The translations under genes and the position numbers were made by a program. From Microvenator marinus (lineage in GTDB: Bacteria; Myxococcota_A; Bradymonadia; Bradymonadales; Bradymonadaceae): DNA of 64,000 bases. Below the pieces are notes generated by a model, which made no database searches, was not told the origin of the DNA, and saw nothing but the letters and a program-made list of their open reading frames with translations. Below are positions 1 to 64,000 of this stretch, piece by piece. Where the stretch lies: contig NZ_CP042467.1 of the NCBI RefSeq assembly GCF_007993755.1, positions 3,310,001-3,374,000 on the forward strand, read 5' to 3'. The stretch's first letter is position 1. Every line of letters begins with the position of its first letter.

Positions 1-579
1 CCAGGCGTCAGCCTCTACATGTCCGTTCTCCTCAAACCCGCCATCGAGCCCGCCGAAGCCGCCGGCATCACGCTCGCCGCTGGCGTCGGTGTGTGCGAGG
101 CCCTGAGCGGCGTTCCCGGGCTCTGGCTCAAATGGCCGAACGATATCTTCATCGGCACCAAAAAAGTCGGCGGCCTTCTCACCGAGGCATCCACACAAGC
201 TGGCTCCATCGAGTCGATCGTGGTCGGACTCGGCCTCAACGTCAACGTGCAGGCCCAGCATATCCCCAAAGATCTCGAGGCGATCATGACGAGCCTCGCA
301 ATCGAAACGGGCCAACCCTTGGACCGCCTCGGACTCGTACACCGCATTCACGCGTCGCTTATAAAATGGTCGGAGCGCTACATTGCGGCCGGGTTTGACG
401 GCATCGAGGACGGCATCAAGAAGTGGGACAAGAGCGCCGGCCGCCGCGTACAGGTGATCGACCCGAGCAAAAGTCGCGAAGGCGTGGCCAAGGGAATCAA
501 AGACGGATCTCTACTGGTTCGTTTTGACGACGGCGACGAAGCACTGGTATTTGCCGGTGAGGTCAAATTGATTCCCTAG
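1..579 (+). CDS. birA: Biotin--[acetyl-CoA carboxylase] ligase, C-terminal part (cut by window edge)
   Basis: The reading frame is open from base 1, so the N-terminus lies outside the window; the first in-frame ATG at 19 is internal. The visible part has the catalytic-domain signature LKWPNDI followed by KVGGLLTE, which hold the biotin/ATP-binding strand and the biotin-contacting lysine of BirA/BPL enzymes, and a short C-terminal SH3-like barrel (about residues 135-186 of the visible part). The enzyme activates biotin as biotinyl-5'-AMP and transfers it to the biotin carboxyl carrier protein. Whether it also has a DNA-binding repressor domain cannot be seen. It is followed 46 bp downstream by a co-directional peptidase with its own ribosome binding site. 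Confidence 0.9.
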   Translation, partial: PGVSLYMSVLLKPAIEPAEAAGITLAAGVGVCEALSGVPGLWLKWPNDIFIGTKKVGGLLTEASTQAGSIESIVVGLGLNVNVQAQHIPKDLEAIMTSLAIETGQPLDRLGLVHRIHASLIKWSERYIAAGFDGIEDGIKKWDKSAGRRVQVIDPSKSREGVAKGIKDGSLLVRFDDGDEALVFAGEVKLIP

Positions 580-625
580 CCGAACCCTGTACTATGGCGC
601 AGAATTTTCTCCCAAGAGGTAGCGA

Positions 626-2323
626 GTGAACCTTCCAAATCAAGGGCTCAAATTCTCAGAAATGAGCCTTCCAAAACCAACGTTTGAAAGCCTTTCCGAC
701 ACGATGGGCAGCATCGATAGCCGATTTGACCAAGCCGCGGACGACAAGACGCGAATCGAAGTCGTCCAAGACTGGGACCGGCTCGTCCGCAACTACTCGA
801 GCTGGGCGGCGATTACTCGCCTGAAGTTCAGCCAGGACACGCGCGACGAGGCCGCCAAGGCCGACCGCGAGTACGTCGACGAGCTGACCCCGAAGTTCAC
901 CGAGATGAATATCGCGTGGTTGAGGAAGTTGCTCGCGAGCGAGCACCGGCCAGCTCTTGAGGCACATTTTGGCGCGCACGCGTTCCGTATGTGGGCGAAC
1001 GAAGTCCTGACCTTTGAGCCGGCAATCCAGGAAGACCTGGTGCAGGAGAGCAAGCTCAGTGCCGATCACACGGCCTTGACGGCATCCGCCGAGATCGAGT
1101 TCGACGGCGAAGTCTACAACCTTTCGCAGCTCGCGAAGTTCATGGATGTGGCGGATCGCGACACGCGTTACCGAGCGCAAAAGGCGCGCTGGGATTGGGT
1201 GGAAGCGCACTCGGACGAGTTCGACGAAATTTATGACAAGCTCGTCAAACTGCGCCATTCCATGGCCCAAAAGCTCGGCTACAAGAATTATATTGAGCTC
1301 GGCTACCGTCGCATGATGCGCGTTGATTATTCGCGTGAAGATGTGGAGGTCTTCCGCAAAGAGATCCTGCGCACCGTGGTGCCACTCGTGGCCGAGATGA
1401 AAAAGGCGCAGGCCAAAAGGCTCGGAATCGACCGTTGTATGGTCTGGGACGAGTCGGTCTTCGACTCCAAGGGAAATCCAGTCCCCGAGGGCGATGTCGC
1501 CGAGTTGACCGAAAAGGCCAAGTCGGTCTTTGACCAGATGCACCCTGAGCTTTCGAGCTTCTACCGTATGATGGTGGAGCGCGGTTTGCTCGACCTAGAC
1601 TCACGTACGGGCAAGGCTGGCGGCGGGTTCTGCACCTCTTTTGCCGAGTTCGGCGTGCCCTTCATCTTCGCGAATTTCAACGGCACCAAGCACGATGCCG
1701 AGGTGTTCACGCACGAGATGGGTCATGCGTTCCAATGCTACTTGAGCATGGACAAAGTACCTCACGACTACATCTGGCCTACACTTGAGGCGTGCGAGAT
1801 CCACTCGATGAGCCTCGAGTACTTCACCTGGCCATATATGGAGGCGTTCTTCGGCGACGATACCGAGCGCTTCCGCACGGTGCACCTGACCGAGTCTTTG
1901 AGCTTCCTTCCATACGGAACGGCCATCGACCACTTCCAGCACTTGGTCTACGAGAAGCCCGATGCCACGCCACAAGAGCGCCGCGAGATGTGGCTCGAGA
2001 TGGAGAAACTCTATCTCCCGTGGCGCGATTGGGGTGATATCGAGTACGGCGCCAAAGGTGCGCGCTGGCAGCTCCAAGGCCACGTCTATCACGCGCCATT
2101 CTACTATATCGACTACGTGCTCGCTCAGACCTGCGCACTGCAGTTCTGGGACCGCATGAACCACGACTACAAACAGGCCCTCGAGGACTACGTGGCCCTT
2201 TGTCGGCGCGGTGGAGAGGCATCTTTCCAGTCGCTCGCAACCTCCGCCGGATTGACCTCGCCATTTGAGCCGGGTTGCCTCGAAGGTGCAGTCGGCCGAG
2301 CCCGGGAATATCTCGGGTTCTAA
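626..2323 (+). CDS. M3-family zinc oligoendopeptidase (PepF-like)
   Basis: The 565-aa protein carries the metallopeptidase motif HEMGH at residues 363-367, with a downstream Glu in an EIHSMSLE segment (about residue 391) as the expected third zinc ligand, all typical of family M3 (oligoendopeptidase F/thimet group). Length and an all-helical N-terminal half fit the family. It should cleave short peptides in the cytoplasm; no signal peptide is present. The GTG start at 626 is chosen because AAGAGGT lies 6 nt upstream; the ATG at 662 has no such site. It lies between birA and the acetate kinase fusion, with no obvious functional link. Confidence 0.9.
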   Translation: MNLPNQGLKFSEMSLPKPTFESLSDTMGSIDSRFDQAADDKTRIEVVQDWDRLVRNYSSWAAITRLKFSQDTRDEAAKADREYVDELTPKFTEMNIAWLRKLLASEHRPALEAHFGAHAFRMWANEVLTFEPAIQEDLVQESKLSADHTALTASAEIEFDGEVYNLSQLAKFMDVADRDTRYRAQKARWDWVEAHSDEFDEIYDKLVKLRHSMAQKLGYKNYIELGYRRMMRVDYSREDVEVFRKEILRTVVPLVAEMKKAQAKRLGIDRCMVWDESVFDSKGNPVPEGDVAELTEKAKSVFDQMHPELSSFYRMMVERGLLDLDSRTGKAGGGFCTSFAEFGVPFIFANFNGTKHDAEVFTHEMGHAFQCYLSMDKVPHDYIWPTLEACEIHSMSLEYFTWPYMEAFFGDDTERFRTVHLTESLSFLPYGTAIDHFQHLVYEKPDATPQERREMWLEMEKLYLPWRDWGDIEYGAKGARWQLQGHVYHAPFYYIDYVLAQTCALQFWDRMNHDYKQALEDYVALCRRGGEASFQSLATSAGLTSPFEPGCLEGAVGRAREYLGF

Positions 2324-2397
2324 GAGAAGTTAGTCTGAAACTCTGGGTATTTACGGTGTGCGCGAGCGCGAAACATCAACATTGAAATAGGGACACA

Positions 2398-4227
2398 ATG
2401 CATATTCTCGTCATCAACTGTGGCAGCTCCTCTTTGAAGAGTTCTGTGATCGATCATCGCACTGGCGCTCGCGTGGGTTCTTGCGTGGTTGAACGTGTGG
2501 GGCAGGAAGGCTCGCGCATGCGCTTCAACGGCGAGTGGGAGCCTTTGGATGCGCCGAATATCGAGGGCGCGCTCAAGATTGTCGTGCCACGTATGGTCGA
2601 AAATCTCGGCGGTGCCACCATTACAGCCGTGGGCCATCGCGTGGTTCACGGAGGCGTGGCCTTTGATCGACCCACCCTGATCACGCCAGAAGTAGAAAAG
2701 GCCATCGAAGATAATTTCCAGATTGCGCCATTACACAACCCGCCAAACCTTGCGGGTATCCGTGCAGCGCGCAGCGTATTGCCGGACGTCCCGCATATCG
2801 CCGTCTTTGACACTGCATTCCATGCCACGATGCCACGTCGCGCACGCGAATACGCGATCGACCACAAAGTGGCTGAGGCCAAGAACTACCGCCGTTTTGG
2901 CTTCCACGGCATCAGCCACGAGTTCGTCTCGCACCTGGCTGCGAAGCACATGGAACAAGACGTCCGCGACCTGCGCATCATCACGTGTCACCTCGGGAAC
3001 GGATGTAGCGTGGCGGCAATCGAGTACGGCCGCTCCGTGGAAACCTCCATGGGCATGACCCCTCTTGAGGGGCTCGTGATGGGTACGCGCGTGGGTGATT
3101 TGGACCCGGGACTCCTGATCCAGATGCAGCGCGACGGTATGAGCCTCGATGAAGTTGATGCCTTCTTGAACCGAGATAGCGGCCTCAAGGGCCTCAGTGG
3201 TGTGGGCAACGATATGCGAGATATCGAGGCGCGCGCCGCCGAGGGCGACGAGCGTTGCCGGCTCGCTATTCAGGTCTTCGCGCACCGTGTTCGTAAGTAC
3301 ATTGGCGCCTACGCTGCGGTGATGGGTGGTGTGGATGCCATCGTATTCACGGCTGGAATCGGCGAGAATTCGGAGGTGATCAGGCACCGAATCTCGCAGC
3401 GATTGGACTATATGGGAGCAGTGCTCCACGAAGACCTCAATCGCGACGCCAAAGTCAGCCATGAGAGTCCTGTTTTTGAGATTTCGACTCGAAACTCGAG
3501 AGTTCGCCTGCTTGTAGCGGCGACCGACGAGTCTCTTCAGATTGCGCGCGAGGCCGCGAAGATTGTGGAAGCACGCCAGGCTACCAAAGGTGCCGAACGT
3601 GGCATTCCTGTTGCCGTTTCGGCACGTCATATCCACCTAACCCAAGAGGCCGTGGAAGCCCTCTTTGGACCGGGGTACAAGCTTACAGAGAGAAACCCAC
3701 TCTCGCAGCCAGGCCAGTTCGCGTGCAACGAGACGGTCACGGTTGTGGGTCCAAAACGCCAGCTCGAGAACGTGCGAATCCTTGGGCCGACTCGTCCGGA
3801 CAATCAGGTCGAGATCTCGCGTACCGACGAGTTCTTCCTTGGGCTCGACGCGCCGGTGCGCGCCTCGGGAGACGTAGCAAACTCGCCTGGGTGCAAGCTC
3901 GTTGGACCTCATGGCACCTATGAAATGAAGCAGGGCGTGATCTGCGCGTGGCGTCATATCCACATGCATCCTGACGACGCTGAGTACTTCGGTGTGAGCG
4001 ATAAGGACGTAGTAGAGGTCGCCATCCAAGGCACAAGCCGTGAGCTCATCTTTGGCGATGTGCTGGTGCGCGTGTCGCCCAAGTACAAGCTCGAGATGCA
4101 TATCGACACCGACGAGGGTAACGCCGCTGAGTTGTCCAAAGGGGCAGAAGGTGCACTACTTTCAGCCACTGACGGAAACGCTTTGTTGCGCCGCCGCAAG
4201 ACTCGGTTCGACGAAGTCGCTGAATGA
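2398..4227 (+). CDS. ackA-pduL: Acetate kinase fused to PduL-type phosphate acyltransferase
   Basis: At 609 aa this is about 200 residues longer than acetate kinase. Residues 1-395 are a complete acetate kinase: NCGSSSLK phosphate loop, GHRVVHGG, FDTAFHATMP, HLGNGCS and GIGENS. Residues 402-600 form a PduL phosphotransacylase domain: SARHIHL (H411, H413), WRHIHMH (H520, H522, H524) and the MHIDTDEGNA motif (H568), which match the zinc-binding histidines of PduL. Together the domains would interconvert acetyl-CoA (or propionyl-CoA), acyl phosphate and the acid plus ATP, a full Pta-AckA route in one chain. No microcompartment genes are nearby, so a catabolic or overflow role is more likely than a propanediol role. 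A TGAAATG junction couples it to the next gene. Confidence 0.93.
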   Translation: MHILVINCGSSSLKSSVIDHRTGARVGSCVVERVGQEGSRMRFNGEWEPLDAPNIEGALKIVVPRMVENLGGATITAVGHRVVHGGVAFDRPTLITPEVEKAIEDNFQIAPLHNPPNLAGIRAARSVLPDVPHIAVFDTAFHATMPRRAREYAIDHKVAEAKNYRRFGFHGISHEFVSHLAAKHMEQDVRDLRIITCHLGNGCSVAAIEYGRSVETSMGMTPLEGLVMGTRVGDLDPGLLIQMQRDGMSLDEVDAFLNRDSGLKGLSGVGNDMRDIEARAAEGDERCRLAIQVFAHRVRKYIGAYAAVMGGVDAIVFTAGIGENSEVIRHRISQRLDYMGAVLHEDLNRDAKVSHESPVFEISTRNSRVRLLVAATDESLQIAREAAKIVEARQATKGAERGIPVAVSARHIHLTQEAVEALFGPGYKLTERNPLSQPGQFACNETVTVVGPKRQLENVRILGPTRPDNQVEISRTDEFFLGLDAPVRASGDVANSPGCKLVGPHGTYEMKQGVICAWRHIHMHPDDAEYFGVSDKDVVEVAIQGTSRELIFGDVLVRVSPKYKLEMHIDTDEGNAAELSKGAEGALLSATDGNALLRRRKTRFDEVAE

Positions 4228-4228
4228 A

Positions 4229-4624
4229 ATGCGATTGCGGAATTTCGCACTTGGGGCGTTCTTCTGCCTTCAGATCTGTCTACCTCTTTCTTACTACTTG
4301 GGGGACGATCCAAGCGACGAAAGGTTCGCCTGGAGGATGTTCTCTGCCACGCGTTTGTCGCAGTGCAAAACAGAGGTTATTGCAGCGCAACGTTCCGGGC
4401 CTGAAACCAGCCTAGATTCGCGCGAACATCTTCACGTGGCGTGGGTTACCAACATTGCTCGCAATCGCAAGAGAGTGATCGAGACCTATCTCGAACGCGT
4501 CTGCGACGATGGCTACTCGAGCGCAAAACTCACGAATAAGTGTGTGCTTCCGTCAAAAGAGAAGCAGTCTTTTGTCTATGAGATTGCGTGTGAGTCGCGG
4601 GAGTTCACGAGAGTGGGCCCATGA
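4229..4624 (+). CDS. Small membrane-anchored protein of unknown function, partner of HTTM protein
   Basis: This 131-aa protein starts at an ATG one base after the acetate kinase stop codon, which suggests translational coupling; the longer open frame from 4040 lies inside the kinase gene and is not used. It has one N-terminal hydrophobic helix (about residues 5-24) followed by a basic soluble region with three later cysteines, so it is probably anchored in the inner membrane. I do not recognise a family. Its stop overlaps the ATG of the HTTM-domain gene (ATGA), so the two are very likely produced together and may form a complex. Confidence 0.75.
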   Translation: MRLRNFALGAFFCLQICLPLSYYLGDDPSDERFAWRMFSATRLSQCKTEVIAAQRSGPETSLDSREHLHVAWVTNIARNRKRVIETYLERVCDDGYSSAKLTNKCVLPSKEKQSFVYEIACESREFTRVGP

Positions 4625-5886
4625 TCTTGGACTCAACTCAGGAAAAGGGGCGACTTGAATTCATCGCACGGGCCGTTCTGCTCATGCTGGCTTTCGATAT
4701 CTGGTGGAACGTATTGGCGCAAGCCGGGCGCTACGGGTTTAGAGACTTCAATGTCGCGCATTTTGCCTGGCTCGACCTTTTGCAGCCGATGCCCTCGCCG
4801 GGGCTCTACATTGGCGTGCTTCTCTTGGCGTCGGTCTTGGCAGTCTTTGGAGCCTTATTCTGGCGCACCACGACGAGTACTACGGCGATTGCCGGACTCT
4901 GGACATGGGCGTGGGCGTCTAGCCTTATGGATAGCTACCAACATCATTACTACCTGAGCCTTGTGTTGGTGGCTCTGATCGGATTTCCCAAGAAGAATGG
5001 CGAGAGCCAGTGGGGATTTGGCGCGCTCTGCGCGAGCACGGCCATCATGTACTTTTGGGCCGCTTTCGCAAAGGCGCTCCCTGATTGGCAAGGCGGCGCA
5101 GCTTTGCGGATCGTGGCCCGGGGGCGACGAGACGAAGTTGAGAGCCTATTCTCTTGGCTCGGCCTTGGTAACGACTTCGGCTGGCAATTGGCCTCGATTG
5201 GGGTGGTCTTGGTCCAGGTTCTGATCGGCGCGGCCTATCTCGGAGCCTGGCTTAGGGGCCGGCGCCCAACCCCCTCGCGCCTGCTTGATATACTCTGTGT
5301 GGCGGGAATGCTCGGTGGGCTCTCCTTTCATATTGGGGCGGAGTGGTTAGGCCTTAAGATTGGCTGGTTTAGCTACTATATGGTGGTCCTATCTGTCCTC
5401 GTTTTGGCACCGAACGGCATGTGGCAATTCCTCTGGGAAAAACTGCCCAAATGGAAAAACTTACCATTCAACGCGCCAGTCTCACTCTTGTTGGTGATGT
5501 TGGGGGCGCTAGCTATTGTGTGGGTCGATCTTCCTGGCGCGCTCGGTGTCGCAATTCTCATTGGGCTCGGTGGCGTGGTGTTGATGATCAGAAACCTTGA
5601 GCGCGCGATGAGCTATGCCGTGGGCATCTTTATGGCGGGAGGCCTGATGCTGCTTAGCTTTGAAGCCTCTGACACCCGTTGGGATTTTTATCGATTTAGT
5701 GGTGGTGACGCGAGCCGAGTCGCGGCACTGGTCAAGGATCCCACCGACAAGATCAAATATCTAGATGCCGCGATCTTCGCCTACCAAAAGGCCAATCAAT
5801 ATGCGCCGCCGGGAGAATCAAGGGAGAAGCAACTTCAGAGGGTCATCACCATTCGGGCACAAAAAAACGCGGACTTAGAAAACTAA
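4621..5886 (+). CDS. HTTM-domain multipass membrane protein (vitamin K-dependent carboxylase-like)
   Basis: This 421-aa protein has about nine to ten hydrophobic segments. Motifs of the HTTM (horizontally transferred transmembrane) family are visible: DSYQHHYYL (about residue 101), YFWAAFAK, a W-x-GGAA segment and LSFHIG followed by IGWFSYYM. The family includes vitamin K-dependent gamma-glutamyl carboxylases, but most bacterial members have unknown substrates, so no reaction is assigned. The C-terminal 60 residues are soluble and predicted helical. The gene overlaps its small membrane partner by 4 nt. Its stop codon lies inside a strong inverted repeat (5868-5893) that serves as terminator. 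Confidence 0.8.
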   Translation: MILDSTQEKGRLEFIARAVLLMLAFDIWWNVLAQAGRYGFRDFNVAHFAWLDLLQPMPSPGLYIGVLLLASVLAVFGALFWRTTTSTTAIAGLWTWAWASSLMDSYQHHYYLSLVLVALIGFPKKNGESQWGFGALCASTAIMYFWAAFAKALPDWQGGAALRIVARGRRDEVESLFSWLGLGNDFGWQLASIGVVLVQVLIGAAYLGAWLRGRRPTPSRLLDILCVAGMLGGLSFHIGAEWLGLKIGWFSYYMVVLSVLVLAPNGMWQFLWEKLPKWKNLPFNAPVSLLLVMLGALAIVWVDLPGALGVAILIGLGGVVLMIRNLERAMSYAVGIFMAGGLMLLSFEASDTRWDFYRFSGGDASRVAALVKDPTDKIKYLDAAIFAYQKANQYAPPGESREKQLQRVITIRAQKNADLEN

Positions 5887-5899
5887 GTCCGCGTTTTTT
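5861..5899. terminator. Bidirectional intrinsic terminator overlapping the HTTM stop codon
   Basis: A perfect 11-bp stem (5868-5878 with 5883-5893) with a 4-nt loop is flanked by seven A on the left and six T on the right, so it can terminate both strands. Before the element integrated it would have separated the HTTM gene from the convergent tRNA-Pro gene. Confidence 0.85.
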
Positions 5900-5902
5900 A
5901 TT

Positions 5903-5950
5903 TGGTCGGGGTGGCCAGATTCGAACTGACGACATCCTGCTCCCAAAGCA
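5903..5950. repeat. attL: displaced 3' part of tRNA-Pro
   Basis: These 48 bp are identical to 14707-14754. They run from the encoded CCA end through the T arm and variable region to the 5' strand of the anticodon stem. The sequence then diverges (TTTGCGCAAA, a 10-bp palindrome at 5951-5960), so no D arm or acceptor 5' strand follows and this copy cannot fold as a tRNA. Confidence 0.93.
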
Positions 5951-6069
5951 TTTGCGCAAATTGGGCGGACACACCCTAAGGCATTGGCGAGCAAGCCAAA
6001 GCCCAATAAAATGAAGGGGAACGATGAATCTCTATTGTGCGCAATGAAGCATGCTGATACTTTTTGGCA

Positions 6070-6089
6070 TGCAACCAACATGTAACCAG
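6070..6089. promoter_or_regulatory. Candidate integrase arm-type sites, left end
   Basis: Two direct copies of TGYAACCA (6070 and 6081) are 11 bp apart between attL and the integrase start. The same motif with the same 11-bp spacing and orientation occurs at 14628-14646 near attR. Paired copies near both ends are what arm-type integrase binding sites look like; binding itself is inferred. Confidence 0.5.
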
Positions 6090-6098
6090 TGGTGAATC

Positions 6099-7334
6099 AT
6101 GGGTGAAGTGGTCAAACTAAAAACGGGAAAGCCAGAAAAGCAAACGTATCGGCTCAACAAGAGTTTCGTAGATAAGGCCGAGAAACTTCCCAAGGACCGT
6201 GACTTCACCGCATATTTTGATGACCTGATTCCGGGCTTCCATTTGCGAGTTCTGACTTCCTGTAAGACCTTCTCTTACTGGTATCGCTCACCGATAGACC
6301 GCAGAGCTCGCGTAATGAAACTTGGTCGCCATGGTGACATTACTGCAACCGAAGCGCGCAAGAAGGCCGAGAAAGCCCGTGGGGCTGTTCTTGATGGCCG
6401 AGACCCACAAGAGCAGAAAGACCGCGCAAAGATGCGTTCCAAGACGTTTGCCGATATCGCGGACCAATGGCTAGAAGAATATGCGGAGCCGAGCCGTAAG
6501 ACCTGGAAGGAAGACAAGCGCCGACTTTCAAGCCCATACCTGAAACGACTTCAAAAGTTCCAGTTCCACGAGCACAACCGAGAGAAGCTTCAAGACCTTC
6601 TGGCTCTTGCCCACAAGAGCGCAAGTGAATCAACACCGGTGGAAGCCAATCGCATTGTGGAGCTTGTAAACCAAATGCTCAACACGGCATGCCGATACCG
6701 TTGGATCTCTTCGGTGTATCGCAACATTGCCGCGGACATTCAGAAGAACACCGAGAAGGGCCGAGAGGACTATCTGAGAGCCACTGAGTTTGCGAAGTTC
6801 GCAGATGTTGTAGGCACGCTTCCTAGAAAGCACCGGTGTTCCATTTGGTTTCTGGTGTTGACCGGATGCCGGTCTAAGTCCGAAGCCCTTGCACTGCTCA
6901 AGGCTGACGTTCACCTTGAAGCTGGTGTCTTCAAGTTCCGTGACACGAAGAACGCAACCGACCATGAGCTTCCAATAAGCACCGGAATCAAGACCATCTT
7001 CGAGATGATGCCGGAGCACCGAGGCGATACCGTCTTCATGGGAAAGGAATTGAGGCGACCTTTCGAGACCATCCGCGAAGCTGGCTTCATTGACCATATG
7101 ACACCACACGCTTTGCGTCACACGTTGCGAAGTCACGCAAGGTCTACGCTCAACATTAACTTGGAAGCTGTGGACTCAATCACGAATCACAAGTCAAACT
7201 ATGGAGCTGGTGCACGCTACGTTCATACGGATCCGGAAAGAGTTCTTGAGGCACTAGAAAAGTATCAAGCCTGGGTGTTTGACAAGGCCGGGATTGTCGA
7301 TTTTGGAGCCTATCTCAAGACGGGGAAACGATGA
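6099..7334 (+). CDS. int: Tyrosine recombinase/integrase of the satellite-like element
   Basis: This 411-aa protein has an N-terminal arm-binding-type region (DUF4102-like, YWYRSPIDRR...KLG about residues 60-80), a SAM-like core-binding domain (about 115-205) and a C-terminal catalytic domain. Catalytic residues are visible: Arg in TGCRSKSEAL, Lys in DTKN, the HALR box, His in ITNHK and Tyr in ARYVHT. It should catalyse site-specific integration into and, with a directionality factor, excision from the tRNA-Pro gene, using attL 150 bp upstream. The Arg motif has one residue more than the usual RxxE spacing. Its stop codon overlaps the ATG of the next gene (ATGA at 7331). ATG at 6099 is the first start after the attachment region. 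Confidence 0.93.
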   Translation: MGEVVKLKTGKPEKQTYRLNKSFVDKAEKLPKDRDFTAYFDDLIPGFHLRVLTSCKTFSYWYRSPIDRRARVMKLGRHGDITATEARKKAEKARGAVLDGRDPQEQKDRAKMRSKTFADIADQWLEEYAEPSRKTWKEDKRRLSSPYLKRLQKFQFHEHNREKLQDLLALAHKSASESTPVEANRIVELVNQMLNTACRYRWISSVYRNIAADIQKNTEKGREDYLRATEFAKFADVVGTLPRKHRCSIWFLVLTGCRSKSEALALLKADVHLEAGVFKFRDTKNATDHELPISTGIKTIFEMMPEHRGDTVFMGKELRRPFETIREAGFIDHMTPHALRHTLRSHARSTLNINLEAVDSITNHKSNYGAGARYVHTDPERVLEALEKYQAWVFDKAGIVDFGAYLKTGKR

Positions 7335-7909
7335 GTACGTTTCGTTTCTATGGGCCGCGAGTGCAATCTGAAGACGGGGAGGCGATGAGTCTCTTCATTG
7401 ACTTTACCGCCCAGGAGAGAAGATCCGTGCTCACACTTGCAACGTGTTTTGAGTCCTATGCAGATGGGATAGAAACAGGCCGGCGCGCTGACCGGATGCG
7501 CATGAAGACGGATAGAATTCTAAAGCTCGGAAATCGTAATTTTCTTTGGACCCGAATCATCCAACATCGTTGGAGGTATTCGAAGGATGGCAAAATTGAG
7601 CCGCATCCCTCCGCTTGGACCTGGGGAGATAACGAGGGCAGAGGAGCGTTCTTGACCTTCTTTCTCTATGATGAGCTTCCAAGTGCTCCCATAGCGCGCT
7701 CTATCGCCGCCGAACTAAGGCGCATTGAGCCGCTTCTCCCAAAGACAAGAGCAGGCCGACGGCGACGCTCCAAAGATGGGCTAGTTGCGCACAGGTTCAG
7801 ATCTTTGACCGAGAACACTCCGAAGCATACCGAGCAAGTAGACGTGCTAAAAGAACGGGGCTTCACAGATTGGGAAGCCCGCAAATGGGTTTATGAAACG
7901 GATTGGTGA
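7331..7909 (+). CDS. Hypothetical protein coupled to integrase
   Basis: This 192-aa protein has no family I recognise. It overlaps the integrase stop codon by 4 nt, so the two are translated together. It is a soluble protein with many aromatic residues, a basic stretch near residues 140-148 (RAGRRRRSK) and a C-terminal EARKWVYETDW segment. The basic patch would fit nucleic-acid binding, and the position would suit a recombination accessory factor, but neither is shown. It is followed by 138 bp without a gene. Confidence 0.7.
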   Translation: MSTFRFYGPRVQSEDGEAMSLFIDFTAQERRSVLTLATCFESYADGIETGRRADRMRMKTDRILKLGNRNFLWTRIIQHRWRYSKDGKIEPHPSAWTWGDNEGRGAFLTFFLYDELPSAPIARSIAAELRRIEPLLPKTRAGRRRRSKDGLVAHRFRSLTENTPKHTEQVDVLKERGFTDWEARKWVYETDW

Positions 7910-7916
7910 GTAAAGC

Positions 7917-7949
7917 GAAAGGCCCGGAGTTGCAGCTCCGAGCCCTTCA
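7917..7949 (+). terminator. Possible weak stem-loop after the integrase operon
   Basis: GGCCCGGAG and CTCCGAGCC at 7921-7944 can pair around a short loop, followed by CTTCAATGTGTTT, which is only weakly T-rich. It may end the int transcript; termination strength is uncertain. Confidence 0.3.
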
Positions 7950-8047
7950 ATGTGTTTAACTGGGTTGAGACCCAGCGCCCCACAAGCAACCCGCATTATA
8001 GCGGCATGGGCGTCTAGATCTCAACCCCAAAACCCAAAGGGGTTATT

Positions 8048-8467
8048 ATGAGGAAGATTGAAGATGTTCTGAAAGAGATCGGTGTGCGCTACGAATTCGA
8101 TGAATACGTGCCTTGCTACTACATCGAACCAAGATGGAGAGTCACCACCGACCGCGGAGCCCATATCTGGGGAACCTGGGATTGCGAGAAGAAAGCCGAT
8201 GAGGGCTATCGGGTCGCAAAGCGCCTCGGGCTTCCAAACATCTCCCAGACCATGATGGGGCTCGGGATTGCCGAGCTACAAGACGAGCGCTTCCTAATCT
8301 TTCATGCCGACGATGGGCTTCCCATCATTTCCGGTGACATTGGCGACGGGGAAACCATCCGCCGATTGGTTGAACAGAGCCTCAAGATGGATGCTCTTGA
8401 GTTTGACCAGTGGGCTGGTGATTACGCTGAACACTACTGCCAAGACAAAACCCTAACACGTCTCTAG
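8048..8467 (+). CDS. Hypothetical protein of the element
   Basis: This 139-aa acidic soluble protein starts at an ATG with AAAGGGG 6 nt upstream. The N-terminal third is rich in aromatic residues and the C-terminus in Asp/Glu. No known family or motif was recognised. It stands alone: 138 bp separate it from the integrase operon and 114 bp from the AlpA-like gene, so it probably has its own transcript or reads through. Position between int and alpA in satellites is often occupied by regulators, but the sequence shows no helix-turn-helix. Confidence 0.65.
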   Translation: MRKIEDVLKEIGVRYEFDEYVPCYYIEPRWRVTTDRGAHIWGTWDCEKKADEGYRVAKRLGLPNISQTMMGLGIAELQDERFLIFHADDGLPIISGDIGDGETIRRLVEQSLKMDALEFDQWAGDYAEHYCQDKTLTRL

Positions 8468-8581
8468 TTCGCTATTCATCTACACCTTGTCAGGTTTTCG
8501 AGGGTTTAAGGAAGCGTTGTTTCGCGCCTAGTTAAGACCTGATTAAATCTATGCGTGAACCATGAAGAGAGAGGAAACCCC

Positions 8582-8791
8582 ATGGAAGACAAAATGATGA
8601 CTATCGAAGAAGTGGCCAAGATGACCGCTCTAGATCCCAAGATTCTTTCCCGATACCGAACCACCGGTGAAGGGCCGGAGTTCATCCGACTCGGACACCG
8701 AACAATCCGGTATTGGCGCTCCGATGTTGTGAATTGGCTTAATGCCAACCGCTACCGGAGCACGTCTCAGTATGAAGTAGAGGAAGCCTAG
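8582..8791 (+). CDS. AlpA-like helix-turn-helix regulator/excisionase
   Basis: This 69-aa protein matches the small HTH_17/MerR-type fold of AlpA and excisionases: MTIEEVAKMTALDPKILSRY as first helix pair, then the wing FIRLGHRTIRYWRSDVVNWL. The ATG at 8582 is preferred because a purine-rich GAGAGAGGA site precedes it; the GTG at 8555 would add nine residues containing that site. In P4-type satellites and PICIs AlpA activates or controls integrase and excision and links the island to its helper phage. It lies between an orphan gene and the primase, with an inverted repeat just downstream. Confidence 0.8.
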   Translation: MEDKMMTIEEVAKMTALDPKILSRYRTTGEGPEFIRLGHRTIRYWRSDVVNWLNANRYRSTSQYEVEEA

Positions 8792-8800
8792 AAACACGAA

Positions 8801-8822
8801 AAGCCCGGCGGTAACCGGGCTT
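8801..8822. terminator. Inverted repeat after alpA-like gene
   Basis: An 8-bp perfect stem, AAGCCCGG with CCGGGCTT, encloses a 6-nt loop. A T-rich tract follows only on the minus strand (TTTTCGTGTTT when read in reverse), so it is a weak plus-strand terminator or an attenuator before the primase gene. Confidence 0.5.
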
Positions 8823-8896
8823 AACGCGTCGTCAGTACAGACGGGAAACGCTCCTGAAGTCTGCACTTGATGACCCAACAAGTCAAGAGAGTGCAT

Positions 8897-10225
8897 ATGG
8901 AATTATCTGAAAAAGCCCGACTCGAATACGGCGAGATTGAAGACTACCTTCGCTCCCAGGGCGTAGAGCTCAATCGGAACGGAATGGCATGTTGCCCTTT
9001 CCACGATGATAAGAACCCTTCATTCAGCGTGAAAGACCAGAGCTGGAACTGTTTTGCAGGTTGCGGAGGCGGAGGTCTCATTGAGCTTGTGGCCATGTTC
9101 CAAGACCGCAGCGCAAGAGAAATCTGTTCCGAGCTTGGGAAGAAGTATCCATCCTCGGGATACGAGAAGAAGGCCAAAGCGAAGCCCAAACCGAAGGCCA
9201 AAGCCCGAAAGTCACAACCGAAACCCGAGCCTCCGAAGCCAACACCGAAACCCGAGCCTCCGAAGCCAACACCGAAACCCGAGCCTCCGAAGCCAACACC
9301 GAAACCCGAGCCGAAAGAAAGGAAACTCGACCATCCAAGCCAAGAGCATCCGCATTTTCGCGGCTGGCGTTCAACGCTTCTTACTCGCATGTTTGATGCC
9401 GGAGTTCCCCCAACCAAACCCCATCGTGGAATTCCACCTGAACTGATGCAAGGCCGCGTTTGTGCGTTTACGTCCGAAGGTTGGGATGAGGCACGCAAAC
9501 AGGTAATCAAGGACTTAAAGCCCTACATTCCGTTCGATATCGAGCCTCTGATTCCCGAGGCATATCGAATCTCTAACAAGGTTGAAGATACCTGGCACAA
9601 GTACGAAAAGTTCCTCGTGTTCGCCTATTGGGATGTTGAGCACCACCACCACCCGTTAACGGGAAATGAAGAGCCGTGGGAATGCTTCTATGACCCGACA
9701 GACGAAACCGAAGTGCGTCGGCCGAAGTATCGAACACCTTATGACCCAGAATCCTCGGTGCCAGTGCGTGGGCTCGTGGAGCTCCGATTCAGAAACCTAA
9801 CCAAGGGCGCTCCAAAACAGGCCCGCTACACCCAAACCAAGCTATTCGGAGCCGAACGCATTCCGTTTCTGGCAAACCCCGTTCTGCTCCGACTTGCCAC
9901 CGAAGATGTCAATCAAAGCGCCAACACGCTCTATGTGTGCGAGGGCGAAATCGACACGTTGAGCGCATGGGCCATGGGCCGAGTCGCTATCGGAATCCCA
10001 GGAACGTCTTCATGGAATGATGATTGGTGCCGACCGTGGAAAGGATGCGGTCGTGTGGTTGTTCTGAGCGACCCCGACGAAGCTGGTGAGAAACTATGGA
10101 AACGCATTCAAAACGGATGCGTCAAGATTCACGGTCCAAGATGGACCCGTCAACGTCTACGCCGCCAATACAATGAGGGTGGCAGGGACATTAACGACCT
10201 ACTCCAAGGAGAGGAACATGTCTAA
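8897..10225 (+). CDS. CHC2 zinc-finger/Toprim DNA primase of the element
   Basis: The 442-aa protein starts with a CHC2-type zinc finger (CCPFHDD ... CFAGCGGGG, about residues 31-58) that recognises template DNA, followed by a Pro/Lys/Glu-rich linker of about 55 residues built on a PKPEPPKPT repeat, a central region that includes HHHH near residue 252, and a C-terminal Toprim fold with VCEGEID and SDPDEAGE metal-binding motifs. It should make RNA primers for element replication. ATG 8897 is chosen because AAGAGAG lies 6 nt upstream; TTG 8867 and ATG 8870 are alternatives. Its end overlaps the Rep-like ATPase by 8 nt, giving a primase-helicase pair like the P4 alpha functions split in two. Confidence 0.9.
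   Translation: MELSEKARLEYGEIEDYLRSQGVELNRNGMACCPFHDDKNPSFSVKDQSWNCFAGCGGGGLIELVAMFQDRSAREICSELGKKYPSSGYEKKAKAKPKPKAKARKSQPKPEPPKPTPKPEPPKPTPKPEPPKPTPKPEPKERKLDHPSQEHPHFRGWRSTLLTRMFDAGVPPTKPHRGIPPELMQGRVCAFTSEGWDEARKQVIKDLKPYIPFDIEPLIPEAYRISNKVEDTWHKYEKFLVFAYWDVEHHHHPLTGNEEPWECFYDPTDETEVRRPKYRTPYDPESSVPVRGLVELRFRNLTKGAPKQARYTQTKLFGAERIPFLANPVLLRLATEDVNQSANTLYVCEGEIDTLSAWAMGRVAIGIPGTSSWNDDWCRPWKGCGRVVVLSDPDEAGEKLWKRIQNGCVKIHGPRWTRQRLRRQYNEGGRDINDLLQGEEHV
9218..9310 (+). repeat. 27-bp tandem repeat in primase linker
   Basis: Three exact copies of a 27-bp unit (9218-9244, 9245-9271, 9272-9298) and a 12-bp partial copy encode the PKPEPPKPT linker repeat. Identity at the DNA level implies recent slippage-type expansion. 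Confidence 0.93.
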
Positions 10226-11828
10226 GTTTGAAAAAATGATGAAAGAGGAGGTTCCTGATATCCCGGAAGAGGTGAAAAGGTCGCGGCCATGGGTGAAACT
10301 CGAGGGCATTGATGCGTACGAGAAGGCAAACGTGATTCTCAAAGCATTGAGCCAGCATGCTGGTGAGCGCTTCTTCGTGAATCAAGCGTCCACCGGAATT
10401 GTCCGAATTAACGGACGGGACATCAAATCAATGGATAACCTCATTAGGTTTCAACACTGCATTCAGGGAGAAATGGTTCTCTATCAAGAGTCAGTTCAAG
10501 AGGTGAACAAGGAACTCCAAGTATCTCAGGTTCCAATCGATCTTCCACCCCAAACCCCAGTGCAGTCATTGATAGAAAGAGAGGATTGGCCGTATCTCGA
10601 CAAAGTGAAACGAATCGCACACTTTCCGATATTCGTCGGCAAAGACTTTCAGCTCTTCAATCGCGAAGGCTACGACGCAAAGACCCAGACCTACGGCATG
10701 GAAGGGATGTTGAGATTGGAAAAGATGACCGTTGAGGAAGCAAAGCACATCTTGATTCATAAGCTCCTCAAAGACGACGGTGGACTTGACCCTGATGACC
10801 CACCCGGATTCCCCTTCGTGGACAGCTCCGACTTGGCAAACGCGTTAGGAATGGCGCTAACACCGCTCGTGCTGCCGGCGATACGTGACCAGTACGACAA
10901 CGCCTGTGTTCCCATCTTCCTTGTTGATGCATCGAGCCCTGGCACCGGGAAGACCATTTTGGCCGAGTCTTTGTTGACGCCAGAACTCATCGCTAAATCC
11001 GTTCCCAAAAAAGAGGAAGAGTTCCAAAAGGTGATGGGGTCGATCATGGGTGAGAAGTTCCTAGACGTGCTTTTTTTCGACAATGTTGGCCAAGGCGAAA
11101 CGTTTGGCTATCCAACGCTTGCATCCATGACCACCCAGGCAGGTAGATTCTCAATGCGCAGGCTTGGCACCAATCAAATGATTGAGGGTCGGTTCTCGGG
11201 AATCGTTGTCGCCAACGGCAACAATCTACAAGTTGACGCGGATGCTAGACGTCGAACACTCTTGATTCAGCTTCACTCTTCCCATGAAGAACCTGAGAAG
11301 CGGGTCTGTAAAACCAACCCGAAGGCCTACGCTCAAGAGAACCGTCACATTATCCATTCGGCGTTGGTCACACTGGTTGAACACTGGAAGTCAAAGGGAA
11401 AGCCAAAGGGAAGCGTTGTCATGGGCTCCTTTGGCGAGTTCACTAGGGTAGTTGGAGGAATATTGGACGCGGCTGGCGTCCATGGGTTCGCAGGTAACGC
11501 CGACCGATTGAAGGAGCGTGTCAATGACCATGGGTGGGCGGAGTTCACCGCTATCATCGGTGCTGAGTTTGAAGCCGGAAATTTAAACCCAAACGGTCTT
11601 TCAGCCAAGAAGCTGTATGAGCATTGCGAGAACGCCGAGATTGCGACGCCAACTGACGTTCGAGGCGTTGGTGCACAGGGTTGGGCGAATTCATTTGGGG
11701 TGAGAGTTGGAGAACATCTCAGGGGACCAAGGAACATTGGCGGTTGGATGTGGGAGAATCTGGCCACTGAGACCAGCAAGAGAACATCCTACCGAGTCTC
11801 ACGCTATATTGCCCCCGATATGGAATGA
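10218..11828 (+). CDS. rep: Rep-like AAA+/SF3-type helicase ATPase of the element
   Basis: The 536-aa protein has a Walker A motif in SSPGTGKT (about residue 239), a Walker B strand LFFDNV (about residue 282), and an ANGNN sensor followed by an RRR arginine cluster, an arrangement found in phage and satellite replicative helicases. The C-terminal VVGGILDAAGVHGFAGN segment resembles the domain after the ATPase in such proteins. ATG 10218 is preferred over upstream starts because AAGGAGAGG precedes it. It overlaps the primase gene, and the iteron array begins 25 bp after its stop, as expected if the protein binds and melts its own origin. A plain phage-type primase-helicase is the alternative reading. 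Confidence 0.8.
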   Translation: MSKFEKMMKEEVPDIPEEVKRSRPWVKLEGIDAYEKANVILKALSQHAGERFFVNQASTGIVRINGRDIKSMDNLIRFQHCIQGEMVLYQESVQEVNKELQVSQVPIDLPPQTPVQSLIEREDWPYLDKVKRIAHFPIFVGKDFQLFNREGYDAKTQTYGMEGMLRLEKMTVEEAKHILIHKLLKDDGGLDPDDPPGFPFVDSSDLANALGMALTPLVLPAIRDQYDNACVPIFLVDASSPGTGKTILAESLLTPELIAKSVPKKEEEFQKVMGSIMGEKFLDVLFFDNVGQGETFGYPTLASMTTQAGRFSMRRLGTNQMIEGRFSGIVVANGNNLQVDADARRRTLLIQLHSSHEEPEKRVCKTNPKAYAQENRHIIHSALVTLVEHWKSKGKPKGSVVMGSFGEFTRVVGGILDAAGVHGFAGNADRLKERVNDHGWAEFTAIIGAEFEAGNLNPNGLSAKKLYEHCENAEIATPTDVRGVGAQGWANSFGVRVGEHLRGPRNIGGWMWENLATETSKRTSYRVSRYIAPDME

Positions 11829-11850
11829 AGAATTGTGCGCGAGATTTAAG

Positions 11851-11925
11851 AAAAGACCCGCAACTCCCGCAGAAAATATGCTTAAGCCCACTATTTCTAG
11901 CCTTGGGAGTTGCGGGTCTTTTTTT
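11851..11925. terminator. Long stem-loop after rep with T-tract
   Basis: An 18-bp perfect inverted repeat (11851-11868 with 11905-11922) encloses a 36-nt AT-rich loop and ends in seven T. It can terminate the primase-rep transcript. Each arm is made of two iteron copies, so it is also part of the origin-like array. Confidence 0.7.
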
Positions 11926-12087
11926 GAACTCCCGCAAACTCCCGCAAACTCCCGCAATAGCTCGGAACACGCTGCGGGTCTTTTGCGGGTCTTTTGCGGG
12001 TCTTCCAACAGACTCCCGATGGAAAGTCACCATACTTTTCCAACACTTAAGGCGTCACGTGCGGGAGTTGCGGGAGTTGCGGGTCTT
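11853..12087. repeat. Iteron array, candidate replication origin of the element
   Basis: The 420-bp gap between rep and the terS-like gene (11829-12248) holds twelve copies of a 9-bp element GCGGGWSTT in both orientations. Copies lie in the stem arms (11853, 11862, a degenerate one at 11903, 11912), three reversed copies with 10-bp period (11927, 11937, 11947), three copies with 11-bp period (11974, 11985, 11996) and three with 9-bp period (12061, 12070, 12079). A less GC-rich stretch (12005-12058) separates the last two groups. Iteron groups flanking such a stretch next to rep is the layout of satellite and plasmid origins. Confidence 0.75.
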
Positions 12088-12097
12088 TTCCGAGGTC

Positions 12098-12114
12098 AGC
12101 CAGCCAGCCAGCCA
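12098..12114. repeat. CAGC tetranucleotide run
   Basis: Four tandem copies of CAGC/CCAG follow the last iteron group. The rest of the gap to 12248 shows no gene and no other structure that I can support. Confidence 0.7.
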
Positions 12115-12248
12115 AAGAACCCCCCTACACCCACCCCTCGAATCATTGGCAACCGAAAGGGGCTTGACGATTAGGTCGTCCAAAAGATGCGTGCATTTTT
12201 CCTTTTTGATACAATCCCCAAAGAGAAAGACTAAACACTGAGATACCC

Positions 12249-12692
12249 ATGGGCGCACAACGTACCAAAAAGAAGCACGCATTCCTCACCCACTACAAAG
12301 ACCATGGAAGCGTTCCAAGAGCCGCCGAGTTTGCAGGCTATGCTCAACCCGGACCCTGCTACCGCTACCTTCGAACCGGTGATGATGGTGAATACCTTGA
12401 CCCAGTGGTTCGGGATATGCTCGGAACTCCGGAGCCGAACGACGAAGAGCCTCCGGCTATCCCTGCCAATGTTCTCAAGTTCGTGCCGAAGCCCGAAGAG
12501 GCGCTTGACCTCGAAGGCGTTCAGAAACTCTTGTGGACTATCGCAAGAGATCCCCTGGTCGCCGCAGGGCCGCGTGTTCAGGCAGCGAGTATCCTTCTCA
12601 AAGACTTGCGCGAACACGCCACCAACGACGAAGAGTTGTCACCCGAAGAAGTGGTGGAGAGCATTCGTAGAGCTCTTGGTGTGGCAGATTGA
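12249..12692 (+). CDS. Terminase small-subunit-like DNA-binding protein
   Basis: This 147-aa protein opens with a helix-turn-helix of the terminase small subunit type (AFLTHYKDHGSVPRAAEFAGY, residues about 14-34) and ends in a helical region (LLWTIARDPLVAAGPRVQAA...) of the kind that drives oligomerisation in TerS. In phages TerS picks the DNA to be packaged. There is no large subunit, portal or capsid gene here, so if real it would redirect a helper phage terminase to the element's DNA, as in PICIs. Other small HTH proteins of phages remain possible. The start ATG 12249 lacks a strong ribosome binding site. Confidence 0.6.
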   Translation: MGAQRTKKKHAFLTHYKDHGSVPRAAEFAGYAQPGPCYRYLRTGDDGEYLDPVVRDMLGTPEPNDEEPPAIPANVLKFVPKPEEALDLEGVQKLLWTIARDPLVAAGPRVQAASILLKDLREHATNDEELSPEEVVESIRRALGVAD

Positions 12693-12733
12693 CCAAAACT
12701 ATATAAACTTTCGCTTTGTGAGGGGTTTACCCC

Positions 12734-13108
12734 ATGTTTTCGGTTGCTAAGATCGGAGGCATGAAAAGCAAACAAATATGTTTGGAGCTAACAGATACAG
12801 ACCGCGGCATGCTTCGGACGCTTCGTCTAGTGATGGATGTAAAGGCAAACTCCAAGGTCATCCGAACGCTGATTAAAGAAGCTTATACTTCTGAGAATCC
12901 GGCTCCTAATGCAGTCACTCGCACCGATGGCTCCGGCAAGCCAACCACCTTGGTTCTGAGCGATTGGGACATTGGTCGCGTAGACTATCTTCAAACACAA
13001 CTTGGATGTTCAACCCGGACCGCTACGCTTAGGCAGCTTATCTGGGATGCATTCCTGTTTCTAACCTACGAGGCTACTTATGGGAAAACAAACAGAAAGG
13101 CAGCGTGA
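12734..13108 (+). CDS. Small protein with ribbon-helix-helix-like N-terminus
   Basis: This 124-aa protein has an ICLELTDTDRGMLRTLRLVM ... SKVIRTLIKEAY pattern near the N-terminus that resembles a ribbon-helix-helix DNA-binding fold, repeated loosely as LVLSDWDIGRVDYLQ ... ATLRQLIWDAF, so it may be a duplicated RHH. Start: ATG 12734 has AGGGG 8 nt upstream; ATG 12761 follows GGAGG by only one base and is less likely. The 12-bp palindrome GGGGTTTACCCC ends at the start codon and could be an operator. It overlaps the next gene by 29 nt. A regulator of the late cluster is plausible but unproven. Confidence 0.6.
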   Translation: MFSVAKIGGMKSKQICLELTDTDRGMLRTLRLVMDVKANSKVIRTLIKEAYTSENPAPNAVTRTDGSGKPTTLVLSDWDIGRVDYLQTQLGCSTRTATLRQLIWDAFLFLTYEATYGKTNRKAA

Positions 13109-13694
13109 AGCGTTGCTAAAAGAGATTGTCGCATTTCCGGGAACACGTGAGCGCGACTATGGGGAGCCTCCGGCCGACGTTGGGCCAGTTGGAAGCTTTC
13201 ACGCAAACTTCGTGGTTCATTACCGTGGCCTCATGGCATGGGATATTCAGGGCCGATGTGTACGCTTGAGCTTTGAATCCCCTTCGGCCGAGGTTGCTCC
13301 GGGGAGTAACTGTCTCCGGCTCACGGCGAAAGACCTTCCTGGCAAGGTTGCCGCTCACTCGCTCAGAGGAACGACCGACCTTCTCATGGTTTGGCTGGAA
13401 GATGGCCGGTGCTACGTCACAGACCTAAATCTTCCTCAAATGCCATTCCACCGACGGCACGCATGGGACTTGAGTCTTGAACAGGCAGAGTCAAACCTTG
13501 CCGAGATGGAAGCTTTTCGAGTCCGAAAGGCTAAATCTGAAACGGAAGGCAGGCTCAAACGAGCCGAGCAAATGCGAGAGTCTGCAAGGATTGCAGAACT
13601 CGAGGCCAAGATTGAAGCCGAAAAGCTCTTTAACGAGAAGGAACTCACCGAGGCACGTCTTAAAGTCCTCGAATCACTCAAGGTGACCACATGA
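13080..13694 (+). CDS. Hypothetical protein with C-terminal coiled coil
   Basis: The 204-aa protein overlaps the preceding gene by 29 nt and the following one by 4 nt. Residues 40-140 form a beta-rich region without a recognised family; residues 140-200 are a long charged helix (LEQAESNLAEMEAF..., ELEAKIEAEKLF) with heptad pattern, a probable coiled coil for oligomerisation. ATG 13080 has GAGG about 8 nt upstream. The VYALxWEDGRCY-like beta segment recurs loosely in the small protein at 14273-14626 (VQGNAYQLD), and both share a phrase of the type AYDVQG/AWDIQG-x-C/A, so the two may be distant relatives within the element. Confidence 0.65.
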   Translation: MGKQTERQREALLKEIVAFPGTRERDYGEPPADVGPVGSFHANFVVHYRGLMAWDIQGRCVRLSFESPSAEVAPGSNCLRLTAKDLPGKVAAHSLRGTTDLLMVWLEDGRCYVTDLNLPQMPFHRRHAWDLSLEQAESNLAEMEAFRVRKAKSETEGRLKRAEQMRESARIAELEAKIEAEKLFNEKELTEARLKVLESLKVTT

Positions 13695-13909
13695 ACACAC
13701 GAAAGCAGCTCCTTACACGCGCAATGGCAGTTCACCTGGAAACGCTTGCACAGGCCGAAAAGTTTGGTGTGGACGCTTCGAGCTATGACGTTACCAAGCT
13801 TCTACACACCAGCGAAAGCGGGAAGACTCTAGTTTTGATTGAGGCTACCGAGCGGCTATCTCGAAAGATTGCCCAACGTCGCCGCTATATCTCCAATTCG
13901 AAGAAATGA
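13691..13909 (+). CDS. Small hypothetical protein
   Basis: The 72-aa basic protein starts in an ATGA overlap with the coiled-coil gene. It is largely helical by composition and ends in a basic stretch (RKIAQRRRYISNSKK). No family is recognised. Overlap and direction place it in the same transcript as the two genes before it; a terminator lies about 90 bp downstream. Confidence 0.6.
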   Translation: MNTRKQLLTRAMAVHLETLAQAEKFGVDASSYDVTKLLHTSESGKTLVLIEATERLSRKIAQRRRYISNSKK

Positions 13910-14000
13910 TGCGCAAGAAATCAGGCAGTTTTCAATGTCCTTCTGCCTGAGAGTACGCGGTTCTTGAAGCCTGCTCGGGGGCGCATCTAGCAGGACGCTT

Positions 14001-14032
14001 GCCCGTGAGCGACAAAACACGGGCGTTTTTTT
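14001..14032 (+). terminator. Intrinsic terminator of the late small-gene cluster
   Basis: A 7-bp GC-rich stem, GCCCGTG with CACGGGC, encloses a 10-nt loop and is followed by GTTTTTTT. It ends only 10 bp before the next start codon. Confidence 0.85.
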
Positions 14033-14042
14033 ACTCAGTATC

Positions 14043-14276
14043 ATGGAAACGCAAAACATGGTTACCGACCCCACATTGTTCGATGAAATCCCGACGCATG
14101 AGCTCACAGTGGTTCTAGTCGCCAAACACATTCTGCTCAAAGCCCTGGCGAAACGTCTTGGCATTGAACCTATCAGCCAGCTTCCTAGAAGCACGTTTGC
14201 CTCAACTCTTGAGCCTTCGGAGGTTGAACAGCTTATGGATGAGATTGAGACCCTGAAGGCTCTTGTTGCGCAATGA
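14043..14276 (+). CDS. Small hypothetical protein
   Basis: This 77-aa acidic helical protein begins 10 bp after a strong terminator and has no clear ribosome binding site at ATG 14043; ATG 14058 is an alternative. No family is recognised. It overlaps the next gene by 4 nt (ATGA at 14273). Because the terminator sits in its leader, transcription needs either read-through or a promoter inside the preceding genes, so it may be expressed apart from the rest of the element. Confidence 0.55.
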   Translation: METQNMVTDPTLFDEIPTHELTVVLVAKHILLKALAKRLGIEPISQLPRSTFASTLEPSEVEQLMDEIETLKALVAQ

Positions 14277-14626
14277 AGCTCTATCCCGAACACGCTGTTA
14301 CCTTCGGACGTGTGTTGATTGCCTATGAGGGCTCCAGTGCTTACGTAGCACCGCTCTTCTACTCCAATGGCGGGCTTCACTCGCACCCAACGCATACCCG
14401 TTGGCAACCCGCCCCAAGCTATGACCTCAAAGATTCATGCGCCAAACTCATTCCCATGGGTGATGGTGCCTTAGCGTATGACGTGCAAGGCAACGCCTAC
14501 CAGCTCGACCACAATTCAGCGTCCCTTGTACCTCACCTTTCTTGGAATCCGGCCTTTGCTCGGCTCCGAGCTTCGGAAGAAAACAGGGCGCACATGGAAA
14601 AAATGAGAGAAATGTATCCAAAGTGA
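14273..14626 (+). CDS. Hypothetical protein at the right end of the element
   Basis: This 117-aa protein is the last gene before attR. It is beta-rich in the middle (GALAYDVQGNAYQLD) and ends in a charged helix (ASEENRAHMEKMREMY). The AYDVQG phrase and the following W/charged helix echo the 204-aa protein at 13080-13694 (AWDIQG, then a long helix), suggesting a shared fold. No function is assigned. The right-end position in islands is often used for accessory or helper-interfering genes. Confidence 0.6.
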   Translation: MKLYPEHAVTFGRVLIAYEGSSAYVAPLFYSNGGLHSHPTHTRWQPAPSYDLKDSCAKLIPMGDGALAYDVQGNAYQLDHNSASLVPHLSWNPAFARLRASEENRAHMEKMREMYPK

Positions 14627-14627
14627 C

Positions 14628-14646
14628 GCAACCAATGTGCAACCAA
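14628..14646. promoter_or_regulatory. Candidate integrase arm-type sites, right end
   Basis: Two GCAACCAA copies at 14628 and 14639 have the same 11-bp spacing and orientation as the pair beside attL at 6070-6089. Confidence 0.5.
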
Positions 14647-14660
14647 GGCTGTTTTCAGGC

Positions 14661-14696
14661 ACAAAAAAGCGGACCTAGCAATTAAGCTAAGTCCGC
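14661..14696 (-). terminator. Element-borne terminator for the rebuilt tRNA-Pro
   Basis: An 11-bp stem with one C/A mismatch (14669-14679 with 14686-14696) is followed on the minus strand by six T. It resembles the host terminator at 5861-5899 in stem sequence and distance from the tRNA, so the element supplies a replacement terminator along with the tRNA 3' end. Confidence 0.8.
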
Positions 14697-14706
14697 GATT
14701 TTGTTA

Positions 14707-14754
14707 TGGTCGGGGTGGCCAGATTCGAACTGACGACATCCTGCTCCCAAAGCA
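14707..14754. repeat. attR: 3' part of the intact tRNA-Pro
   Basis: Perfect 48-bp match to 5903-5950. Bases diverge immediately outside it on both sides (A versus T on the left, GGCGCG versus TTTGCG on the right). It restores the T arm and acceptor strand of the host tRNA gene. Confidence 0.93.
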
Positions 14755-14783
14755 GGCGCGCTACCAGGCTGCGCTACACCCCG
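14707..14783 (-). tRNA. tRNA-Pro (anticodon TGG)
   Basis: On the minus strand the sequence folds as a standard tRNA: 7-bp acceptor stem CGGGGTG/CACCCCG, D arm with AGCGCAGCCTGGTAGCGC, anticodon stem CCTGC/GCAGG with loop TTTGGGA giving TGG, T arm with GTTCGAATC, discriminator A and an encoded CCA. The 3' half from the CCA to the anticodon stem came with the integrated element. A promoter lies upstream at 14814-14842. Confidence 0.95.
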
Positions 14784-14813
14784 TTACATCGCAACTAGCG
14801 ACGAAGGACGCAT

Positions 14814-14842
14814 CGTATAGAGCATTCTCAAACGCTCTTCAA
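14814..14842 (-). promoter_or_regulatory. Sigma-70-type promoter of tRNA-Pro
   Basis: Reading the minus strand, TTGAAG (14842-14837) and TATACG (14819-14814) are separated by 17 bp, placing the start about 25 bp before the tRNA. The gap 14627-14932 holds only this promoter, the tRNA, attR, the terminator and the arm-type sites. Confidence 0.55.
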
Positions 14843-14932
14843 TAAAAAAGTAACACAAAAGCTCAAAATTCGATCGGTTCACTTTCTGGCGTAAGTTGCT
14901 ACACTCGCATTTGACTCAACTCTACGACATCG

Positions 14933-17900
14933 ATGTCCATAAAGACCAAAGAGAAAGTGGGACCTTACCGAATCCTGAGGAGGTTGGGTGAAGGTGGTAT
15001 GGGTGTTGTGGATTTGGGCGAGGACCCGATCACGGGGCAACGCGTGGCGATCAAGCACGTGACGGTGGATGCCGGACCGATTCTCGACGGGCTTCGCCGA
15101 GAGGTTCGGCTTATTGCAGAGATAGACCACGCCCATGTTGTGCGGATCTTGGAGCACGAACTCTGGGATGAAAACCCCTGGTACGCCATGGAGTTTGTGG
15201 GCTCCGAATCGCTCAGGCACAGGCTGACTCGCGGTCCCGGAAAGGCGCTGACCGAATCCGATCCCACCCGCATCTTTGGGCATCTCTCCACGAATAACTC
15301 CGACGAGCTCGACACAGAGATGATCGTCGAAGAACTCCCCACGCTCCTGGTCCCCGAGACTGAAATCGTCGAGCTCCCGAGCACCAATGTGCCGCCGCCC
15401 GAGGTGTGGAGTCAGCGGCTGAAGGCCGTCACCGATATCTGCTCGGCGCTTAGTGAGCTTCACGCCCACGGCATTGTTCATCGCGATTTGAAACCCGAAA
15501 ACATCCTCTTCAGGCCCACGGGAGAGGCGGTGCTTGTGGATTTCGGGATCTCGATGCTTTCGTCGGGGTCGCTTGGTCGCGAGAAGCTCACGCGCTCCCT
15601 TCGAGCATCCGGAACCCCAGCTTATCTCTCACCAGAACAGGCGATGAGCCGCCCCGTGGACGCCCGATCAGACCTCTACTCTCTCGGCTGCATCATGTTC
15701 GAGATGGTCACTGGACGCGTGCCATTTGACGATCCGATCGTGCTCAAAGTCCTGCAGCACCACGCCTTTTCAGCACCACCTTCGGCGCGTGCGCTCAATC
15801 CGTCAGTGCCTGCTGCGCTCGATGAGTTGATCACTCAGCTCCTTCAGAAGAGCCCGCAAGACCGGCTTGGATACGCGATCGATGTGGACGATCGCCTCAG
15901 GAAAATCCTCAAGCTGCCGGCCCCGAACTACCCCGCGCCGCACTATATCTACACGCCCGCCTTTGTGGGTCGAGATGATGAGTACAACGAGTTGCTCGAG
16001 CGCATCCAACGCTTCGTCGATGGTCACCCACTCGGTATCAAGATCACAGGAGAAGGTGGAATCGGAAAAACACGGCTGGTTCACGAGGTGGTCCAGGCGC
16101 TTGGCCAAAGCGTGCACTTTCATTTCGGCAACGGCGACAAGAACGGCCAGATTTCGTTTGGCGCCCTGATCCCGATCTGGCGGACTCTGATGAGCGAGAA
16201 TCCGAACCGCGCGCTCGCCATCATGCACCGTCAGGTGGAATGGTGGGATTCGGTTGTCGACGGCACCAGGGTCGTGGGCTGGGAGGATCTGCAACGTGTG
16301 CGCGGAAACTTCGCTGAAGTGATTGACCGCGGCTCGCCCCAGATCTTCGTGCTCGACGATGCCCACGAGCTCGACCCATGGTCAGCAACCCTTGTGGAAT
16401 CGCTGATCACGGACCCGATCGCAGGTCTCGGAATTATTCTACTCGTTCGCGATACCGAAACTATTCGCGCCCCAATCGCTTGTGATGACGAAATCCACCT
16501 CGAGCGTCTCAGCCGCGCAAATATCAAGGAAATCATCGCATCCATGACCGGCGTCTCCACGATCGACGATATCTACGTGGACTTCGCGATGTCCCAATGT
16601 GATGGCAACCCGTTCTTCTTGGCTGAGATCGCAAGGGTAGCCATGCAGGAGAACGTGTTGCGGCGCGATGCGGCCGGAAGGTGGCACGTAGCCTCCGACC
16701 GACTTTTGACCTTTGGTGATAACCTCACAACGTCCAACCGAGTTGAAGCGCTCCTAGAGTCACAGCTGGCGCCGCTCTCGGCCGAGTTACTAGACGCCCT
16801 TCAATGGTGTGCGTGTATCGGCAGTGTCTTTGAACCATCGCTCTTGCGCGACCTCCTCGAGACTTTTGATCCCATCCAAGAACTCCTGGAAAAAAGCATC
16901 TTGACCTGGCACGATACGCGCCTGAGATTCAGACACCTCAAACTCGCGGACGCCACCTACAAGACCCTGAGCGACGAGGAAAAAGAGCGAAAGCACCGCG
17001 CTATCGGTGAGCTACTTGAGGCTCGCTCCAAACGCACAGACACCAGTCCATTCGCGCTAGCCCATCACCTCGAAATGGGTGGCCTCAAGGAGCGCGCAGC
17101 GCCCTACCATTATCTCGCGTGCATGCAAGCCATCCGAAGTGGCAGTAATATCGAATCCTACAACCATTTTTGCCGTTGGATCATATGCACCGAGGCCACG
17201 GACGAAGAGTTTTGGAACAAAGTTCTCGACTACTTGGGCCAACATTTCTCGGACCGAAGTCACTTTTTCGAACGCATCTCAGACGACCTCACGGCCAAGG
17301 CTGAGGCGTATGGAGACCCAAGTATTCTGGCAAAAGTTCTGTCGTACGCAACTCGCCATGAGGACGACCTAGAGAAACAAACAAAGCTATTGGTTCTCGC
17401 CTACGCCGCAGCTCTAGAATCTCAAGACCCCAGGGCTCACGCGTTTGTGCTGAGGGCGGAGCGCGCCGTAGCAAACACTGCGCGCGACATGGCGCATTGG
17501 GAAAACGCAGTCCTACAATTGATCGATTTCGCCAAGGCGCATGGCCTCGTTGAGGACCATGCAGAAGCCCTCATCGAGCTATCTCTCTACCGCAGCGAAC
17601 AAGGCAAGTTTCGCGAAGCACGAAGCCTGCTCGATGACCTCGACGACGAAACCCTTCGCAGATCACCAAGGTCCTACCGCGAGTACCTCTCGGCCTTTGC
17701 CGTGCTCGCTGGCGACATCGGAAATACCAAAGAGGCCATTGAGGCGTTCGAGAAGTTGGTCGCCGAGCTGCGCCGAGACGGAGACAACCGCGCCTTGTGC
17801 ACTACGCTCTGGAACCTGGCCAATCAATACCATCGCGCAGATCGAAACCAAGAGGCCCACGATAATCTACGCGAGGTCGAGACCATTACAGGGTTCTCAC

Positions 17901-18379
17901 CATTCTTCGACATCCGCGCCTATTGCGCGATGTTGCAGGCTCGCGTGGAGTTTATGCTCGGAAACCTCCAACGTGCGGACAACTACTATTTGAGGGCCGA
18001 ACAGGCTTTTGATCACCCAGCACTAGGCCCAAACCGGTACCGCTCCTTCTTGAATTTACAACGCGCAGAGTTCTTTCGGCGCACCGGAAAGCTCGATGAG
18101 GCTGTTGAGCGCTTGCCAGAGCTGACGCAAACCGACCCTTATCTGGATGCCATGGTCTGGGTTGAGCGCGGATTCCTGAATCTTGCACGCGGCCAGAGCG
18201 CGAACCGAGAGCTCAAGTCCAGCCGAGTCATCATTGATGCCCACGGATTTGGGCCCGATTCGGAGCCCGGACGCCGAATTCAAGCACTTCAGCGGGCGTC
18301 ACAATCTGGGGCGCGAGAACTCTGGTTCGGTGAGCGCGCAGACGAATTGCCAAAGTCGCTGACCTCGCGCGTACTCTAG
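14933..18379 (+). CDS. Ser/Thr protein kinase fused to AAA-type ATPase and TPR repeats
   Basis: The 1148-aa protein has three parts. Residues 12-310 are a Hanks-type kinase with GEGGMG loop, Lys41, HRDLKPEN at 183 and DFG at 203; an acidic insertion of about 60 residues (roughly 100-155) splits the region after the hinge. Residues 345-640 are a predicted AAA/STAND-like ATPase with Walker A GEGGIGKT (Lys379) and Walker B VLDDAH (Asp475/476). From about 680 to the end are helical TPR-like repeats. This build is typical of myxobacterial-type signalling kinases, in which the ATPase and TPR parts act as switch and protein-binding platform. No signal peptide or membrane segment is seen. Targets are unknown. 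It is transcribed away from the tRNA and has no strong ribosome binding site. Confidence 0.9.
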   Translation: MSIKTKEKVGPYRILRRLGEGGMGVVDLGEDPITGQRVAIKHVTVDAGPILDGLRREVRLIAEIDHAHVVRILEHELWDENPWYAMEFVGSESLRHRLTRGPGKALTESDPTRIFGHLSTNNSDELDTEMIVEELPTLLVPETEIVELPSTNVPPPEVWSQRLKAVTDICSALSELHAHGIVHRDLKPENILFRPTGEAVLVDFGISMLSSGSLGREKLTRSLRASGTPAYLSPEQAMSRPVDARSDLYSLGCIMFEMVTGRVPFDDPIVLKVLQHHAFSAPPSARALNPSVPAALDELITQLLQKSPQDRLGYAIDVDDRLRKILKLPAPNYPAPHYIYTPAFVGRDDEYNELLERIQRFVDGHPLGIKITGEGGIGKTRLVHEVVQALGQSVHFHFGNGDKNGQISFGALIPIWRTLMSENPNRALAIMHRQVEWWDSVVDGTRVVGWEDLQRVRGNFAEVIDRGSPQIFVLDDAHELDPWSATLVESLITDPIAGLGIILLVRDTETIRAPIACDDEIHLERLSRANIKEIIASMTGVSTIDDIYVDFAMSQCDGNPFFLAEIARVAMQENVLRRDAAGRWHVASDRLLTFGDNLTTSNRVEALLESQLAPLSAELLDALQWCACIGSVFEPSLLRDLLETFDPIQELLEKSILTWHDTRLRFRHLKLADATYKTLSDEEKERKHRAIGELLEARSKRTDTSPFALAHHLEMGGLKERAAPYHYLACMQAIRSGSNIESYNHFCRWIICTEATDEEFWNKVLDYLGQHFSDRSHFFERISDDLTAKAEAYGDPSILAKVLSYATRHEDDLEKQTKLLVLAYAAALESQDPRAHAFVLRAERAVANTARDMAHWENAVLQLIDFAKAHGLVEDHAEALIELSLYRSEQGKFREARSLLDDLDDETLRRSPRSYREYLSAFAVLAGDIGNTKEAIEAFEKLVAELRRDGDNRALCTTLWNLANQYHRADRNQEAHDNLREVETITGFSPFFDIRAYCAMLQARVEFMLGNLQRADNYYLRAEQAFDHPALGPNRYRSFLNLQRAEFFRRTGKLDEAVERLPELTQTDPYLDAMVWVERGFLNLARGQSANRELKSSRVIIDAHGFGPDSEPGRRIQALQRASQSGARELWFGERADELPKSLTSRVL

Positions 18380-18440
18380 TTGCGCAAGCACTGATGAATC
18401 AGTACCTTCAGGCTCCTTTGGAACTACCTTCAACGAGGCG

Positions 18441-20099
18441 ATGATGCGTGATGCACCGCTCTTTCGATTTAACCACGAGCGCTCCTTCCTGATCGAGGAG
18501 GTCACACGTCGAGTTTATAACGATGTGCTCTTGAACTCGCGGCGTCACCCTAAAGCCGCGCTCGAGTTCGTCCTCAACGAAATCGCATTCCAGGAAAGCG
18601 AGCGCCTGCGCTCAAACTCGGGTCCGGGCGACGAAATCCGCTCGCGTGGTTGGTGGCGCCAAATGGCCAGAAACCTGCGCGAGATGACCGAGGATGAAAA
18701 ACGAGACGTGCTCAAAGAGCTCGTTCACGTCTACACCGAAGACACCGCCGGAAAGTTCGACCCCAAGGTCTTCAAGTTCGCCAATAATGTGCTCCCTGTC
18801 GGCCTTAGCTTCCTCTTTAAGACTCAGGATCTGCGCCAGATCCCGGGCATCTCGGAGGTCGGAGAAGCGGTCAAACACCTGCGCGACCTCGAGGAACGCG
18901 TAGTCGTCGAGGGTAATGTCGAGCACCTCAGAAAGCTCGCCCGTCGAGGCACCCTCGTGGTGGTGCCGACCCACAGCTCGAACATGGACTCCATCGTCTT
19001 CGGTTGGGCCTTGGAAAATAGCGGCCTGCCGCCTGTGACCTACGGCGCCGGCAAGAACCTCTTTACCAACCCACTGACCAGCTTCTTTATGCACAACCTT
19101 GGCGCCTACAAGGTTGACCGGCGTATCCAGCACGACCTCTACAAGCACGTGCTCAAGGCCTATTCACAAGTTCTGCTCGAGCGCGGCTACCACAGCCTCT
19201 TCTTCCCCGGCGGGACACGATGCCGCTCAAATATCGTGGAAAAGAAGCTCAAGCTCGGGCTGCTCGGGACGAGCGTCACCGCTTACACCAAGAACCTACA
19301 AGCCGGTAAAGACCAGCGCATTTACGTCTGTCCGGCGACTATCAATTACAACCTCGTGCTCGAGGCGGAATCGCTGATCAAAGAGCATTTACGCCGTGAA
19401 GGGGGCGCTCAGTACCTCCTTGAGAACGACGAATTCAATCAGATCTCGACCGTGATTCGATTCGTTCTGAACACGGTCAAGATGAGCGCCACCACCGTGA
19501 TCCGCTTCGGCGAGCCGATGGATGTTTTCGGAAACGCCGTTGGGCTAGATGGTGAGAGCCTCGATGACCGCGGCCGCCTCATCGATCCGGCAGAATTTGT
19601 ACGCTCGGTGAAGACCGGTGAGATCGTCGAGGACGCCACTCGCGACCGCGAATACACGCGTTATACGGGCACCAAAATCGCCGATTCTTTCCAGCGAAAC
19701 ACCGTGCTCTTACCCGCATCAGTTGTGGGTCTCGCGCTCTTTGAACTTCTTCGTGCGAGGTTTCCAAAGCTCGACGTCTACCAGCTCGTGCGGATGAACT
19801 TTGAGGAAACCATTCCGTGGCACGAAATCCGCGCTGCTGTGGGTGAATTGGTCTCGGAGTTCAAAGTCTTGAGGGAGCGCGGCAAGGTCCACCTCTCGAG
19901 CAATCTCGACCTGCCGCTCGACGATATCGTAGACCAGGGAATCCTCAGCCTGACCATGTATCATATCCCGGCCGCCATCGATTATGTGCCCTCGGGAGTC
20001 CGGATCAACAAGGTGGAGCTCCTCCTCTTCTACGCCAATCGCGCCTCGTCGTTTGGGATCGATACCCAAGAACTCATCAAACGCGCAATCACAAGCTAA
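18441..20099 (+). CDS. PlsB-like glycerol-3-phosphate acyltransferase family protein
   Basis: The 552-aa protein has the acyltransferase HX4D box as HSSNMD (residues 178-183) and a GGTR-type block (FFPGGTRCRSN about 255), which bind the acyl donor and the phosphate of the glycerol backbone in PlsB/PlsC enzymes. Length and the long helical N-terminus are like PlsB rather than PlsC. It should acylate glycerol-3-phosphate or a related lipid acceptor at the inner membrane. GAGG precedes two consecutive ATGs (18441 and 18444); the second has better spacing. A GpsA-like protein follows 9 bp downstream, which ties both to phospholipid precursor supply. Confidence 0.85.
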   Translation: MMRDAPLFRFNHERSFLIEEVTRRVYNDVLLNSRRHPKAALEFVLNEIAFQESERLRSNSGPGDEIRSRGWWRQMARNLREMTEDEKRDVLKELVHVYTEDTAGKFDPKVFKFANNVLPVGLSFLFKTQDLRQIPGISEVGEAVKHLRDLEERVVVEGNVEHLRKLARRGTLVVVPTHSSNMDSIVFGWALENSGLPPVTYGAGKNLFTNPLTSFFMHNLGAYKVDRRIQHDLYKHVLKAYSQVLLERGYHSLFFPGGTRCRSNIVEKKLKLGLLGTSVTAYTKNLQAGKDQRIYVCPATINYNLVLEAESLIKEHLRREGGAQYLLENDEFNQISTVIRFVLNTVKMSATTVIRFGEPMDVFGNAVGLDGESLDDRGRLIDPAEFVRSVKTGEIVEDATRDREYTRYTGTKIADSFQRNTVLLPASVVGLALFELLRARFPKLDVYQLVRMNFEETIPWHEIRAAVGELVSEFKVLRERGKVHLSSNLDLPLDDIVDQGILSLTMYHIPAAIDYVPSGVRINKVELLLFYANRASSFGIDTQELIKRAITS

Positions 20100-20108
20100 G
20101 GAGTCGTT

Positions 20109-21056
20109 ATGCAAAGAGTTAGTCTCGTTGGCCACGGCGACCGTTTTGATGCGCTCGTGAGCCTCTTTCAGTACACCGACGTTGAGCTCCAGGTCTGGAA
20201 CCACGACAAGCGCAAGAAATCCGCGCTCCCCAAAGGCGTCAAGGTCGTGGAGCTCAATGAGCTTGCGAAAACACCGCTGATTTTCTTCTCGCTACCTATC
20301 GCGGAAGTGCGCGAAGTGGCCCGGCGGCTTGGTGATGTGGTGACAGGGCGTCACGCGATTGTCCACCTGAGCCGAAACTTAGAGCGCGACACCTTGAAGA
20401 CCGTCTCGCAAATCTTGAGGGAGGAAACGCCGACCCACCGATTCGGGTTTCTCACAGGCCCCATGCGCCTGAGCGACGTGGGGAACGGCCTGCCCGGTAG
20501 CGGCGTCTGCGCGAGCACCTTCCCGGAGATTCACGAGGTGGTAGAAAGTGCGCTCGTGAGCCAGATGTTCCGACTCTACAAGAGCGACGATATCGTCGGC
20601 GCTGAGCTCGCTGCTGCGTACTGCCGCGTGATCGCCATGGCGTGCGGGGTGGCAAGCGAGCTGCACCTCGGCCACAGCATAATGGCCACGCTTTTTTCAC
20701 GTGGGCTCGCGGAAATGGGGCGCTTTGTGGTCCACAAACACGGCCGTGAACGCACCACGTTTGGGCTCGCCGGTTCTGGAAACCTCTTCATGGATATCGG
20801 AGATTCGGGAAGTGACGACTTTCAGCTTGGGGCCGAAGTCATGCGGCTAAACTCCCTGGACCGAAAGAAGATCTCGAAGTCGTACGGCTCGCGCGGTGAT
20901 GACTTGCTCGAGCTCGTCGAATCCCTTGGCGCGCTGCGTGAAGATAAGAAACTTGCGCTCCACATCCTGGAAGTCTGCCATCTCATCGTTAGTGGCGAGA
21001 TGCTTCCGAGCGATGCGCTACTTCACTTGATGACCTTGCCTACGCTGGTCGACTAA
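20109..21056 (+). CDS. Divergent GpsA-like protein lacking key catalytic residue
   Basis: The 315-aa protein aligns with NAD(P)-dependent glycerol-3-phosphate dehydrogenase: a GPMRLSDVGNGLPGSG segment in place of the GP-x-x-A-x-E block, and a C-terminal domain with DIVGAELAAAYCRVIAMACG and SRGLAEMGR ... GLAGSGNL. In GpsA the segment reads A-L-K-N-V-I-A; the catalytic Lys is Cys172 here. The N-terminal dinucleotide motif GxGxxG is GHGDRF. It may bind nucleotide or substrate without the normal reaction, or use other residues. AAGGAG precedes the ATG. It sits between a PlsB-like gene and nadE in one unit. Confidence 0.75.
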   Translation: MQRVSLVGHGDRFDALVSLFQYTDVELQVWNHDKRKKSALPKGVKVVELNELAKTPLIFFSLPIAEVREVARRLGDVVTGRHAIVHLSRNLERDTLKTVSQILREETPTHRFGFLTGPMRLSDVGNGLPGSGVCASTFPEIHEVVESALVSQMFRLYKSDDIVGAELAAAYCRVIAMACGVASELHLGHSIMATLFSRGLAEMGRFVVHKHGRERTTFGLAGSGNLFMDIGDSGSDDFQLGAEVMRLNSLDRKKISKSYGSRGDDLLELVESLGALREDKKLALHILEVCHLIVSGEMLPSDALLHLMTLPTLVD

Positions 21057-21066
21057 AGAGGAACTT

Positions 21067-23094
21067 ATGAAATTGGTCAAAGTTGCTGCCGCGGTACTTA
21101 ATCAGACTCCTCTCGATTGGGCGCATAATACCAAGAATATTCGTGACGCCATCGAAGCCGCACGTAGCGAAGGCGTGAGCGTGCTCTGCCTACCCGAGCT
21201 CTGCATCACAGGGTACGGCTGCGAGGACGAGTTTCACTCACCCAACACCCACGAGCGCGCCTGGAAAGTGCTGGAGGAGCTCGCACCCGAGACCGCCGGC
21301 ATGGTGGTGAGTTTCGGGATGCCTGTCGTGGTCAACAACGGGCTCTACAACGCGGCATGCCTCGTTGCAGACGGCCGGATCTTGGGCTTCGTGGCCAAAC
21401 AATCCTTGGCCGGAGACGGCATCCACTACGAACCTCGATGGTTCAAAGCATGGCCACCCGACAGGCGCTCTTCGCTCCAGAGAAACGGCGTCGAATACCC
21501 AATCGGAGACCTATACTTTGACTGCGGTGGCATTCGGATAGGCTTTGAAATATGCGAGGATGCGTGGGTAGCACGCCGCCCAGGAAGCGACCTCTCGCAA
21601 AAGGGCGTGGACATCATCTTGAACCCGAGCGCGTCGCACTTCGCGTTCCAAAAGCTCGGCGTCCGACGGCGGTTCGTGATCGAGGGCTCGCGCGCGTTCG
21701 GCGTGACCTATGTGTACTCGAACCTTCTCGGTAACGATGCCGGCCGAATCATCTACGACGGCGGCGCCATGATCGCAGCTGCCGGAAAATTGCTCGCGAC
21801 CGGCCCGCGCCTCTCGTTCGACGATTTCCACATCACCACCTGCGTTGTGGACGTGGACCAAACACGCCTCGATCGCATCCGCACGGTGAGCTTCATCCCG
21901 ATGATCGACGAGGTCCGCCACGACTGCGTCGCGTGCGACTTCACGTTCCCGGTGCAACGGCCCGAGCCGATCTTCGACGAGTCCTCACCGTGGGAACAAA
22001 GCCCACAGCTCAAAGAAGAAGAGTTTTGCCGCGCCGTCTCGCTCGCGCTCTTCGACTATATGCGCAAAAGCCGTTCCCGAGGCTTTGTCGTCTCGCTCTC
22101 AGGCGGCGCCGACAGCTCCGCGGTGGCGGCACTTTGTGCGCTCATGGTCTGGCTCGGGGTCAAAGAGCTCGGACTCGATGGTTTTCGAGAAAAACTCCCG
22201 CACATGCCGGAGCTCAAGGATTGCCGGACCCCAGACGATATGGTCAAACGCCTCTTGACCTGCGCCTACCAGTCCACGCGAAATAGCGGCGACGTGACCA
22301 AGAACGCCGCAAAGCTCCTGGCTGAAGGGCTCAACGCCGAGTTCCACGAGTTGGACGTAGACGAATTCGTGCAGAATTACACCGGCATGATCTCCCGCGC
22401 CCTCGGCCGCGCCTTGACCTGGGAGACCGACGACCTCGCCCTCCAGAATATCCAAGCCCGCGTGCGAGGCCCCGGAATCTGGATGCTCGCCAACATGAAG
22501 TCCGCGCTATTGCTGGCCACGAGCAACCGCTCCGAAGCTGCCGTCGGGTACGCCACCATGGACGGAGATACCTGCGGCGGGCTCTCGCCGATCGGGGGAA
22601 TCGACAAGGCCTTCTTGAGGCGTTGGCTGCGGTGGCTCGAGACCATGGGGCCTATGGGTCATCACTCGATCCCCGCGCTCCAGTCGGTCACAGCACAGGT
22701 TCCGACCGCTGAGCTTCGCCCCAAAGGCGCCGAGCAAACTGACGAAGGCGATCTCATGCCTTACGAATTACTCGACCTCATCGAGAGGCTTGCGATCCGC
22801 GATAAGAAGTCACCGATTCAGATCTTCGAGATGATCCAGCCGGGCCACCCTGAATACACGCCGCGACAGCTCGGGATCTACATCGAGCGTTTCTTCCGAC
22901 TCTGGTGCCGAAACCAGTGGAAACGGGAGCGCTACGCCCCGAGCTTCCATGTGGACGACGAGAACCTCGATCCGAAGTCGTGGTGTCGATTCCCGATTTT
23001 GTCGGGGGGCTTCGAGTCCGAAATACGCGAGCTGCAGGGCTATATCGCGGTCCATTTCGAGGATGAAGAAACCACCGACATCAAACACGTGTAG
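21067..23094 (+). CDS. nadE: Glutamine-dependent NAD+ synthetase
   Basis: The 675-aa protein joins an N-terminal nitrilase-type glutaminase (catalytic triad Glu44, Lys111, Cys163 in ICEDAW) to a C-terminal ATP-pyrophosphatase synthetase with P-loop SGGADSS at 345. It makes NAD+ from nicotinic acid adenine dinucleotide, ATP and glutamine, with ammonia passed between domains. AGAGGAA precedes the ATG. Length fits the two-domain form. It is the last gene of a three-gene group with short gaps (9 and 10 bp); a 111-bp gap follows. Confidence 0.95.
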   Translation: MKLVKVAAAVLNQTPLDWAHNTKNIRDAIEAARSEGVSVLCLPELCITGYGCEDEFHSPNTHERAWKVLEELAPETAGMVVSFGMPVVVNNGLYNAACLVADGRILGFVAKQSLAGDGIHYEPRWFKAWPPDRRSSLQRNGVEYPIGDLYFDCGGIRIGFEICEDAWVARRPGSDLSQKGVDIILNPSASHFAFQKLGVRRRFVIEGSRAFGVTYVYSNLLGNDAGRIIYDGGAMIAAAGKLLATGPRLSFDDFHITTCVVDVDQTRLDRIRTVSFIPMIDEVRHDCVACDFTFPVQRPEPIFDESSPWEQSPQLKEEEFCRAVSLALFDYMRKSRSRGFVVSLSGGADSSAVAALCALMVWLGVKELGLDGFREKLPHMPELKDCRTPDDMVKRLLTCAYQSTRNSGDVTKNAAKLLAEGLNAEFHELDVDEFVQNYTGMISRALGRALTWETDDLALQNIQARVRGPGIWMLANMKSALLLATSNRSEAAVGYATMDGDTCGGLSPIGGIDKAFLRRWLRWLETMGPMGHHSIPALQSVTAQVPTAELRPKGAEQTDEGDLMPYELLDLIERLAIRDKKSPIQIFEMIQPGHPEYTPRQLGIYIERFFRLWCRNQWKRERYAPSFHVDDENLDPKSWCRFPILSGGFESEIRELQGYIAVHFEDEETTDIKHV

Positions 23095-23205
23095 CCTCAA
23101 CCGACCAGCTCATGGAATCTATTTTCCATACGCTTTGTTCCACCATTGCTTGACCATGACTCGCGGACGTGTACCTTGTTTGGCGATGTTTGAGCGGACA
23201 AAACG

Positions 23206-25575
23206 ATGAGCTTTAAAAAGAACACCTTTCGCACACTCCTTTGGGCAGCCGGCTTTTCTCTGGCACTAGCAGCGTGCGAGAAGCCTGCCCCACCGGTAGG
23301 GCCTGAGGTCGCCCAGACCTTTGTCACCGAGTGGGCACCAAGTCTTGAACAGACGTTGAGTGATCGCACTGAAGGGGCCTCGATCCAGGCTGATCTGAAG
23401 GCGGTGATCGAGGCTGCAGCGGAGCGCGAGAAGGCCAAAACCACGCGTGATAAACCGCCATACGATCAGTTCGTCAAAGAGATTTACGAAGAGCTCGAGT
23501 ACAAGCCTCGGCTTGTTGTTCACGGCGAACTTACGCCGCGCGGCGAAGCGATTTGGGGTGCGATTCAGGAGATCGAGGACCACGTGCTCGACCCTCGAAA
23601 CTACCCGCTCGCCGAGATCTCAGCTGCGATGGAGGAGCTCAAGAAGCACACGGGCGGCGAACACGAAAGCCTTGCGCCAACGCAAGAAGAGCTAGCCCCG
23701 TTGGTGCAGTGGGTGGCCGAACAGCCCACAGATGAGTTCGTGGTAGGCCCTGAGAGCCATGAGAAGCTCACACAGGAGCTCCTGGACTCGCCGCAGGGTG
23801 AGCGCCTTAAGAAGGCGATGAAAGAGCACGAAGAGCTCGGTAAGAAGATCGCCAAGTCGAGCTCGAAGGTCGAGTATCTCCTCGCGAGCGCCCTGGCTAG
23901 ATACTCGCATGAGATGAAGCATTTCCAGGCGAGGAAGATCTTCATCCACCCGCGCGAAGACGATTACTACAACGACCCTGAGATCAAGAAGAGCCGCCCG
24001 GACAAAGACAAAGCGCCGTATCTTGCGGGCCAGATCTGGAGGCGTGCAGCAGCCGTGGCTGAAGCGGCGCACGAGCCCGTGGCGTATACCCATCGCGAGA
24101 TTCGAAACACGCTGAACGTGGTCATCACTTCGGATGACGACCCAGCCGCGCACGTCAAAAGCCTCGAGCCACAGCAGCCGCAGTACCGCCCTCTCTTGAA
24201 GGAGTACAAACGCTATCGCGGCATTGTGAAGGCCGGCGGTTGGCCTGAAGTTAAGGCCGTAAAGAACCTCAAACCCGGTTCTAAATCCGACACCGCTAAG
24301 GCCCTCAAAGAGCGGCTCAAGATCGAAGGGTATTTCCCGGAGAACAAGGCGATTAACGACGTCTATGACGCGGATCTCGAAGAGGCGATCAAGGCCTATC
24401 AAGAGACACACCAGATGCCGGTCACGGGTAAGCCCCACACGATGTTCTGGAAGAGCTTGAACGTGCCCGCTGAGCGCCGTCTCGAGCAAATCCGGCTCAA
24501 TGTTCAGCGCTGGAGAGACACAAATATTCGGCACGAAGAGGACGAGGTCTACGTCTTCATCAACGTCGCAGATTTCCACGCGGAGATCTGGGAGAACCAG
24601 GAGCTCGCGAGGCGCCACCGAGTGGTTGTCGGAAATAACGACCGCGTGTGCGATCCCGAGACCAAAGAGTGCCAAAACGCCAACCGTACCCCGGTGCCGC
24701 TCGCCGCGTATATCGACCGCGCCATCTACAATCCGTATTGGAACGTGACGCCTAGAATCCGGAAGGAAGAGATCCTTCCTAAGGTCAAAAAGTACGTTCA
24801 GGCGAAGTACGATAAGATCAAGGAAAAGGCCGCTCAGCAAGCCATGGCGCCGAGGATTTCTCCTCTGGCACCGACCGAGCAAACTCTGACCAACTCCTTG
24901 GGTACGGGCCAGGCACAGCCAGCTAACGACACGCTGGTGGGCCGACCGCCCGTGCAAGCCCAGCCTGCTCAACAACCCTCTCAACAGCCGACGCAAGGTT
25001 TTGGCCCGCTTTCGCCTGACGCAGCGGCGCCCAGCTCAGACCCGCTCGCGGGGCTTCCGTACTACAACCCTGAAACGGGTGAAATCGATGTCAGCACTAC
25101 CGATCCCGAGAATGTCCCGGGCTGGTACGCCGAGAATAATTACGAGGTGATGTACCCCGGAAAGTCTTGGGAGTACGTGCGCATGACCCCTGGCGCCCAC
25201 AATGCGCTTGGTTTCGTGAAGATCATCTTCCCGAACTACTATGACGTCTACCTTCACGACACGAACGCGCGCGCGCTATTCGGAAACGATATTCGCGCCT
25301 ATTCACACGGTTGTATGCGACTCCAAGATCCTCTCGGTTTCTCCGAATGGCTCCTGAGACGCGATAATCTCTACGAGAAAAACAATATCCCCAAAATCCT
25401 CGAAACCGGTGAGTACCTGCCCGTCTTCTTGGAGCGGCAAATCCCGGTCTTTGTGGAGTACTACACGGTGCGTGTAGACGATAACGGGCGCGCGAATTTC
25501 CTTGCCGACGTCTACAATTACGACGACGATCCACACCTGCCTCCTCCACCTAAGAAGGCCGTGGCTGCACCATGA
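23206..25575 (+). CDS. L,D-transpeptidase lipoprotein with peptidoglycan-binding domain
   Basis: The 789-aa precursor has a lipobox LALAAC (Cys near residue 24). Residues 35-345 are helical and charged, like the scaffold of YcbB-type enzymes; 360-415 hold a peptidoglycan-binding domain (LKERLKIEGYFP ... AIKAYQETHQMPVTG); the YkuD catalytic fold follows with SHGCMR, His701 and Cys703. A Pro/Gln/Ala-rich insertion of about 70 residues (546-615) interrupts the catalytic domain. It would form 3-3 cross-links in peptidoglycan or attach proteins to it from the periplasm. The ATG of the next gene overlaps its stop (ATGA). Confidence 0.92.
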   Translation: MSFKKNTFRTLLWAAGFSLALAACEKPAPPVGPEVAQTFVTEWAPSLEQTLSDRTEGASIQADLKAVIEAAAEREKAKTTRDKPPYDQFVKEIYEELEYKPRLVVHGELTPRGEAIWGAIQEIEDHVLDPRNYPLAEISAAMEELKKHTGGEHESLAPTQEELAPLVQWVAEQPTDEFVVGPESHEKLTQELLDSPQGERLKKAMKEHEELGKKIAKSSSKVEYLLASALARYSHEMKHFQARKIFIHPREDDYYNDPEIKKSRPDKDKAPYLAGQIWRRAAAVAEAAHEPVAYTHREIRNTLNVVITSDDDPAAHVKSLEPQQPQYRPLLKEYKRYRGIVKAGGWPEVKAVKNLKPGSKSDTAKALKERLKIEGYFPENKAINDVYDADLEEAIKAYQETHQMPVTGKPHTMFWKSLNVPAERRLEQIRLNVQRWRDTNIRHEEDEVYVFINVADFHAEIWENQELARRHRVVVGNNDRVCDPETKECQNANRTPVPLAAYIDRAIYNPYWNVTPRIRKEEILPKVKKYVQAKYDKIKEKAAQQAMAPRISPLAPTEQTLTNSLGTGQAQPANDTLVGRPPVQAQPAQQPSQQPTQGFGPLSPDAAAPSSDPLAGLPYYNPETGEIDVSTTDPENVPGWYAENNYEVMYPGKSWEYVRMTPGAHNALGFVKIIFPNYYDVYLHDTNARALFGNDIRAYSHGCMRLQDPLGFSEWLLRRDNLYEKNNIPKILETGEYLPVFLERQIPVFVEYYTVRVDDNGRANFLADVYNYDDDPHLPPPPKKAVAAP

Positions 25576-26315
25576 GATTCCTCGCGCATCGTGGTGCCAA
25601 TAGACTCGCTTTAGAGAATACGCTCGCGGCTTTTGAGTTTGCGGTGCAGACCGTCCATGACGGCGTTGAGCTCGACGTGCAACTCTCGCTCGATGGGATT
25701 CCGGTCGTCTTTCATGATGACAACCTTGAGCGGCTCTACGGCATAGGGGCTCGCGTTCAGGAGATGAAAGCGGAGGATTTAGCGCGTATCGTGCCGATCA
25801 ACCCCGAGCGTTTTGATGCCGACCCTGAACGGATGGGAGTGCCGACTCTACGCGAAGTTCTAGAACTACTGCCCGGCGACGACTTTCTGATCAACGTGGA
25901 AATCAAGGCACCCAAAATCGCGCGAGACACCCCCACCGCGGCCACGGCACAGGTCTTGGCGGAGGTTCCCAGGAACTACATCGTCTCGAGCTTCAATCCG
26001 GTGGAGCTCGCCAGATTCTCCCGAATCAAACCTGGAATCCCACTCGGGTTCCTCTTTGCGCCTGAAGGCCCGCTTGCATTGCATACCGGATGGCCCGCAC
26101 CAGCACTCAAGCTCGCCGGCATCAAAGCCATCCATCCGCACTGGTCCCTCATCTCGCCAGATATGATTGAGCGCGCACACGCGCGCGGCTGGTCCGTCAA
26201 TACGTGGACCCTCAACGACCTCGACCGAGCCCACTGGCTCGCAAAAGATGGCCTTGACGCGATCATCACCGACGATCATACACTCATGGCCGAATTTCGG
26301 CGCACTGACGCCTAG
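25572..26315 (+). CDS. Glycerophosphodiester phosphodiesterase
   Basis: The 247-aa protein shows the GDPD TIM-barrel motifs: AHRGANRLALENT at the N-terminus with the catalytic His, ELDVQ and FHDDNLERL for metal and catalysis, and a C-terminal VNTWTLND. It hydrolyses glycerophosphodiesters to glycerol-3-phosphate and alcohol. No signal peptide is present, so it should be cytoplasmic. It overlaps the L,D-transpeptidase gene by 4 nt, and glmU begins 17 bp downstream, in an envelope-centred group. Confidence 0.93.
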   Translation: MRFLAHRGANRLALENTLAAFEFAVQTVHDGVELDVQLSLDGIPVVFHDDNLERLYGIGARVQEMKAEDLARIVPINPERFDADPERMGVPTLREVLELLPGDDFLINVEIKAPKIARDTPTAATAQVLAEVPRNYIVSSFNPVELARFSRIKPGIPLGFLFAPEGPLALHTGWPAPALKLAGIKAIHPHWSLISPDMIERAHARGWSVNTWTLNDLDRAHWLAKDGLDAIITDDHTLMAEFRRTDA

Positions 26316-26332
26316 CATCAAGGTTCAAACAC

Positions 26333-27724
26333 ATGATTGATTTCCAGACTATTGTGCTCGCCGCGGGCAAGGGCACCCGAATGAAGTCCAACCGCGTCAA
26401 ACTCCTCCACGAAGTGGCTGGCAAACCCATCATCTGGCACGTCATGCAGGCTTCGTTGAAGGCCGGCGCGACACGAGTCGTGGTGGTGGTTGGACACCAA
26501 CGTGAAGAAGTTGAGGCCTACCTGGCTGCCGAGTTCGCGGGGCGTTATGAAATTGCGGTTCAAGAGGAGCAAAAGGGTACCGGCCATGCGGTCTACTCCG
26601 CTGCCGAGTTCCTCAAGGATGGTCCTGCACGCACGCTCATCGTCTCGGGCGACGTTCCGAATATGGACGCCGAAACCTTGCACTCGTTCTATCTCGCGGC
26701 GCAGGAGTTCCCATTCGGCGTGATGACCGCCATGTTGGAAGACGCGAGCACCTATGGGCGAATCGTCAGGAATCATGCGAACCAGGTTACGGGTATCGTG
26801 GAATTCAAAGATGCCGACCCGGCTCAGCGCGCGATCCGTGAGATCAACACCGGCTTCTACGTGGTGCGCACCTCGTTTTTGCTCGAAGAGCTCACCAAAC
26901 TTTGCTCGTCGCCCCCAGACAATGCTCAAGGCGAATATTACCTCACAGACCTCGTCGAGGCCGCGGCCCAGCTCGAGCCACCGCTGGGCTGGCGAGTCCC
27001 AGAAGTCTCGCGCATTCATGGCGTGAACACGCGTTGCGACCTTGCGCTTGTCGAGAAGTACGCCCAAGAACACCTGCGCGAACACTGGATGCTCAATGGC
27101 GTCACGATGCTCGACCCGGCGGCCGTCTATTTAGACGTGGACGTGCAGCTTGCCGAGGACGTGGTCCTTCATCCAGGCGTGCAGCTGCGCGCGGGGTCGG
27201 CCGTGGGCCCGGGTTCGGTCATCGAGACCGGCTGTGTGCTCCATGCCGCTCAGCTCGGCAAAGAGGTGCATCTTAAGCCGCACAGCGTTCTCAATGAATC
27301 CAGCGTGGGTGATGGCGCGGTGGTGGGGCCGTTCGCGCACCTTCGCCCGGGCTCGGAAATCGGCGCTGAGTGCAAGATCGGCAATTTTGTGGAGACCAAG
27401 AAAGTCCAGATGGGCAAGGGCGCAAAGGCTAGCCATCTCTCCTATCTCGGCGACGCAATCATCGGTGCCGGTGCAAACGTCGGCGCGGGGACCATCACCT
27501 GCAACTATGACGGCAAAAACAAGCACGTCACCAAGATTGGCAGTGGTGCGTTCATCGGTTCGAACTCATCGCTGGTGGCGCCGGTCACCATCGGAGACGA
27601 CGCCTACGTGGGCGCTGGCAGCGTCATCACCAAGGACATCGAATCCGGCTCGCTGGGCGTGGCGCGCGGCCGCCAGCAAAATATCGACGGTTGGGCGCGC
27701 CGCCGCCGAACAAGCGGCTCGTAG
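26333..27724 (+). CDS. glmU: Bifunctional UDP-N-acetylglucosamine pyrophosphorylase / GlcN-1-P acetyltransferase
   Basis: The 463-aa protein has the nucleotidyltransferase motif LAAGKGTRMKS with GTGHAV, then from about residue 250 a left-handed beta-helix of hexapeptide repeats with the acetyltransferase motif (ETKKVQMGKGAK, NYDGKNKH). It makes UDP-GlcNAc for peptidoglycan and LPS from glucosamine-1-phosphate, acetyl-CoA and UTP. Length is as usual. It ends exactly where the convergent glycosidase gene ends (stops adjacent at 27722-27727) with no terminator visible. Confidence 0.96.
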   Translation: MIDFQTIVLAAGKGTRMKSNRVKLLHEVAGKPIIWHVMQASLKAGATRVVVVVGHQREEVEAYLAAEFAGRYEIAVQEEQKGTGHAVYSAAEFLKDGPARTLIVSGDVPNMDAETLHSFYLAAQEFPFGVMTAMLEDASTYGRIVRNHANQVTGIVEFKDADPAQRAIREINTGFYVVRTSFLLEELTKLCSSPPDNAQGEYYLTDLVEAAAQLEPPLGWRVPEVSRIHGVNTRCDLALVEKYAQEHLREHWMLNGVTMLDPAAVYLDVDVQLAEDVVLHPGVQLRAGSAVGPGSVIETGCVLHAAQLGKEVHLKPHSVLNESSVGDGAVVGPFAHLRPGSEIGAECKIGNFVETKKVQMGKGAKASHLSYLGDAIIGAGANVGAGTITCNYDGKNKHVTKIGSGAFIGSNSSLVAPVTIGDDAYVGAGSVITKDIESGSLGVARGRQQNIDGWARRRRTSGS

Positions 27725-30286
27725 CTATTCACACCACGTCGGTGCATCGGGGTTTGGCGAATACGCTGAAGGTGTGCGCAAGGCTCCCCACGCGTCACCG
27801 GCGAGCCCCAGCTCAAGGACGGTCACGCCCTCAGGGATGGCCACCACGGACAAGCTGATGCCAGCTACCTGCGATTCGCCGGTCTCGGCAACAACTCGGA
27901 CCACGCTTCCTTCCACACACGGCAACTCGCTGCTGCACTCCGGAAGGCTCGCTGGGTCCCAATTCTCAAGCCCTTGAACCGTGATTTCCAAGTCCGAATC
28001 TGAGGCCGCAGACCCGTTCTCATCGGGATAGAGGGCCACGATTCGGCTGTTCACAGAACTCAAGTCTCGCACCTCAGCATCGACCGCCGGATAGAAAGAA
28101 TCCACCTCGGGCATCAGCTCCAGAGCCACGCCTGGCCTCACGAACACTGGGATTTCACCCACGGCCGCGTCAGCTCGAACCTCGGCCGCAGCAACCGGAC
28201 TTTCTCCAAAAAGTGGCCACCACAAGCCCGGAAGAACCACGTCTCGGCCAACGGCCGCCTCAGTCATGACCGGCGCCACAAGGATGTTGTCTCCGAGGAA
28301 ATACTGATACTCTTCGGTCTCCCAGAGTGCCGGTGAATCGCCCTCAACCAGATAGGGGTGGCGCACGATTGGCCAGCCAAACTCGCGGGCGTCTTCCATG
28401 AGTTGGCTGAAATAGGGCAAGAGGCGTCCGTGAATTCTGGAGTACCTGGCCGTGTGCAGCAAAGTCTCCTCGTCGCGGTCAAAACTCCAGTTCTCGCATT
28501 CTGCGCCGCCGTGATGCGTGCGCATCAACGGATGAAACGCGCCGGCCGCCATCCACCTAAAGAAGAGCTCCTTCGTCGTCGGCGGAGAACTCAGCGCGCT
28601 GTAGCCCGCAATATCACTGCCGTAGACCGCCACACCGGACATCCCGAGGTGGGCGCCGATCGGAAAGATCGTGGGGAAGCCGTCTTCATAATCCCACGAC
28701 GTATCCTGGTCGCCCGCCCAGAGGGTAGGCGCCACGCCAGGCGTTCCACCATTGGCCGAGGCCCAACCCGAGCGCGCAAAATACGTCCATTGCGCCTCGG
28801 TCTCGCCAAGCTCAGCCTCCAGCATCTCGCGGTTCGCTGTCTGCCATGCCACCGGGTAGAGGTTGTGGAAATCCCAACCTGAAAGACCATTATCGAGACG
28901 CGTATTTGTGGGGAGCCACTCGGCAAAGTCCACCATCCAACCGTCCGCCCCAATCTCCTGAATAGCGCGCCGTTGGTAGCCCTGGCTCCATTCCAAGGCC
29001 TCGGGGTTCGTCAAATCCACAAGGCTCGCCTGACGAAACGCGGGGTCGCTAAACACGATGACTTCGCCCGCGTCATCCTTGATCAGGTACCCGCCGTCGA
29101 CCCCTTCTTGGTACATCCGCGTGGTCTGCGGCACAAAAGGATTGAAGTAGGCGAGGAAGGCAAACCCGCGCTCATGAAGCGTGTCCACCTGTTCCGGGAG
29201 GTTCGGGTACATCTCCTGATCCCATTCCCACGCATACGAGAGCCGATACCCAAAATCAGTGCTCGTGCCGCCGATCCAATCTTCGGTCCAGATCGCCGAA
29301 GCCAAAATCCCACGGTCGCGCACGGTCTGAGCCACCTCTTCCACGCGCGCCGGCCCGCCAACTGCATTCACCCAGAACCCAAAGACCCAATCGGGCACGC
29401 CCTGATTTCGGCCCGTAAACTCGGTGGCCTTCGTCAAACGCTCGCGTGGCGTCCCGCTCAGAATCACCATGCCCGGAAACGCCTGATACGACCGAAGCCG
29501 CACAGCGTCGGTCTGGCAGAGGTCAATCTCGGAATAGCCGTCGTGCGTCACAAGCCCGGTCCAACCTGTGGACGCGTGCCAGATGCCCATCGGCGCGTAG
29601 GCCGCCTCGGGGATATTCTTGAGCGGGAATGGCGACCCACTCTCCGGTTTGCCGTTGCCCTGCTCCTGAGTCCAAAGGGGGTAGGTTCGCCCGCCGAGGT
29701 CCATGCCCGTGACCTGAGATCCAAGTCCGAAATACGCCGCACCATCGCATTCCAGGCTGAGCTCGCCGCCCACGTAGGCATCGGCTTCGTCGGCCACGAG
29801 CTGCACTCGGAGCCCATCTTCGGCGTCCGGCGTGAGCTGGATTCGCACCTCGGAGTTCTCGACCGGCACCGTGATTTCAGCACCGTCCTCGCTCTCCTCC
29901 ATGCGCACACCGTTCTTCCCCGCGAACCATTGCGCCTCGTTGCCCTCGGGCTCAAGGTCGATCTGGAAGGCGCCGAATGCCTCACGAACACTCGCACCAC
30001 CGCGCATCATGCGCACGCCAGGGGTCTCGGCAGAACACAACGAACGGCTCAGTAGCTCCACATCAGGCCCCGCGATCTTGAGCACACCGTCCGCGTCCAG
30101 AGTCAGATTCCATGCGCCTACGCGTACTTCCCCTGCCGCCGCGCACCCCGTCTCGTCCATGTCTGGAGTCGCGTCTGCTTCCGTCATATCAGGCGTGTCC
30201 ACGGAATTCGGAGGCGTCTGAGGGTCAGAGGTCCTGTCATTACAGGCCAGGCTAAGTCCAATTGCGGCGAGAATGAGAAACTTCAT
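27725..30286 (-). CDS. Secreted GH31-family glycosidase lipoprotein (sulfoquinovosidase-like)
   Basis: The 853-aa precursor has a lipobox (GLSLAC), then a 25-residue Asp/Met/Pro spacer, an N-terminal beta-sandwich, and a GH31 barrel. The nucleophile motif WMVDFAEWLPTN (Asp453) and acid/base WAGDQD (Asp526) match the YihQ sulfoquinovosidase branch better than classic alpha-glucosidases; MRTHHG and FLGDNILVAPV follow as usual. From memory, the YihQ sulfonate-binding region aligns with GYRLSYAW here, where an Arg is kept but a Trp appears replaced by Tyr, so the substrate is open. It acts outside the cytoplasm, anchored in a membrane. The start overlaps the Gfo/Idh gene by 4 nt, forming one operon. 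Confidence 0.9.
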   Translation of the reverse strand: MKFLILAAIGLSLACNDRTSDPQTPPNSVDTPDMTEADATPDMDETGCAAAGEVRVGAWNLTLDADGVLKIAGPDVELLSRSLCSAETPGVRMMRGGASVREAFGAFQIDLEPEGNEAQWFAGKNGVRMEESEDGAEITVPVENSEVRIQLTPDAEDGLRVQLVADEADAYVGGELSLECDGAAYFGLGSQVTGMDLGGRTYPLWTQEQGNGKPESGSPFPLKNIPEAAYAPMGIWHASTGWTGLVTHDGYSEIDLCQTDAVRLRSYQAFPGMVILSGTPRERLTKATEFTGRNQGVPDWVFGFWVNAVGGPARVEEVAQTVRDRGILASAIWTEDWIGGTSTDFGYRLSYAWEWDQEMYPNLPEQVDTLHERGFAFLAYFNPFVPQTTRMYQEGVDGGYLIKDDAGEVIVFSDPAFRQASLVDLTNPEALEWSQGYQRRAIQEIGADGWMVDFAEWLPTNTRLDNGLSGWDFHNLYPVAWQTANREMLEAELGETEAQWTYFARSGWASANGGTPGVAPTLWAGDQDTSWDYEDGFPTIFPIGAHLGMSGVAVYGSDIAGYSALSSPPTTKELFFRWMAAGAFHPLMRTHHGGAECENWSFDRDEETLLHTARYSRIHGRLLPYFSQLMEDAREFGWPIVRHPYLVEGDSPALWETEEYQYFLGDNILVAPVMTEAAVGRDVVLPGLWWPLFGESPVAAAEVRADAAVGEIPVFVRPGVALELMPEVDSFYPAVDAEVRDLSSVNSRIVALYPDENGSAASDSDLEITVQGLENWDPASLPECSSELPCVEGSVVRVVAETGESQVAGISLSVVAIPEGVTVLELGLAGDAWGALRTPSAYSPNPDAPTWCE

Positions 30287-31299
30287 AGGGTATCCTCTAG
30301 AGGCAAGCTGATGCGTCGGCCTTCGCTAGCCGAACGATACGCAGCGATGATGATTTCGAGCGCCTTGAGACCTTCGCGTCCCTCGAGCAAGCCGCGCCGG
30401 CCCTCGGTTAGCGCCTCGTGGACGTCCTGATAAAAAAGTGGGTGTCCGTTTCCATAAGGCGACTCGGCTGCTCCAACTTCTGCCGGCCGCTCGATATCGG
30501 CGTCCCAGGTCAAAACCTGATCGCAAAGCTCGCCGCCGAGGCGGATCAGCCCCTTCTCGGCGATGACCGTCAGCGAGGCTTCAAAGTTCGTATTCGGGGC
30601 GAGCATCGAGACGTGCATGGACCCAATGGCGCCTGAGCGAAAACGCATTTGCACCGCCGCTGTATCCTCAACCTCGATGCGCCTCGCGAGCGTCGCGCTC
30701 ATCGCCTGAACACTCTCCACGGGGCCAAAAAGCCAGCGCACCACATCTACGTGGTGAATCGCCTGGTTCATCAGCGCCCCGCCGTCCATCTCCCACGTGC
30801 CGCGCCACGCGGCGAGGTCGTAGTACGCCTGTGGGCGCGCCCAAAAAAGATTGGCTTGAATCGAGTGAACGCGGCCGAGCCCACCTTCGCTCAGCACCTT
30901 TTTCAAGTACATCCATTGCGGGCTAAAACGGTTTTGTTTGACCTCGAAAAGCCGCGCACCGTGGGCCTCAAACGCATGAACCATACGCTGCGCGTCCTGC
31001 CAGCGAATCGCCATCGGTTTCTCGGTGATCACATGCACGCCACGTTGAGCACAGAAAATGGCTTGCTCGGGATGAAGTCCGCTCGGCGTGGCCAGCGCCA
31101 CCACGTCCGGCGTCTCCTCGGCGAACATCGCCTCAAGGCTCGCATACCCCGGCACGTCGTAGGTTTGACTCGCCCGCGCCCGCGCCTCGGAATCCACATC
31201 GCAGACCCCCACCAGCCGAAATCGGCCCGGCAACGAATCGAAATGACGCGGCGCCACGCGCCCGCAACCCACAATGGCGATAGTTGGTAAAGTATTCAT
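30283..31299 (-). CDS. Gfo/Idh/MocA-family NAD(P)-dependent oxidoreductase
   Basis: The 338-aa cytoplasmic protein has a Rossmann motif IVGCGRVAPRH at the N-terminus, ATPSGLHPEQ, the EKPMAI motif with the catalytic Lys near residue 97, and a helix NQAIHHVDVVRWLFG with the second active-site His. Such enzymes oxidise or reduce sugars or inositols at a hydroxyl or carbonyl. It is the first gene of a two-gene minus-strand operon with the GH31 lipoprotein, so it may act on the sugar that enzyme releases. The substrate cannot be read from sequence. Confidence 0.92.
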   Translation of the reverse strand: MNTLPTIAIVGCGRVAPRHFDSLPGRFRLVGVCDVDSEARARASQTYDVPGYASLEAMFAEETPDVVALATPSGLHPEQAIFCAQRGVHVITEKPMAIRWQDAQRMVHAFEAHGARLFEVKQNRFSPQWMYLKKVLSEGGLGRVHSIQANLFWARPQAYYDLAAWRGTWEMDGGALMNQAIHHVDVVRWLFGPVESVQAMSATLARRIEVEDTAAVQMRFRSGAIGSMHVSMLAPNTNFEASLTVIAEKGLIRLGGELCDQVLTWDADIERPAEVGAAESPYGNGHPLFYQDVHEALTEGRRGLLEGREGLKALEIIIAAYRSASEGRRISLPLEDTL

Positions 31300-31457
31300 A
31301 GACTTGAGCCCTGATCTATAGCGTCTCTTTCATACCATCGTATTGAATCGGTGCCGAGACTTGTAAGCACGAGTCGAAATCGCTATGTATGCGCGTGTTT
31401 TGAACCTGAGGCCTAGATACGTGCATCGAAGCCCCGGAAACTCATAGAAGGAAAAAT

Positions 31458-32972
31458 ATGTCATCGTCACTCGCAGAAACCATCCCAACCTTTATGAACA
31501 CTGGACTTGAGCTCTTTTCAGGGCTTCCGTACAAAGTCCGTGACATGTCCCCAGAGACTGTGGCTTTCGGCCGAAAAGAGATCGAGCTCGCCGAGCACGA
31601 GATGCCAGGTTTGATGGCACTTCGCGAAGAGTACAAGGGTAAGTTCCCACTCAAAGGTGCTCGAATCACCGGTTCGTTGCATATGACCATCCAGACTGCG
31701 GTTCTGATCGAGACCCTCGTCGAGCTCGGCGCGGAAGTTCGTTGGGCATCCTGCAATATCTTCTCGACCCAGGACCACGCCGCTGCAGCTGTAGCTGTTG
31801 GCCCGAACGGCACTGCTGACAAGCCAGCTGGTGTCCCTGTCTTCGCCTGGAAAGGCGAGACCCTTGAGGAGTACTGGTGGTGTACGTTCCAGGCGCTTCA
31901 CTGGCCTGACGGACAAGGTCCAAACCTGATCCTCGACGACGGCGGTGACGCGACTTTGCTCATCCACAAAGGCCTTGAGTTCAACAAGTCCGGCGTAGTG
32001 CCAAGCCCAAGTTCAACCGAAGTTCACGAGATGCAGGTCATCCTCGAGGTTCTCACCGACCTTCAGGCGATCGACAAAGAATACTGGATCAAGTACGCAC
32101 CGGGCATCCGCGGCGTCTCCGAAGAGACCACCACAGGTGTTCATCGCCTCCTCCAAATGGCAGAGCGCGGCGAACTCCTCTTCCCTGCGATCAATGTCAA
32201 CGACTCGGTCACGAAGTCGAAGTTCGACAACCTTTACGGCTGCCGTCACTCGTTGATCGACGCGATTTTCCGCGCCACCGACGTGCTTATCTCCGGAAAG
32301 CGCGCCCTCGTTTGCGGTTATGGCGATGTGGGTAAAGGCTCGGTAGATTCGTTGCGCGGCCAACACGCACGCGTTGCGATCTCGGAAATCGACCCAATCT
32401 GTGCCCTTCAGGCATCCATGATGGGCATCGACGTCATCACGGTCGAAGACGCTATCGAGGCTGGCTTCGATATCTACTGCACCGCGACCGGTAACTTCAA
32501 CATCATCACGGCTGACCACATGAGCCGCATGAAGCACAACGCTATCGTGTGCAACATCGGTCACTTCGATAACGAAATCGACATGGCCGGCATGGAGAAG
32601 TTGAAGAAAGAAGGCAAGGTCGAGAAGATCGAGATCAAGCCACAGGTCCACGAATGGCGTTTCGCGGATGGCCACTCGGTCATCATCCTCGCCGAAGGTC
32701 GTCTTGTGAACCTCGGTTGCGCAACCGGCCACCCAAGCCTCGTGATGTCAGCTTCGTTCACCAACCAGGTGCTCGCGCAGATCGAATTGCACGAGCGCGC
32801 TGAGAACTACGGCAAGTCGGTCGTTACCCTGCCGAAGAACCTTGACGAGAAGGTTGCACGTCTGCACCTCGGCAAGTTCGGCGCGAAACTCACCGAGCTC
32901 ACCACCGAGCAAGCTGAGTACATCGATGTGGACAAGGCTGGACCGTTCAAGCCTGACACCTACCGATACTGA
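31458..32972 (+). CDS. ahcY: Adenosylhomocysteinase (S-adenosylhomocysteine hydrolase)
   Basis: The 504-aa protein has the family signatures: [23 protein letters not shown], the [11 protein letters not shown] segment, [11 protein letters not shown] with catalytic Lys, and the NAD motif [10 protein letters not shown], plus C-terminal PDTYRY. It splits S-adenosylhomocysteine to adenosine and homocysteine, recycling the product of methyl transfer. Length matches the longer bacterial form with an insertion (about residue 150-190). AGAAGGAAAA precedes the ATG. The 158-bp leader was examined for an SAH riboswitch without success. A strong terminator follows. Confidence 0.96.
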
Positions 32973-33057
32973 GATTAGCGTACACGCGGGCTCTGTCCGC
33001 GTGAGATGAACGCGGCAAAGAGTTCGACTCTACAAAACGACCCAAAAATTTTGAGCG

Positions 33058-33095
33058 GGCGAGGAACTTCGGAAAAACGACGTTCCTCGCCTTTT
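33058..33095 (+). terminator. Intrinsic terminator after ahcY
   Basis: A 10-bp perfect stem GGCGAGGAAC with GTTCCTCGCC and a 14-nt loop is followed by TTTT. A second, shorter inverted repeat (ACGCGG with CCGCGT, 32984-33002) lies between it and the stop codon. Confidence 0.85.
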
Positions 33096-33150
33096 CAACG
33101 TTCATTTCATAATCGGCGTCCGTCCTACGAGGACAGAGCCCTCGTAGACA

Positions 33151-34668
33151 TTACAAAAGCCCCAAAATCAGCACGAGTCCCGCGCCAAAGAGACCTACGG
33201 TGCCCAATAAGATGGCGACCTGGGTGTAGAATAAGAGCGGCCCAAACCGTTCAATAATCTCATCTTCCCCATCCTCAAGATCACTGGCCTCCAACATCGC
33301 CATGGCTTGTGTGCGCCGCGCGGCTACTCCCTGGACCACCAGGACCACCACAAACAAGAAGCCTATCAAGAGCGCGAACACAATCGCGATCATGATGCGG
33401 CCCTGTACCTCAGCGATCCACGCGTCGAGCTTCTCTTGGTCTTGCGCTTTGGTGCTCAAGAGTACCGGCGGCTCTTCGAAATTTGTGGGAATCAGTTGCA
33501 ACGTGGCCTCGAGCACGCGATTGCATTCACGCAATTCAAATCCTCCCACGCGCCACATCATCGCCTCGGCCCAGACCTTTTGTCCGGCGGTATCCACAAG
33601 CCTCAACGCGTGTCTCAGTGCGTCCCTGCAGCCCTTGACCCCAAGCTCATCGGTCAAAACCACGTAGCGAGAATCCCACGCGGTCCCGACTCCGAAGAAG
33701 GACTCGTAGATCTGGACGCGGGCCATACGTCCAGGCCCGTGAAAGACCTCGATGCCTCCTTCGTGATTCGCCACTCGAAACGCGCTCGCCGCCTGCCAGT
33801 GACCATCGATATACGTGTCCACAAGGAGCCCACTTTGGCGCGTCAACGCCTGTACATGACCCTTTGCGCTGCCTTCAGGCGTCAGGAAGCTCTCTTGCAT
33901 CCGCAACACGTACTGAGCCGCAACGCTCGTAAGCCAGACTTCGGACTCGCCCATGCGCTCACCGTCGACGGCCTTAAACTCAAGCTTCAATGCGGTCACC
34001 GGCTGAAGGTTGAGCGAAAAAAGACCGTGCTGAACGATGATCGTCTGAGGAAGCTCGAGGTCCTGGAGGCCCGAAAGTTTCTCCACTTCAACGCGCGCAT
34101 CCACCGGCGCTCCGGCGGTGTCTATCACTCTGAACCAGACCGTGTTTGGAAGACCACGAACCAGCTCTTTGCTCGCCAACATCGGCTCCACACGCAGCTC
34201 TCCGGTATGGCTCGGGTCCTTGACCTCAGTGCTTCTTCCGGGCTCGGGAACCACGCGGGTCTTGAGCTTTGGCCATTGCCAGGCCGGCACCCCTGCGGCC
34301 ACCTCCACCTCAAAGGGCGCCGTATAGGGTTCGATCGAGGTGTGTTCGACACGCACGTTGGCGCTCAACCTGCCTGCCTTCGGCGCCTCGATGGGCATCT
34401 GAACATAGCCGTGACCCTCGCTTTTTCCTTTGGAGAAGGACTCCTCGCCCTGAGTGAAATTCAGGCGCGCGCCAGTGAGCATGCGCCCCGTAGGCCCGTC
34501 CATGATCACGCCGCGCAGTGCGTTTGGTGCGTCTTTGTACCAGACCTTCGGCGCTTGCAGATGGAGCGCCACTTCAACTTGAACCACCGAGACGTGAATA
34601 TAGGCCACGATCAGCGCACTCAACGTGAGCACGTAGATCACCGCGGCGATGCGAAACACACGCTTCAT
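33151..34668 (-). CDS. Membrane protein with large extracytoplasmic beta-rich domain
   Basis: The 505-aa protein has an N-terminal hydrophobic helix (residues 5-27), a 380-residue extracytoplasmic part, and two hydrophobic helices near the C-terminus (about 425-450 and 480-503). A DGPTGRMLTGARLNF stretch and similar later ones resemble carboxypeptidase-regulatory or bacterial Ig-type folds. A cytoplasmic acidic loop (EASDLEDGEDEI) separates the last two helices. No enzyme motif is seen. It is the last gene in the four-gene minus-strand operon and overlaps msrA by 4 nt. Confidence 0.75.
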   Translation of the reverse strand: MKRVFRIAAVIYVLTLSALIVAYIHVSVVQVEVALHLQAPKVWYKDAPNALRGVIMDGPTGRMLTGARLNFTQGEESFSKGKSEGHGYVQMPIEAPKAGRLSANVRVEHTSIEPYTAPFEVEVAAGVPAWQWPKLKTRVVPEPGRSTEVKDPSHTGELRVEPMLASKELVRGLPNTVWFRVIDTAGAPVDARVEVEKLSGLQDLELPQTIIVQHGLFSLNLQPVTALKLEFKAVDGERMGESEVWLTSVAAQYVLRMQESFLTPEGSAKGHVQALTRQSGLLVDTYIDGHWQAASAFRVANHEGGIEVFHGPGRMARVQIYESFFGVGTAWDSRYVVLTDELGVKGCRDALRHALRLVDTAGQKVWAEAMMWRVGGFELRECNRVLEATLQLIPTNFEEPPVLLSTKAQDQEKLDAWIAEVQGRIMIAIVFALLIGFLFVVVLVVQGVAARRTQAMAMLEASDLEDGEDEIIERFGPLLFYTQVAILLGTVGLFGAGLVLILGLL

Positions 34669-35390
34669 TTGCCGCCGTGCAGGCTGTAGCCGCCAGCCTC
34701 TTCACCCCAGACGCGCTCTAGAAAAGCGTCGCGACCAGACCCGCTGCGATATCGCTGATAGTGTGACGGGTCCTTGATGTAGAAATCCTGGTGGTATTCT
34801 TCGGCCGGATAGAAGGGGCCCGCGGCCTGAATTTCTGTGACGATCGGCTTGTCGAATTTGGCCCGAACTTCGGCCAGACTCGCCTCTACGGCGGCAGCCT
34901 GTGCCGCGTCGTGCGTGTAGATCCCGCTTCGGTACTGCTTGCCCTTATCCACGAACTGCCCGTTGACCTGAGTCGGGTCGATATTCCTCCAGAAGACTTT
35001 CAGGAGGAGCTCGTACTCGACTTTCGCGGGGTCGTAGACAATTCGCACGGCTTCGGTATGGCCAGTTCGGCCATAGGCCACCTCTTTGTAGGTCGGGTTG
35101 ACCTCGGGGCCCGCCGTATAGCCGGAGTAGACCGCCTTGACGCCGTCGATGACCTCAAATGGTTTCTCCATGCACCAAAAGCACCCGCCGGCAAACGTAG
35201 CGATACCCATGCCTTCTGGGGCCAGGGCCTCAGCGGTCAACTCGGGGTTAACCGATGGGCGCTCAGCAGCGCTAGCAGCCGGCTCCTCGGCTGCAGCTGT
35301 GACGGATTGGTCGGGCTGGGTTTCAGGTGGGCTCGACTTTGGACAACCACTCACCAGACTCAAGAACACCAAAATTAGGAAAACGCGCAT
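34665..35390 (-). CDS. msrA: Peptide methionine sulfoxide reductase A lipoprotein
   Basis: The 241-aa precursor has a signal ending in the lipobox SLVSGC, an Ala/Glu-rich spacer and a complete MsrA domain with GCFWCME (Cys70 catalytic; Cys73 follows), YxAGPEVNPTYKEV and GHTEAV, FWRNIDPTQVNGQFVDKG. It reduces methionine-S-sulfoxide in damaged proteins, here at the cell surface or in the periplasm rather than in the cytoplasm. The start at 35390 is chosen because GAGG precedes it and it gives a proper signal peptide; the longer frame adds ten charged residues. It lies in a four-gene operon with 10-bp and 4-nt junctions. Confidence 0.93.
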   Translation of the reverse strand: MRVFLILVFLSLVSGCPKSSPPETQPDQSVTAAAEEPAASAAERPSVNPELTAEALAPEGMGIATFAGGCFWCMEKPFEVIDGVKAVYSGYTAGPEVNPTYKEVAYGRTGHTEAVRIVYDPAKVEYELLLKVFWRNIDPTQVNGQFVDKGKQYRSGIYTHDAAQAAAVEASLAEVRAKFDKPIVTEIQAAGPFYPAEEYHQDFYIKDPSHYQRYRSGSGRDAFLERVWGEEAGGYSLHGGK

Positions 35391-35400
35391 GGAGGACCTC

Positions 35401-35682
35401 TTAGATTCGCGCCGCGGCAATGGCCACGGCTACCACCGAAACAAGTGTGACCAGCAATGCCATTCCCCGTTGCTTCTTCGCGAGGCGCTCAGGCGCAAAA
35501 TACGCGATGCCCCAGCTGCGGGCCACAAAGGCGCTCAGCGGCAAAATTAGAGTGGGAATCGGCCCTATCGCGCGGACCCCGATACTCTTCAGGTAGATCA
35601 CGAGCACACCCAAACTCACCGCTACAATCATGCCCCAGGTAGCGACCTTGGCCATCTGCGAGCTTTTCTCATCGTTTGTCAT
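35401..35682 (-). CDS. Small membrane protein
   Basis: The 93-aa protein has three hydrophobic segments (about residues 12-30, 38-55 and 73-92) joined by short basic loops. No family is recognised. ATG at 35682 overlaps the stop of the upstream lipase-like gene as TGATG; the GTG three bases before is less likely. It lies directly upstream of msrA. Confidence 0.65.
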   Translation of the reverse strand: MTNDEKSSQMAKVATWGMIVAVSLGVLVIYLKSIGVRAIGPIPTLILPLSAFVARSWGIAYFAPERLAKKQRGMALLVTLVSVVAVAIAAARI

Positions 35683-38234
35683 CACTGATTTCTCTGCTCA
35701 AAGAACTCTACAACGTCTTGACGTGCACGCCGTCCTTCAAAAGATGTCGGGTCGAACAAAAAGGCGTGATTTGAGATGCTAGGCGTGTAATTCCGAATCG
35801 GCACTTCCATACGCTCCGAGAGCGACCGCGTTGCCGCATTCGGCACCACGATATCATCTTCGGCTTGCTGAATCATGACGCGCTTTATGGGAGAGGTGCG
35901 CGTCTCGCCCGTGAGAGGATCCGTGTACTCAAAAGGCGCGATGGTCGCATGGTGCGCGATGTTGAGCGGGTCTACCGGATCCAAGAGCCAGCGCAAACCC
36001 GTCTCAAACCGGAAGTACTCGTCCGAGCCGAGCTCGATGTCACGCTCTTCTAAGACGTGCTCAAACGCGGTTTCGAACGAGGCCGAGTTCACCAAGAGTT
36101 GGAAAAAATTGGCCCCAGGCACATTCAGCGCAAAGCTAGTGATGGTGGGCTCAACCGCAGAAAAGATGGACCCGATGATGCCGCCCAAACTCATCCCGAG
36201 GTACATCACGTCGGAGCCGTCCAACTCGTATCCACCGCTCGCCCCTGCCCAATCCGCCTGGCGAATCACACGCAGCCCATGACTTAAGTCCATCACGGCC
36301 TGGGCAAAATGGTCCGGCGTCGACGCGATATTATCTACATCCACAAAAACCGCGCCGGTCACGGCAGGCCACTCCGGCCCGTCTGGCCATGGGCTTGAAA
36401 CCGTGGCGAGCCCGCCTTTGGAGCCGTCGGGGAGGATGCACTGGCCGAGCTCGTCGCATCGTCCACCGTCCACACAGTCTACGTCAGACGTACAGACGGT
36501 ACGCCGCCCGTGATACGGGAAGTCGATTGAAAACGTGGCCCATCCGGCCTCGGCGAGCGTATTGGCGATCATGTAGACAAGCTCGCGGCTCGTAAAGAGT
36601 CCGTGGCCAAAATAGACCACCGGCACAGGTTCGCCGGGCCGCGCAGATTCTGGAATCGTGAGCACAAAAGACACCGAGTTGGGCTCACCGCGCATATCAG
36701 GCCGAAACGCCCTAGTCGCCGGATCGAGGAGCTCGAGTACCGTGATTTCGCCTGTGACCACCGTCTCAACGTCGCGCAGCAGCAGGCCGAGCCCGCGATC
36801 CGACGGCGACTGATTGACCACATTGCGGAGCTCGGTGCTCACATTCTCTTCATAAACTCTGGCGCGAAGACCCATTAGATACTCGAGCCCGTTCACCGTC
36901 TCAAACGGCACGGCTGCGGCGAGCGAAGAGCGGCTTACGCCCTGTGCTTCTAGCCAGTCCAAGACAGGTGCCATGCGGATTCGCACGGGTTCGAGCTCAG
37001 CAGCGCTCTCGTCGTCGAGCACTCCAACCTGCGCCTCACCATTGACCAAAAGAGGTGCCTTGGATCGGAGCAGAGCGGCGAGCGGTTGGGCCTCAAGAGG
37101 GCGCCCACCGGCGCTCACATCCCGAGTCACAACCAAGACGTGCAAAGCCCCGTCTTCTAGCGTCAGCCGCGGCTTCACCCAGATTTTTCGAGCGTCGTCG
37201 AGCACCCCGCGCTCAAGATCGGCCACCTCCACAACTTGGTCTCCGTCCAACCTCAAAAGGCGTACCGTGTTGGCATTTACCGTGCCGGAATCTACGGCAT
37301 CGGTCGCCTCCACCACAATGGCTCCGGACGCGCTAAAGCCCGTGTGCCGATTGTACTGCGCCTTGAGGGCGCGCGTGTCCTCGTCGTCTTCGTCATTGAT
37401 GGGGACGTTGACGCGACCGTCGTCTTTGAGCAGTTCGTTCGGGATGGGGAGGATGGCCGCGTCTGGATCAAACCATACCGAAGGCGCATCCGTGGTCTTA
37501 AAAGAGCCGGCCACCGCGACCAAGTCTCGGGAGAATCCGCGTTGCGCCATCTGGTCGAAGACTGAGTTGTACTTGAGGCGAACTTCCTCGAGCTGAGTGG
37601 CGATTTCGGTCTTCTCGGCGGTATTGGCGCCGGGCATCGCCGGCACGTGGTCGAGCAATGAGTTCTGGGTCCGGGCGAAAAAGAAGGCGGCATCGGCGAT
37701 GACGTCCTCGTTTAGGGGGCCTCGCGGACCAAAATCGTAGCCGGCCAGGCCATACACGTACTCGTGGCCGGGTTCGAGGCCGGCGCCAATAGAGTCTGGA
37801 TGTGGCACGGGGCGTGCCAATATCGTGTTGGTTTCAGCGTCGAACTCCACGTCGAGGCTCGCAATCTCACCCCGAGTTACATCACTGAAGACTAGCGCTG
37901 GAGCCACCGTATGAGGGACAACGGGGCCGCTTAGCGGAATCTTGATGGTGGACTGAAGGGGGTACGCACCCAGGAAATTGAGGTATTGGCGGAACTCGAT
38001 TTCGGCCGCGCTAAGGTTTCCATCGGTGGGCAGCGCAAGTGCCCCGGCCGCATTCGTGGCCAGGTTGCTGGGTGTAGGGAGCTCGCCGGTTGCCGGATTC
38101 CAGACGGCTCGGACTACCGCGGGTGGCGCCTCAAGCTGAAGCTCTTCGGCGCATCCGCTAAGCATCAGCAAAAGTATAGAGGCGGACTTTACCCGCTTGA
38201 GATGGGGAACCAGTAAACTCAAAAATAGCCTCAA
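35682..38234 (-). CDS. Lipase-like alpha/beta-hydrolase lipoprotein (bacterial virulence-lipase N-terminal type)
   Basis: The 850-aa precursor has a lipobox LMLSGC near residue 28. Residues 40-470 are beta-rich with NPATGELPTPSNL and sugar-kinase-like Ig segments, the layout of surface lipases with a virulence-lipase N-terminal domain (VolA type). The hydrolase part has YFGHGLF, a nucleophile elbow GMSLGG near residue 690 and a late SNHAFLFDP holding the likely catalytic His. A short Cys-rich insert (CTSDVDCVDGGRCDELGQC) sits near residue 605. It probably cleaves lipids or esters outside the cell. It is the first gene of the four-gene operon. Confidence 0.8.
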   Translation of the reverse strand: MRLFLSLLVPHLKRVKSASILLLMLSGCAEELQLEAPPAVVRAVWNPATGELPTPSNLATNAAGALALPTDGNLSAAEIEFRQYLNFLGAYPLQSTIKIPLSGPVVPHTVAPALVFSDVTRGEIASLDVEFDAETNTILARPVPHPDSIGAGLEPGHEYVYGLAGYDFGPRGPLNEDVIADAAFFFARTQNSLLDHVPAMPGANTAEKTEIATQLEEVRLKYNSVFDQMAQRGFSRDLVAVAGSFKTTDAPSVWFDPDAAILPIPNELLKDDGRVNVPINDEDDEDTRALKAQYNRHTGFSASGAIVVEATDAVDSGTVNANTVRLLRLDGDQVVEVADLERGVLDDARKIWVKPRLTLEDGALHVLVVTRDVSAGGRPLEAQPLAALLRSKAPLLVNGEAQVGVLDDESAAELEPVRIRMAPVLDWLEAQGVSRSSLAAAVPFETVNGLEYLMGLRARVYEENVSTELRNVVNQSPSDRGLGLLLRDVETVVTGEITVLELLDPATRAFRPDMRGEPNSVSFVLTIPESARPGEPVPVVYFGHGLFTSRELVYMIANTLAEAGWATFSIDFPYHGRRTVCTSDVDCVDGGRCDELGQCILPDGSKGGLATVSSPWPDGPEWPAVTGAVFVDVDNIASTPDHFAQAVMDLSHGLRVIRQADWAGASGGYELDGSDVMYLGMSLGGIIGSIFSAVEPTITSFALNVPGANFFQLLVNSASFETAFEHVLEERDIELGSDEYFRFETGLRWLLDPVDPLNIAHHATIAPFEYTDPLTGETRTSPIKRVMIQQAEDDIVVPNAATRSLSERMEVPIRNYTPSISNHAFLFDPTSFEGRRARQDVVEFFEQRNQ

Positions 38235-38279
38235 CGTACCAAAGACCTTCTTCGCCAGAGTGTTGATACTACCGAACTA

Positions 38280-38308
38280 TTGATCGGAGAACAGGTACTC
38301 TCTAAACT
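38280..38308 (+). promoter_or_regulatory. Candidate promoter of the EGF-repeat protein gene
   Basis: TTGATC and TAAACT are 17 bp apart in the divergent gap between the lipase-like gene and the EGF gene, about 95 bp upstream of its ATG. Both hexamers match the consensus at four positions. Confidence 0.35.
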
Positions 38309-38402
38309 TAAATCCAAATCATCTAGAATTTCAATGTAGGTTGATGTAGACAGGCCCCAAATCCTTGAGATCCGGGGACGAATTTTGTTTGGAGTAGTTG
38401 AT

Positions 38403-41075
38403 ATGAAATTTAAGAGTATTGTTATTGGTTTGATCGCACTCGGAGCGGGCGATGCACTAGCCGCCGACCTCGTTCAATGTCCTTCGGGCGGATTTGGCGT
38501 ACCGCAACGCGTAACGCTCATCGCCCTCGACCCTCTCGGTGCTCTCGATGATGGCGGAAGTCTAGATGATGGTGGTGTAGCCGTGGACGTGTCCTCGGTC
38601 TTCCCCGCCGGAATCAATATCTCCGGAAATTCCTATACGACTGTTTATATGAACGTGAACGGCAACATCTCGTTCGGATCGCAGTATTCGACCTTCACCC
38701 CGGTGGCCATTCCGGGTCTAGACCGTCCAATCATCGCACCGTACTTCTCGGACGTCGATATCCGACCGATCAACGGTGGCGAACTCTATGTATGTAACGA
38801 CTCGGCCAACGGTAGGTTCATCTTTACTTGGGACAATGTCGGCTATTACGACCAAAAGACCGACCGCACTAACTCATATCAGGCCATCCTCACCTTTGCG
38901 GACCCCGAGTGTGGTGGCATTCCCACTGCGGATATCGAGTTCCGATACGAAAACCTTGAGTGGACTACGGGTGACGCGAGTGATGGCACGGGTGGCCTCG
39001 GAGGCTCAGAAGCCGTAGCGGGAATTGACGCCGGAGACACCATAAACGCTGTGGCTCTGCCTGGCTCAGGTACCGCCGCTGTGCTCGATTTGGTCAACGA
39101 TACTAACGCAAACACGTTGGGCGTCTTTCGCTATCGCCTCGCACAAGGAACCTTACCCTCATGTGGCAACGGCACGCTTGAGCTCTGCGAGACTTGCGAC
39201 GAAGGCGTCAATAATGACAATAACGGAAGTTGTACCCTGATCTGCCAACTCAATGAGTGCGGCGACGGCTTCGCCCACTTCGGCGTTGAGGTCTGTGACG
39301 GTGATGAAATCTCGCCAGGCTCTGACCAGTGTCCAACTGGCTACGAAGGATTCCCCGTGTGCAATAACAGCGCGGTATCCCCTGACTTCAACGACACTTG
39401 CACGCTCTCGTCACCGCCAGCAGGCTGTGACGATATCGATGAGTGCACCGAAGGAACCGACAACTGCGACGCGTTGACTACATGCGTCAACAACGATGGT
39501 GGGTTCACGTGTACCTCGTGTCCCGCAGGCTACAGCGACGTCAACGGCGACGGCACCGAGTGCGTGGATATCGACGAATGCGCGGACACCGCAAACCCCG
39601 TGTGCGACACGCTCACCACGTGCTCCAACACCACTGGTGGGTTCACCTGTACCGCGTGCCCAGATGGCTACAATGACGTCAACGGGGACGGCACCGAATG
39701 TGTAGATATCGACGAGTGCGCGGACACCGCGAACCCCGTGTGTGACGCGCTGACTACGTGTTCGAACACCACCGGCGGCTTTACTTGCTCGGCTTGCCCA
39801 GACGGCTACGATGACGTCAACGGGGACGGCACCGAATGTGTAGATATCGACGAGTGTGCAGACACCGCCAACCCTGTATGTGACGCGCTGACTACGTGCA
39901 CGAACACCACGGGTGGGTTCACCTGTACCGCGTGCCCCGCTGGTTATACTGACGTCAACGGCGACGGCACCGTGTGTGTGGATATCGACGAGTGTGCAGA
40001 CACGGCAAATCCGGTTTGCGACGAGGTCACCACGTGTACCAACACCACCGGCGGATTTACCTGCTCGGCGTGCCCAGACGGGTACACCGACGTCAACGGT
40101 GACGGCACGGTCTGCGAAGACATCGACGAGTGCGCGGACACGGCGAACCCCGTCTGCGATGAGCTCAGCGTCTGTAATAACACAGAAGGCGGCTTTGTCT
40201 GCGGTGCATGCCCAGACGGCTACAACGATATCAACGGAGACGGCTCGCTTTGCGAAGACATCGACGAATGTGCGGATACTGAAAACCCAGTCTGTGACGA
40301 GCTCACCGTATGTTCCAATACGGACGGTGGATTCGAGTGTACGGCATGCCCAGATGGGTACACCGACGTCAACGGCGACGGCACAGTGTGTGAGGACGTG
40401 GATGAGTGCGCGGATACCGAAAACCCAGTCTGTGACGAGCTCACCGCGTGTTCAAACACCGATGGCGGGTTCACCTGCACCGCATGCCCAGACGGGTACA
40501 CGGACGTCAACGGCGACGGCACCGTGTGTGAAGATATCGACGAGTGTGCGGACACCGAAAACCCAGTCTGCGACGAGAACGTAGCCTGCAATAACACGGA
40601 AGGTGGCTTCCTCTGTGGCGCATGCCCAGATGGCTACACGGACGTCAACGGCGACGGCACCGTGTGTGAGGACATCGATGAGTGTGTGGAAACCGAAACC
40701 CCAGTGTGCGGCGAAGGTTCAGAATGCACCAACACCGAAGGTGGTTTTGAGTGCTCTGAATGCCCAGATGGCTACACCGACGTCAACGGGGATGGCACCG
40801 TGTGTGAAGACATCGACGAATGTGAAATGGTGGATATCTGCGGTGAAGGCGGAGAGTGTGTGAACACCGCGGGCAATTACACCTGTGAGTGCGACGAAGG
40901 CTTTGTGCTCGACGGCGCAGAGTGCGTGATTGACGAAGACCTGGTCGAAGATAACACCACGCAATTCGTCTCAGGAAGCGGCTGTTCAGCCGCCGGAAAC
41001 TCCTCGCCTGGTTCTGCACTCATGCTCTTGTTGCTCGGGCTCGTCTCCGTTCGCGTGAGACGACGAGTTAAGTAA
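38403..41075 (+). CDS. Secreted calcium-binding EGF repeat protein with MYXO-CTERM-like tail
   Basis: The 890-aa precursor has a signal peptide cut after GDALA. Residues about 55-240 resemble a NIDO-type domain (MNVNGNISFG, IIAPYFSDVDI). A Cys-rich stretch near 260-345 (CGNGTLELCETCDEGVNND) resembles DUF4215. Eleven DIDEC-type EGF repeats follow, most with a DVNGDG calcium motif, then an acidic Asn/Glu linker and a C-terminal Gly-Cys, hydrophobic helix and RVRRR tail like MYXO-CTERM or LPXTG-like sorting tails. Such tails anchor surface proteins in Myxococcota. It should be a calcium-stabilised surface adhesin. ATG 38403 is chosen over 38385: GGAG precedes it by 8 bp and it gives a proper signal. 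Confidence 0.88.
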   Translation: MKFKSIVIGLIALGAGDALAADLVQCPSGGFGVPQRVTLIALDPLGALDDGGSLDDGGVAVDVSSVFPAGINISGNSYTTVYMNVNGNISFGSQYSTFTPVAIPGLDRPIIAPYFSDVDIRPINGGELYVCNDSANGRFIFTWDNVGYYDQKTDRTNSYQAILTFADPECGGIPTADIEFRYENLEWTTGDASDGTGGLGGSEAVAGIDAGDTINAVALPGSGTAAVLDLVNDTNANTLGVFRYRLAQGTLPSCGNGTLELCETCDEGVNNDNNGSCTLICQLNECGDGFAHFGVEVCDGDEISPGSDQCPTGYEGFPVCNNSAVSPDFNDTCTLSSPPAGCDDIDECTEGTDNCDALTTCVNNDGGFTCTSCPAGYSDVNGDGTECVDIDECADTANPVCDTLTTCSNTTGGFTCTACPDGYNDVNGDGTECVDIDECADTANPVCDALTTCSNTTGGFTCSACPDGYDDVNGDGTECVDIDECADTANPVCDALTTCTNTTGGFTCTACPAGYTDVNGDGTVCVDIDECADTANPVCDEVTTCTNTTGGFTCSACPDGYTDVNGDGTVCEDIDECADTANPVCDELSVCNNTEGGFVCGACPDGYNDINGDGSLCEDIDECADTENPVCDELTVCSNTDGGFECTACPDGYTDVNGDGTVCEDVDECADTENPVCDELTACSNTDGGFTCTACPDGYTDVNGDGTVCEDIDECADTENPVCDENVACNNTEGGFLCGACPDGYTDVNGDGTVCEDIDECVETETPVCGEGSECTNTEGGFECSECPDGYTDVNGDGTVCEDIDECEMVDICGEGGECVNTAGNYTCECDEGFVLDGAECVIDEDLVEDNTTQFVSGSGCSAAGNSSPGSALMLLLLGLVSVRVRRRVK
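39432..40932 (+). repeat. Tandem array of eleven EGF-encoding repeats
   Basis: Unit 1 is 135 bp, units 2-10 (39567-40808) are exactly 138 bp each, and unit 11 is shorter. Each unit encodes DIDEC-x-x-T, six Cys and a DVNGDG motif. Units 2-5 share TANPVCD and units 7-9 TENPVCD, a gradient that suggests stepwise duplication. Confidence 0.93.
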
Positions 41076-41123
41076 TTCCTCCCCTGTGCACAGGTACTAG
41101 TGTTGCAACGGACGGGGCAACGT

Positions 41124-41153
41124 CGACCGTGTAGATTTTACTCTACGTGGTCG
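41124..41153. terminator. Possible terminator between convergent genes
   Basis: CGACC-GT-GTAG and CTAC-GT-GGTCG can pair with a 2-bp internal mismatch. It overlaps the 3' end of the rhodanese gene and could serve both it and the EGF gene. Confidence 0.4.
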
Positions 41154-41443
41154 GCGCCCATCTCTTGGGCTGCAAGCGTGCCGCCCTCGATATTGGTGCA
41201 TTCACGCCAGCCCATGCGCTCAAAGATTGAGGCGGCTACGGCACTACGTGCGCCAGAGCGGCAAATCACAAAGGTCTCGCGCTCGTCTTCCTCAGGAAGC
41301 GCGCCCTCTTGAATGCGTGAAAGCGGCCAGAGCTCTGCGCCCTTGACGTGAACCGCGCGGTACTCGTCCGCCTCGCGCACATCGATAAGCCGCGTCTGGT
41401 CATTTCGAATTTCAGAGAAATCTTTGTAGGTAAGTCGTTTCAT
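41138..41443 (-). CDS. Single-domain rhodanese-like protein
   Basis: The 101-aa cytoplasmic protein is one rhodanese domain: LIDVREADEY near residue 20 and an active-site loop CRSGARS with Cys61, the length of GlpE/PspE-like enzymes. It would move sulfane sulfur from thiosulfate or persulfides to an acceptor. GAGG precedes the ATG. It is alone on the minus strand, convergent with the EGF gene. Confidence 0.9.
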   Translation of the reverse strand: MKRLTYKDFSEIRNDQTRLIDVREADEYRAVHVKGAELWPLSRIQEGALPEEDERETFVICRSGARSAVAASIFERMGWRECTNIEGGTLAAQEMGADHVE

Positions 41444-41519
41444 GGGTCTGCCTCATTGAAATTCGGCTCGACATGAGCCACTGCGCACGAACAAGAGCAA
41501 GCAGTGTGCCAGAGACTTA

Positions 41520-41741
41520 CTACTCGGCTGTGTTGGTCTCGGGATTAACCGCGCCGTCCGGCGAAGCAACCTCAGCAGGAGCCTCAGCCTCTGCTGCTGC
41601 AGGAGCTGCGTTGTCCTTTGGGCCATGACTCATCGACTGTGCAATCGCACTGCCGATTGCGACACAGATGATGATCGCGATCAGCCCGCCAAAGATGCCC
41701 TGAACAACCTCTTTTCCCAATCCTATTCCGCCTGAAGCCAT
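41520..41741 (-). CDS. Small membrane protein with acidic Ala-rich tail
   Basis: The 73-aa protein has one hydrophobic helix (about residues 12-34) and an Ala/Glu/Pro tail. TAGGAGA precedes the ATG. No family is known; it is divergent from the TetR gene with 121 bp between them, a gap that holds TTATCCACG at 41783 (one base off a DnaA box). Confidence 0.6.
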   Translation of the reverse strand: MASGGIGLGKEVVQGIFGGLIAIIICVAIGSAIAQSMSHGPKDNAAPAAAEAEAPAEVASPDGAVNPETNTAE

Positions 41742-41862
41742 AATCGTCTCCTAAGAATTTCGGACCCCTGACTATTACAACTTATCCACGAAGTCAATCT
41801 AGGGCGCTTGCGCGAATCTCCACATCGTTGAATACTCGGCCGACTTCTGAGACGACAAGACC

Positions 41863-42456
41863 ATGACCAAACATCGAAGCCCCGACGAGCGATGGGAACA
41901 GATTCTGACAGCGGCTCGTGCATGTTTTCTGGAAAATGGATATTTCGCGACCAAGATGGATGAGATTGCACGCGCTTCCGGCCTCTCAAAGGGCGGCATC
42001 TACTTCCATTTCGAGTCCAAGCGAGAGATCTTTCGCGCCCTCGTGCAGCAAGAATACGATGTCACCATGGCCGCCATAGACGGCGTCATGTCCGAGACCA
42101 ACTCGGTACCCGAGATGCTCATCGAGCTCGCCGGCTACTTCATGGAACTCTTCACGAACTCTGACCGCCCAAGGTTCATGGTGATCATCGGCGAAATGGC
42201 GCTACGTGATGAAGAGATCCAAGAGCAGCTCAAAGAGCTCCAGACCAACTATTTTGACCGGATCGCCGAGCTCTTAAACCGAGGTGTGGAAGCCGGCCAG
42301 GTCCGCGAGTGCGACGCACGTTCCATGGCCATTGTCTTAAAATCCATGCTCGACGGGATGCAGGCAAACCTCGCCCTCGGCATGACGGTCGACGTAGAAG
42401 AAACACTGACTGCCGCCATGGACCTCCTGGCCCATGGCCTTATCCAAATGGATTGA
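41863..42456 (+). CDS. TetR-family transcriptional regulator
   Basis: The 197-aa protein has the TetR helix-turn-helix (ILTAARACFLENGYFATKMD ... GLSKGGIYFHFESKREIF, residues 15-62) and a helical ligand-binding half. It would repress its own or the divergent small-membrane-protein gene, or a remote operon, until a ligand binds. The TerB-like gene begins 20 bp downstream and is probably co-transcribed. Confidence 0.9.
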   Translation: MTKHRSPDERWEQILTAARACFLENGYFATKMDEIARASGLSKGGIYFHFESKREIFRALVQQEYDVTMAAIDGVMSETNSVPEMLIELAGYFMELFTNSDRPRFMVIIGEMALRDEEIQEQLKELQTNYFDRIAELLNRGVEAGQVRECDARSMAIVLKSMLDGMQANLALGMTVDVEETLTAAMDLLAHGLIQMD

Positions 42457-42476
42457 TCCATTATTAAGAGGAAAAT

Positions 42477-42947
42477 ATGTCCCTTGAAAACGAAGTCATG
42501 AGCTATTTTGACGAGCTCGATTCCCTCAAAGAAATGAGCATCGACGCCAATAAGGCGTTTTTGGACCTCCTCGTATTCGGCGTGCTCGCCGACGGTGAGA
42601 CCACCGAGGACGAGCTTGCACAACTCGACGAAGAGCTGCTCCGACTCCCGTTCATCTGGGACGAAGACGCGCGAAACGAGGTCACTGATCATAGCGCGAA
42701 GACCCGTGAGCTCCTCGAAGGCAATCTGGACGACCATGGCGTCATTGAAGGCTTCCTCGAGTCCCTTGCGCGCCGTGTGGAAACACAGGAACTCCGAATG
42801 ATCGGCCTCAGAATGTTCGTGGCCATCACCGTCTCCGATGGATTCACCGAGACCGAGCGTCAGTTCTGTCACGCCATCGGCGCTGCGTTTGATTTCGACC
42901 CCAGCGAAGTCGACTCCGTGATCGCCCAGATCGCCGAGACCATCTAA
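42477..42947 (+). CDS. TerB-like helical protein
   Basis: The 156-aa acidic all-helical protein contains two TerB-type motifs (FGVLADGETTEDELAQL about 35-50, AITVSDGFTETERQF about 120-135), the pattern of the tellurite-resistance TerB fold that can bind metal. Its role is unknown and no other ter genes are here. AAGAGGAAAAT precedes the ATG. It follows a TetR gene and precedes the dnaA leader. Confidence 0.75.
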   Translation: MSLENEVMSYFDELDSLKEMSIDANKAFLDLLVFGVLADGETTEDELAQLDEELLRLPFIWDEDARNEVTDHSAKTRELLEGNLDDHGVIEGFLESLARRVETQELRMIGLRMFVAITVSDGFTETERQFCHAIGAAFDFDPSEVDSVIAQIAETI

Positions 42948-43084
42948 CCGATCGCTTCAAGATCGCCGTTCAAAACTCACACATCATGTGGGGACTTTGC
43001 CACACTTTTCGAGGCAAGTATGGGTTTCACCGCTAATGCCGCGCACTTAGGGTGGTTTGTTTCCGAGGCATCAAAAATATGGGC

Positions 43085-43096
43085 ATGTGATCACAT
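43085..43096. promoter_or_regulatory. 12-bp palindrome ATGTGATCACAT, possible operator
   Basis: A perfect palindrome centred at 43090/43091 contains TGTGA and TCACA half-sites without the usual 6-bp spacer of CRP sites. It lies six bases before the DnaA-box-like pair. Confidence 0.45.
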
Positions 43097-43101
43097 CAGC
43101 C

Positions 43102-43122
43102 TGTGGATGAATCTGTGGAAAA
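43102..43122 (-). promoter_or_regulatory. Two DnaA-box-like sites
   Basis: TGTGGATGA (43102-43110, one mismatch) and TGTGGAAAA (43114-43122, a match to the TTWTNCACA consensus on the minus strand) lie 180 bp before the dnaA start. Both point the same way. Confidence 0.6.
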
Positions 43123-43301
43123 CTTCGGATCACCACTGAATGCGGTCTTAACGGCTCCAAATGCGGCCTTCGCAAATTCTGTGCCGCCCACTTTTTACCT
43201 TCCACAACCCAAAAAGGTGGTTGATAACTAGGGTCAGTTCATTTAGCTCTGCGCCCCCTGTTTCGACCCGTTTTGTGACCCCTGTCCCACGGCAAGTATC
43301 T

Positions 43302-44690
43302 ATGTTGGAGACCTGGCAAGCTGCCCTTCGTCACTTGAAAGACCGAGTGAGTCAACACAACTTTGAAACCTGGTTTCAACCTCTCGAGGTCACCAGGTTC
43401 GAAGATAAAGGTGTTGAACGCTGGGTTCATATCTCGGTGATCGATGATTTCAACAAAGCCTGGCTCGAAGACAACTACGTCGACCTCATTCAAGAAGCGC
43501 TCGAAGCCGTGACTCCCGGGGTCTGGAAACTCAAGCTCGACGTCCAAGGAATCGACATCCATGAGCCGCAGGCCGTGCTCATCGACTCGCCGAAAGCCGC
43601 AGCACGACAGGTCAAAGCTACCCAACTCGAAATTGCGGTCCCACGCAAAGACTGGAAAGAGCTCGCCCATCAAGCGGGCATGAACCCTCGCTATACGTTT
43701 GAAGAATTCGTGGTCGGCTCGTCGAACCAATTCGTACACGCCGCGTGTCAGGCCGTGGCCACGAACCCGTCTCAAACCTACAACCCGCTCTTTATATTTG
43801 GCGGTGTTGGGCTCGGTAAGACGCACCTTCTGCAGGCAGTGGGCATTGAGGTTCTTCGACGCGACCCAACTCAGCGCGTGCTCTATCTCTCCGCCGAAGA
43901 TTTCATGAACCAGCTGATCACCTCGCTTCGGCAAAAGGACATGAACAACTTTCGCACGCAGTTCCGCAATCAGTGCGACATTCTGCTCATCGACGATATC
44001 CAGTTTATCGGCGGCAAAGATTCGACGCAGGAAGAGTTTTTCCACACGTTCAACAGCCTTCACCAGATGGGCAAGCAGATCGTCATCACCTCGGACAAGC
44101 CGCCGCGCGAGCTTCCGGGCATCGAGGACCGCCTCGCGAGCCGCTTCGCGTGGGGCCTGACCGCTGATATTCAGGTTCCGAGCGTCGAGACCCGCGTGGC
44201 CATTCTTGAGAAGAAGGCCGAAGCAGACGGCGTCCCGCTGCCCAAAGATGTGGCCATGCTCATCGCGAGTGCGGTGCGCTCCAACGTGCGCGAGCTCGAG
44301 GGCGTGCTGGTTCGTCTCGGAGCACAGGCGAGCCTGATGCGCATGCCGATGACACTCGATTTTGCGCGAGACATGCTCAAGCGCATGAATCTCGATGATG
44401 GCAAAGGCATGACCGTGGACCGCATCATCCGCCAGGTGTCTCAGTATTTCGGCATCAAGCCTGCGGATATCAAAGGCGCCAAGCGCTCACGCGATATCAG
44501 CATCCCTCGCCAGGTCGCGATGTACCTCGCCCGGACCATCACCGACGAGTCCTTCCCAGAGCTTGGGAAGAAGTTCGGCGGCAAAGACCACACCACCGTG
44601 CTTGCCGCATGCCGTCGCATGGAAGACGAACTCTCCCGCGGCACCGAAGTCGGCCAGAGTATCTCGGCGCTCAAATCCCAACTGAGTTAG
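43302..44690 (+). CDS. dnaA: Chromosomal replication initiator protein DnaA
   Basis: The 462-aa protein has all four domains: DnaB/DiaA-binding domain I (LETWQAALRHLKDRV ... FETWFQPL), a short linker, the AAA+ domain with GGVGLGKT (Lys173) and LLIDDIQF (Asp231/232), and domain IV with RQVAMYLARTIT and GGKDHTTV for DnaA-box contact. ATG 43302 matches the usual domain I start; ATG 43161 would add 47 unrelated residues. The usual neighbours dnaN, recF, gyrB and rpmH are absent. Confidence 0.96.
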   Translation: MLETWQAALRHLKDRVSQHNFETWFQPLEVTRFEDKGVERWVHISVIDDFNKAWLEDNYVDLIQEALEAVTPGVWKLKLDVQGIDIHEPQAVLIDSPKAAARQVKATQLEIAVPRKDWKELAHQAGMNPRYTFEEFVVGSSNQFVHAACQAVATNPSQTYNPLFIFGGVGLGKTHLLQAVGIEVLRRDPTQRVLYLSAEDFMNQLITSLRQKDMNNFRTQFRNQCDILLIDDIQFIGGKDSTQEEFFHTFNSLHQMGKQIVITSDKPPRELPGIEDRLASRFAWGLTADIQVPSVETRVAILEKKAEADGVPLPKDVAMLIASAVRSNVRELEGVLVRLGAQASLMRMPMTLDFARDMLKRMNLDDGKGMTVDRIIRQVSQYFGIKPADIKGAKRSRDISIPRQVAMYLARTITDESFPELGKKFGGKDHTTVLAACRRMEDELSRGTEVGQSISALKSQLS

Positions 44691-44780
44691 TCTTTCAGGC
44701 TTCTTCAGCCGCGCAAACGTGTACAAACCAAATCCGTTCTGCTAGGAAGTGCTCAGAATTTGCGAAATTTCGGAGTGCGA

Positions 44781-47270
44781 ATGTTTAAGAAATGGATGTT
44801 GGTGTCGTGGTCTGTGTTTGCTCTGGCTGGATGTCTGACCGACGAGACGCCCGAAGAAACTCCCGCTCAAGCAGAGCCCGTGGTGTGTTCCGGCCCCAAA
44901 TGTGACGGCCTTTCAGACAAATTCCGAGACGCCTTTGACGACATGAAGAACGTGGATCTGGGCGACCTCACGGTGCTCGGTGCCGGCCTGGCCGACGACG
45001 CGCTCAACGACCAACTCCAAGACATCCCGTACTCGAACATCCAACTTAGCAACACCGCACTATACGGAACCGGCCGCACGCTCCTTGGGCAAACGGTGAT
45101 CCACGAACTCTCGGAGCTTCGCGCAGGCCTGACCGAGCGTTTCGGCGAGTCGGCCTTAGCCTCTCATGTGGTGGGTTTGCGTCAGGCGCAGTCGGCTGAG
45201 CGCGATGTGCTCTGGGCTGAGTCGCACTTCCAAATCGGGCCGGCGCTTCGGCCGAACTGGGGCATCGACGCAGGCGACGGCGTGGTTGGAAATGTAGGCT
45301 TTGATGCCAGCGCCGCCATCGAGACCGTGGTTATCGCGCCTTATGATGACGCAAACGACGCCCTTGTAGATAACCCGCTCGAGGCCCTTCGCGCCGCGCG
45401 CGGCTGGGTGCTTCCCCGAAGCCTTGCGGACGTGCAGTCCATGGCGCCAGGCGAGTCACTCTCGATGCGTGCGAACGGCGCTCTCGGGCTCAACCTCGGG
45501 GTCGGCGTGCCTTTCCTTTTGGGCACCATCGCCGATGCCGTGGTCCTCAACGCCCGGCTTAGCCTCGGTGCCCGCGTAGGATTGAGCGGCAAGCTCGACG
45601 TCCAGCTCATCCGCGGGGAATCGGATATCGCATGGGTTGATGTGGGTTTGGACGAGCAGGCGATTCGCGCGTTTTCGGTGGCTTTGACCTCGGGATGGGG
45701 CGTTGCGGGACTGCCCGCTGCCAATTTAGACCTCGGTATCAAGGATCTCAACGTCACCAAGATCGCCGAAAAGGCGCTCCAAAAGCAGCTCAATACGCAC
45801 CTGAACGCGTCACTCTCCGCGACAACGAGCTCGAGCTCTCAACGCCTCACCGTGGCGCGATTCCGGTTCAACACTCAGACGGCCACGCCCGAGGTCGAAC
45901 AAGCACTCGCCCAGGCGATGCGGGGCGATATCCGCCTCGCTCAGGCCCTTTCGATCCGCCCTGGCTCGGGTGTGGTTCAGGAGTTGGATTTCACCAAGGA
46001 CTCGCGCTCCGAGAGCAATTACGTGGGCTTCCGCTTCCTCGGCATGGAGTTCTACCGCGCCAATGGCTACAACACGGGCACCATCCATATCGAAGCAGAC
46101 GGCGACAATCAGACGATTCTCTTCTCCGAGCTCGAAGAAAAGTCCGGCCTCTTCTTCACCGATCGCGCCTGGGAATACCGCAACCTTGTGTCCATCAAGA
46201 GCACGGGAGGGCAGGTCACCGAGGCGCTCGTCAACGCGAGGATCACGCTTCGTGAGGGCGATTCTTTCCTCGAGCGAGACCAAATGCTCGATCACGTCGA
46301 CCCCTTCCTCGGCTACGTGGTGGGCTTCGACCCAATCTGGAGCGGCGTAGGTGCAGAAGCCGACGCGCTGGCTCATTACGTGGATAACTACTGCCCACGT
46401 CCAAACAACTCTACGATCACCGATCGCGACTACCGTGAGTGCCTGGCCGGCCTGCCGGAGAACGCCGACGTTTTGGCTGAGCGGGCAAACGTAGAGCGCG
46501 CCGCTGAAGCAGCGCTTGCTGGGCCCCTTGCACAAGGTTTTTCGGATGCCAATAGTGCCAGAGAGATCGCTCAGGAATTGCTCAATTTCAAGGTCGAGTC
46601 TTCGTTCAGAAATGATCGCCCCGACGTGGCGTTCTTTGGACCTAAGGGCAAGATGGTCACCCAGATCCGTCTCTCCCATGACGCCATGCACGAGATGATG
46701 ACCATTGGTAAACATCAGGAATTCCGCGCCCGTCTCGAGGAGGTCTTGAGGCTGATGGCTGTGGAGCGAGTCGCAGATGCTGAGCGGCGTCAAGACAAGG
46801 CCGATGACTTTATCGAGCGGCGCTCAGGCAGGCTCGATGAGCTCGCGCAAATTTACGCGCTCGCCACCGTGGAGTGGGCGGATCTCGAAGATATCGCGGC
46901 CGTGAGCCTCAACAACCAAACCGTCGGCAACGAGGGCCATATGGTGCTCGTGGATACCCGAAATCGGAACGCCATCGATGTGGCGAGCGTGGCTGAGTAC
47001 AAGGGGCGCGTAGTCGAACGCATGATTCCGGCACTCATCGACAAGGCCGAATCCGGCATTCTTTACGACCTCGACGAGCCAGAAGGCTTCGTCATCGCCT
47101 ACGCCTTACTCTGGTTGGTGGATCCATCCGGTGTTGAGGTTATGGCCAACTATATGTTCGACCAGGATGAAGATAATGCGTTCCCCGATTTGACCGTGTA
47201 CGGAAGGGGAAGCGCAAAGATGATCGATGCTGGTCAATTCGATCTTGAGCAAATCATTGGTGCGCGCTGA
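44781..47270 (+). CDS. Large lipoprotein of unknown function
   Basis: The 829-aa precursor has a signal MFKKWMLVSWSVFALAGC with lipobox Cys18, then a CSGPKCDGLSDKFRD segment. The middle has beta-rich stretches with repeated Asp and the C-terminal third is helical. The sequence is not of a family I know. ATG 44781 is preferred over TTG 44760 because GGAG precedes it. It follows dnaA by 90 bp and precedes the REC-DUF4388 gene by 105 bp, so it probably has its own transcript. Confidence 0.7.
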   Translation: MFKKWMLVSWSVFALAGCLTDETPEETPAQAEPVVCSGPKCDGLSDKFRDAFDDMKNVDLGDLTVLGAGLADDALNDQLQDIPYSNIQLSNTALYGTGRTLLGQTVIHELSELRAGLTERFGESALASHVVGLRQAQSAERDVLWAESHFQIGPALRPNWGIDAGDGVVGNVGFDASAAIETVVIAPYDDANDALVDNPLEALRAARGWVLPRSLADVQSMAPGESLSMRANGALGLNLGVGVPFLLGTIADAVVLNARLSLGARVGLSGKLDVQLIRGESDIAWVDVGLDEQAIRAFSVALTSGWGVAGLPAANLDLGIKDLNVTKIAEKALQKQLNTHLNASLSATTSSSSQRLTVARFRFNTQTATPEVEQALAQAMRGDIRLAQALSIRPGSGVVQELDFTKDSRSESNYVGFRFLGMEFYRANGYNTGTIHIEADGDNQTILFSELEEKSGLFFTDRAWEYRNLVSIKSTGGQVTEALVNARITLREGDSFLERDQMLDHVDPFLGYVVGFDPIWSGVGAEADALAHYVDNYCPRPNNSTITDRDYRECLAGLPENADVLAERANVERAAEAALAGPLAQGFSDANSAREIAQELLNFKVESSFRNDRPDVAFFGPKGKMVTQIRLSHDAMHEMMTIGKHQEFRARLEEVLRLMAVERVADAERRQDKADDFIERRSGRLDELAQIYALATVEWADLEDIAAVSLNNQTVGNEGHMVLVDTRNRNAIDVASVAEYKGRVVERMIPALIDKAESGILYDLDEPEGFVIAYALLWLVDPSGVEVMANYMFDQDEDNAFPDLTVYGRGSAKMIDAGQFDLEQIIGAR

Positions 47271-47327
47271 ACCGTCCGCACGAGTTTCGCACACACGGAA
47301 CTTGTGAGGTCGGGCACCTGATACTAA

Positions 47328-50612
<3,285 letters not shown>

Positions 50613-50637
50613 AGAACCTTCATCCCTCAATTAAACC

Positions 50638-51687
50638 ATGCTCGTTCTGACTATCGAGTCGAGCTGTGATGAGACCTCCGCCGCGGTGATTCGTGATGGA
50701 AGGGCCATTCTCAGCAATATCATTGCAAGCCAGATTCCGGTGCATCAACGCTATGGCGGCGTGGTCCCGGAGCTCGCATCGCGCTCCCACGTGGTTGATA
50801 TCACGGGTGTGATCGAGGAGGCGTTGGGCACGGCAGGCGTTGAGCTCAAGGATATCGATGGGTTCGCGGTGACCTCCGGGCCGGGCCTCGTGGGTAGCCT
50901 TCTGGTTGGAATCGAGACGGCCAAGGCTCTGGGCTTTGCGCACGATAAACCGTGCATTGGCGTCAATCACCTTGAAGGTCATCTGACCGCGGTGCTCCTG
51001 GACTTGCCCGAGCTTGAGCGCCCAGCTTTTCCGTATATCGGCGTCATTGTGAGCGGTGGCCACACCGATGTGTACGTGGTCCGCGGGCTCGGTGAGTACG
51101 AGCTTCTGGGCCGAACGCGCGACGATGCGGCGGGCGAGGCTTTTGATAAGGTCGCGAAACTCCTTGGGCTCCCGTATCCAGGTGGCGTGGTGATCGACCA
51201 GCTCGCTTCCACCGGAAACCCCGAAGCCATTGAGTTTCCGAGGCCTATGTGGACGCGAAAGCATTTTGATTTTTCGTTCTCGGGGCTAAAAACCGCCGTT
51301 CTGCAGCATGTGGAGGCCAATGGAATCCCTGAAGGCCAGGCGCTGAGCGATCTTGCGGCGTCTTTCCAAGCGGCCGTTGTGGACGTGCTCGTGATGAAGG
51401 CTTTGGAGGCGTGCAAGAAGCATAAGGTTCCGCGATTGGTCTTCTCGGGCGGTGTTGCGTGTAATTCGGCGCTCAGAAGGGTCTCGGTGGAAGAAGCCAC
51501 GAAGAAGGGCGTCAGCGTGTATTTCGCGCCGCCTCGCCTGTGCACGGATAATGCGGCGATGCTAGGCCCGATTGCTGAACACTACTTGCAGGACGAGACT
51601 GGCTTTGATGCCTGGGACCTTGAGGCGGACGCCAACATGCCGCTCGGCAAGAGTTTGCGGGCCAAGAGCAAAGGTCGGCACCGATGA
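50638..51687 (+). CDS. tsaD: tRNA N6-adenosine threonylcarbamoyltransferase
   Basis: The 349-aa protein has the ASKHA/Kae1 motifs: ESSCDETSAAV at the N-terminus, VPELASRSH, the iron-binding NHLEGH (His111, His115), SGGHTD and SGGVACNSALR, plus CTDNAAM. It transfers the threonylcarbamoyl group to A37 of tRNAs reading ANN codons, in the TsaBDE complex. The stop overlaps the next ATG by 4 nt. Confidence 0.96.
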   Translation: MLVLTIESSCDETSAAVIRDGRAILSNIIASQIPVHQRYGGVVPELASRSHVVDITGVIEEALGTAGVELKDIDGFAVTSGPGLVGSLLVGIETAKALGFAHDKPCIGVNHLEGHLTAVLLDLPELERPAFPYIGVIVSGGHTDVYVVRGLGEYELLGRTRDDAAGEAFDKVAKLLGLPYPGGVVIDQLASTGNPEAIEFPRPMWTRKHFDFSFSGLKTAVLQHVEANGIPEGQALSDLAASFQAAVVDVLVMKALEACKKHKVPRLVFSGGVACNSALRRVSVEEATKKGVSVYFAPPRLCTDNAAMLGPIAEHYLQDETGFDAWDLEADANMPLGKSLRAKSKGRHR

Positions 51688-52196
51688 TTCACGAGAGTGC
51701 GATCATCGATCTCGGGGCAGAGATCCATCCCGACGCCAAGATCTGGCATTTTGTCCACGTGTGCGCCGGCGCAAAGGTCGCCGAACGCGTAGTCCTCGGG
51801 CAAAACGTCTACGTGGGCCCGGGTGTAGAGATCGGTGCAGGCACGCGCGTGCAGAACAACGTGTCGGTCTACGAGGGCGTCTGCCTTGAAGATGAGGTCT
51901 TTGTGGGGCCGAGCGTGGTGTTTACGAACGTGAAGTTCCCACGAGCACACGTCTCAAGGCGCCACCAATTCGGCAAGACCGTGGTCCGGCGCGGCGCCAC
52001 GATTGGAGCCAATGCCACGATTGTTTGTGGCGTGGAAATCGGAGAATTTTCCATGGTTGGTGCCGGAGCGGTTGTCACAAAAGACGTTCCGCCGTATGCA
52101 TTGGTCATTGGTGTTCCAGCACAAGTTGTTGGTCGGATGTGTGAGTGTGGAGTCCCGCTTGACGGGGAGCATTGCCCCGAGTGTGCTAAATCATGA
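51684..52196 (+). CDS. Hexapeptide-repeat N-acetyltransferase (WlbB/WbpD-like)
   Basis: The 170-aa protein is a left-handed beta-helix of hexapeptide repeats with IWHFVHVCAGAKV, NVSVYEGV, VFTNVKFPRA and GANATIVCGVEIGE, very close to UDP-2-acetamido-3-amino-glucuronate acetyltransferases of surface polysaccharide pathways. A C-terminal CECGVPL ... CPEC pair of Cys knuckles looks like a small zinc ribbon. It overlaps tsaD and the next kinase gene by 4 nt each. The sugar target is inferred only. Confidence 0.85.
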   Translation: MIHESAIIDLGAEIHPDAKIWHFVHVCAGAKVAERVVLGQNVYVGPGVEIGAGTRVQNNVSVYEGVCLEDEVFVGPSVVFTNVKFPRAHVSRRHQFGKTVVRRGATIGANATIVCGVEIGEFSMVGAGAVVTKDVPPYALVIGVPAQVVGRMCECGVPLDGEHCPECAKS

Positions 52197-52822
52197 GTTC
52201 TGTTCTCCCCAGATATATCGTGGTCGAGGGCCCAATCGGCGTGGGTAAAACGACCGTCGTGACCCGCTTGGCTGAACAATACAAAGCGCGAACTGTCCTT
52301 GAGATCTTTGAGGAAAATCCGTTTCTGGCCAATTTCTACCAAGATCAAGAACGATATGCCTTCCAAACCGAGATGTTCTTCTTGTTGAGCCGTTATCGGC
52401 AACAGGAGGACTTTGCGCAGGAAGACCTTTTTGGGCGAATCGCAGTCAGCGACTACCTCTTTGTGAAGTGCCGCCTCTTTGCGAGCCTGACGCTCAACGA
52501 TCACGAGCTTTCGCTCTACGATCGCATGTACAATATCCTTACCACACAGGTTCCAAAGCCCGACGTGGTCATCCACCTGACGGCGCCCTTAGACGTGCTT
52601 CTAGGCCGTATCAAGCAGCGTGGGCGCTCGTATGAGCAGAATATGGATCCGGCCTATTTGGAGCGTCTCAGGTCGCTCTACAACCAGTTCTTCCAGCATT
52701 ATGAGGATACCCCTCTCCTCGAGGTAGACACCACGGACATCGACTTCTCGCGCGATGATCAGGCGCTCACCAACCTGATGGAGATGGCCGCCAAGTGTGC
52801 CCCTGGTACAAGTGGTCAGTAG
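52193..52822 (+). CDS. Deoxynucleoside kinase (dAK/dGK/dCK type)
   Basis: The 209-aa protein has a P-loop GPIGVGKTT (residues about 13-21), the EENPFLANFY and QTEMFFLLSRY segments of the dNK family and a DRMY/ERLRSLYNQFF tail. It phosphorylates deoxynucleosides for salvage. ATG 52193 overlaps the acetyltransferase stop. It converges with the amidotransferase gene after 3 bp. Confidence 0.9.
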   Translation: MSSVLPRYIVVEGPIGVGKTTVVTRLAEQYKARTVLEIFEENPFLANFYQDQERYAFQTEMFFLLSRYRQQEDFAQEDLFGRIAVSDYLFVKCRLFASLTLNDHELSLYDRMYNILTTQVPKPDVVIHLTAPLDVLLGRIKQRGRSYEQNMDPAYLERLRSLYNQFFQHYEDTPLLEVDTTDIDFSRDDQALTNLMEMAAKCAPGTSGQ

Positions 52823-52825
52823 CGT

Positions 52826-53656
52826 CTACGCTGCTACCATCTTCATTCGCCAGTCGATTCCAACGATATCCCCAGGGGACATGGTGTGCCAGACGTTGTA
52901 GCCCTGAAGCGGCTCCGAGCTCACGATCAGATGGTTTACAAAACCCGATTGTGATGGCGCCTCGCAGCACGGCGCGTAGCTTGCGCAGAGGTCGCGCTCC
53001 GGGCATTTGACCTTGTACGTACTGTAGTGGAGCTCTTTGCCGCCGTGGTGGGCCATGAGCGTCTCACCGTTGGTGATGATGAAGCTCATAAAGAGTTTGT
53101 CAGACTCCAGATAGGGGTCGAGCCCCGTGACCTCGGCCACGATGGCCACCGTCTCACGAATCGCATCTCTAAGCTCGCCCACTCCATATCCGCGCTGATG
53201 GATGTCGGAGCGCTTCTCCATCTGCGTCAGGAGCAGGTAGAAGAGCACCTCAGAATCCGTGGTTCCAAGGATGTAGCGCTGTTTGACGGGAGGGATATGG
53301 GCCAGGAGGGCTTCGCGCTGCTCGGGGAAGTTTGGGATATCGCCGTTGTGGGCAAAGACCCAATGACCGAATTGAAACGGGTGCGAATTGATGAGCGAGA
53401 GCTGCCCTTTTGTGGCCTTACGCACGTGCGCTACCACCGTCTCGGACGCCACAATCCCTGAGACGTGTTTGAAAAGGTGGTCGTCCACGGCACCGTCAGC
53501 GCTCTTGATGACGTGCGGAGCGTTGGCCACGTAATAGGCCACGCCCCAGCCATCCGGGTGATGCTGACTCTGGACCACGAGCGCGTTTTCGGCGCTGATC
53601 AAACTTTGGTGGACTTGGCTCGGGATGACCGAGCGAAAGCCGAAGAGTCGGCACAT
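52826..53656 (-). CDS. Class II glutamine amidotransferase (YafJ/EgtC-like)
   Basis: The 276-aa protein begins MCRLFGFR, so Cys2 is the N-terminal nucleophile after Met removal, followed by HPDGWG, VVAHVRKAT and FAHNGDI of class II (Ntn) amidotransferases of the YafJ/DUF4172 type. It is a stand-alone glutaminase domain; the acceptor is unknown. It starts 13 bp after the ligand-binding lipoprotein gene and probably shares its operon. Confidence 0.9.
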   Translation of the reverse strand: MCRLFGFRSVIPSQVHQSLISAENALVVQSQHHPDGWGVAYYVANAPHVIKSADGAVDDHLFKHVSGIVASETVVAHVRKATKGQLSLINSHPFQFGHWVFAHNGDIPNFPEQREALLAHIPPVKQRYILGTTDSEVLFYLLLTQMEKRSDIHQRGYGVGELRDAIRETVAIVAEVTGLDPYLESDKLFMSFIITNGETLMAHHGGKELHYSTYKVKCPERDLCASYAPCCEAPSQSGFVNHLIVSSEPLQGYNVWHTMSPGDIVGIDWRMKMVAA

Positions 53657-53669
53657 GGCGAGGCGGGTG

Positions 53670-55598
53670 TTAAGGGGCGCAGACGGCTGCGGTTTGGCTA
53701 ATCGGGGTACAGGTCAGGCCCGACGGACACATGGGGTCTTGCGCATCGCAAAGAGGCAGACACGCCTGTGTGCCTTCAGCGTTGACAGGAACACACGCGA
53801 AGTTCGAGTCCTGGCATGTCGCAAACGGAGGAGCGACTGGCAGACCACCGCAGAGCGTCACCCAGAGTCCTGCCGTTGGGCTAAGGAACTGGAACGCGCG
53901 ATAAGGAGCGAGGTCGTAGGTATTCGTGTTCGGATTCAAGAATGCCGTGAACCCGAGATATCCTGAGCGAATATCGCCATTGCTGTCGAAGTCGACTTCA
54001 CCGCTGACCCCTCGGAAGTCGATGGTATTTCCTGCCTGCAGGATCGCCTTCGCGGTATTGAAGTAGTCGGCATCATCGCCGTACGAAACCTTGGTGCCGT
54101 CTTTATCCGCGATCGAAGGCATCGCGGCCGCGATATTGGCCCCGGTGAGCGCCTCGCCCGCAGGAACCGCGCCCATCGCCAAAAGAACAGACATCGTCGC
54201 ATCGTAGGTGATGGTCGAGATCGTGGTCGGCGGAGTGCCTGGGTACTCCTGCTCGAAGCGCGCAAGGTACACGGGGTAATTCAAGGTATCGAAAATATTC
54301 GGACCGATTGCCGTCACGGTCTGGTTGTCTGTGAGGGCGCCATTCGAGGCTAGGCCGATGGTGGCGAGACCAGGCGCACCACCGTGTGAAACGATGGTTT
54401 GAATCGGGCCTGCTTCACCGAAATAACCGGAAAGGATTGCCGAGACTTCGGTCGTTCCGAGTCCGAGGATAAGGTTCGGATTCGGGAACTGACTAAGCGC
54501 CGTGCTCACGGCCGCAGCCACTGCCTGGCCGCGCTCCTCCTGAGAAAGTGGCGCGAAGTCTGGGTACGAGACGTAGTACACGTTCGATGCGCCCACGATG
54601 GTGCTAAGGTTCGAGCCACCACCGGAGAGCTGGCCCGAGAGTCCCTGTCCATACGCATCATCTTTTACGAAGACGAGAATACGCCGAGGCTGCTGAGCGT
54701 GAAGTTCACGCACGCGCTCAAAGAACGCTCGAGCTTGGAGCACGTCAGACGGAATGGTTCTGAACACGAGACCGTCGTCGATAAGCGTAGTCAAACTAGG
54801 GACGCTAGCCGTAGGCAGCATCATCATGACGCCTGCGTCTTTCGCCACGTTATTGAACACACTTAGGCCAGCTTCAGAGAAGATGGGGCCCACAATCGCC
54901 GGCGTCTTCAACTCGTCAATAAGGAACCGTGCGCCGGCTCGTGCGATGGAGTTCTGACCCTCGTCATCACACACAACCAATACAACGTTGGTGCCGTCCG
55001 GAAGACCGCCGGTGCGGTTCACCTCTTTGACAGCTAGTCGAATCGCCTGCTCAAGCGGCGGGCCGATATCCACGAAATTGGTCTTCGGAAGGATGGAGCC
55101 AAGCACGATCGTTCGGGTGGCTTCGAGCTCATCGCCCACGATCACAGGCGCACAATTGGGAGACTCAAGCGTCTGGCAGAAGCCTTCGATACAGAGGTTA
55201 TCGCCCTCGAGGTCTGCACACTCGACGTTCTGAGTACAGGCCTGTCGGTTGTCCATATCGTCCGGCATATCCGGCTCAGGCATATCCGGCTCAGTCATGT
55301 CCTCGCCCATATCGTTTTCAGTCATGTCTGGCTCGCCCATATCCGATACCGGGTTGGGGTCCACACATTGGTTCGCCGAGCAGGTGTTACGTACGGGATC
55401 GGTGCAATCGGCGGACGTCCGGCACTCAATGCCGGTAATCGGCACACATTCTTCGCTCACACACTGAAGAAGTTCGCCGGATTGCTCGAGGGCTTCACAA
55501 TCGCCGTCGGTTTTGCACTCGGCAAAGTCGTAGCGCAAGCTGCATCCCGAGAGGGCAATAAGGCCCAACAAGAGACTAATTTTTACTAAGCTCGTCAT
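53670..55598 (-). CDS. Branched-chain-amino-acid-type ligand-binding lipoprotein with Asp-Met spacer
   Basis: The 642-aa precursor has a lipobox IALSGC, two short CxxDxDC-type Cys motifs, a spacer with repeated Asp-Met-Pro/Glu, and a receptor-family ligand-binding fold (VLGSILPKTNFVDIGPPLEQAIRLAVKEVN ... VGPIFSEA). The C-terminus has further Cys pairs. It resembles LivJ-like periplasmic-binding proteins, but no ABC permease or ATPase genes are near, so a sensor role is possible. ATG at 55598 has ACGAGGAA upstream and gives a signal peptide; the longer frame does not. It follows the TPR gene by 14 bp. Confidence 0.82.
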   Translation of the reverse strand: MTSLVKISLLLGLIALSGCSLRYDFAECKTDGDCEALEQSGELLQCVSEECVPITGIECRTSADCTDPVRNTCSANQCVDPNPVSDMGEPDMTENDMGEDMTEPDMPEPDMPDDMDNRQACTQNVECADLEGDNLCIEGFCQTLESPNCAPVIVGDELEATRTIVLGSILPKTNFVDIGPPLEQAIRLAVKEVNRTGGLPDGTNVVLVVCDDEGQNSIARAGARFLIDELKTPAIVGPIFSEAGLSVFNNVAKDAGVMMMLPTASVPSLTTLIDDGLVFRTIPSDVLQARAFFERVRELHAQQPRRILVFVKDDAYGQGLSGQLSGGGSNLSTIVGASNVYYVSYPDFAPLSQEERGQAVAAAVSTALSQFPNPNLILGLGTTEVSAILSGYFGEAGPIQTIVSHGGAPGLATIGLASNGALTDNQTVTAIGPNIFDTLNYPVYLARFEQEYPGTPPTTISTITYDATMSVLLAMGAVPAGEALTGANIAAAMPSIADKDGTKVSYGDDADYFNTAKAILQAGNTIDFRGVSGEVDFDSNGDIRSGYLGFTAFLNPNTNTYDLAPYRAFQFLSPTAGLWVTLCGGLPVAPPFATCQDSNFACVPVNAEGTQACLPLCDAQDPMCPSGLTCTPISQTAAVCAP

Positions 55599-55612
55599 GT
55601 GTTTCCTCGTAA

Positions 55613-56353
55613 TCAATAGGTCAGTGAGAGGCCGAGGCCTGCTTCGTGTTGACCCACATATGGGGCGATTGCAACGCCGCCTTCACTGGGTTTCGCTGTA
55701 AAGAATAGGACCGTGCCAACACCCGCGGCGATAATCCCCGAGATGAGCAAGCTGTCCGAGACGATTGAAAACGTGGACCCGGAGTCTGCCGCATCCCGCC
55801 GCTCTTGGAGTGTGGTTGCGTTCTCAAACGTGTCGTATTCGCCAGAGGCTAAGAAACCGAACGCGAGTGAGCCACCAAGGAGAACCGCGCTGCTGCCGAG
55901 CACGATGTACGACACGGTACGATCAGGCTCTCCAGCGGGTGCTGCCGGCGGTGGGGTGGTCTGAGCATTCTCTTCGGTTGCCTCTTCTTCCTCGAGTTCG
56001 AGCACGCCTTTGATCGTCTTGATGCGCTCGAGCGCGTCGGCACGCGATTCTTGCTCAACATTTGGCGACTTCACGAAGCGCTCAAAGTACTCAAGGGCAT
56101 TCTCTAATTGCCCGGCCTGCTCGTAGATGCGGCCGACGTTATAAAGAATGTTGGAGATCGGACGAATTTGATACGCATCGATGAAGGCTTGCGCGGCGGC
56201 GCTATAATCGCCTTCCTCGTATTTCTTATTACCGAGGTCGGTCAATTCCTTGAACCGCTCAACTTGTTCCTCGCTCAATTCTTGAGCGACCACCCCTTGC
56301 AGGGGCGCTGCAGCCATCAATGCGACTAGAAGACACGAAATCACGCGTTGCAT
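55613..56353 (-). CDS. Exported TPR protein with C-terminal membrane segments
   Basis: The 246-aa precursor has a signal peptide ending QGVVAQ, TPR-like helices (residues about 30-120), an acidic/Pro linker and two hydrophobic helices near 148-168 and 198-225. GAGAAGG precedes ATG 56353. It should be periplasmic or membrane bound and offers a protein-binding platform. It is the first of three minus-strand genes with 13- to 14-bp gaps. Confidence 0.75.
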   Translation of the reverse strand: MQRVISCLLVALMAAAPLQGVVAQELSEEQVERFKELTDLGNKKYEEGDYSAAAQAFIDAYQIRPISNILYNVGRIYEQAGQLENALEYFERFVKSPNVEQESRADALERIKTIKGVLELEEEEATEENAQTTPPPAAPAGEPDRTVSYIVLGSSAVLLGGSLAFGFLASGEYDTFENATTLQERRDAADSGSTFSIVSDSLLISGIIAAGVGTVLFFTAKPSEGGVAIAPYVGQHEAGLGLSLTY

Positions 56354-56434
56354 GAGTAACCTTCTCTTTGCTGTGTTGTGACAAAATCTTGTCACGAATC
56401 TAGAACGAACTCACTTACGATGCAACTGATCGCG

Positions 56435-57295
56435 TCACTCGTCGAGAAAATCGAACTCATTCTCTCGATGAAAGCCAAGGAATGGATCCGAGAGCTTATG
56501 GTCGGGAATCTCAAACGTGTGCGGATATAGCGGCGCACCGCCGTCCACTGAGAGACATTCGCCTGTAATAAAGGATGCAGCGGGACTCAAAAGAAAGCAC
56601 ACCGCCGCGCTGACTTCCGCCTCGCGTCCAAGGCGTTTGAGAGGCACAGACTTCTTGAGATCCGGGATCGTGGCCTTGACGTAGTCTGGATAGGTATCCA
56701 TGCCGCTCGACGCGATCCACCCTGGCGCTACCGCGTTGACCCGAACCCCGCAGCCTGCCCATTCCACAGCCGCAGTTTTCGTGAAGTTGACCATGCCTGC
56801 CCGAGCTGCCCCGCTATGACCCATGCCAGGCATGCCGCGCCACATATCGGCGACGATATTGACGATGGCGCCGCCGTGCTCGTTCATCCATTGGGTATAA
56901 ACCTCCCGGCTCATCAAGAATCCGCCGGTAAGGTTTGTGGCCACGACCGCGTCCCAGCCCTTCTTGGTGGTATAGGCGAGCGGCGCGGGGAATTGGCCGC
57001 CGGCGTTGTTGACCAGAAAGTCTATGCGTTTTTGATCTTCTAAGATCTGGCTGACGGCGGCTTTGACCCCTTCTTCGTCGCGGATATCCACCGAATACCA
57101 GCTCGCCTGGCCGCCATCTTCCTCAATCTCGGCCTGGACCGTCTTGAGCTTGTCTTCCTTTCGGCCGATCAGGACAACGTGTGCTCCAAGGCTTGCGAGC
57201 TCGTGGCTAATGCATCGTCCAATTCCGGAGCCGCCGCCGGTCACGACGGCAACGCGGTTTTCGAAAATACCCGATTTGAAGATTGAATCGTACAT
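56435..57295 (-). CDS. Short-chain dehydrogenase, peroxisomal trans-2-enoyl-CoA reductase (PECR)-like
   Basis: The 286-aa protein has the NADP(H)-binding TGGGSGIG and VNNAGG motifs, and a C-terminal FLLSPAASFITGE like PECR and 2,4-dienoyl-CoA reductases. The usual YxxxK catalytic pair is HSGAAR, as in PECR, so the missing Tyr and Lys are a family trait and not decay. It should reduce enoyl-CoA esters in fatty-acid metabolism. It is divergent from the propeller operon, 99 bp apart. Confidence 0.88.
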   Translation of the reverse strand: MYDSIFKSGIFENRVAVVTGGGSGIGRCISHELASLGAHVVLIGRKEDKLKTVQAEIEEDGGQASWYSVDIRDEEGVKAAVSQILEDQKRIDFLVNNAGGQFPAPLAYTTKKGWDAVVATNLTGGFLMSREVYTQWMNEHGGAIVNIVADMWRGMPGMGHSGAARAGMVNFTKTAAVEWAGCGVRVNAVAPGWIASSGMDTYPDYVKATIPDLKKSVPLKRLGREAEVSAAVCFLLSPAASFITGECLSVDGGAPLYPHTFEIPDHKLSDPFLGFHRENEFDFLDE

Positions 57296-57394
57296 ACTCA
57301 GTGGCCTTTGTGATTTCTGTTAATGCGCTTGTACAACTTTTGGCCCACATATTGCTTCATAGTCAATCAACTTTATTTGCCCGGTGAGTTTCAA

Positions 57395-59062
57395 ATGATG
57401 AATAGACGATTGAATTACCTATTCGGTGCGATGTTGCTCGGATTGGCGGCCTGCGGGGATGACTCGAGTCTCACCGAGGCCAATGTTGGTGGAGGAGACT
57501 ACTCGCCCAGTCCTGGCGAGGGAAACAACACGACCGACTTCGACTCAGGGTTCAGCAACACCAACAACGACGGGGAAGAGCCGTTCATCCCCGAAGAGGA
57601 GGTTTTCCTCGTCAGACAACTCGCGACCACTGACAATTATGTCTTTATCCCGAACTCCTCGGAGCTCGCGAACACGGTCGCACGCGTGGACGCCAACACG
57701 CTCGAGGTGCAGCCAATTAGGGTTGGGCTCAGTCCCACCGAAATTGCAGCGACTCAGATTTCTGAGGTTGGGGCTGTGGCCTACGTCCTCTGCGAAGGAA
57801 ATCACACCATTTCGATCATCCGCGCTGACCTTCCCGCCCGCACAGGGACTGGCCTTGGGGATGTTCGGCCGCTCCGCGTACCCGCCGAGGTCAACGCCCT
57901 GAGGCTCGCCCCAGACGGAAAGCACGCACTGGCATTCATCGACCCGACCCTTCCGTTCTCCGGTAACGCGATCGCTTCGCTTCAGGTGCTCTCGCTCGTT
58001 CGGCTAGCCGACACTCCCGGCGAGGATCAGGTCTTCAATCTCTCGGTGACCCGGCTCATTCGCGATATCGAGTTCACGAATACAGGTGAGGCATTCCTCG
58101 TGGGTCAGGAAGGCGTGAACAGGATCAAGCTCGCTGAGGTCACCGGTGATACGTTGATTCCTCGGCTCGATCTCGGGCTCGACACCTCGCTCTTCCCACC
58201 CACAGACTTTGAGGTGGAGGTAGACCCTGAAGGCACCTATCTCGTGGCCCGAAGCTCGAGTTTTGCAGGCGTGGCCGTCTTTGGCCTTGATGAAAATGGC
58301 GTCACCTCACGCCGTATCATCGAGCTTTCCGGCATCCCAACCGATATCGATCTCGTTCAAGGCGCGACCGACCAGATCCTGATTACTATTCGCGATCAGA
58401 ACGAAATCGCGGTCGTCGCCGTGGATGACGCGCTCGAGACCCCCGAAGAAGAAGCTGTAGCCGTGAGTATCTACGCCGTGGGCGAGGAAGCGGGGCTCGC
58501 CCTGCTCACGCCTAATCAGGAGCAGGCCGTGCTCTACTCTACGCTGCCGCTTCTGCCGACGCTTTCGGTCTTCAATTTTGCGACCCAAACGCTCGAGTCG
58601 TGGGGGCTTAGAAATCAGATCGCCTCGGTGGTGACCTCGCCCGACAGCCAGAATGTGGTGGTGGTGCATAAGAGGCAGACCGAGATACGCCCAGGGATTG
58701 ACGGCGCCTTTCAAAATTCTGAGGGGCTGACGCTCGTGAATCTGGCCACAGGCTACCGACGCCCGATCTTTTTGCAGGCTGAGCCGCTCGACGTGATCAT
58801 GACGCCTGGCGAAGACACGACGCTTGTTTATGTGATGTTGGCGTCGAGCTCAGACTCGCGCCGCGGCGTGATGCGCCTCGATCTCGAGACCTTCCGCTCG
58901 GACTTTGTGGCGCTCCCCGCTCAGCCAAACAGGCTCGGGCGCGTGGGTGACAAGGTCTTTGTGAGCCAGGAGTCCGAAGACGGCAGGATCACCTTCTTTG
59001 ATATCGAGACGAATTCACAACGTACGATTAGTGGATACGAACTAAACGCGGGGATCGAATGA
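57395..59062 (+). CDS. Beta-propeller-type lipoprotein, first of three paralogues
   Basis: The 555-aa precursor has a signal ending LLGLAAC and an Asn/Gly/Glu-rich spacer. Repeated segments such as NYVFIPNSSELANTVARVD and EVGAVAYVLCEGNHTISII suggest a YVTN-type beta-propeller. It ends QRTISGYELNAGIE, shared with the next paralogue. ATG 57395 (or 57398) is preferred over 57323, which lies in the promoter gap and gives no signal. It overlaps the next gene by 4 nt. Confidence 0.8.
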   Translation: MMNRRLNYLFGAMLLGLAACGDDSSLTEANVGGGDYSPSPGEGNNTTDFDSGFSNTNNDGEEPFIPEEEVFLVRQLATTDNYVFIPNSSELANTVARVDANTLEVQPIRVGLSPTEIAATQISEVGAVAYVLCEGNHTISIIRADLPARTGTGLGDVRPLRVPAEVNALRLAPDGKHALAFIDPTLPFSGNAIASLQVLSLVRLADTPGEDQVFNLSVTRLIRDIEFTNTGEAFLVGQEGVNRIKLAEVTGDTLIPRLDLGLDTSLFPPTDFEVEVDPEGTYLVARSSSFAGVAVFGLDENGVTSRRIIELSGIPTDIDLVQGATDQILITIRDQNEIAVVAVDDALETPEEEAVAVSIYAVGEEAGLALLTPNQEQAVLYSTLPLLPTLSVFNFATQTLESWGLRNQIASVVTSPDSQNVVVVHKRQTEIRPGIDGAFQNSEGLTLVNLATGYRRPIFLQAEPLDVIMTPGEDTTLVYVMLASSSDSRRGVMRLDLETFRSDFVALPAQPNRLGRVGDKVFVSQESEDGRITFFDIETNSQRTISGYELNAGIE

Positions 59063-60795
59063 TGAAATGGATGCTAATAGGCGCTCTGGGTCTGACTTTG
59101 GCGTGCGCCGGCTCGGATGCTGATTTTAAAGACGGGTCGAGCGATAACGATAACAGTTTCAACAATCCCAATAACCCCAATCAGGGGCCGAATGAGCCGA
59201 ACAACCCTCCGCCCGAGGAAGAAGACGAGTTTGAGTTCTCGAGTCCGGCCGTGGCCGGAGACCGAATCTTCGTGGCGAACGAAACGCTCAATGCGGTGGC
59301 CGTGATCGATAGCGAGTCGCTGCGGATTTCTTCGGTGCCTGTGGGCTTTAAGCCCACCGTGGTCGCCGGAGCCGAGAGCAATATCTTCGTGCTCAACGAG
59401 GGTTCGAGCACCGTGACGCGCATCGACCCAGAGACGCTCAAGACCCAGACATTCAGCGTGATGCGGCGCGCGAATGACCTCGTGGTTTCTCCGGACGGAA
59501 GCACGGCTTTCTCGTGGTTTAACGCCACGAAACCCGCAGCAAATCTTAGCGGTCAGGCCGATCTCTCCGCGGTCAGCATCATCACTGCAGATGCGAGCTA
59601 CCAACTCGCGGTAGGCTTTGACGTACGTGAAGTCCGATTTAGCGAAAACGGCGAGTTCGCGCTCATCATAAGTGCGGACGGCATCTCGCGGATCCGCGTG
59701 ACGGATATCACGGGGGACGCAATCGTTCCGCCGGTAAGTCTCGGTTCAGGTGAGGTTCGCGAGGTGCTGGTAGACGCCACGGGGCGTTGGGCGCTCGGCC
59801 GCCGGGTCGGGCTCAACGGCATGTTCATGGTGGATCTGGAGACCGGCGAGCTGACTGACCTGGAGCTCGGCCTGACGCCTAGCGATCTCGACTGGGTCGA
59901 CGCAAATCGCCTCCTGGCTACGTTTCGCAATGACTCGCTCGGAGGCCTGAACTCAACCGCCGCTCTAATCGCGATTCCCGAGGGCATCCAGGCCTTGGCC
60001 GAACTCGAACCCGTCATCCCACCCGACCCCGACATGGGTTCGGATATGGATGATATGGGCGATATGACTGATATGGATATGGGCACGGACCCGGATGCTG
60101 ATATGGCCGACATGCCTGCCGATATGGGCATGATGGTTCAGGTCGTGGAAGGTGTGGAGGTCTTGGACCTCGAGATCGACGGACTCGGCGCGGCCGAAGT
60201 CGCACCAGCTGGAAATCACGCCTTGATCTTCTCAACCATCGGCAGCGAAAGACGCGCAATTTTGCTGGACTTGGACACGCTTGAGCAACGCCCGCTGGCG
60301 TTTGAAAAGGGTGTTCGCGGCGCGGTTGCCGACTCGTTCGGCCGCACGTTTGTGGTCATTCATGACCGAGTCAACGAGCCGATTTTGCCCTCGATGACGC
60401 CGCTCGACCCCGAGTACATCGAGCGTTCATGGGCTGTTTCGCTGGTCAACGTGGCGGGCGCTGACAACCGGCTCGTGCTCACAAGCCATTACCCGGACCT
60501 CGCCACGCTCTGGTCCGACGAAGAAGGCCTGGTCAAGCTTTACATGACCTTCGGGCCCCAAGACGGCGAGCCGGTACTTGAGACGCATCAGGATCTCCTG
60601 GTGGCGAACCTCGAAACCTTTGCGACCTCCACCACTCGACTAGCCGGCGTCCCAGAAGGGCTCGGTGTGGTGAGCTCGGAGCGCCAAGTGTTTATTAGCC
60701 AGCGCCACCCTCAGGGGCGCATGACATTTATTGATGTGGACGATGAAAGTCGTCAAACAGTGACTGGATACCAACTCAACGCAGGGATTGATTGA
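59059..60795 (+). CDS. Beta-propeller-type lipoprotein, second paralogue, with internal Asp-Met tract
   Basis: The 578-aa precursor has a signal ending GLTLAC and an Asn/Pro-rich spacer. RIFVANETLNAVAVID and FVLNEGSSTVTRID are propeller blades. A 38-residue Asp/Met tract (DPDMGSDMDDMGDMTD...) around residues 317-355 lies as a loop in the middle of the protein, not at the N-terminus. It ends RQTVTGYQLNAGID. Both junctions overlap by 4 nt. Confidence 0.8.
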   Translation: MMKWMLIGALGLTLACAGSDADFKDGSSDNDNSFNNPNNPNQGPNEPNNPPPEEEDEFEFSSPAVAGDRIFVANETLNAVAVIDSESLRISSVPVGFKPTVVAGAESNIFVLNEGSSTVTRIDPETLKTQTFSVMRRANDLVVSPDGSTAFSWFNATKPAANLSGQADLSAVSIITADASYQLAVGFDVREVRFSENGEFALIISADGISRIRVTDITGDAIVPPVSLGSGEVREVLVDATGRWALGRRVGLNGMFMVDLETGELTDLELGLTPSDLDWVDANRLLATFRNDSLGGLNSTAALIAIPEGIQALAELEPVIPPDPDMGSDMDDMGDMTDMDMGTDPDADMADMPADMGMMVQVVEGVEVLDLEIDGLGAAEVAPAGNHALIFSTIGSERRAILLDLDTLEQRPLAFEKGVRGAVADSFGRTFVVIHDRVNEPILPSMTPLDPEYIERSWAVSLVNVAGADNRLVLTSHYPDLATLWSDEEGLVKLYMTFGPQDGEPVLETHQDLLVANLETFATSTTRLAGVPEGLGVVSSERQVFISQRHPQGRMTFIDVDDESRQTVTGYQLNAGID

Positions 60796-62357
60796 TGAAT
60801 ACTCGAAACAACTGTGGACGGGTACTAGTAGGAGCTGCCCTCCTCGCGTTAATGACGGCCTGCGGGCCAAGTGTGGACGACTCCCTGAATGAGGCGCGCT
60901 CGATAGTTGGGCCGCTCACCTTGGACGGACGCACGGCCTACGTGGATCAACAAAATGGCCATCTCTTTGTGCTCGACCCAACTCGGGATGAGGAGAAAGC
61001 GAGGCTCGATGTGGCGAAGTACGCGGCCGGGCAAAAGCCTGGCGCGGTGGCGACATCGGCCGACAAGACCAAGATCTACATCGTGGACGAAGAGGGCGAC
61101 AAACTCCTCATCGTCAACGCTGAAGACGGTCAGACGACCTCGGTTGAGCTCAAGGCCGACTACGACCGCATTGCCGTTGACCCCGAAGGTGAGTTTGTAG
61201 TGCTCAGCTTCTCGGGCGCCGATGCCACCAACGTGGTGGCGCGAAACCTCAATGAGGTCGGCGTGGTGGACCTTAGAGGAGCCGAGCCCGAGGCGTATTT
61301 TGTGACGCTCAGCACGCGCGCCAATAGCTTCGTGTTTGCGCCACCGTTTGAGCTGGACGGACAGGCGCAGCGCATGATGGCGGTGCTCGCCAATAACGAA
61401 GTCACGCTCTTCGACCTCCTTGCGGATAACGAAGACGACCGGCTCCGTGAGGTGCCTCTGACCGTGAGCGAGGCCGATCAGGTGCGTCGCCCGCGAAAGG
61501 CCATTTTTGACACGAACGACCCGACTAAAGTCGATCTCTACGTGCTCACTGAGGGCGCAGATATTTCACGAATGACCGCAAGATTGGCGGCCTCGGGACC
61601 GCGAAAACTCCTCGTCTCGACCGATAAGCTTACGGTCCCGGCGCCTAATGATTTTGCGCTCGTCCAGTATAACGAGACCACGCGCCTGGTCTCGATCAGC
61701 GCGACTCGGCCGGAGTTCACCCTTGTGGACACGGTCTCTGACGTCAGCGTGACCTTTGATCTGCCGATCATTGGCCCCGCAACGCGGCTGATTCCCTACG
61801 TCACGACCGTGACTGAGGACGAGGAAACTCGCGAGGAACTGCGCATCCTTGCGCATAACACGCAGAGCACCCTCTTGGCCGTGATCCGGCCTGAAACCGT
61901 GGCTCTGGATGGTGACGAGCCGACGCTCGGCCGCAGCGTGGAGGCCGTGAGACTTGAGCAGGTGCCCGAGCGCATCGAAGTCTCGTCGGGCGTGCCCGAC
62001 CAGGCCATCGTCTTCCATCAGTCGTCTGGCTTCTCCTTGCTGGACCTGCGCCGAAACAACGGCATCCCGATTCAGGGTGGCGCCATCAGGGACGTGCTCT
62101 TCGACGGAGTGTTCGCCTACGTGATCTACCGAACGCTCCCGAATCTCACGATTTTTGCGGACGACGGGCACCCGAACAACTTCGACCTGCCCGCAAACGG
62201 CACGAACGTATTCTTTGACGCCTCGGAAGAGGTCCTGCTCGTAGAGCATAGCGACCTACACGGCACCTTCACGGTGCTCAACGCCAACGAACCCACCGTG
62301 GAAAATGCGACTGTTTACGAGTCGATCTTCCTCCAAAATATCTTCGGAGGGCTTTGA
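60792..62357 (+). CDS. Beta-propeller-type lipoprotein, third paralogue
   Basis: The 521-aa precursor has a signal ending LMTACG with a lipobox-like Cys, then propeller-like blades (AYVDQQNGHLFVLDP, KIYIVDEEGDKLLIVNAED). It lacks the shared GY-x-LNAGI ending and ends instead in FLQNIFGGL. It overlaps the second paralogue by 4 nt; the outer-membrane-type gene begins one base after its stop. Confidence 0.78.
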   Translation: MMNTRNNCGRVLVGAALLALMTACGPSVDDSLNEARSIVGPLTLDGRTAYVDQQNGHLFVLDPTRDEEKARLDVAKYAAGQKPGAVATSADKTKIYIVDEEGDKLLIVNAEDGQTTSVELKADYDRIAVDPEGEFVVLSFSGADATNVVARNLNEVGVVDLRGAEPEAYFVTLSTRANSFVFAPPFELDGQAQRMMAVLANNEVTLFDLLADNEDDRLREVPLTVSEADQVRRPRKAIFDTNDPTKVDLYVLTEGADISRMTARLAASGPRKLLVSTDKLTVPAPNDFALVQYNETTRLVSISATRPEFTLVDTVSDVSVTFDLPIIGPATRLIPYVTTVTEDEETREELRILAHNTQSTLLAVIRPETVALDGDEPTLGRSVEAVRLEQVPERIEVSSGVPDQAIVFHQSSGFSLLDLRRNNGIPIQGGAIRDVLFDGVFAYVIYRTLPNLTIFADDGHPNNFDLPANGTNVFFDASEEVLLVEHSDLHGTFTVLNANEPTVENATVYESIFLQNIFGGL

Positions 62358-62358
62358 T

Positions 62359-63027
62359 ATGAATATGAATGTTTTGAAATGGATTCTGCCACTTTCGTTG
62401 ATGATTGCTGGGGATGCGATGGCACAAGACCAGAGCCTCTTCCTCGAACTACGCATGGGAGGCCAGGTCGCCGAAGACGCGTCCATGGACTTCATCACGG
62501 ACTCCAACGTGATTCCGATCACGTCGATCTCGGTTGGCGGCTCTATACCTACGCTTCCCGAGTTGCGCGCGGGCGTGATTTATCAGGGAAATGTGGAAGA
62601 GCGCGTGCCTTACCGGCTCACCGACCTGCAATTTGACTGGCAGCTTCAACAGGTAATGGCGTTTGCGGACTACGGCGTGGAGCTCTTCGGATTCTTGCGC
62701 CCGAGCGTGCGTGCAGGACTTGGTTACTCCAACCAATTTGTGGAAGTGGAGCTCAACCGAAGCCTCTACTCGGATTACGCGCACGACCTCGTCTACATGG
62801 CGACGGCCAATATCGATGCGTCTTTCACCATCCACCAAACGCCGAATTTTGCACTGCGTTTGGCAGGGCTTTTTGAGCTCGGCTGGCTTGGTCAGACGGC
62901 CGCTGAGTTTGACGAACTCGAGCGAGATAAGAACGACGAATGGGACCGCGTGCCTCCGACGTTGGGCGAGCTCAACATCAACGGTTTGCGCTGGTCGGTG
63001 GGCGTCGGGCTCGAAGCCGCGTTCTAG
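62359..63027 (+). CDS. Outer-membrane beta-barrel-type protein
   Basis: The 222-aa precursor has a signal peptide cut after GDAMA. The rest alternates hydrophobic and polar residues with many aromatic girdle residues and ends in a Phe (LEAAF), as in outer-membrane barrels with a BAM signal. GGAGG lies 8 nt before ATG 62359. It is the last gene of the four-gene propeller operon and converges with the GT51 gene with a 4-nt overlap. Confidence 0.72.
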   Translation: MNMNVLKWILPLSLMIAGDAMAQDQSLFLELRMGGQVAEDASMDFITDSNVIPITSISVGGSIPTLPELRAGVIYQGNVEERVPYRLTDLQFDWQLQQVMAFADYGVELFGFLRPSVRAGLGYSNQFVEVELNRSLYSDYAHDLVYMATANIDASFTIHQTPNFALRLAGLFELGWLGQTAAEFDELERDKNDEWDRVPPTLGELNINGLRWSVGVGLEAAF

Positions 63028-64000
63028 TCTTCCACGATTTTGAGCGTTCGACGGCCAAATTTTCCGGCCTGAACCTCCCTGTTCCAGCGCGCCCAACTCG
63101 CCATGTCGATTTGATTTAGAAACCGGAGGTTGGTCAGGATCCTGCCAACCTTCTCGGCGCGCGAACGGGCGATCTTGCCTTCCAAAATAGGGGCCCCAAA
63201 ACGCGTGGGTGAGGGCAAGATCGAGGCGAGCAGGGCCATCTCTGGAACCTGGAGCTCGGCGGCTCCGACGCCAAAATAGCGCTGCGCCGCACGTTCGATT
63301 CCCTTCGCGCCACCACCCCAATCCGCAATATTTAAGTAGATCTCCAGAATTCGTTGTTTTGGGACGAGCTCCTCCATTCGCCACGTCAGATAGGCCTCTT
63401 GGAGCTTTCTGGAAATCGTCCGATCGTGATTCAGGAACACGTTCTTAACCACCTGTTGGGAGATCGTACTCCCGCCTCGCTCAAAGCTCTTGGCCTCAAG
63501 GTTATGCACCATCGCCGCCTGCAGTCCTGCCCAGTCGAACCCTGGGTGGTCAAAAAACGAGGCGTCTTCGGCCGACAACAAGACCTGCGGAATCACCGCC
63601 GGAAGTTGGTCATAACTTCTCCAGAACTTACCAAGGCCGTCCACACCCGGAGGAGGCCCTGCTGCAGCCAGGCTAGCCGGGTCCATGTTTGGAGAATCCC
63701 TCAGAACCTTGACGTCTCCCCCGAGATCTCCATCCAGGATCAATCGATCGGGGGCTTCCGTATGCCCACGAACACGAAGGTTGAAATCCACGGATCCGTC
63801 CAAGATCGCCTCGCGCGCAATATCATTGATCGAGGGCGGCATTGCGTCCTTGAGTGACGCGGCAAGGACTTGGTCACCTTTGACGAATCCATCAAACGCA
63901 AAACCGGCTCCGGCCCTGAGTAGATGCGCCCCAAAGGAGACATCCGCCGCGGGTCCAAGGTTCAGCTGCCCCTGGGAGAGGCTCACGGACTTGCCTTCCA
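63024..64000 (-). CDS. mtgA: GT51 biosynthetic peptidoglycan transglycosylase, partial (window edge)
   Basis: The frame runs open to base 64000, so the N-terminus is outside; the GTG at 63986 is probably internal. The visible 325 residues end in a GT51 domain with SAEDASFFDHPGFDW (catalytic Glu), GGSTISQQVVKN and RKLQEAYLTWRME, followed by LEIYLNIADWGGGAKG. It polymerises lipid II into glycan strands and has no visible transpeptidase domain, as in MtgA. A long beta-rich region before it is not part of usual MtgA and resembles AsmA-like or DUF3971-type lipid-transfer repeats. Confidence 0.9.
   Translation of the reverse strand, partial: EGKSVSLSQGQLNLGPAADVSFGAHLLRAGAGFAFDGFVKGDQVLAASLKDAMPPSINDIAREAILDGSVDFNLRVRGHTEAPDRLILDGDLGGDVKVLRDSPNMDPASLAAAGPPPGVDGLGKFWRSYDQLPAVIPQVLLSAEDASFFDHPGFDWAGLQAAMVHNLEAKSFERGGSTISQQVVKNVFLNHDRTISRKLQEAYLTWRMEELVPKQRILEIYLNIADWGGGAKGIERAAQRYFGVGAAELQVPEMALLASILPSPTRFGAPILEGKIARSRAEKVGRILTNLRFLNQIDMASWARWNREVQAGKFGRRTLKIVED

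Follow-up and report, generated by a model that had tools for sequence, protein, structure and literature searches.

A compact tRNA-Pro island of Microvenator marinus as a putative member of a new, host-restricted phage-satellite family

The chromosome of Microvenator marinus carries an 8.8-kb island inside a tRNA-Pro(TGG) gene, at positions 5903-14754 of the 64,000-nucleotide stretch of DNA analysed here (the window), and the question arises what kind of mobile element it represents. A first-pass annotation had read it as a phage satellite with the gene order of PICIs and P4-type elements and a TerS-like gene. Most descriptions of phage satellites come from Enterobacterales, Vibrio and Firmicutes, and a search of the open-access literature found the terms "phage satellite" and "Myxococc" together in a single paper, a review.

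Results

Insertion site and gene content

The direct repeat that delimits the island is perfect over 48 bp and identical to the 3′ end of tRNA-Pro(TGG), with attR (14707-14754) lying inside the intact tRNA gene (14707-14783, minus strand) and attL (5903-5950) being its duplicate. By eye, a weaker similarity continues beyond the 48 bp to approximately 5857 and 14660, across the tRNA terminator hairpin. It is thus evident at the sequence level that the island is integrated at the 3′ end of the tRNA gene, which has been restored. In the search for an empty tRNA-Pro site, the flanking gene at 4621-5886 had no ortholog in usable context within the family. The GC content is 0.50-0.55 inside the island versus about 0.55-0.60 outside. 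All genes are on the plus strand, and scans with Pfam and PHROGs revealed no virion, lytic, relaxase or conjugation families either here or in a sister island on the same chromosome; likewise, no FtsK-like family was matched among the ORFs of both islands, and PADLOC found no defence genes in the island. The co-directional element without virion genes and its att repeats, as first annotated, were thus recovered, and the same applies to the integrase, the AlpA-like protein, the primase, the ATPase and the iterons described below.

The integration cassette starts with a tyrosine integrase of 411 residues (6099-7334, plus strand), which is full-length and matches Phage_integrase (5.6e-11), Arm-DNA-bind_3 (1.8e-14) and phrog_1 (1.2e-39). 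A putative arm-type motif for this enzyme occurs twice at each island end on the plus strand, as TGCAACCAA (6070-6078) and TGTAACCAG (6081-6089) on the left and as the pair GCAACCAA and TGCAACCAA (14627-14646) near attR, and the sister island has TTGCTACTA-type pairs at both of its ends. The next gene (7331-7909, plus strand; 192 residues) overlaps the integrase gene by ATGA and belongs to no sequence family. Further downstream lie o3 (8048-8467, plus strand; 139 residues, no assigned family), of which the sister keeps just the first eight codons and the C-terminal part, and a 78-residue AlpA-like helix-turn-helix (HTH) protein (8555-8791, plus strand). The latter matches HTH_17 (1.5e-6, above the cut-off) and the excisionase family phrog_66 (2.9e-10), with the Phage_AlpA profile itself reaching only 0.03, and is probably an excisionase or regulator.

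Replication module

The primase gene (8867-10225, plus strand) encodes both a CHC2 (1.2e-9) and a Toprim_2 (6.7e-6) domain, and its Pro/Lys-rich linker is encoded by 27-nt repeats at 9180-9314; position 8867 is a TTG start taken from the ORF list, and the true start may lie later. It is followed by a Rep/helicase-like, SF3-like AAA+ ATPase of 536 residues (10218-11828, plus strand) with a Walker A motif (GTGKT). Homologues of Rep occur in phages and small plasmids, including those of Streptomyces, Saccharopolyspora and others. Between the two islands, a DUF5906 match is confined to the Rep of the sister and is weak (E=0.005, below the cut-off).

The 420-bp gap between the Rep and HTH protein genes contains 12 copies of TGCGGG/CCCGCA where 0.28 are expected (Poisson probability about 3e-16). 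The copies are arranged in fixed blocks and orientations, and the layout is the same in the sister although the flanking bases differ. The iteron region (11850-12090) is probably the replication origin.

A conserved non-coding block

The best-conserved stretch between the two islands is non-coding, being 90-95% identical versus 50-74% elsewhere, and spans 7914-8050. Within it, a sigma70-type promoter on the minus strand (7995-8024; TTGAGA-N18-TATAAT, an 11/12 match) is predicted to drive an RNA of about 80 nt (7908-7988, minus strand), the 5′ end of which is deduced from the promoter position. The transcript would fold into two hairpins, CUGGGU-CUCA-ACCCAG and a terminator-like one, and the hairpin z-scores for the predicted transcript are -5.5 and -4.5. 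On the other strand it faces the o3-AlpA-primase-Rep operon leader. The block probably encodes a small regulatory RNA. Alternatively, it might be a DNA site, such as an operator, a pac or a recombination site, that owes its identity to recent gene conversion between the islands. The block indeed adjoins the end of the exchanged left module and contains a 21-nt dyad, and both islands reside on one chromosome; however, a DNA site would not account well for the promoter match and the hairpin z-scores, nor for the terminator stem, where every change relative to the sister preserves pairing and two are double compensatory changes on both sides. We consider the DNA-site explanation possible but rather doubtful.

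The TerS candidate and the right-hand genes

Downstream of the iterons, a leader/promoter block conserved in the sister (12135-12240, plus strand; TTTTTGATACAAT) precedes the gene for a 147-residue HTH protein (12249-12692, plus strand; 73% identity to its sister counterpart). This is the protein that had been called TerS-like, an identity which no profile establishes. TerS families in Pfam, PHROGs and NCBIfam gave no significant match to it, and with a Terminase_2 profile built from 30 viral-type proteins it scores like shuffled sequence. The top PHROG match of the sister protein is the TerS family phrog_4044, at E=0.012 only, and weak matches to this family are widespread, occurring at E<=0.1 in 127 of 284 genomes. 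In pairwise profile comparison with real TerS proteins, the similarity covers the N-terminal HTH alone (P 0.002-0.003). The assignment as TerS is thus suggestive only. Relatives of the protein were found among the 284 genomes in its own genome only, apart from two weak matches that sit in large frames and look unrelated (one was inspected).

The remaining plus-strand genes are o8 (12761-13108), probably a double ribbon-helix-helix DNA-binding protein, for which the profile matches are weak only, o9 (13080-13694; 204 residues, 71% identity to the sister), o10 (13691-13909; 72 residues, 70%), o11 (14043-14276; 77 residues, not conserved in the sister) and o12 (14273-14626; 117 residues, 46-47%). 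The core proteins among them are orphans, and relatives of o9 were found in its own genome only among the 284. A comparison of o9 with o12 gives no support for their being paralogues. The structure predictions of the HTH protein and o9 were based on two-sequence alignments and reached a mean pLDDT of 51 and 50, respectively; in the o9 model a long C-terminal helix (residues 133-202) is the sole confident part, and the N-terminal part is β-rich at low confidence.

A sister island and distant relatives

The sister island resides in tRNA-Ala(GGC). It is about 8.5 kb long and rearranged, and differs in the integrase, the integrase-overlapping gene, AlpA and the att sites; the overlapping gene is in the same place, is unrelated in sequence and overlaps the integrase gene by 8 nt. 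The syntenic core is kept, with identities of 72% for the primase, 66% for Rep and 73% for the HTH protein, and 46-71% for the right-hand genes. The exchanged cassette next to a conserved core and iteron layout indicates that the island is mobile and modular. The first-pass annotation lacked the sister island and the arm-type sites of the integrase, as well as the overlapping gene and the non-coding block.

No close relatives of Rep, the HTH protein or o9 were found in IMG/VR or in GTDB genome contigs, and beyond the sister Rep has distant relatives only. Two distant loci, L164 and L083, come from other genomes of the phylum and carry a significant terS directly 3′ of the replicase. L164 is an island from a genome of the same taxonomic class, ordered as integrase, HTH, primase/helicase (DUF5906, 2.2e-12), repeat array, TerS (1.6e-25) and a coiled-coil-like protein, and its TerS belongs to the same phrog_4044 that is the non-significant best match of the sister HTH protein. 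In L083 the order is HTH_17, Rep homologue and a Terminase_2 TerS (1.5e-29). Neither contig contains a large terminase, as searched with phrog_2 in L164 and as TerL in L083. In a third locus, L088, a Rep homologue lies inside a prophage with TerL and portal genes, which implies that the replicase circulates in phages. With the models tried, no terminase or HK97-type capsid was found above background in the host genome, hence no resident helper is known, and the helper could be virulent rather than resident.

Discussion

The island is best read, and on balance probably so, as representing a new and host-restricted family of phage satellites with putative helper dependence. This reading is favoured by the combination of att sites, integrase, AlpA-like protein, primase, Rep and iterons with no matches to virion, relaxase or conjugation genes, and it takes precedence because of the sister and of the distant islands in which a significant terS follows the replicase. 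The conserved non-coding block and an integrase-overlapping gene resembling that of PICMI would also fit. Against it stand the HTH protein, which lacks a significant TerS match and has phrog_4044 matches of a strength common elsewhere, the orphan right-hand core, the lack of a terminase or HK97-type capsid above background in the host genome with the models tried, and a size below the 12-15 kb of PICIs. The satellite interpretation of the first-pass annotation accordingly holds for the anatomy, and does not extend to TerS identity or a helper.

An integrative plasmid-like element would likewise integrate at a tRNA, excise and replicate from iterons by its own primase and Rep. Copy number or partition would then be under the control of its HTH and ribbon-helix-helix proteins, and the element would spread by natural uptake or with the help of an unknown conjugative system. 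Integrative actinobacterial plasmids with Rep homologues resemble the island in replicase, integration and autonomous replication, and an antisense-type RNA beside a replication operon, as predicted here, is typical of plasmid copy control; the non-significant TerS match and the lack of a helper under the models tried also suit a plasmid. In contrast to those plasmids, the island has no transfer gene and shows the AlpA and TerS-type order of satellites. With no relaxase, FtsK-like or conjugation family, with real TerS genes unaccompanied by TerL in the related orders of L164 and L083, and with an AlpA-type excisionase and integrase-overlapping gene that fit satellites, we judge the plasmid-like origin unlikely. 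An integrative conjugative or mobilisable element does not fit, as no relaxase or conjugation genes were matched in either island. Loss of the structural genes from a prophage would agree with the integrase, primase and Rep families present in phages and with the Rep homologue in the L088 prophage, but no remnants of virion genes were found, and two islands in two tRNAs with the same compact, intact gene set and iteron layout point to a maintained unit instead of decay, which makes this origin very improbable.

Among the known satellites, the PICMIs of Vibrionaceae average 6.7 kb, have integration at fis as their hallmark and often, though not universally, carry iolg, which is required for excision (PMC10803314). 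The island shares with them the compact order of integrase, overlapping gene (ATGA), AlpA and primase and the lack of virion genes, its integrase and AlpA-like protein scoring above the cut-off for PF00589 and PF12728, and by position the overlapping gene is the counterpart of iolg. It is nevertheless not a PICMI, as it uses tRNA-Pro and its sister tRNA-Ala in place of fis; furthermore, its host lies outside Vibrionaceae, there are two islands per genome, the CHC2 primase and Rep are separate, and a TerS candidate and a right-hand module are added. The PICMI primase families DUF3987 and DUF5906 gave no significant match, the sister Rep included. PICIs of Gram-negative bacteria span around 12-15 kb, are induced and packaged by a helper phage, occupy att sites that prophages never use and contain an integrase, an AlpA-type regulator, a replication module with an origin and sometimes terS (PMC6092414). 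The integrase, replication module, probable master regulator and absence of structural and lytic genes in both islands agree with this organisation, whereas the sizes of 8.8 and about 8.5 kb do not, the gene homology is limited to the Int/AlpA class, and terS is only a candidate. No capsid or packaging genes of its own, including TerL, place it among cfPICIs. P4-like satellites combine an integrase, AlpA and primase/helicase replication, as does the island, with psu, sid, delta and epsilon (PMC8628076). None of the latter four was matched by Pfam or PHROGs in either island, and membership in this group therefore fails; the primase and helicase are, moreover, separate genes here. Of the two kinds of element first invoked, the PICI organisation stands without its size, and P4 does not; the nearest published layout is that of PICMI, or of PICMI and PICI taken together, rather than P4.

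If the island is a phage satellite, the minus-strand RNA would at rest damp the o3-AlpA-primase-Rep operon, the leader of which it overlaps. On helper infection, AlpA would act as excisionase, perhaps with the integrase-overlapping gene, and the integrase would cut out a circle to be replicated by Rep, bound to the 12 iterons, together with the primase. The HTH protein could then, as a small terminase subunit, mark the island DNA and recruit the large terminase of the helper, with o8-o12 regulating or redirecting the helper, and the 8.8-kb DNA would enter small helper capsids or, as concatemers, full-size ones. Tentatively, and with less confidence than the satellite reading itself, a Bradymonadales-type family may be envisaged in which a core consisting of an antisense RNA switch, the primase and Rep, the iteron origin, a TerS-like protein and an orphan helper-interaction module reaches different tRNA genes by swapping the integrase/overlapping gene/AlpA cassette, and in which the near-identical RNA gives common silencing or cross-immunity.

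P4 has RNA-based immunity, and the conserved predicted RNA allows RNA silencing of a satellite outside the P4 group to be tested. The two intact sisters on one finished chromosome provide a natural experiment in which an exchangeable integration cassette can be set against core genes, and the islands L164 and L083 with TerS and no TerL suggest that satellites have been overlooked in these bacteria.

Two related islands in one chromosome

The window corresponds to positions 3310001-3374000 of the single 5.85-Mb contig of the M. marinus genome (G000:C1), and the island at 5903-14754 is confirmed as a mobile, modular element. Its perfect 48-bp att repeats (5903-5950 and 14707-14754) represent the 3′ end of tRNA-Pro(TGG), the intact copy of which occupies 14707-14783 on the minus strand. 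The similarity of both copies runs, by eye, further outwards through a terminator hairpin, so insertion restores the tRNA-Pro together with its terminator. The repeats enclose about 12 genes, all on the plus strand, and the GC content is lower than that of the flanks. Much of the gene content proposed in the first-pass annotation is borne out: profiles confirm the integrase, the AlpA-like HTH and the CHC2/Toprim primase, Rep has tblastn matches among phage and plasmid replicases, and the 420 bp 3′ of Rep hold 12 TGCGGG iterons against 0.28 expected. The int gene (6099-7334, plus strand) shares an ATGA (7331-7334) with the next gene.

The same annotation had proposed a search for the island at other loci, and the chromosome does hold a related sister, inserted in tRNA-Ala(GGC) (L003:6155-14796, G000:C1 about 604154-612795), with a 95-bp att repeat containing one mismatch. 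This pair, along with the conserved predicted RNA described below, constitutes the most useful new fact about the element. A set of genes is syntenic in the two islands, with identities of 72% for the primase, 66% for Rep, 73% for the HTH protein (12249-12692), and about 50%, 71%, 70% and 46% for o8, o9, o10 and o12, respectively. The integrases are only 22% identical, the int-overlapping genes are unrelated and the AlpA proteins differ, as do the two short repeats found at each end, which resemble arm sites for the integrase and are TGCAACCAA-type in the window island and TTGCTACTA-type in the sister; the site-specific recombination parts have thus been exchanged together and the rest kept. 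The number and nearly all orientation blocks of the iterons are likewise kept while the adjoining bases have changed, a pattern that would be expected of a bound origin. Tandem 27-nt repeats in the primase gene (9180-9314) code for a linker rich in Pro and Lys that is of another length in the sister, and the sister o3 (L003:8306-8491) has an in-frame internal deletion fusing the first 8 codons to the C-terminal part.

A conserved non-coding block

The stretch that the two islands share most closely is non-coding: identity in 7914-8050 reaches 90% along the whole block and 95% across 138 bp, compared to 50-74% in other aligned segments; on the minus strand, conservation of 7908-8050 exceeds that of any gene. 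A promoter TTGAGA-N18-TATAAT (8024-7995, minus strand) and a terminator-like hairpin delimit a predicted RNA of ~80 nt (about 7988 to 7908, minus strand), folding into two hairpins, an invariant one of 7 bp and the terminator-like one of 14 bp (z-scores of -5.5 and -4.5). All stem differences between the islands keep pairing, two of them via changes on both sides; shifted registers lose the pairing, and the shuffle control, with two sequences, is without power. In a set of 57 genomes of the class, the block is confined to these two islands, and no Rfam family matches it above threshold. It is possible that the block is instead a DNA site or a product of gene conversion between the islands. Since the predicted RNA is antisense to the leader of o3-AlpA-primase-Rep, its putative target, it would most naturally be an antisense or immunity RNA.

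The putative small terminase and a possible helper

The HTH protein had been annotated as TerS-like, and its RTKKKHAFLTHYKDHGSVPRAAEFAGY resembles TerS N-termini. The window copy has no match in Pfam, PHROG or NCBIfam, and a profile from 30 Terminase_2-type proteins gives noise. The best PHROG match of the sister protein is phrog_4044, a terminase small subunit (E = 0.012, phrog_4044 matches of similar size occurring in many genomes), with another TerS family at 0.5. With the positional evidence of other loci taken in, we estimate that the protein is perhaps slightly favoured to be a TerS.

Of the 284 genomes sampled, 45 besides that of M. marinus encode Rep homologues, at 25-36% identity and in varying contexts, including a prophage in another genome of the phylum with TerL and portal genes (L088, G090:C39:16001-35000). 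In L083:7005-11110 (G260:C133), HTH_17, a Rep homologue and a Terminase_2 TerS (1.5e-29) are consecutive; no element boundaries were found there. L164:5083-15260 (G038:C415), found via phrog_4044 in a genome of the same class, encodes an integrase (7.2e-12), an HTH protein and a DUF5906 primase/helicase (2.2e-12), followed by a 450-bp gap holding iteron-like GGTCGGC repeats, both direct and inverted, a TerS (1.6e-25) and a coiled-coil-like protein, and continues into a sigma factor and a gene with a 5-hmdU DNA kinase helical domain. The phrog_2 model, which recovers the TerLs of the L088 genome, finds none on the L083 or L164 contigs. A gene order in which the replicase is immediately followed by a small terminase gene, with no large one, thus recurs in the phylum; both loci are candidate, not proven, satellites. 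L164 adjoins a tRNA-Arg-like sequence carrying an insertion.

No resident helper was found in the M. marinus genome with PF03354, PF17289 and PF05065, which give no match, or with phrog_2, whose weak matches have equivalents in 13 of 14 control genomes. The helper is possibly virulent, or absent.

Relation to known satellites

The island was compared with literature criteria for PICIs (PMC6092414), P4-like components (PMC8628076) and PICMIs (PMC10803314). The nearest layout is that of PICMIs, which carry an integrase, an ATGA-overlapping gene needed there for excision, AlpA and a primase (PMC10803314); the ATGA overlap has its counterpart here. However, PICMIs characteristically integrate at fis and have never been found twice in one genome (PMC10803314), whereas here two islands occupy tRNA sites of one chromosome. 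P4 and cfPICI membership was rejected, their defining genes having no Pfam or PHROG match here, and the island is therefore filed in no named family. It is probably, with moderate confidence, a phage satellite, and would work most like one of the PICI/PICMI type. A further compact element at tRNA-Pro(CGG) in another genome (L042:5803-12573, G009:C59) combines an integrase, a Cro/CI-like repressor, a Rep homologue and a family A DNA polymerase.
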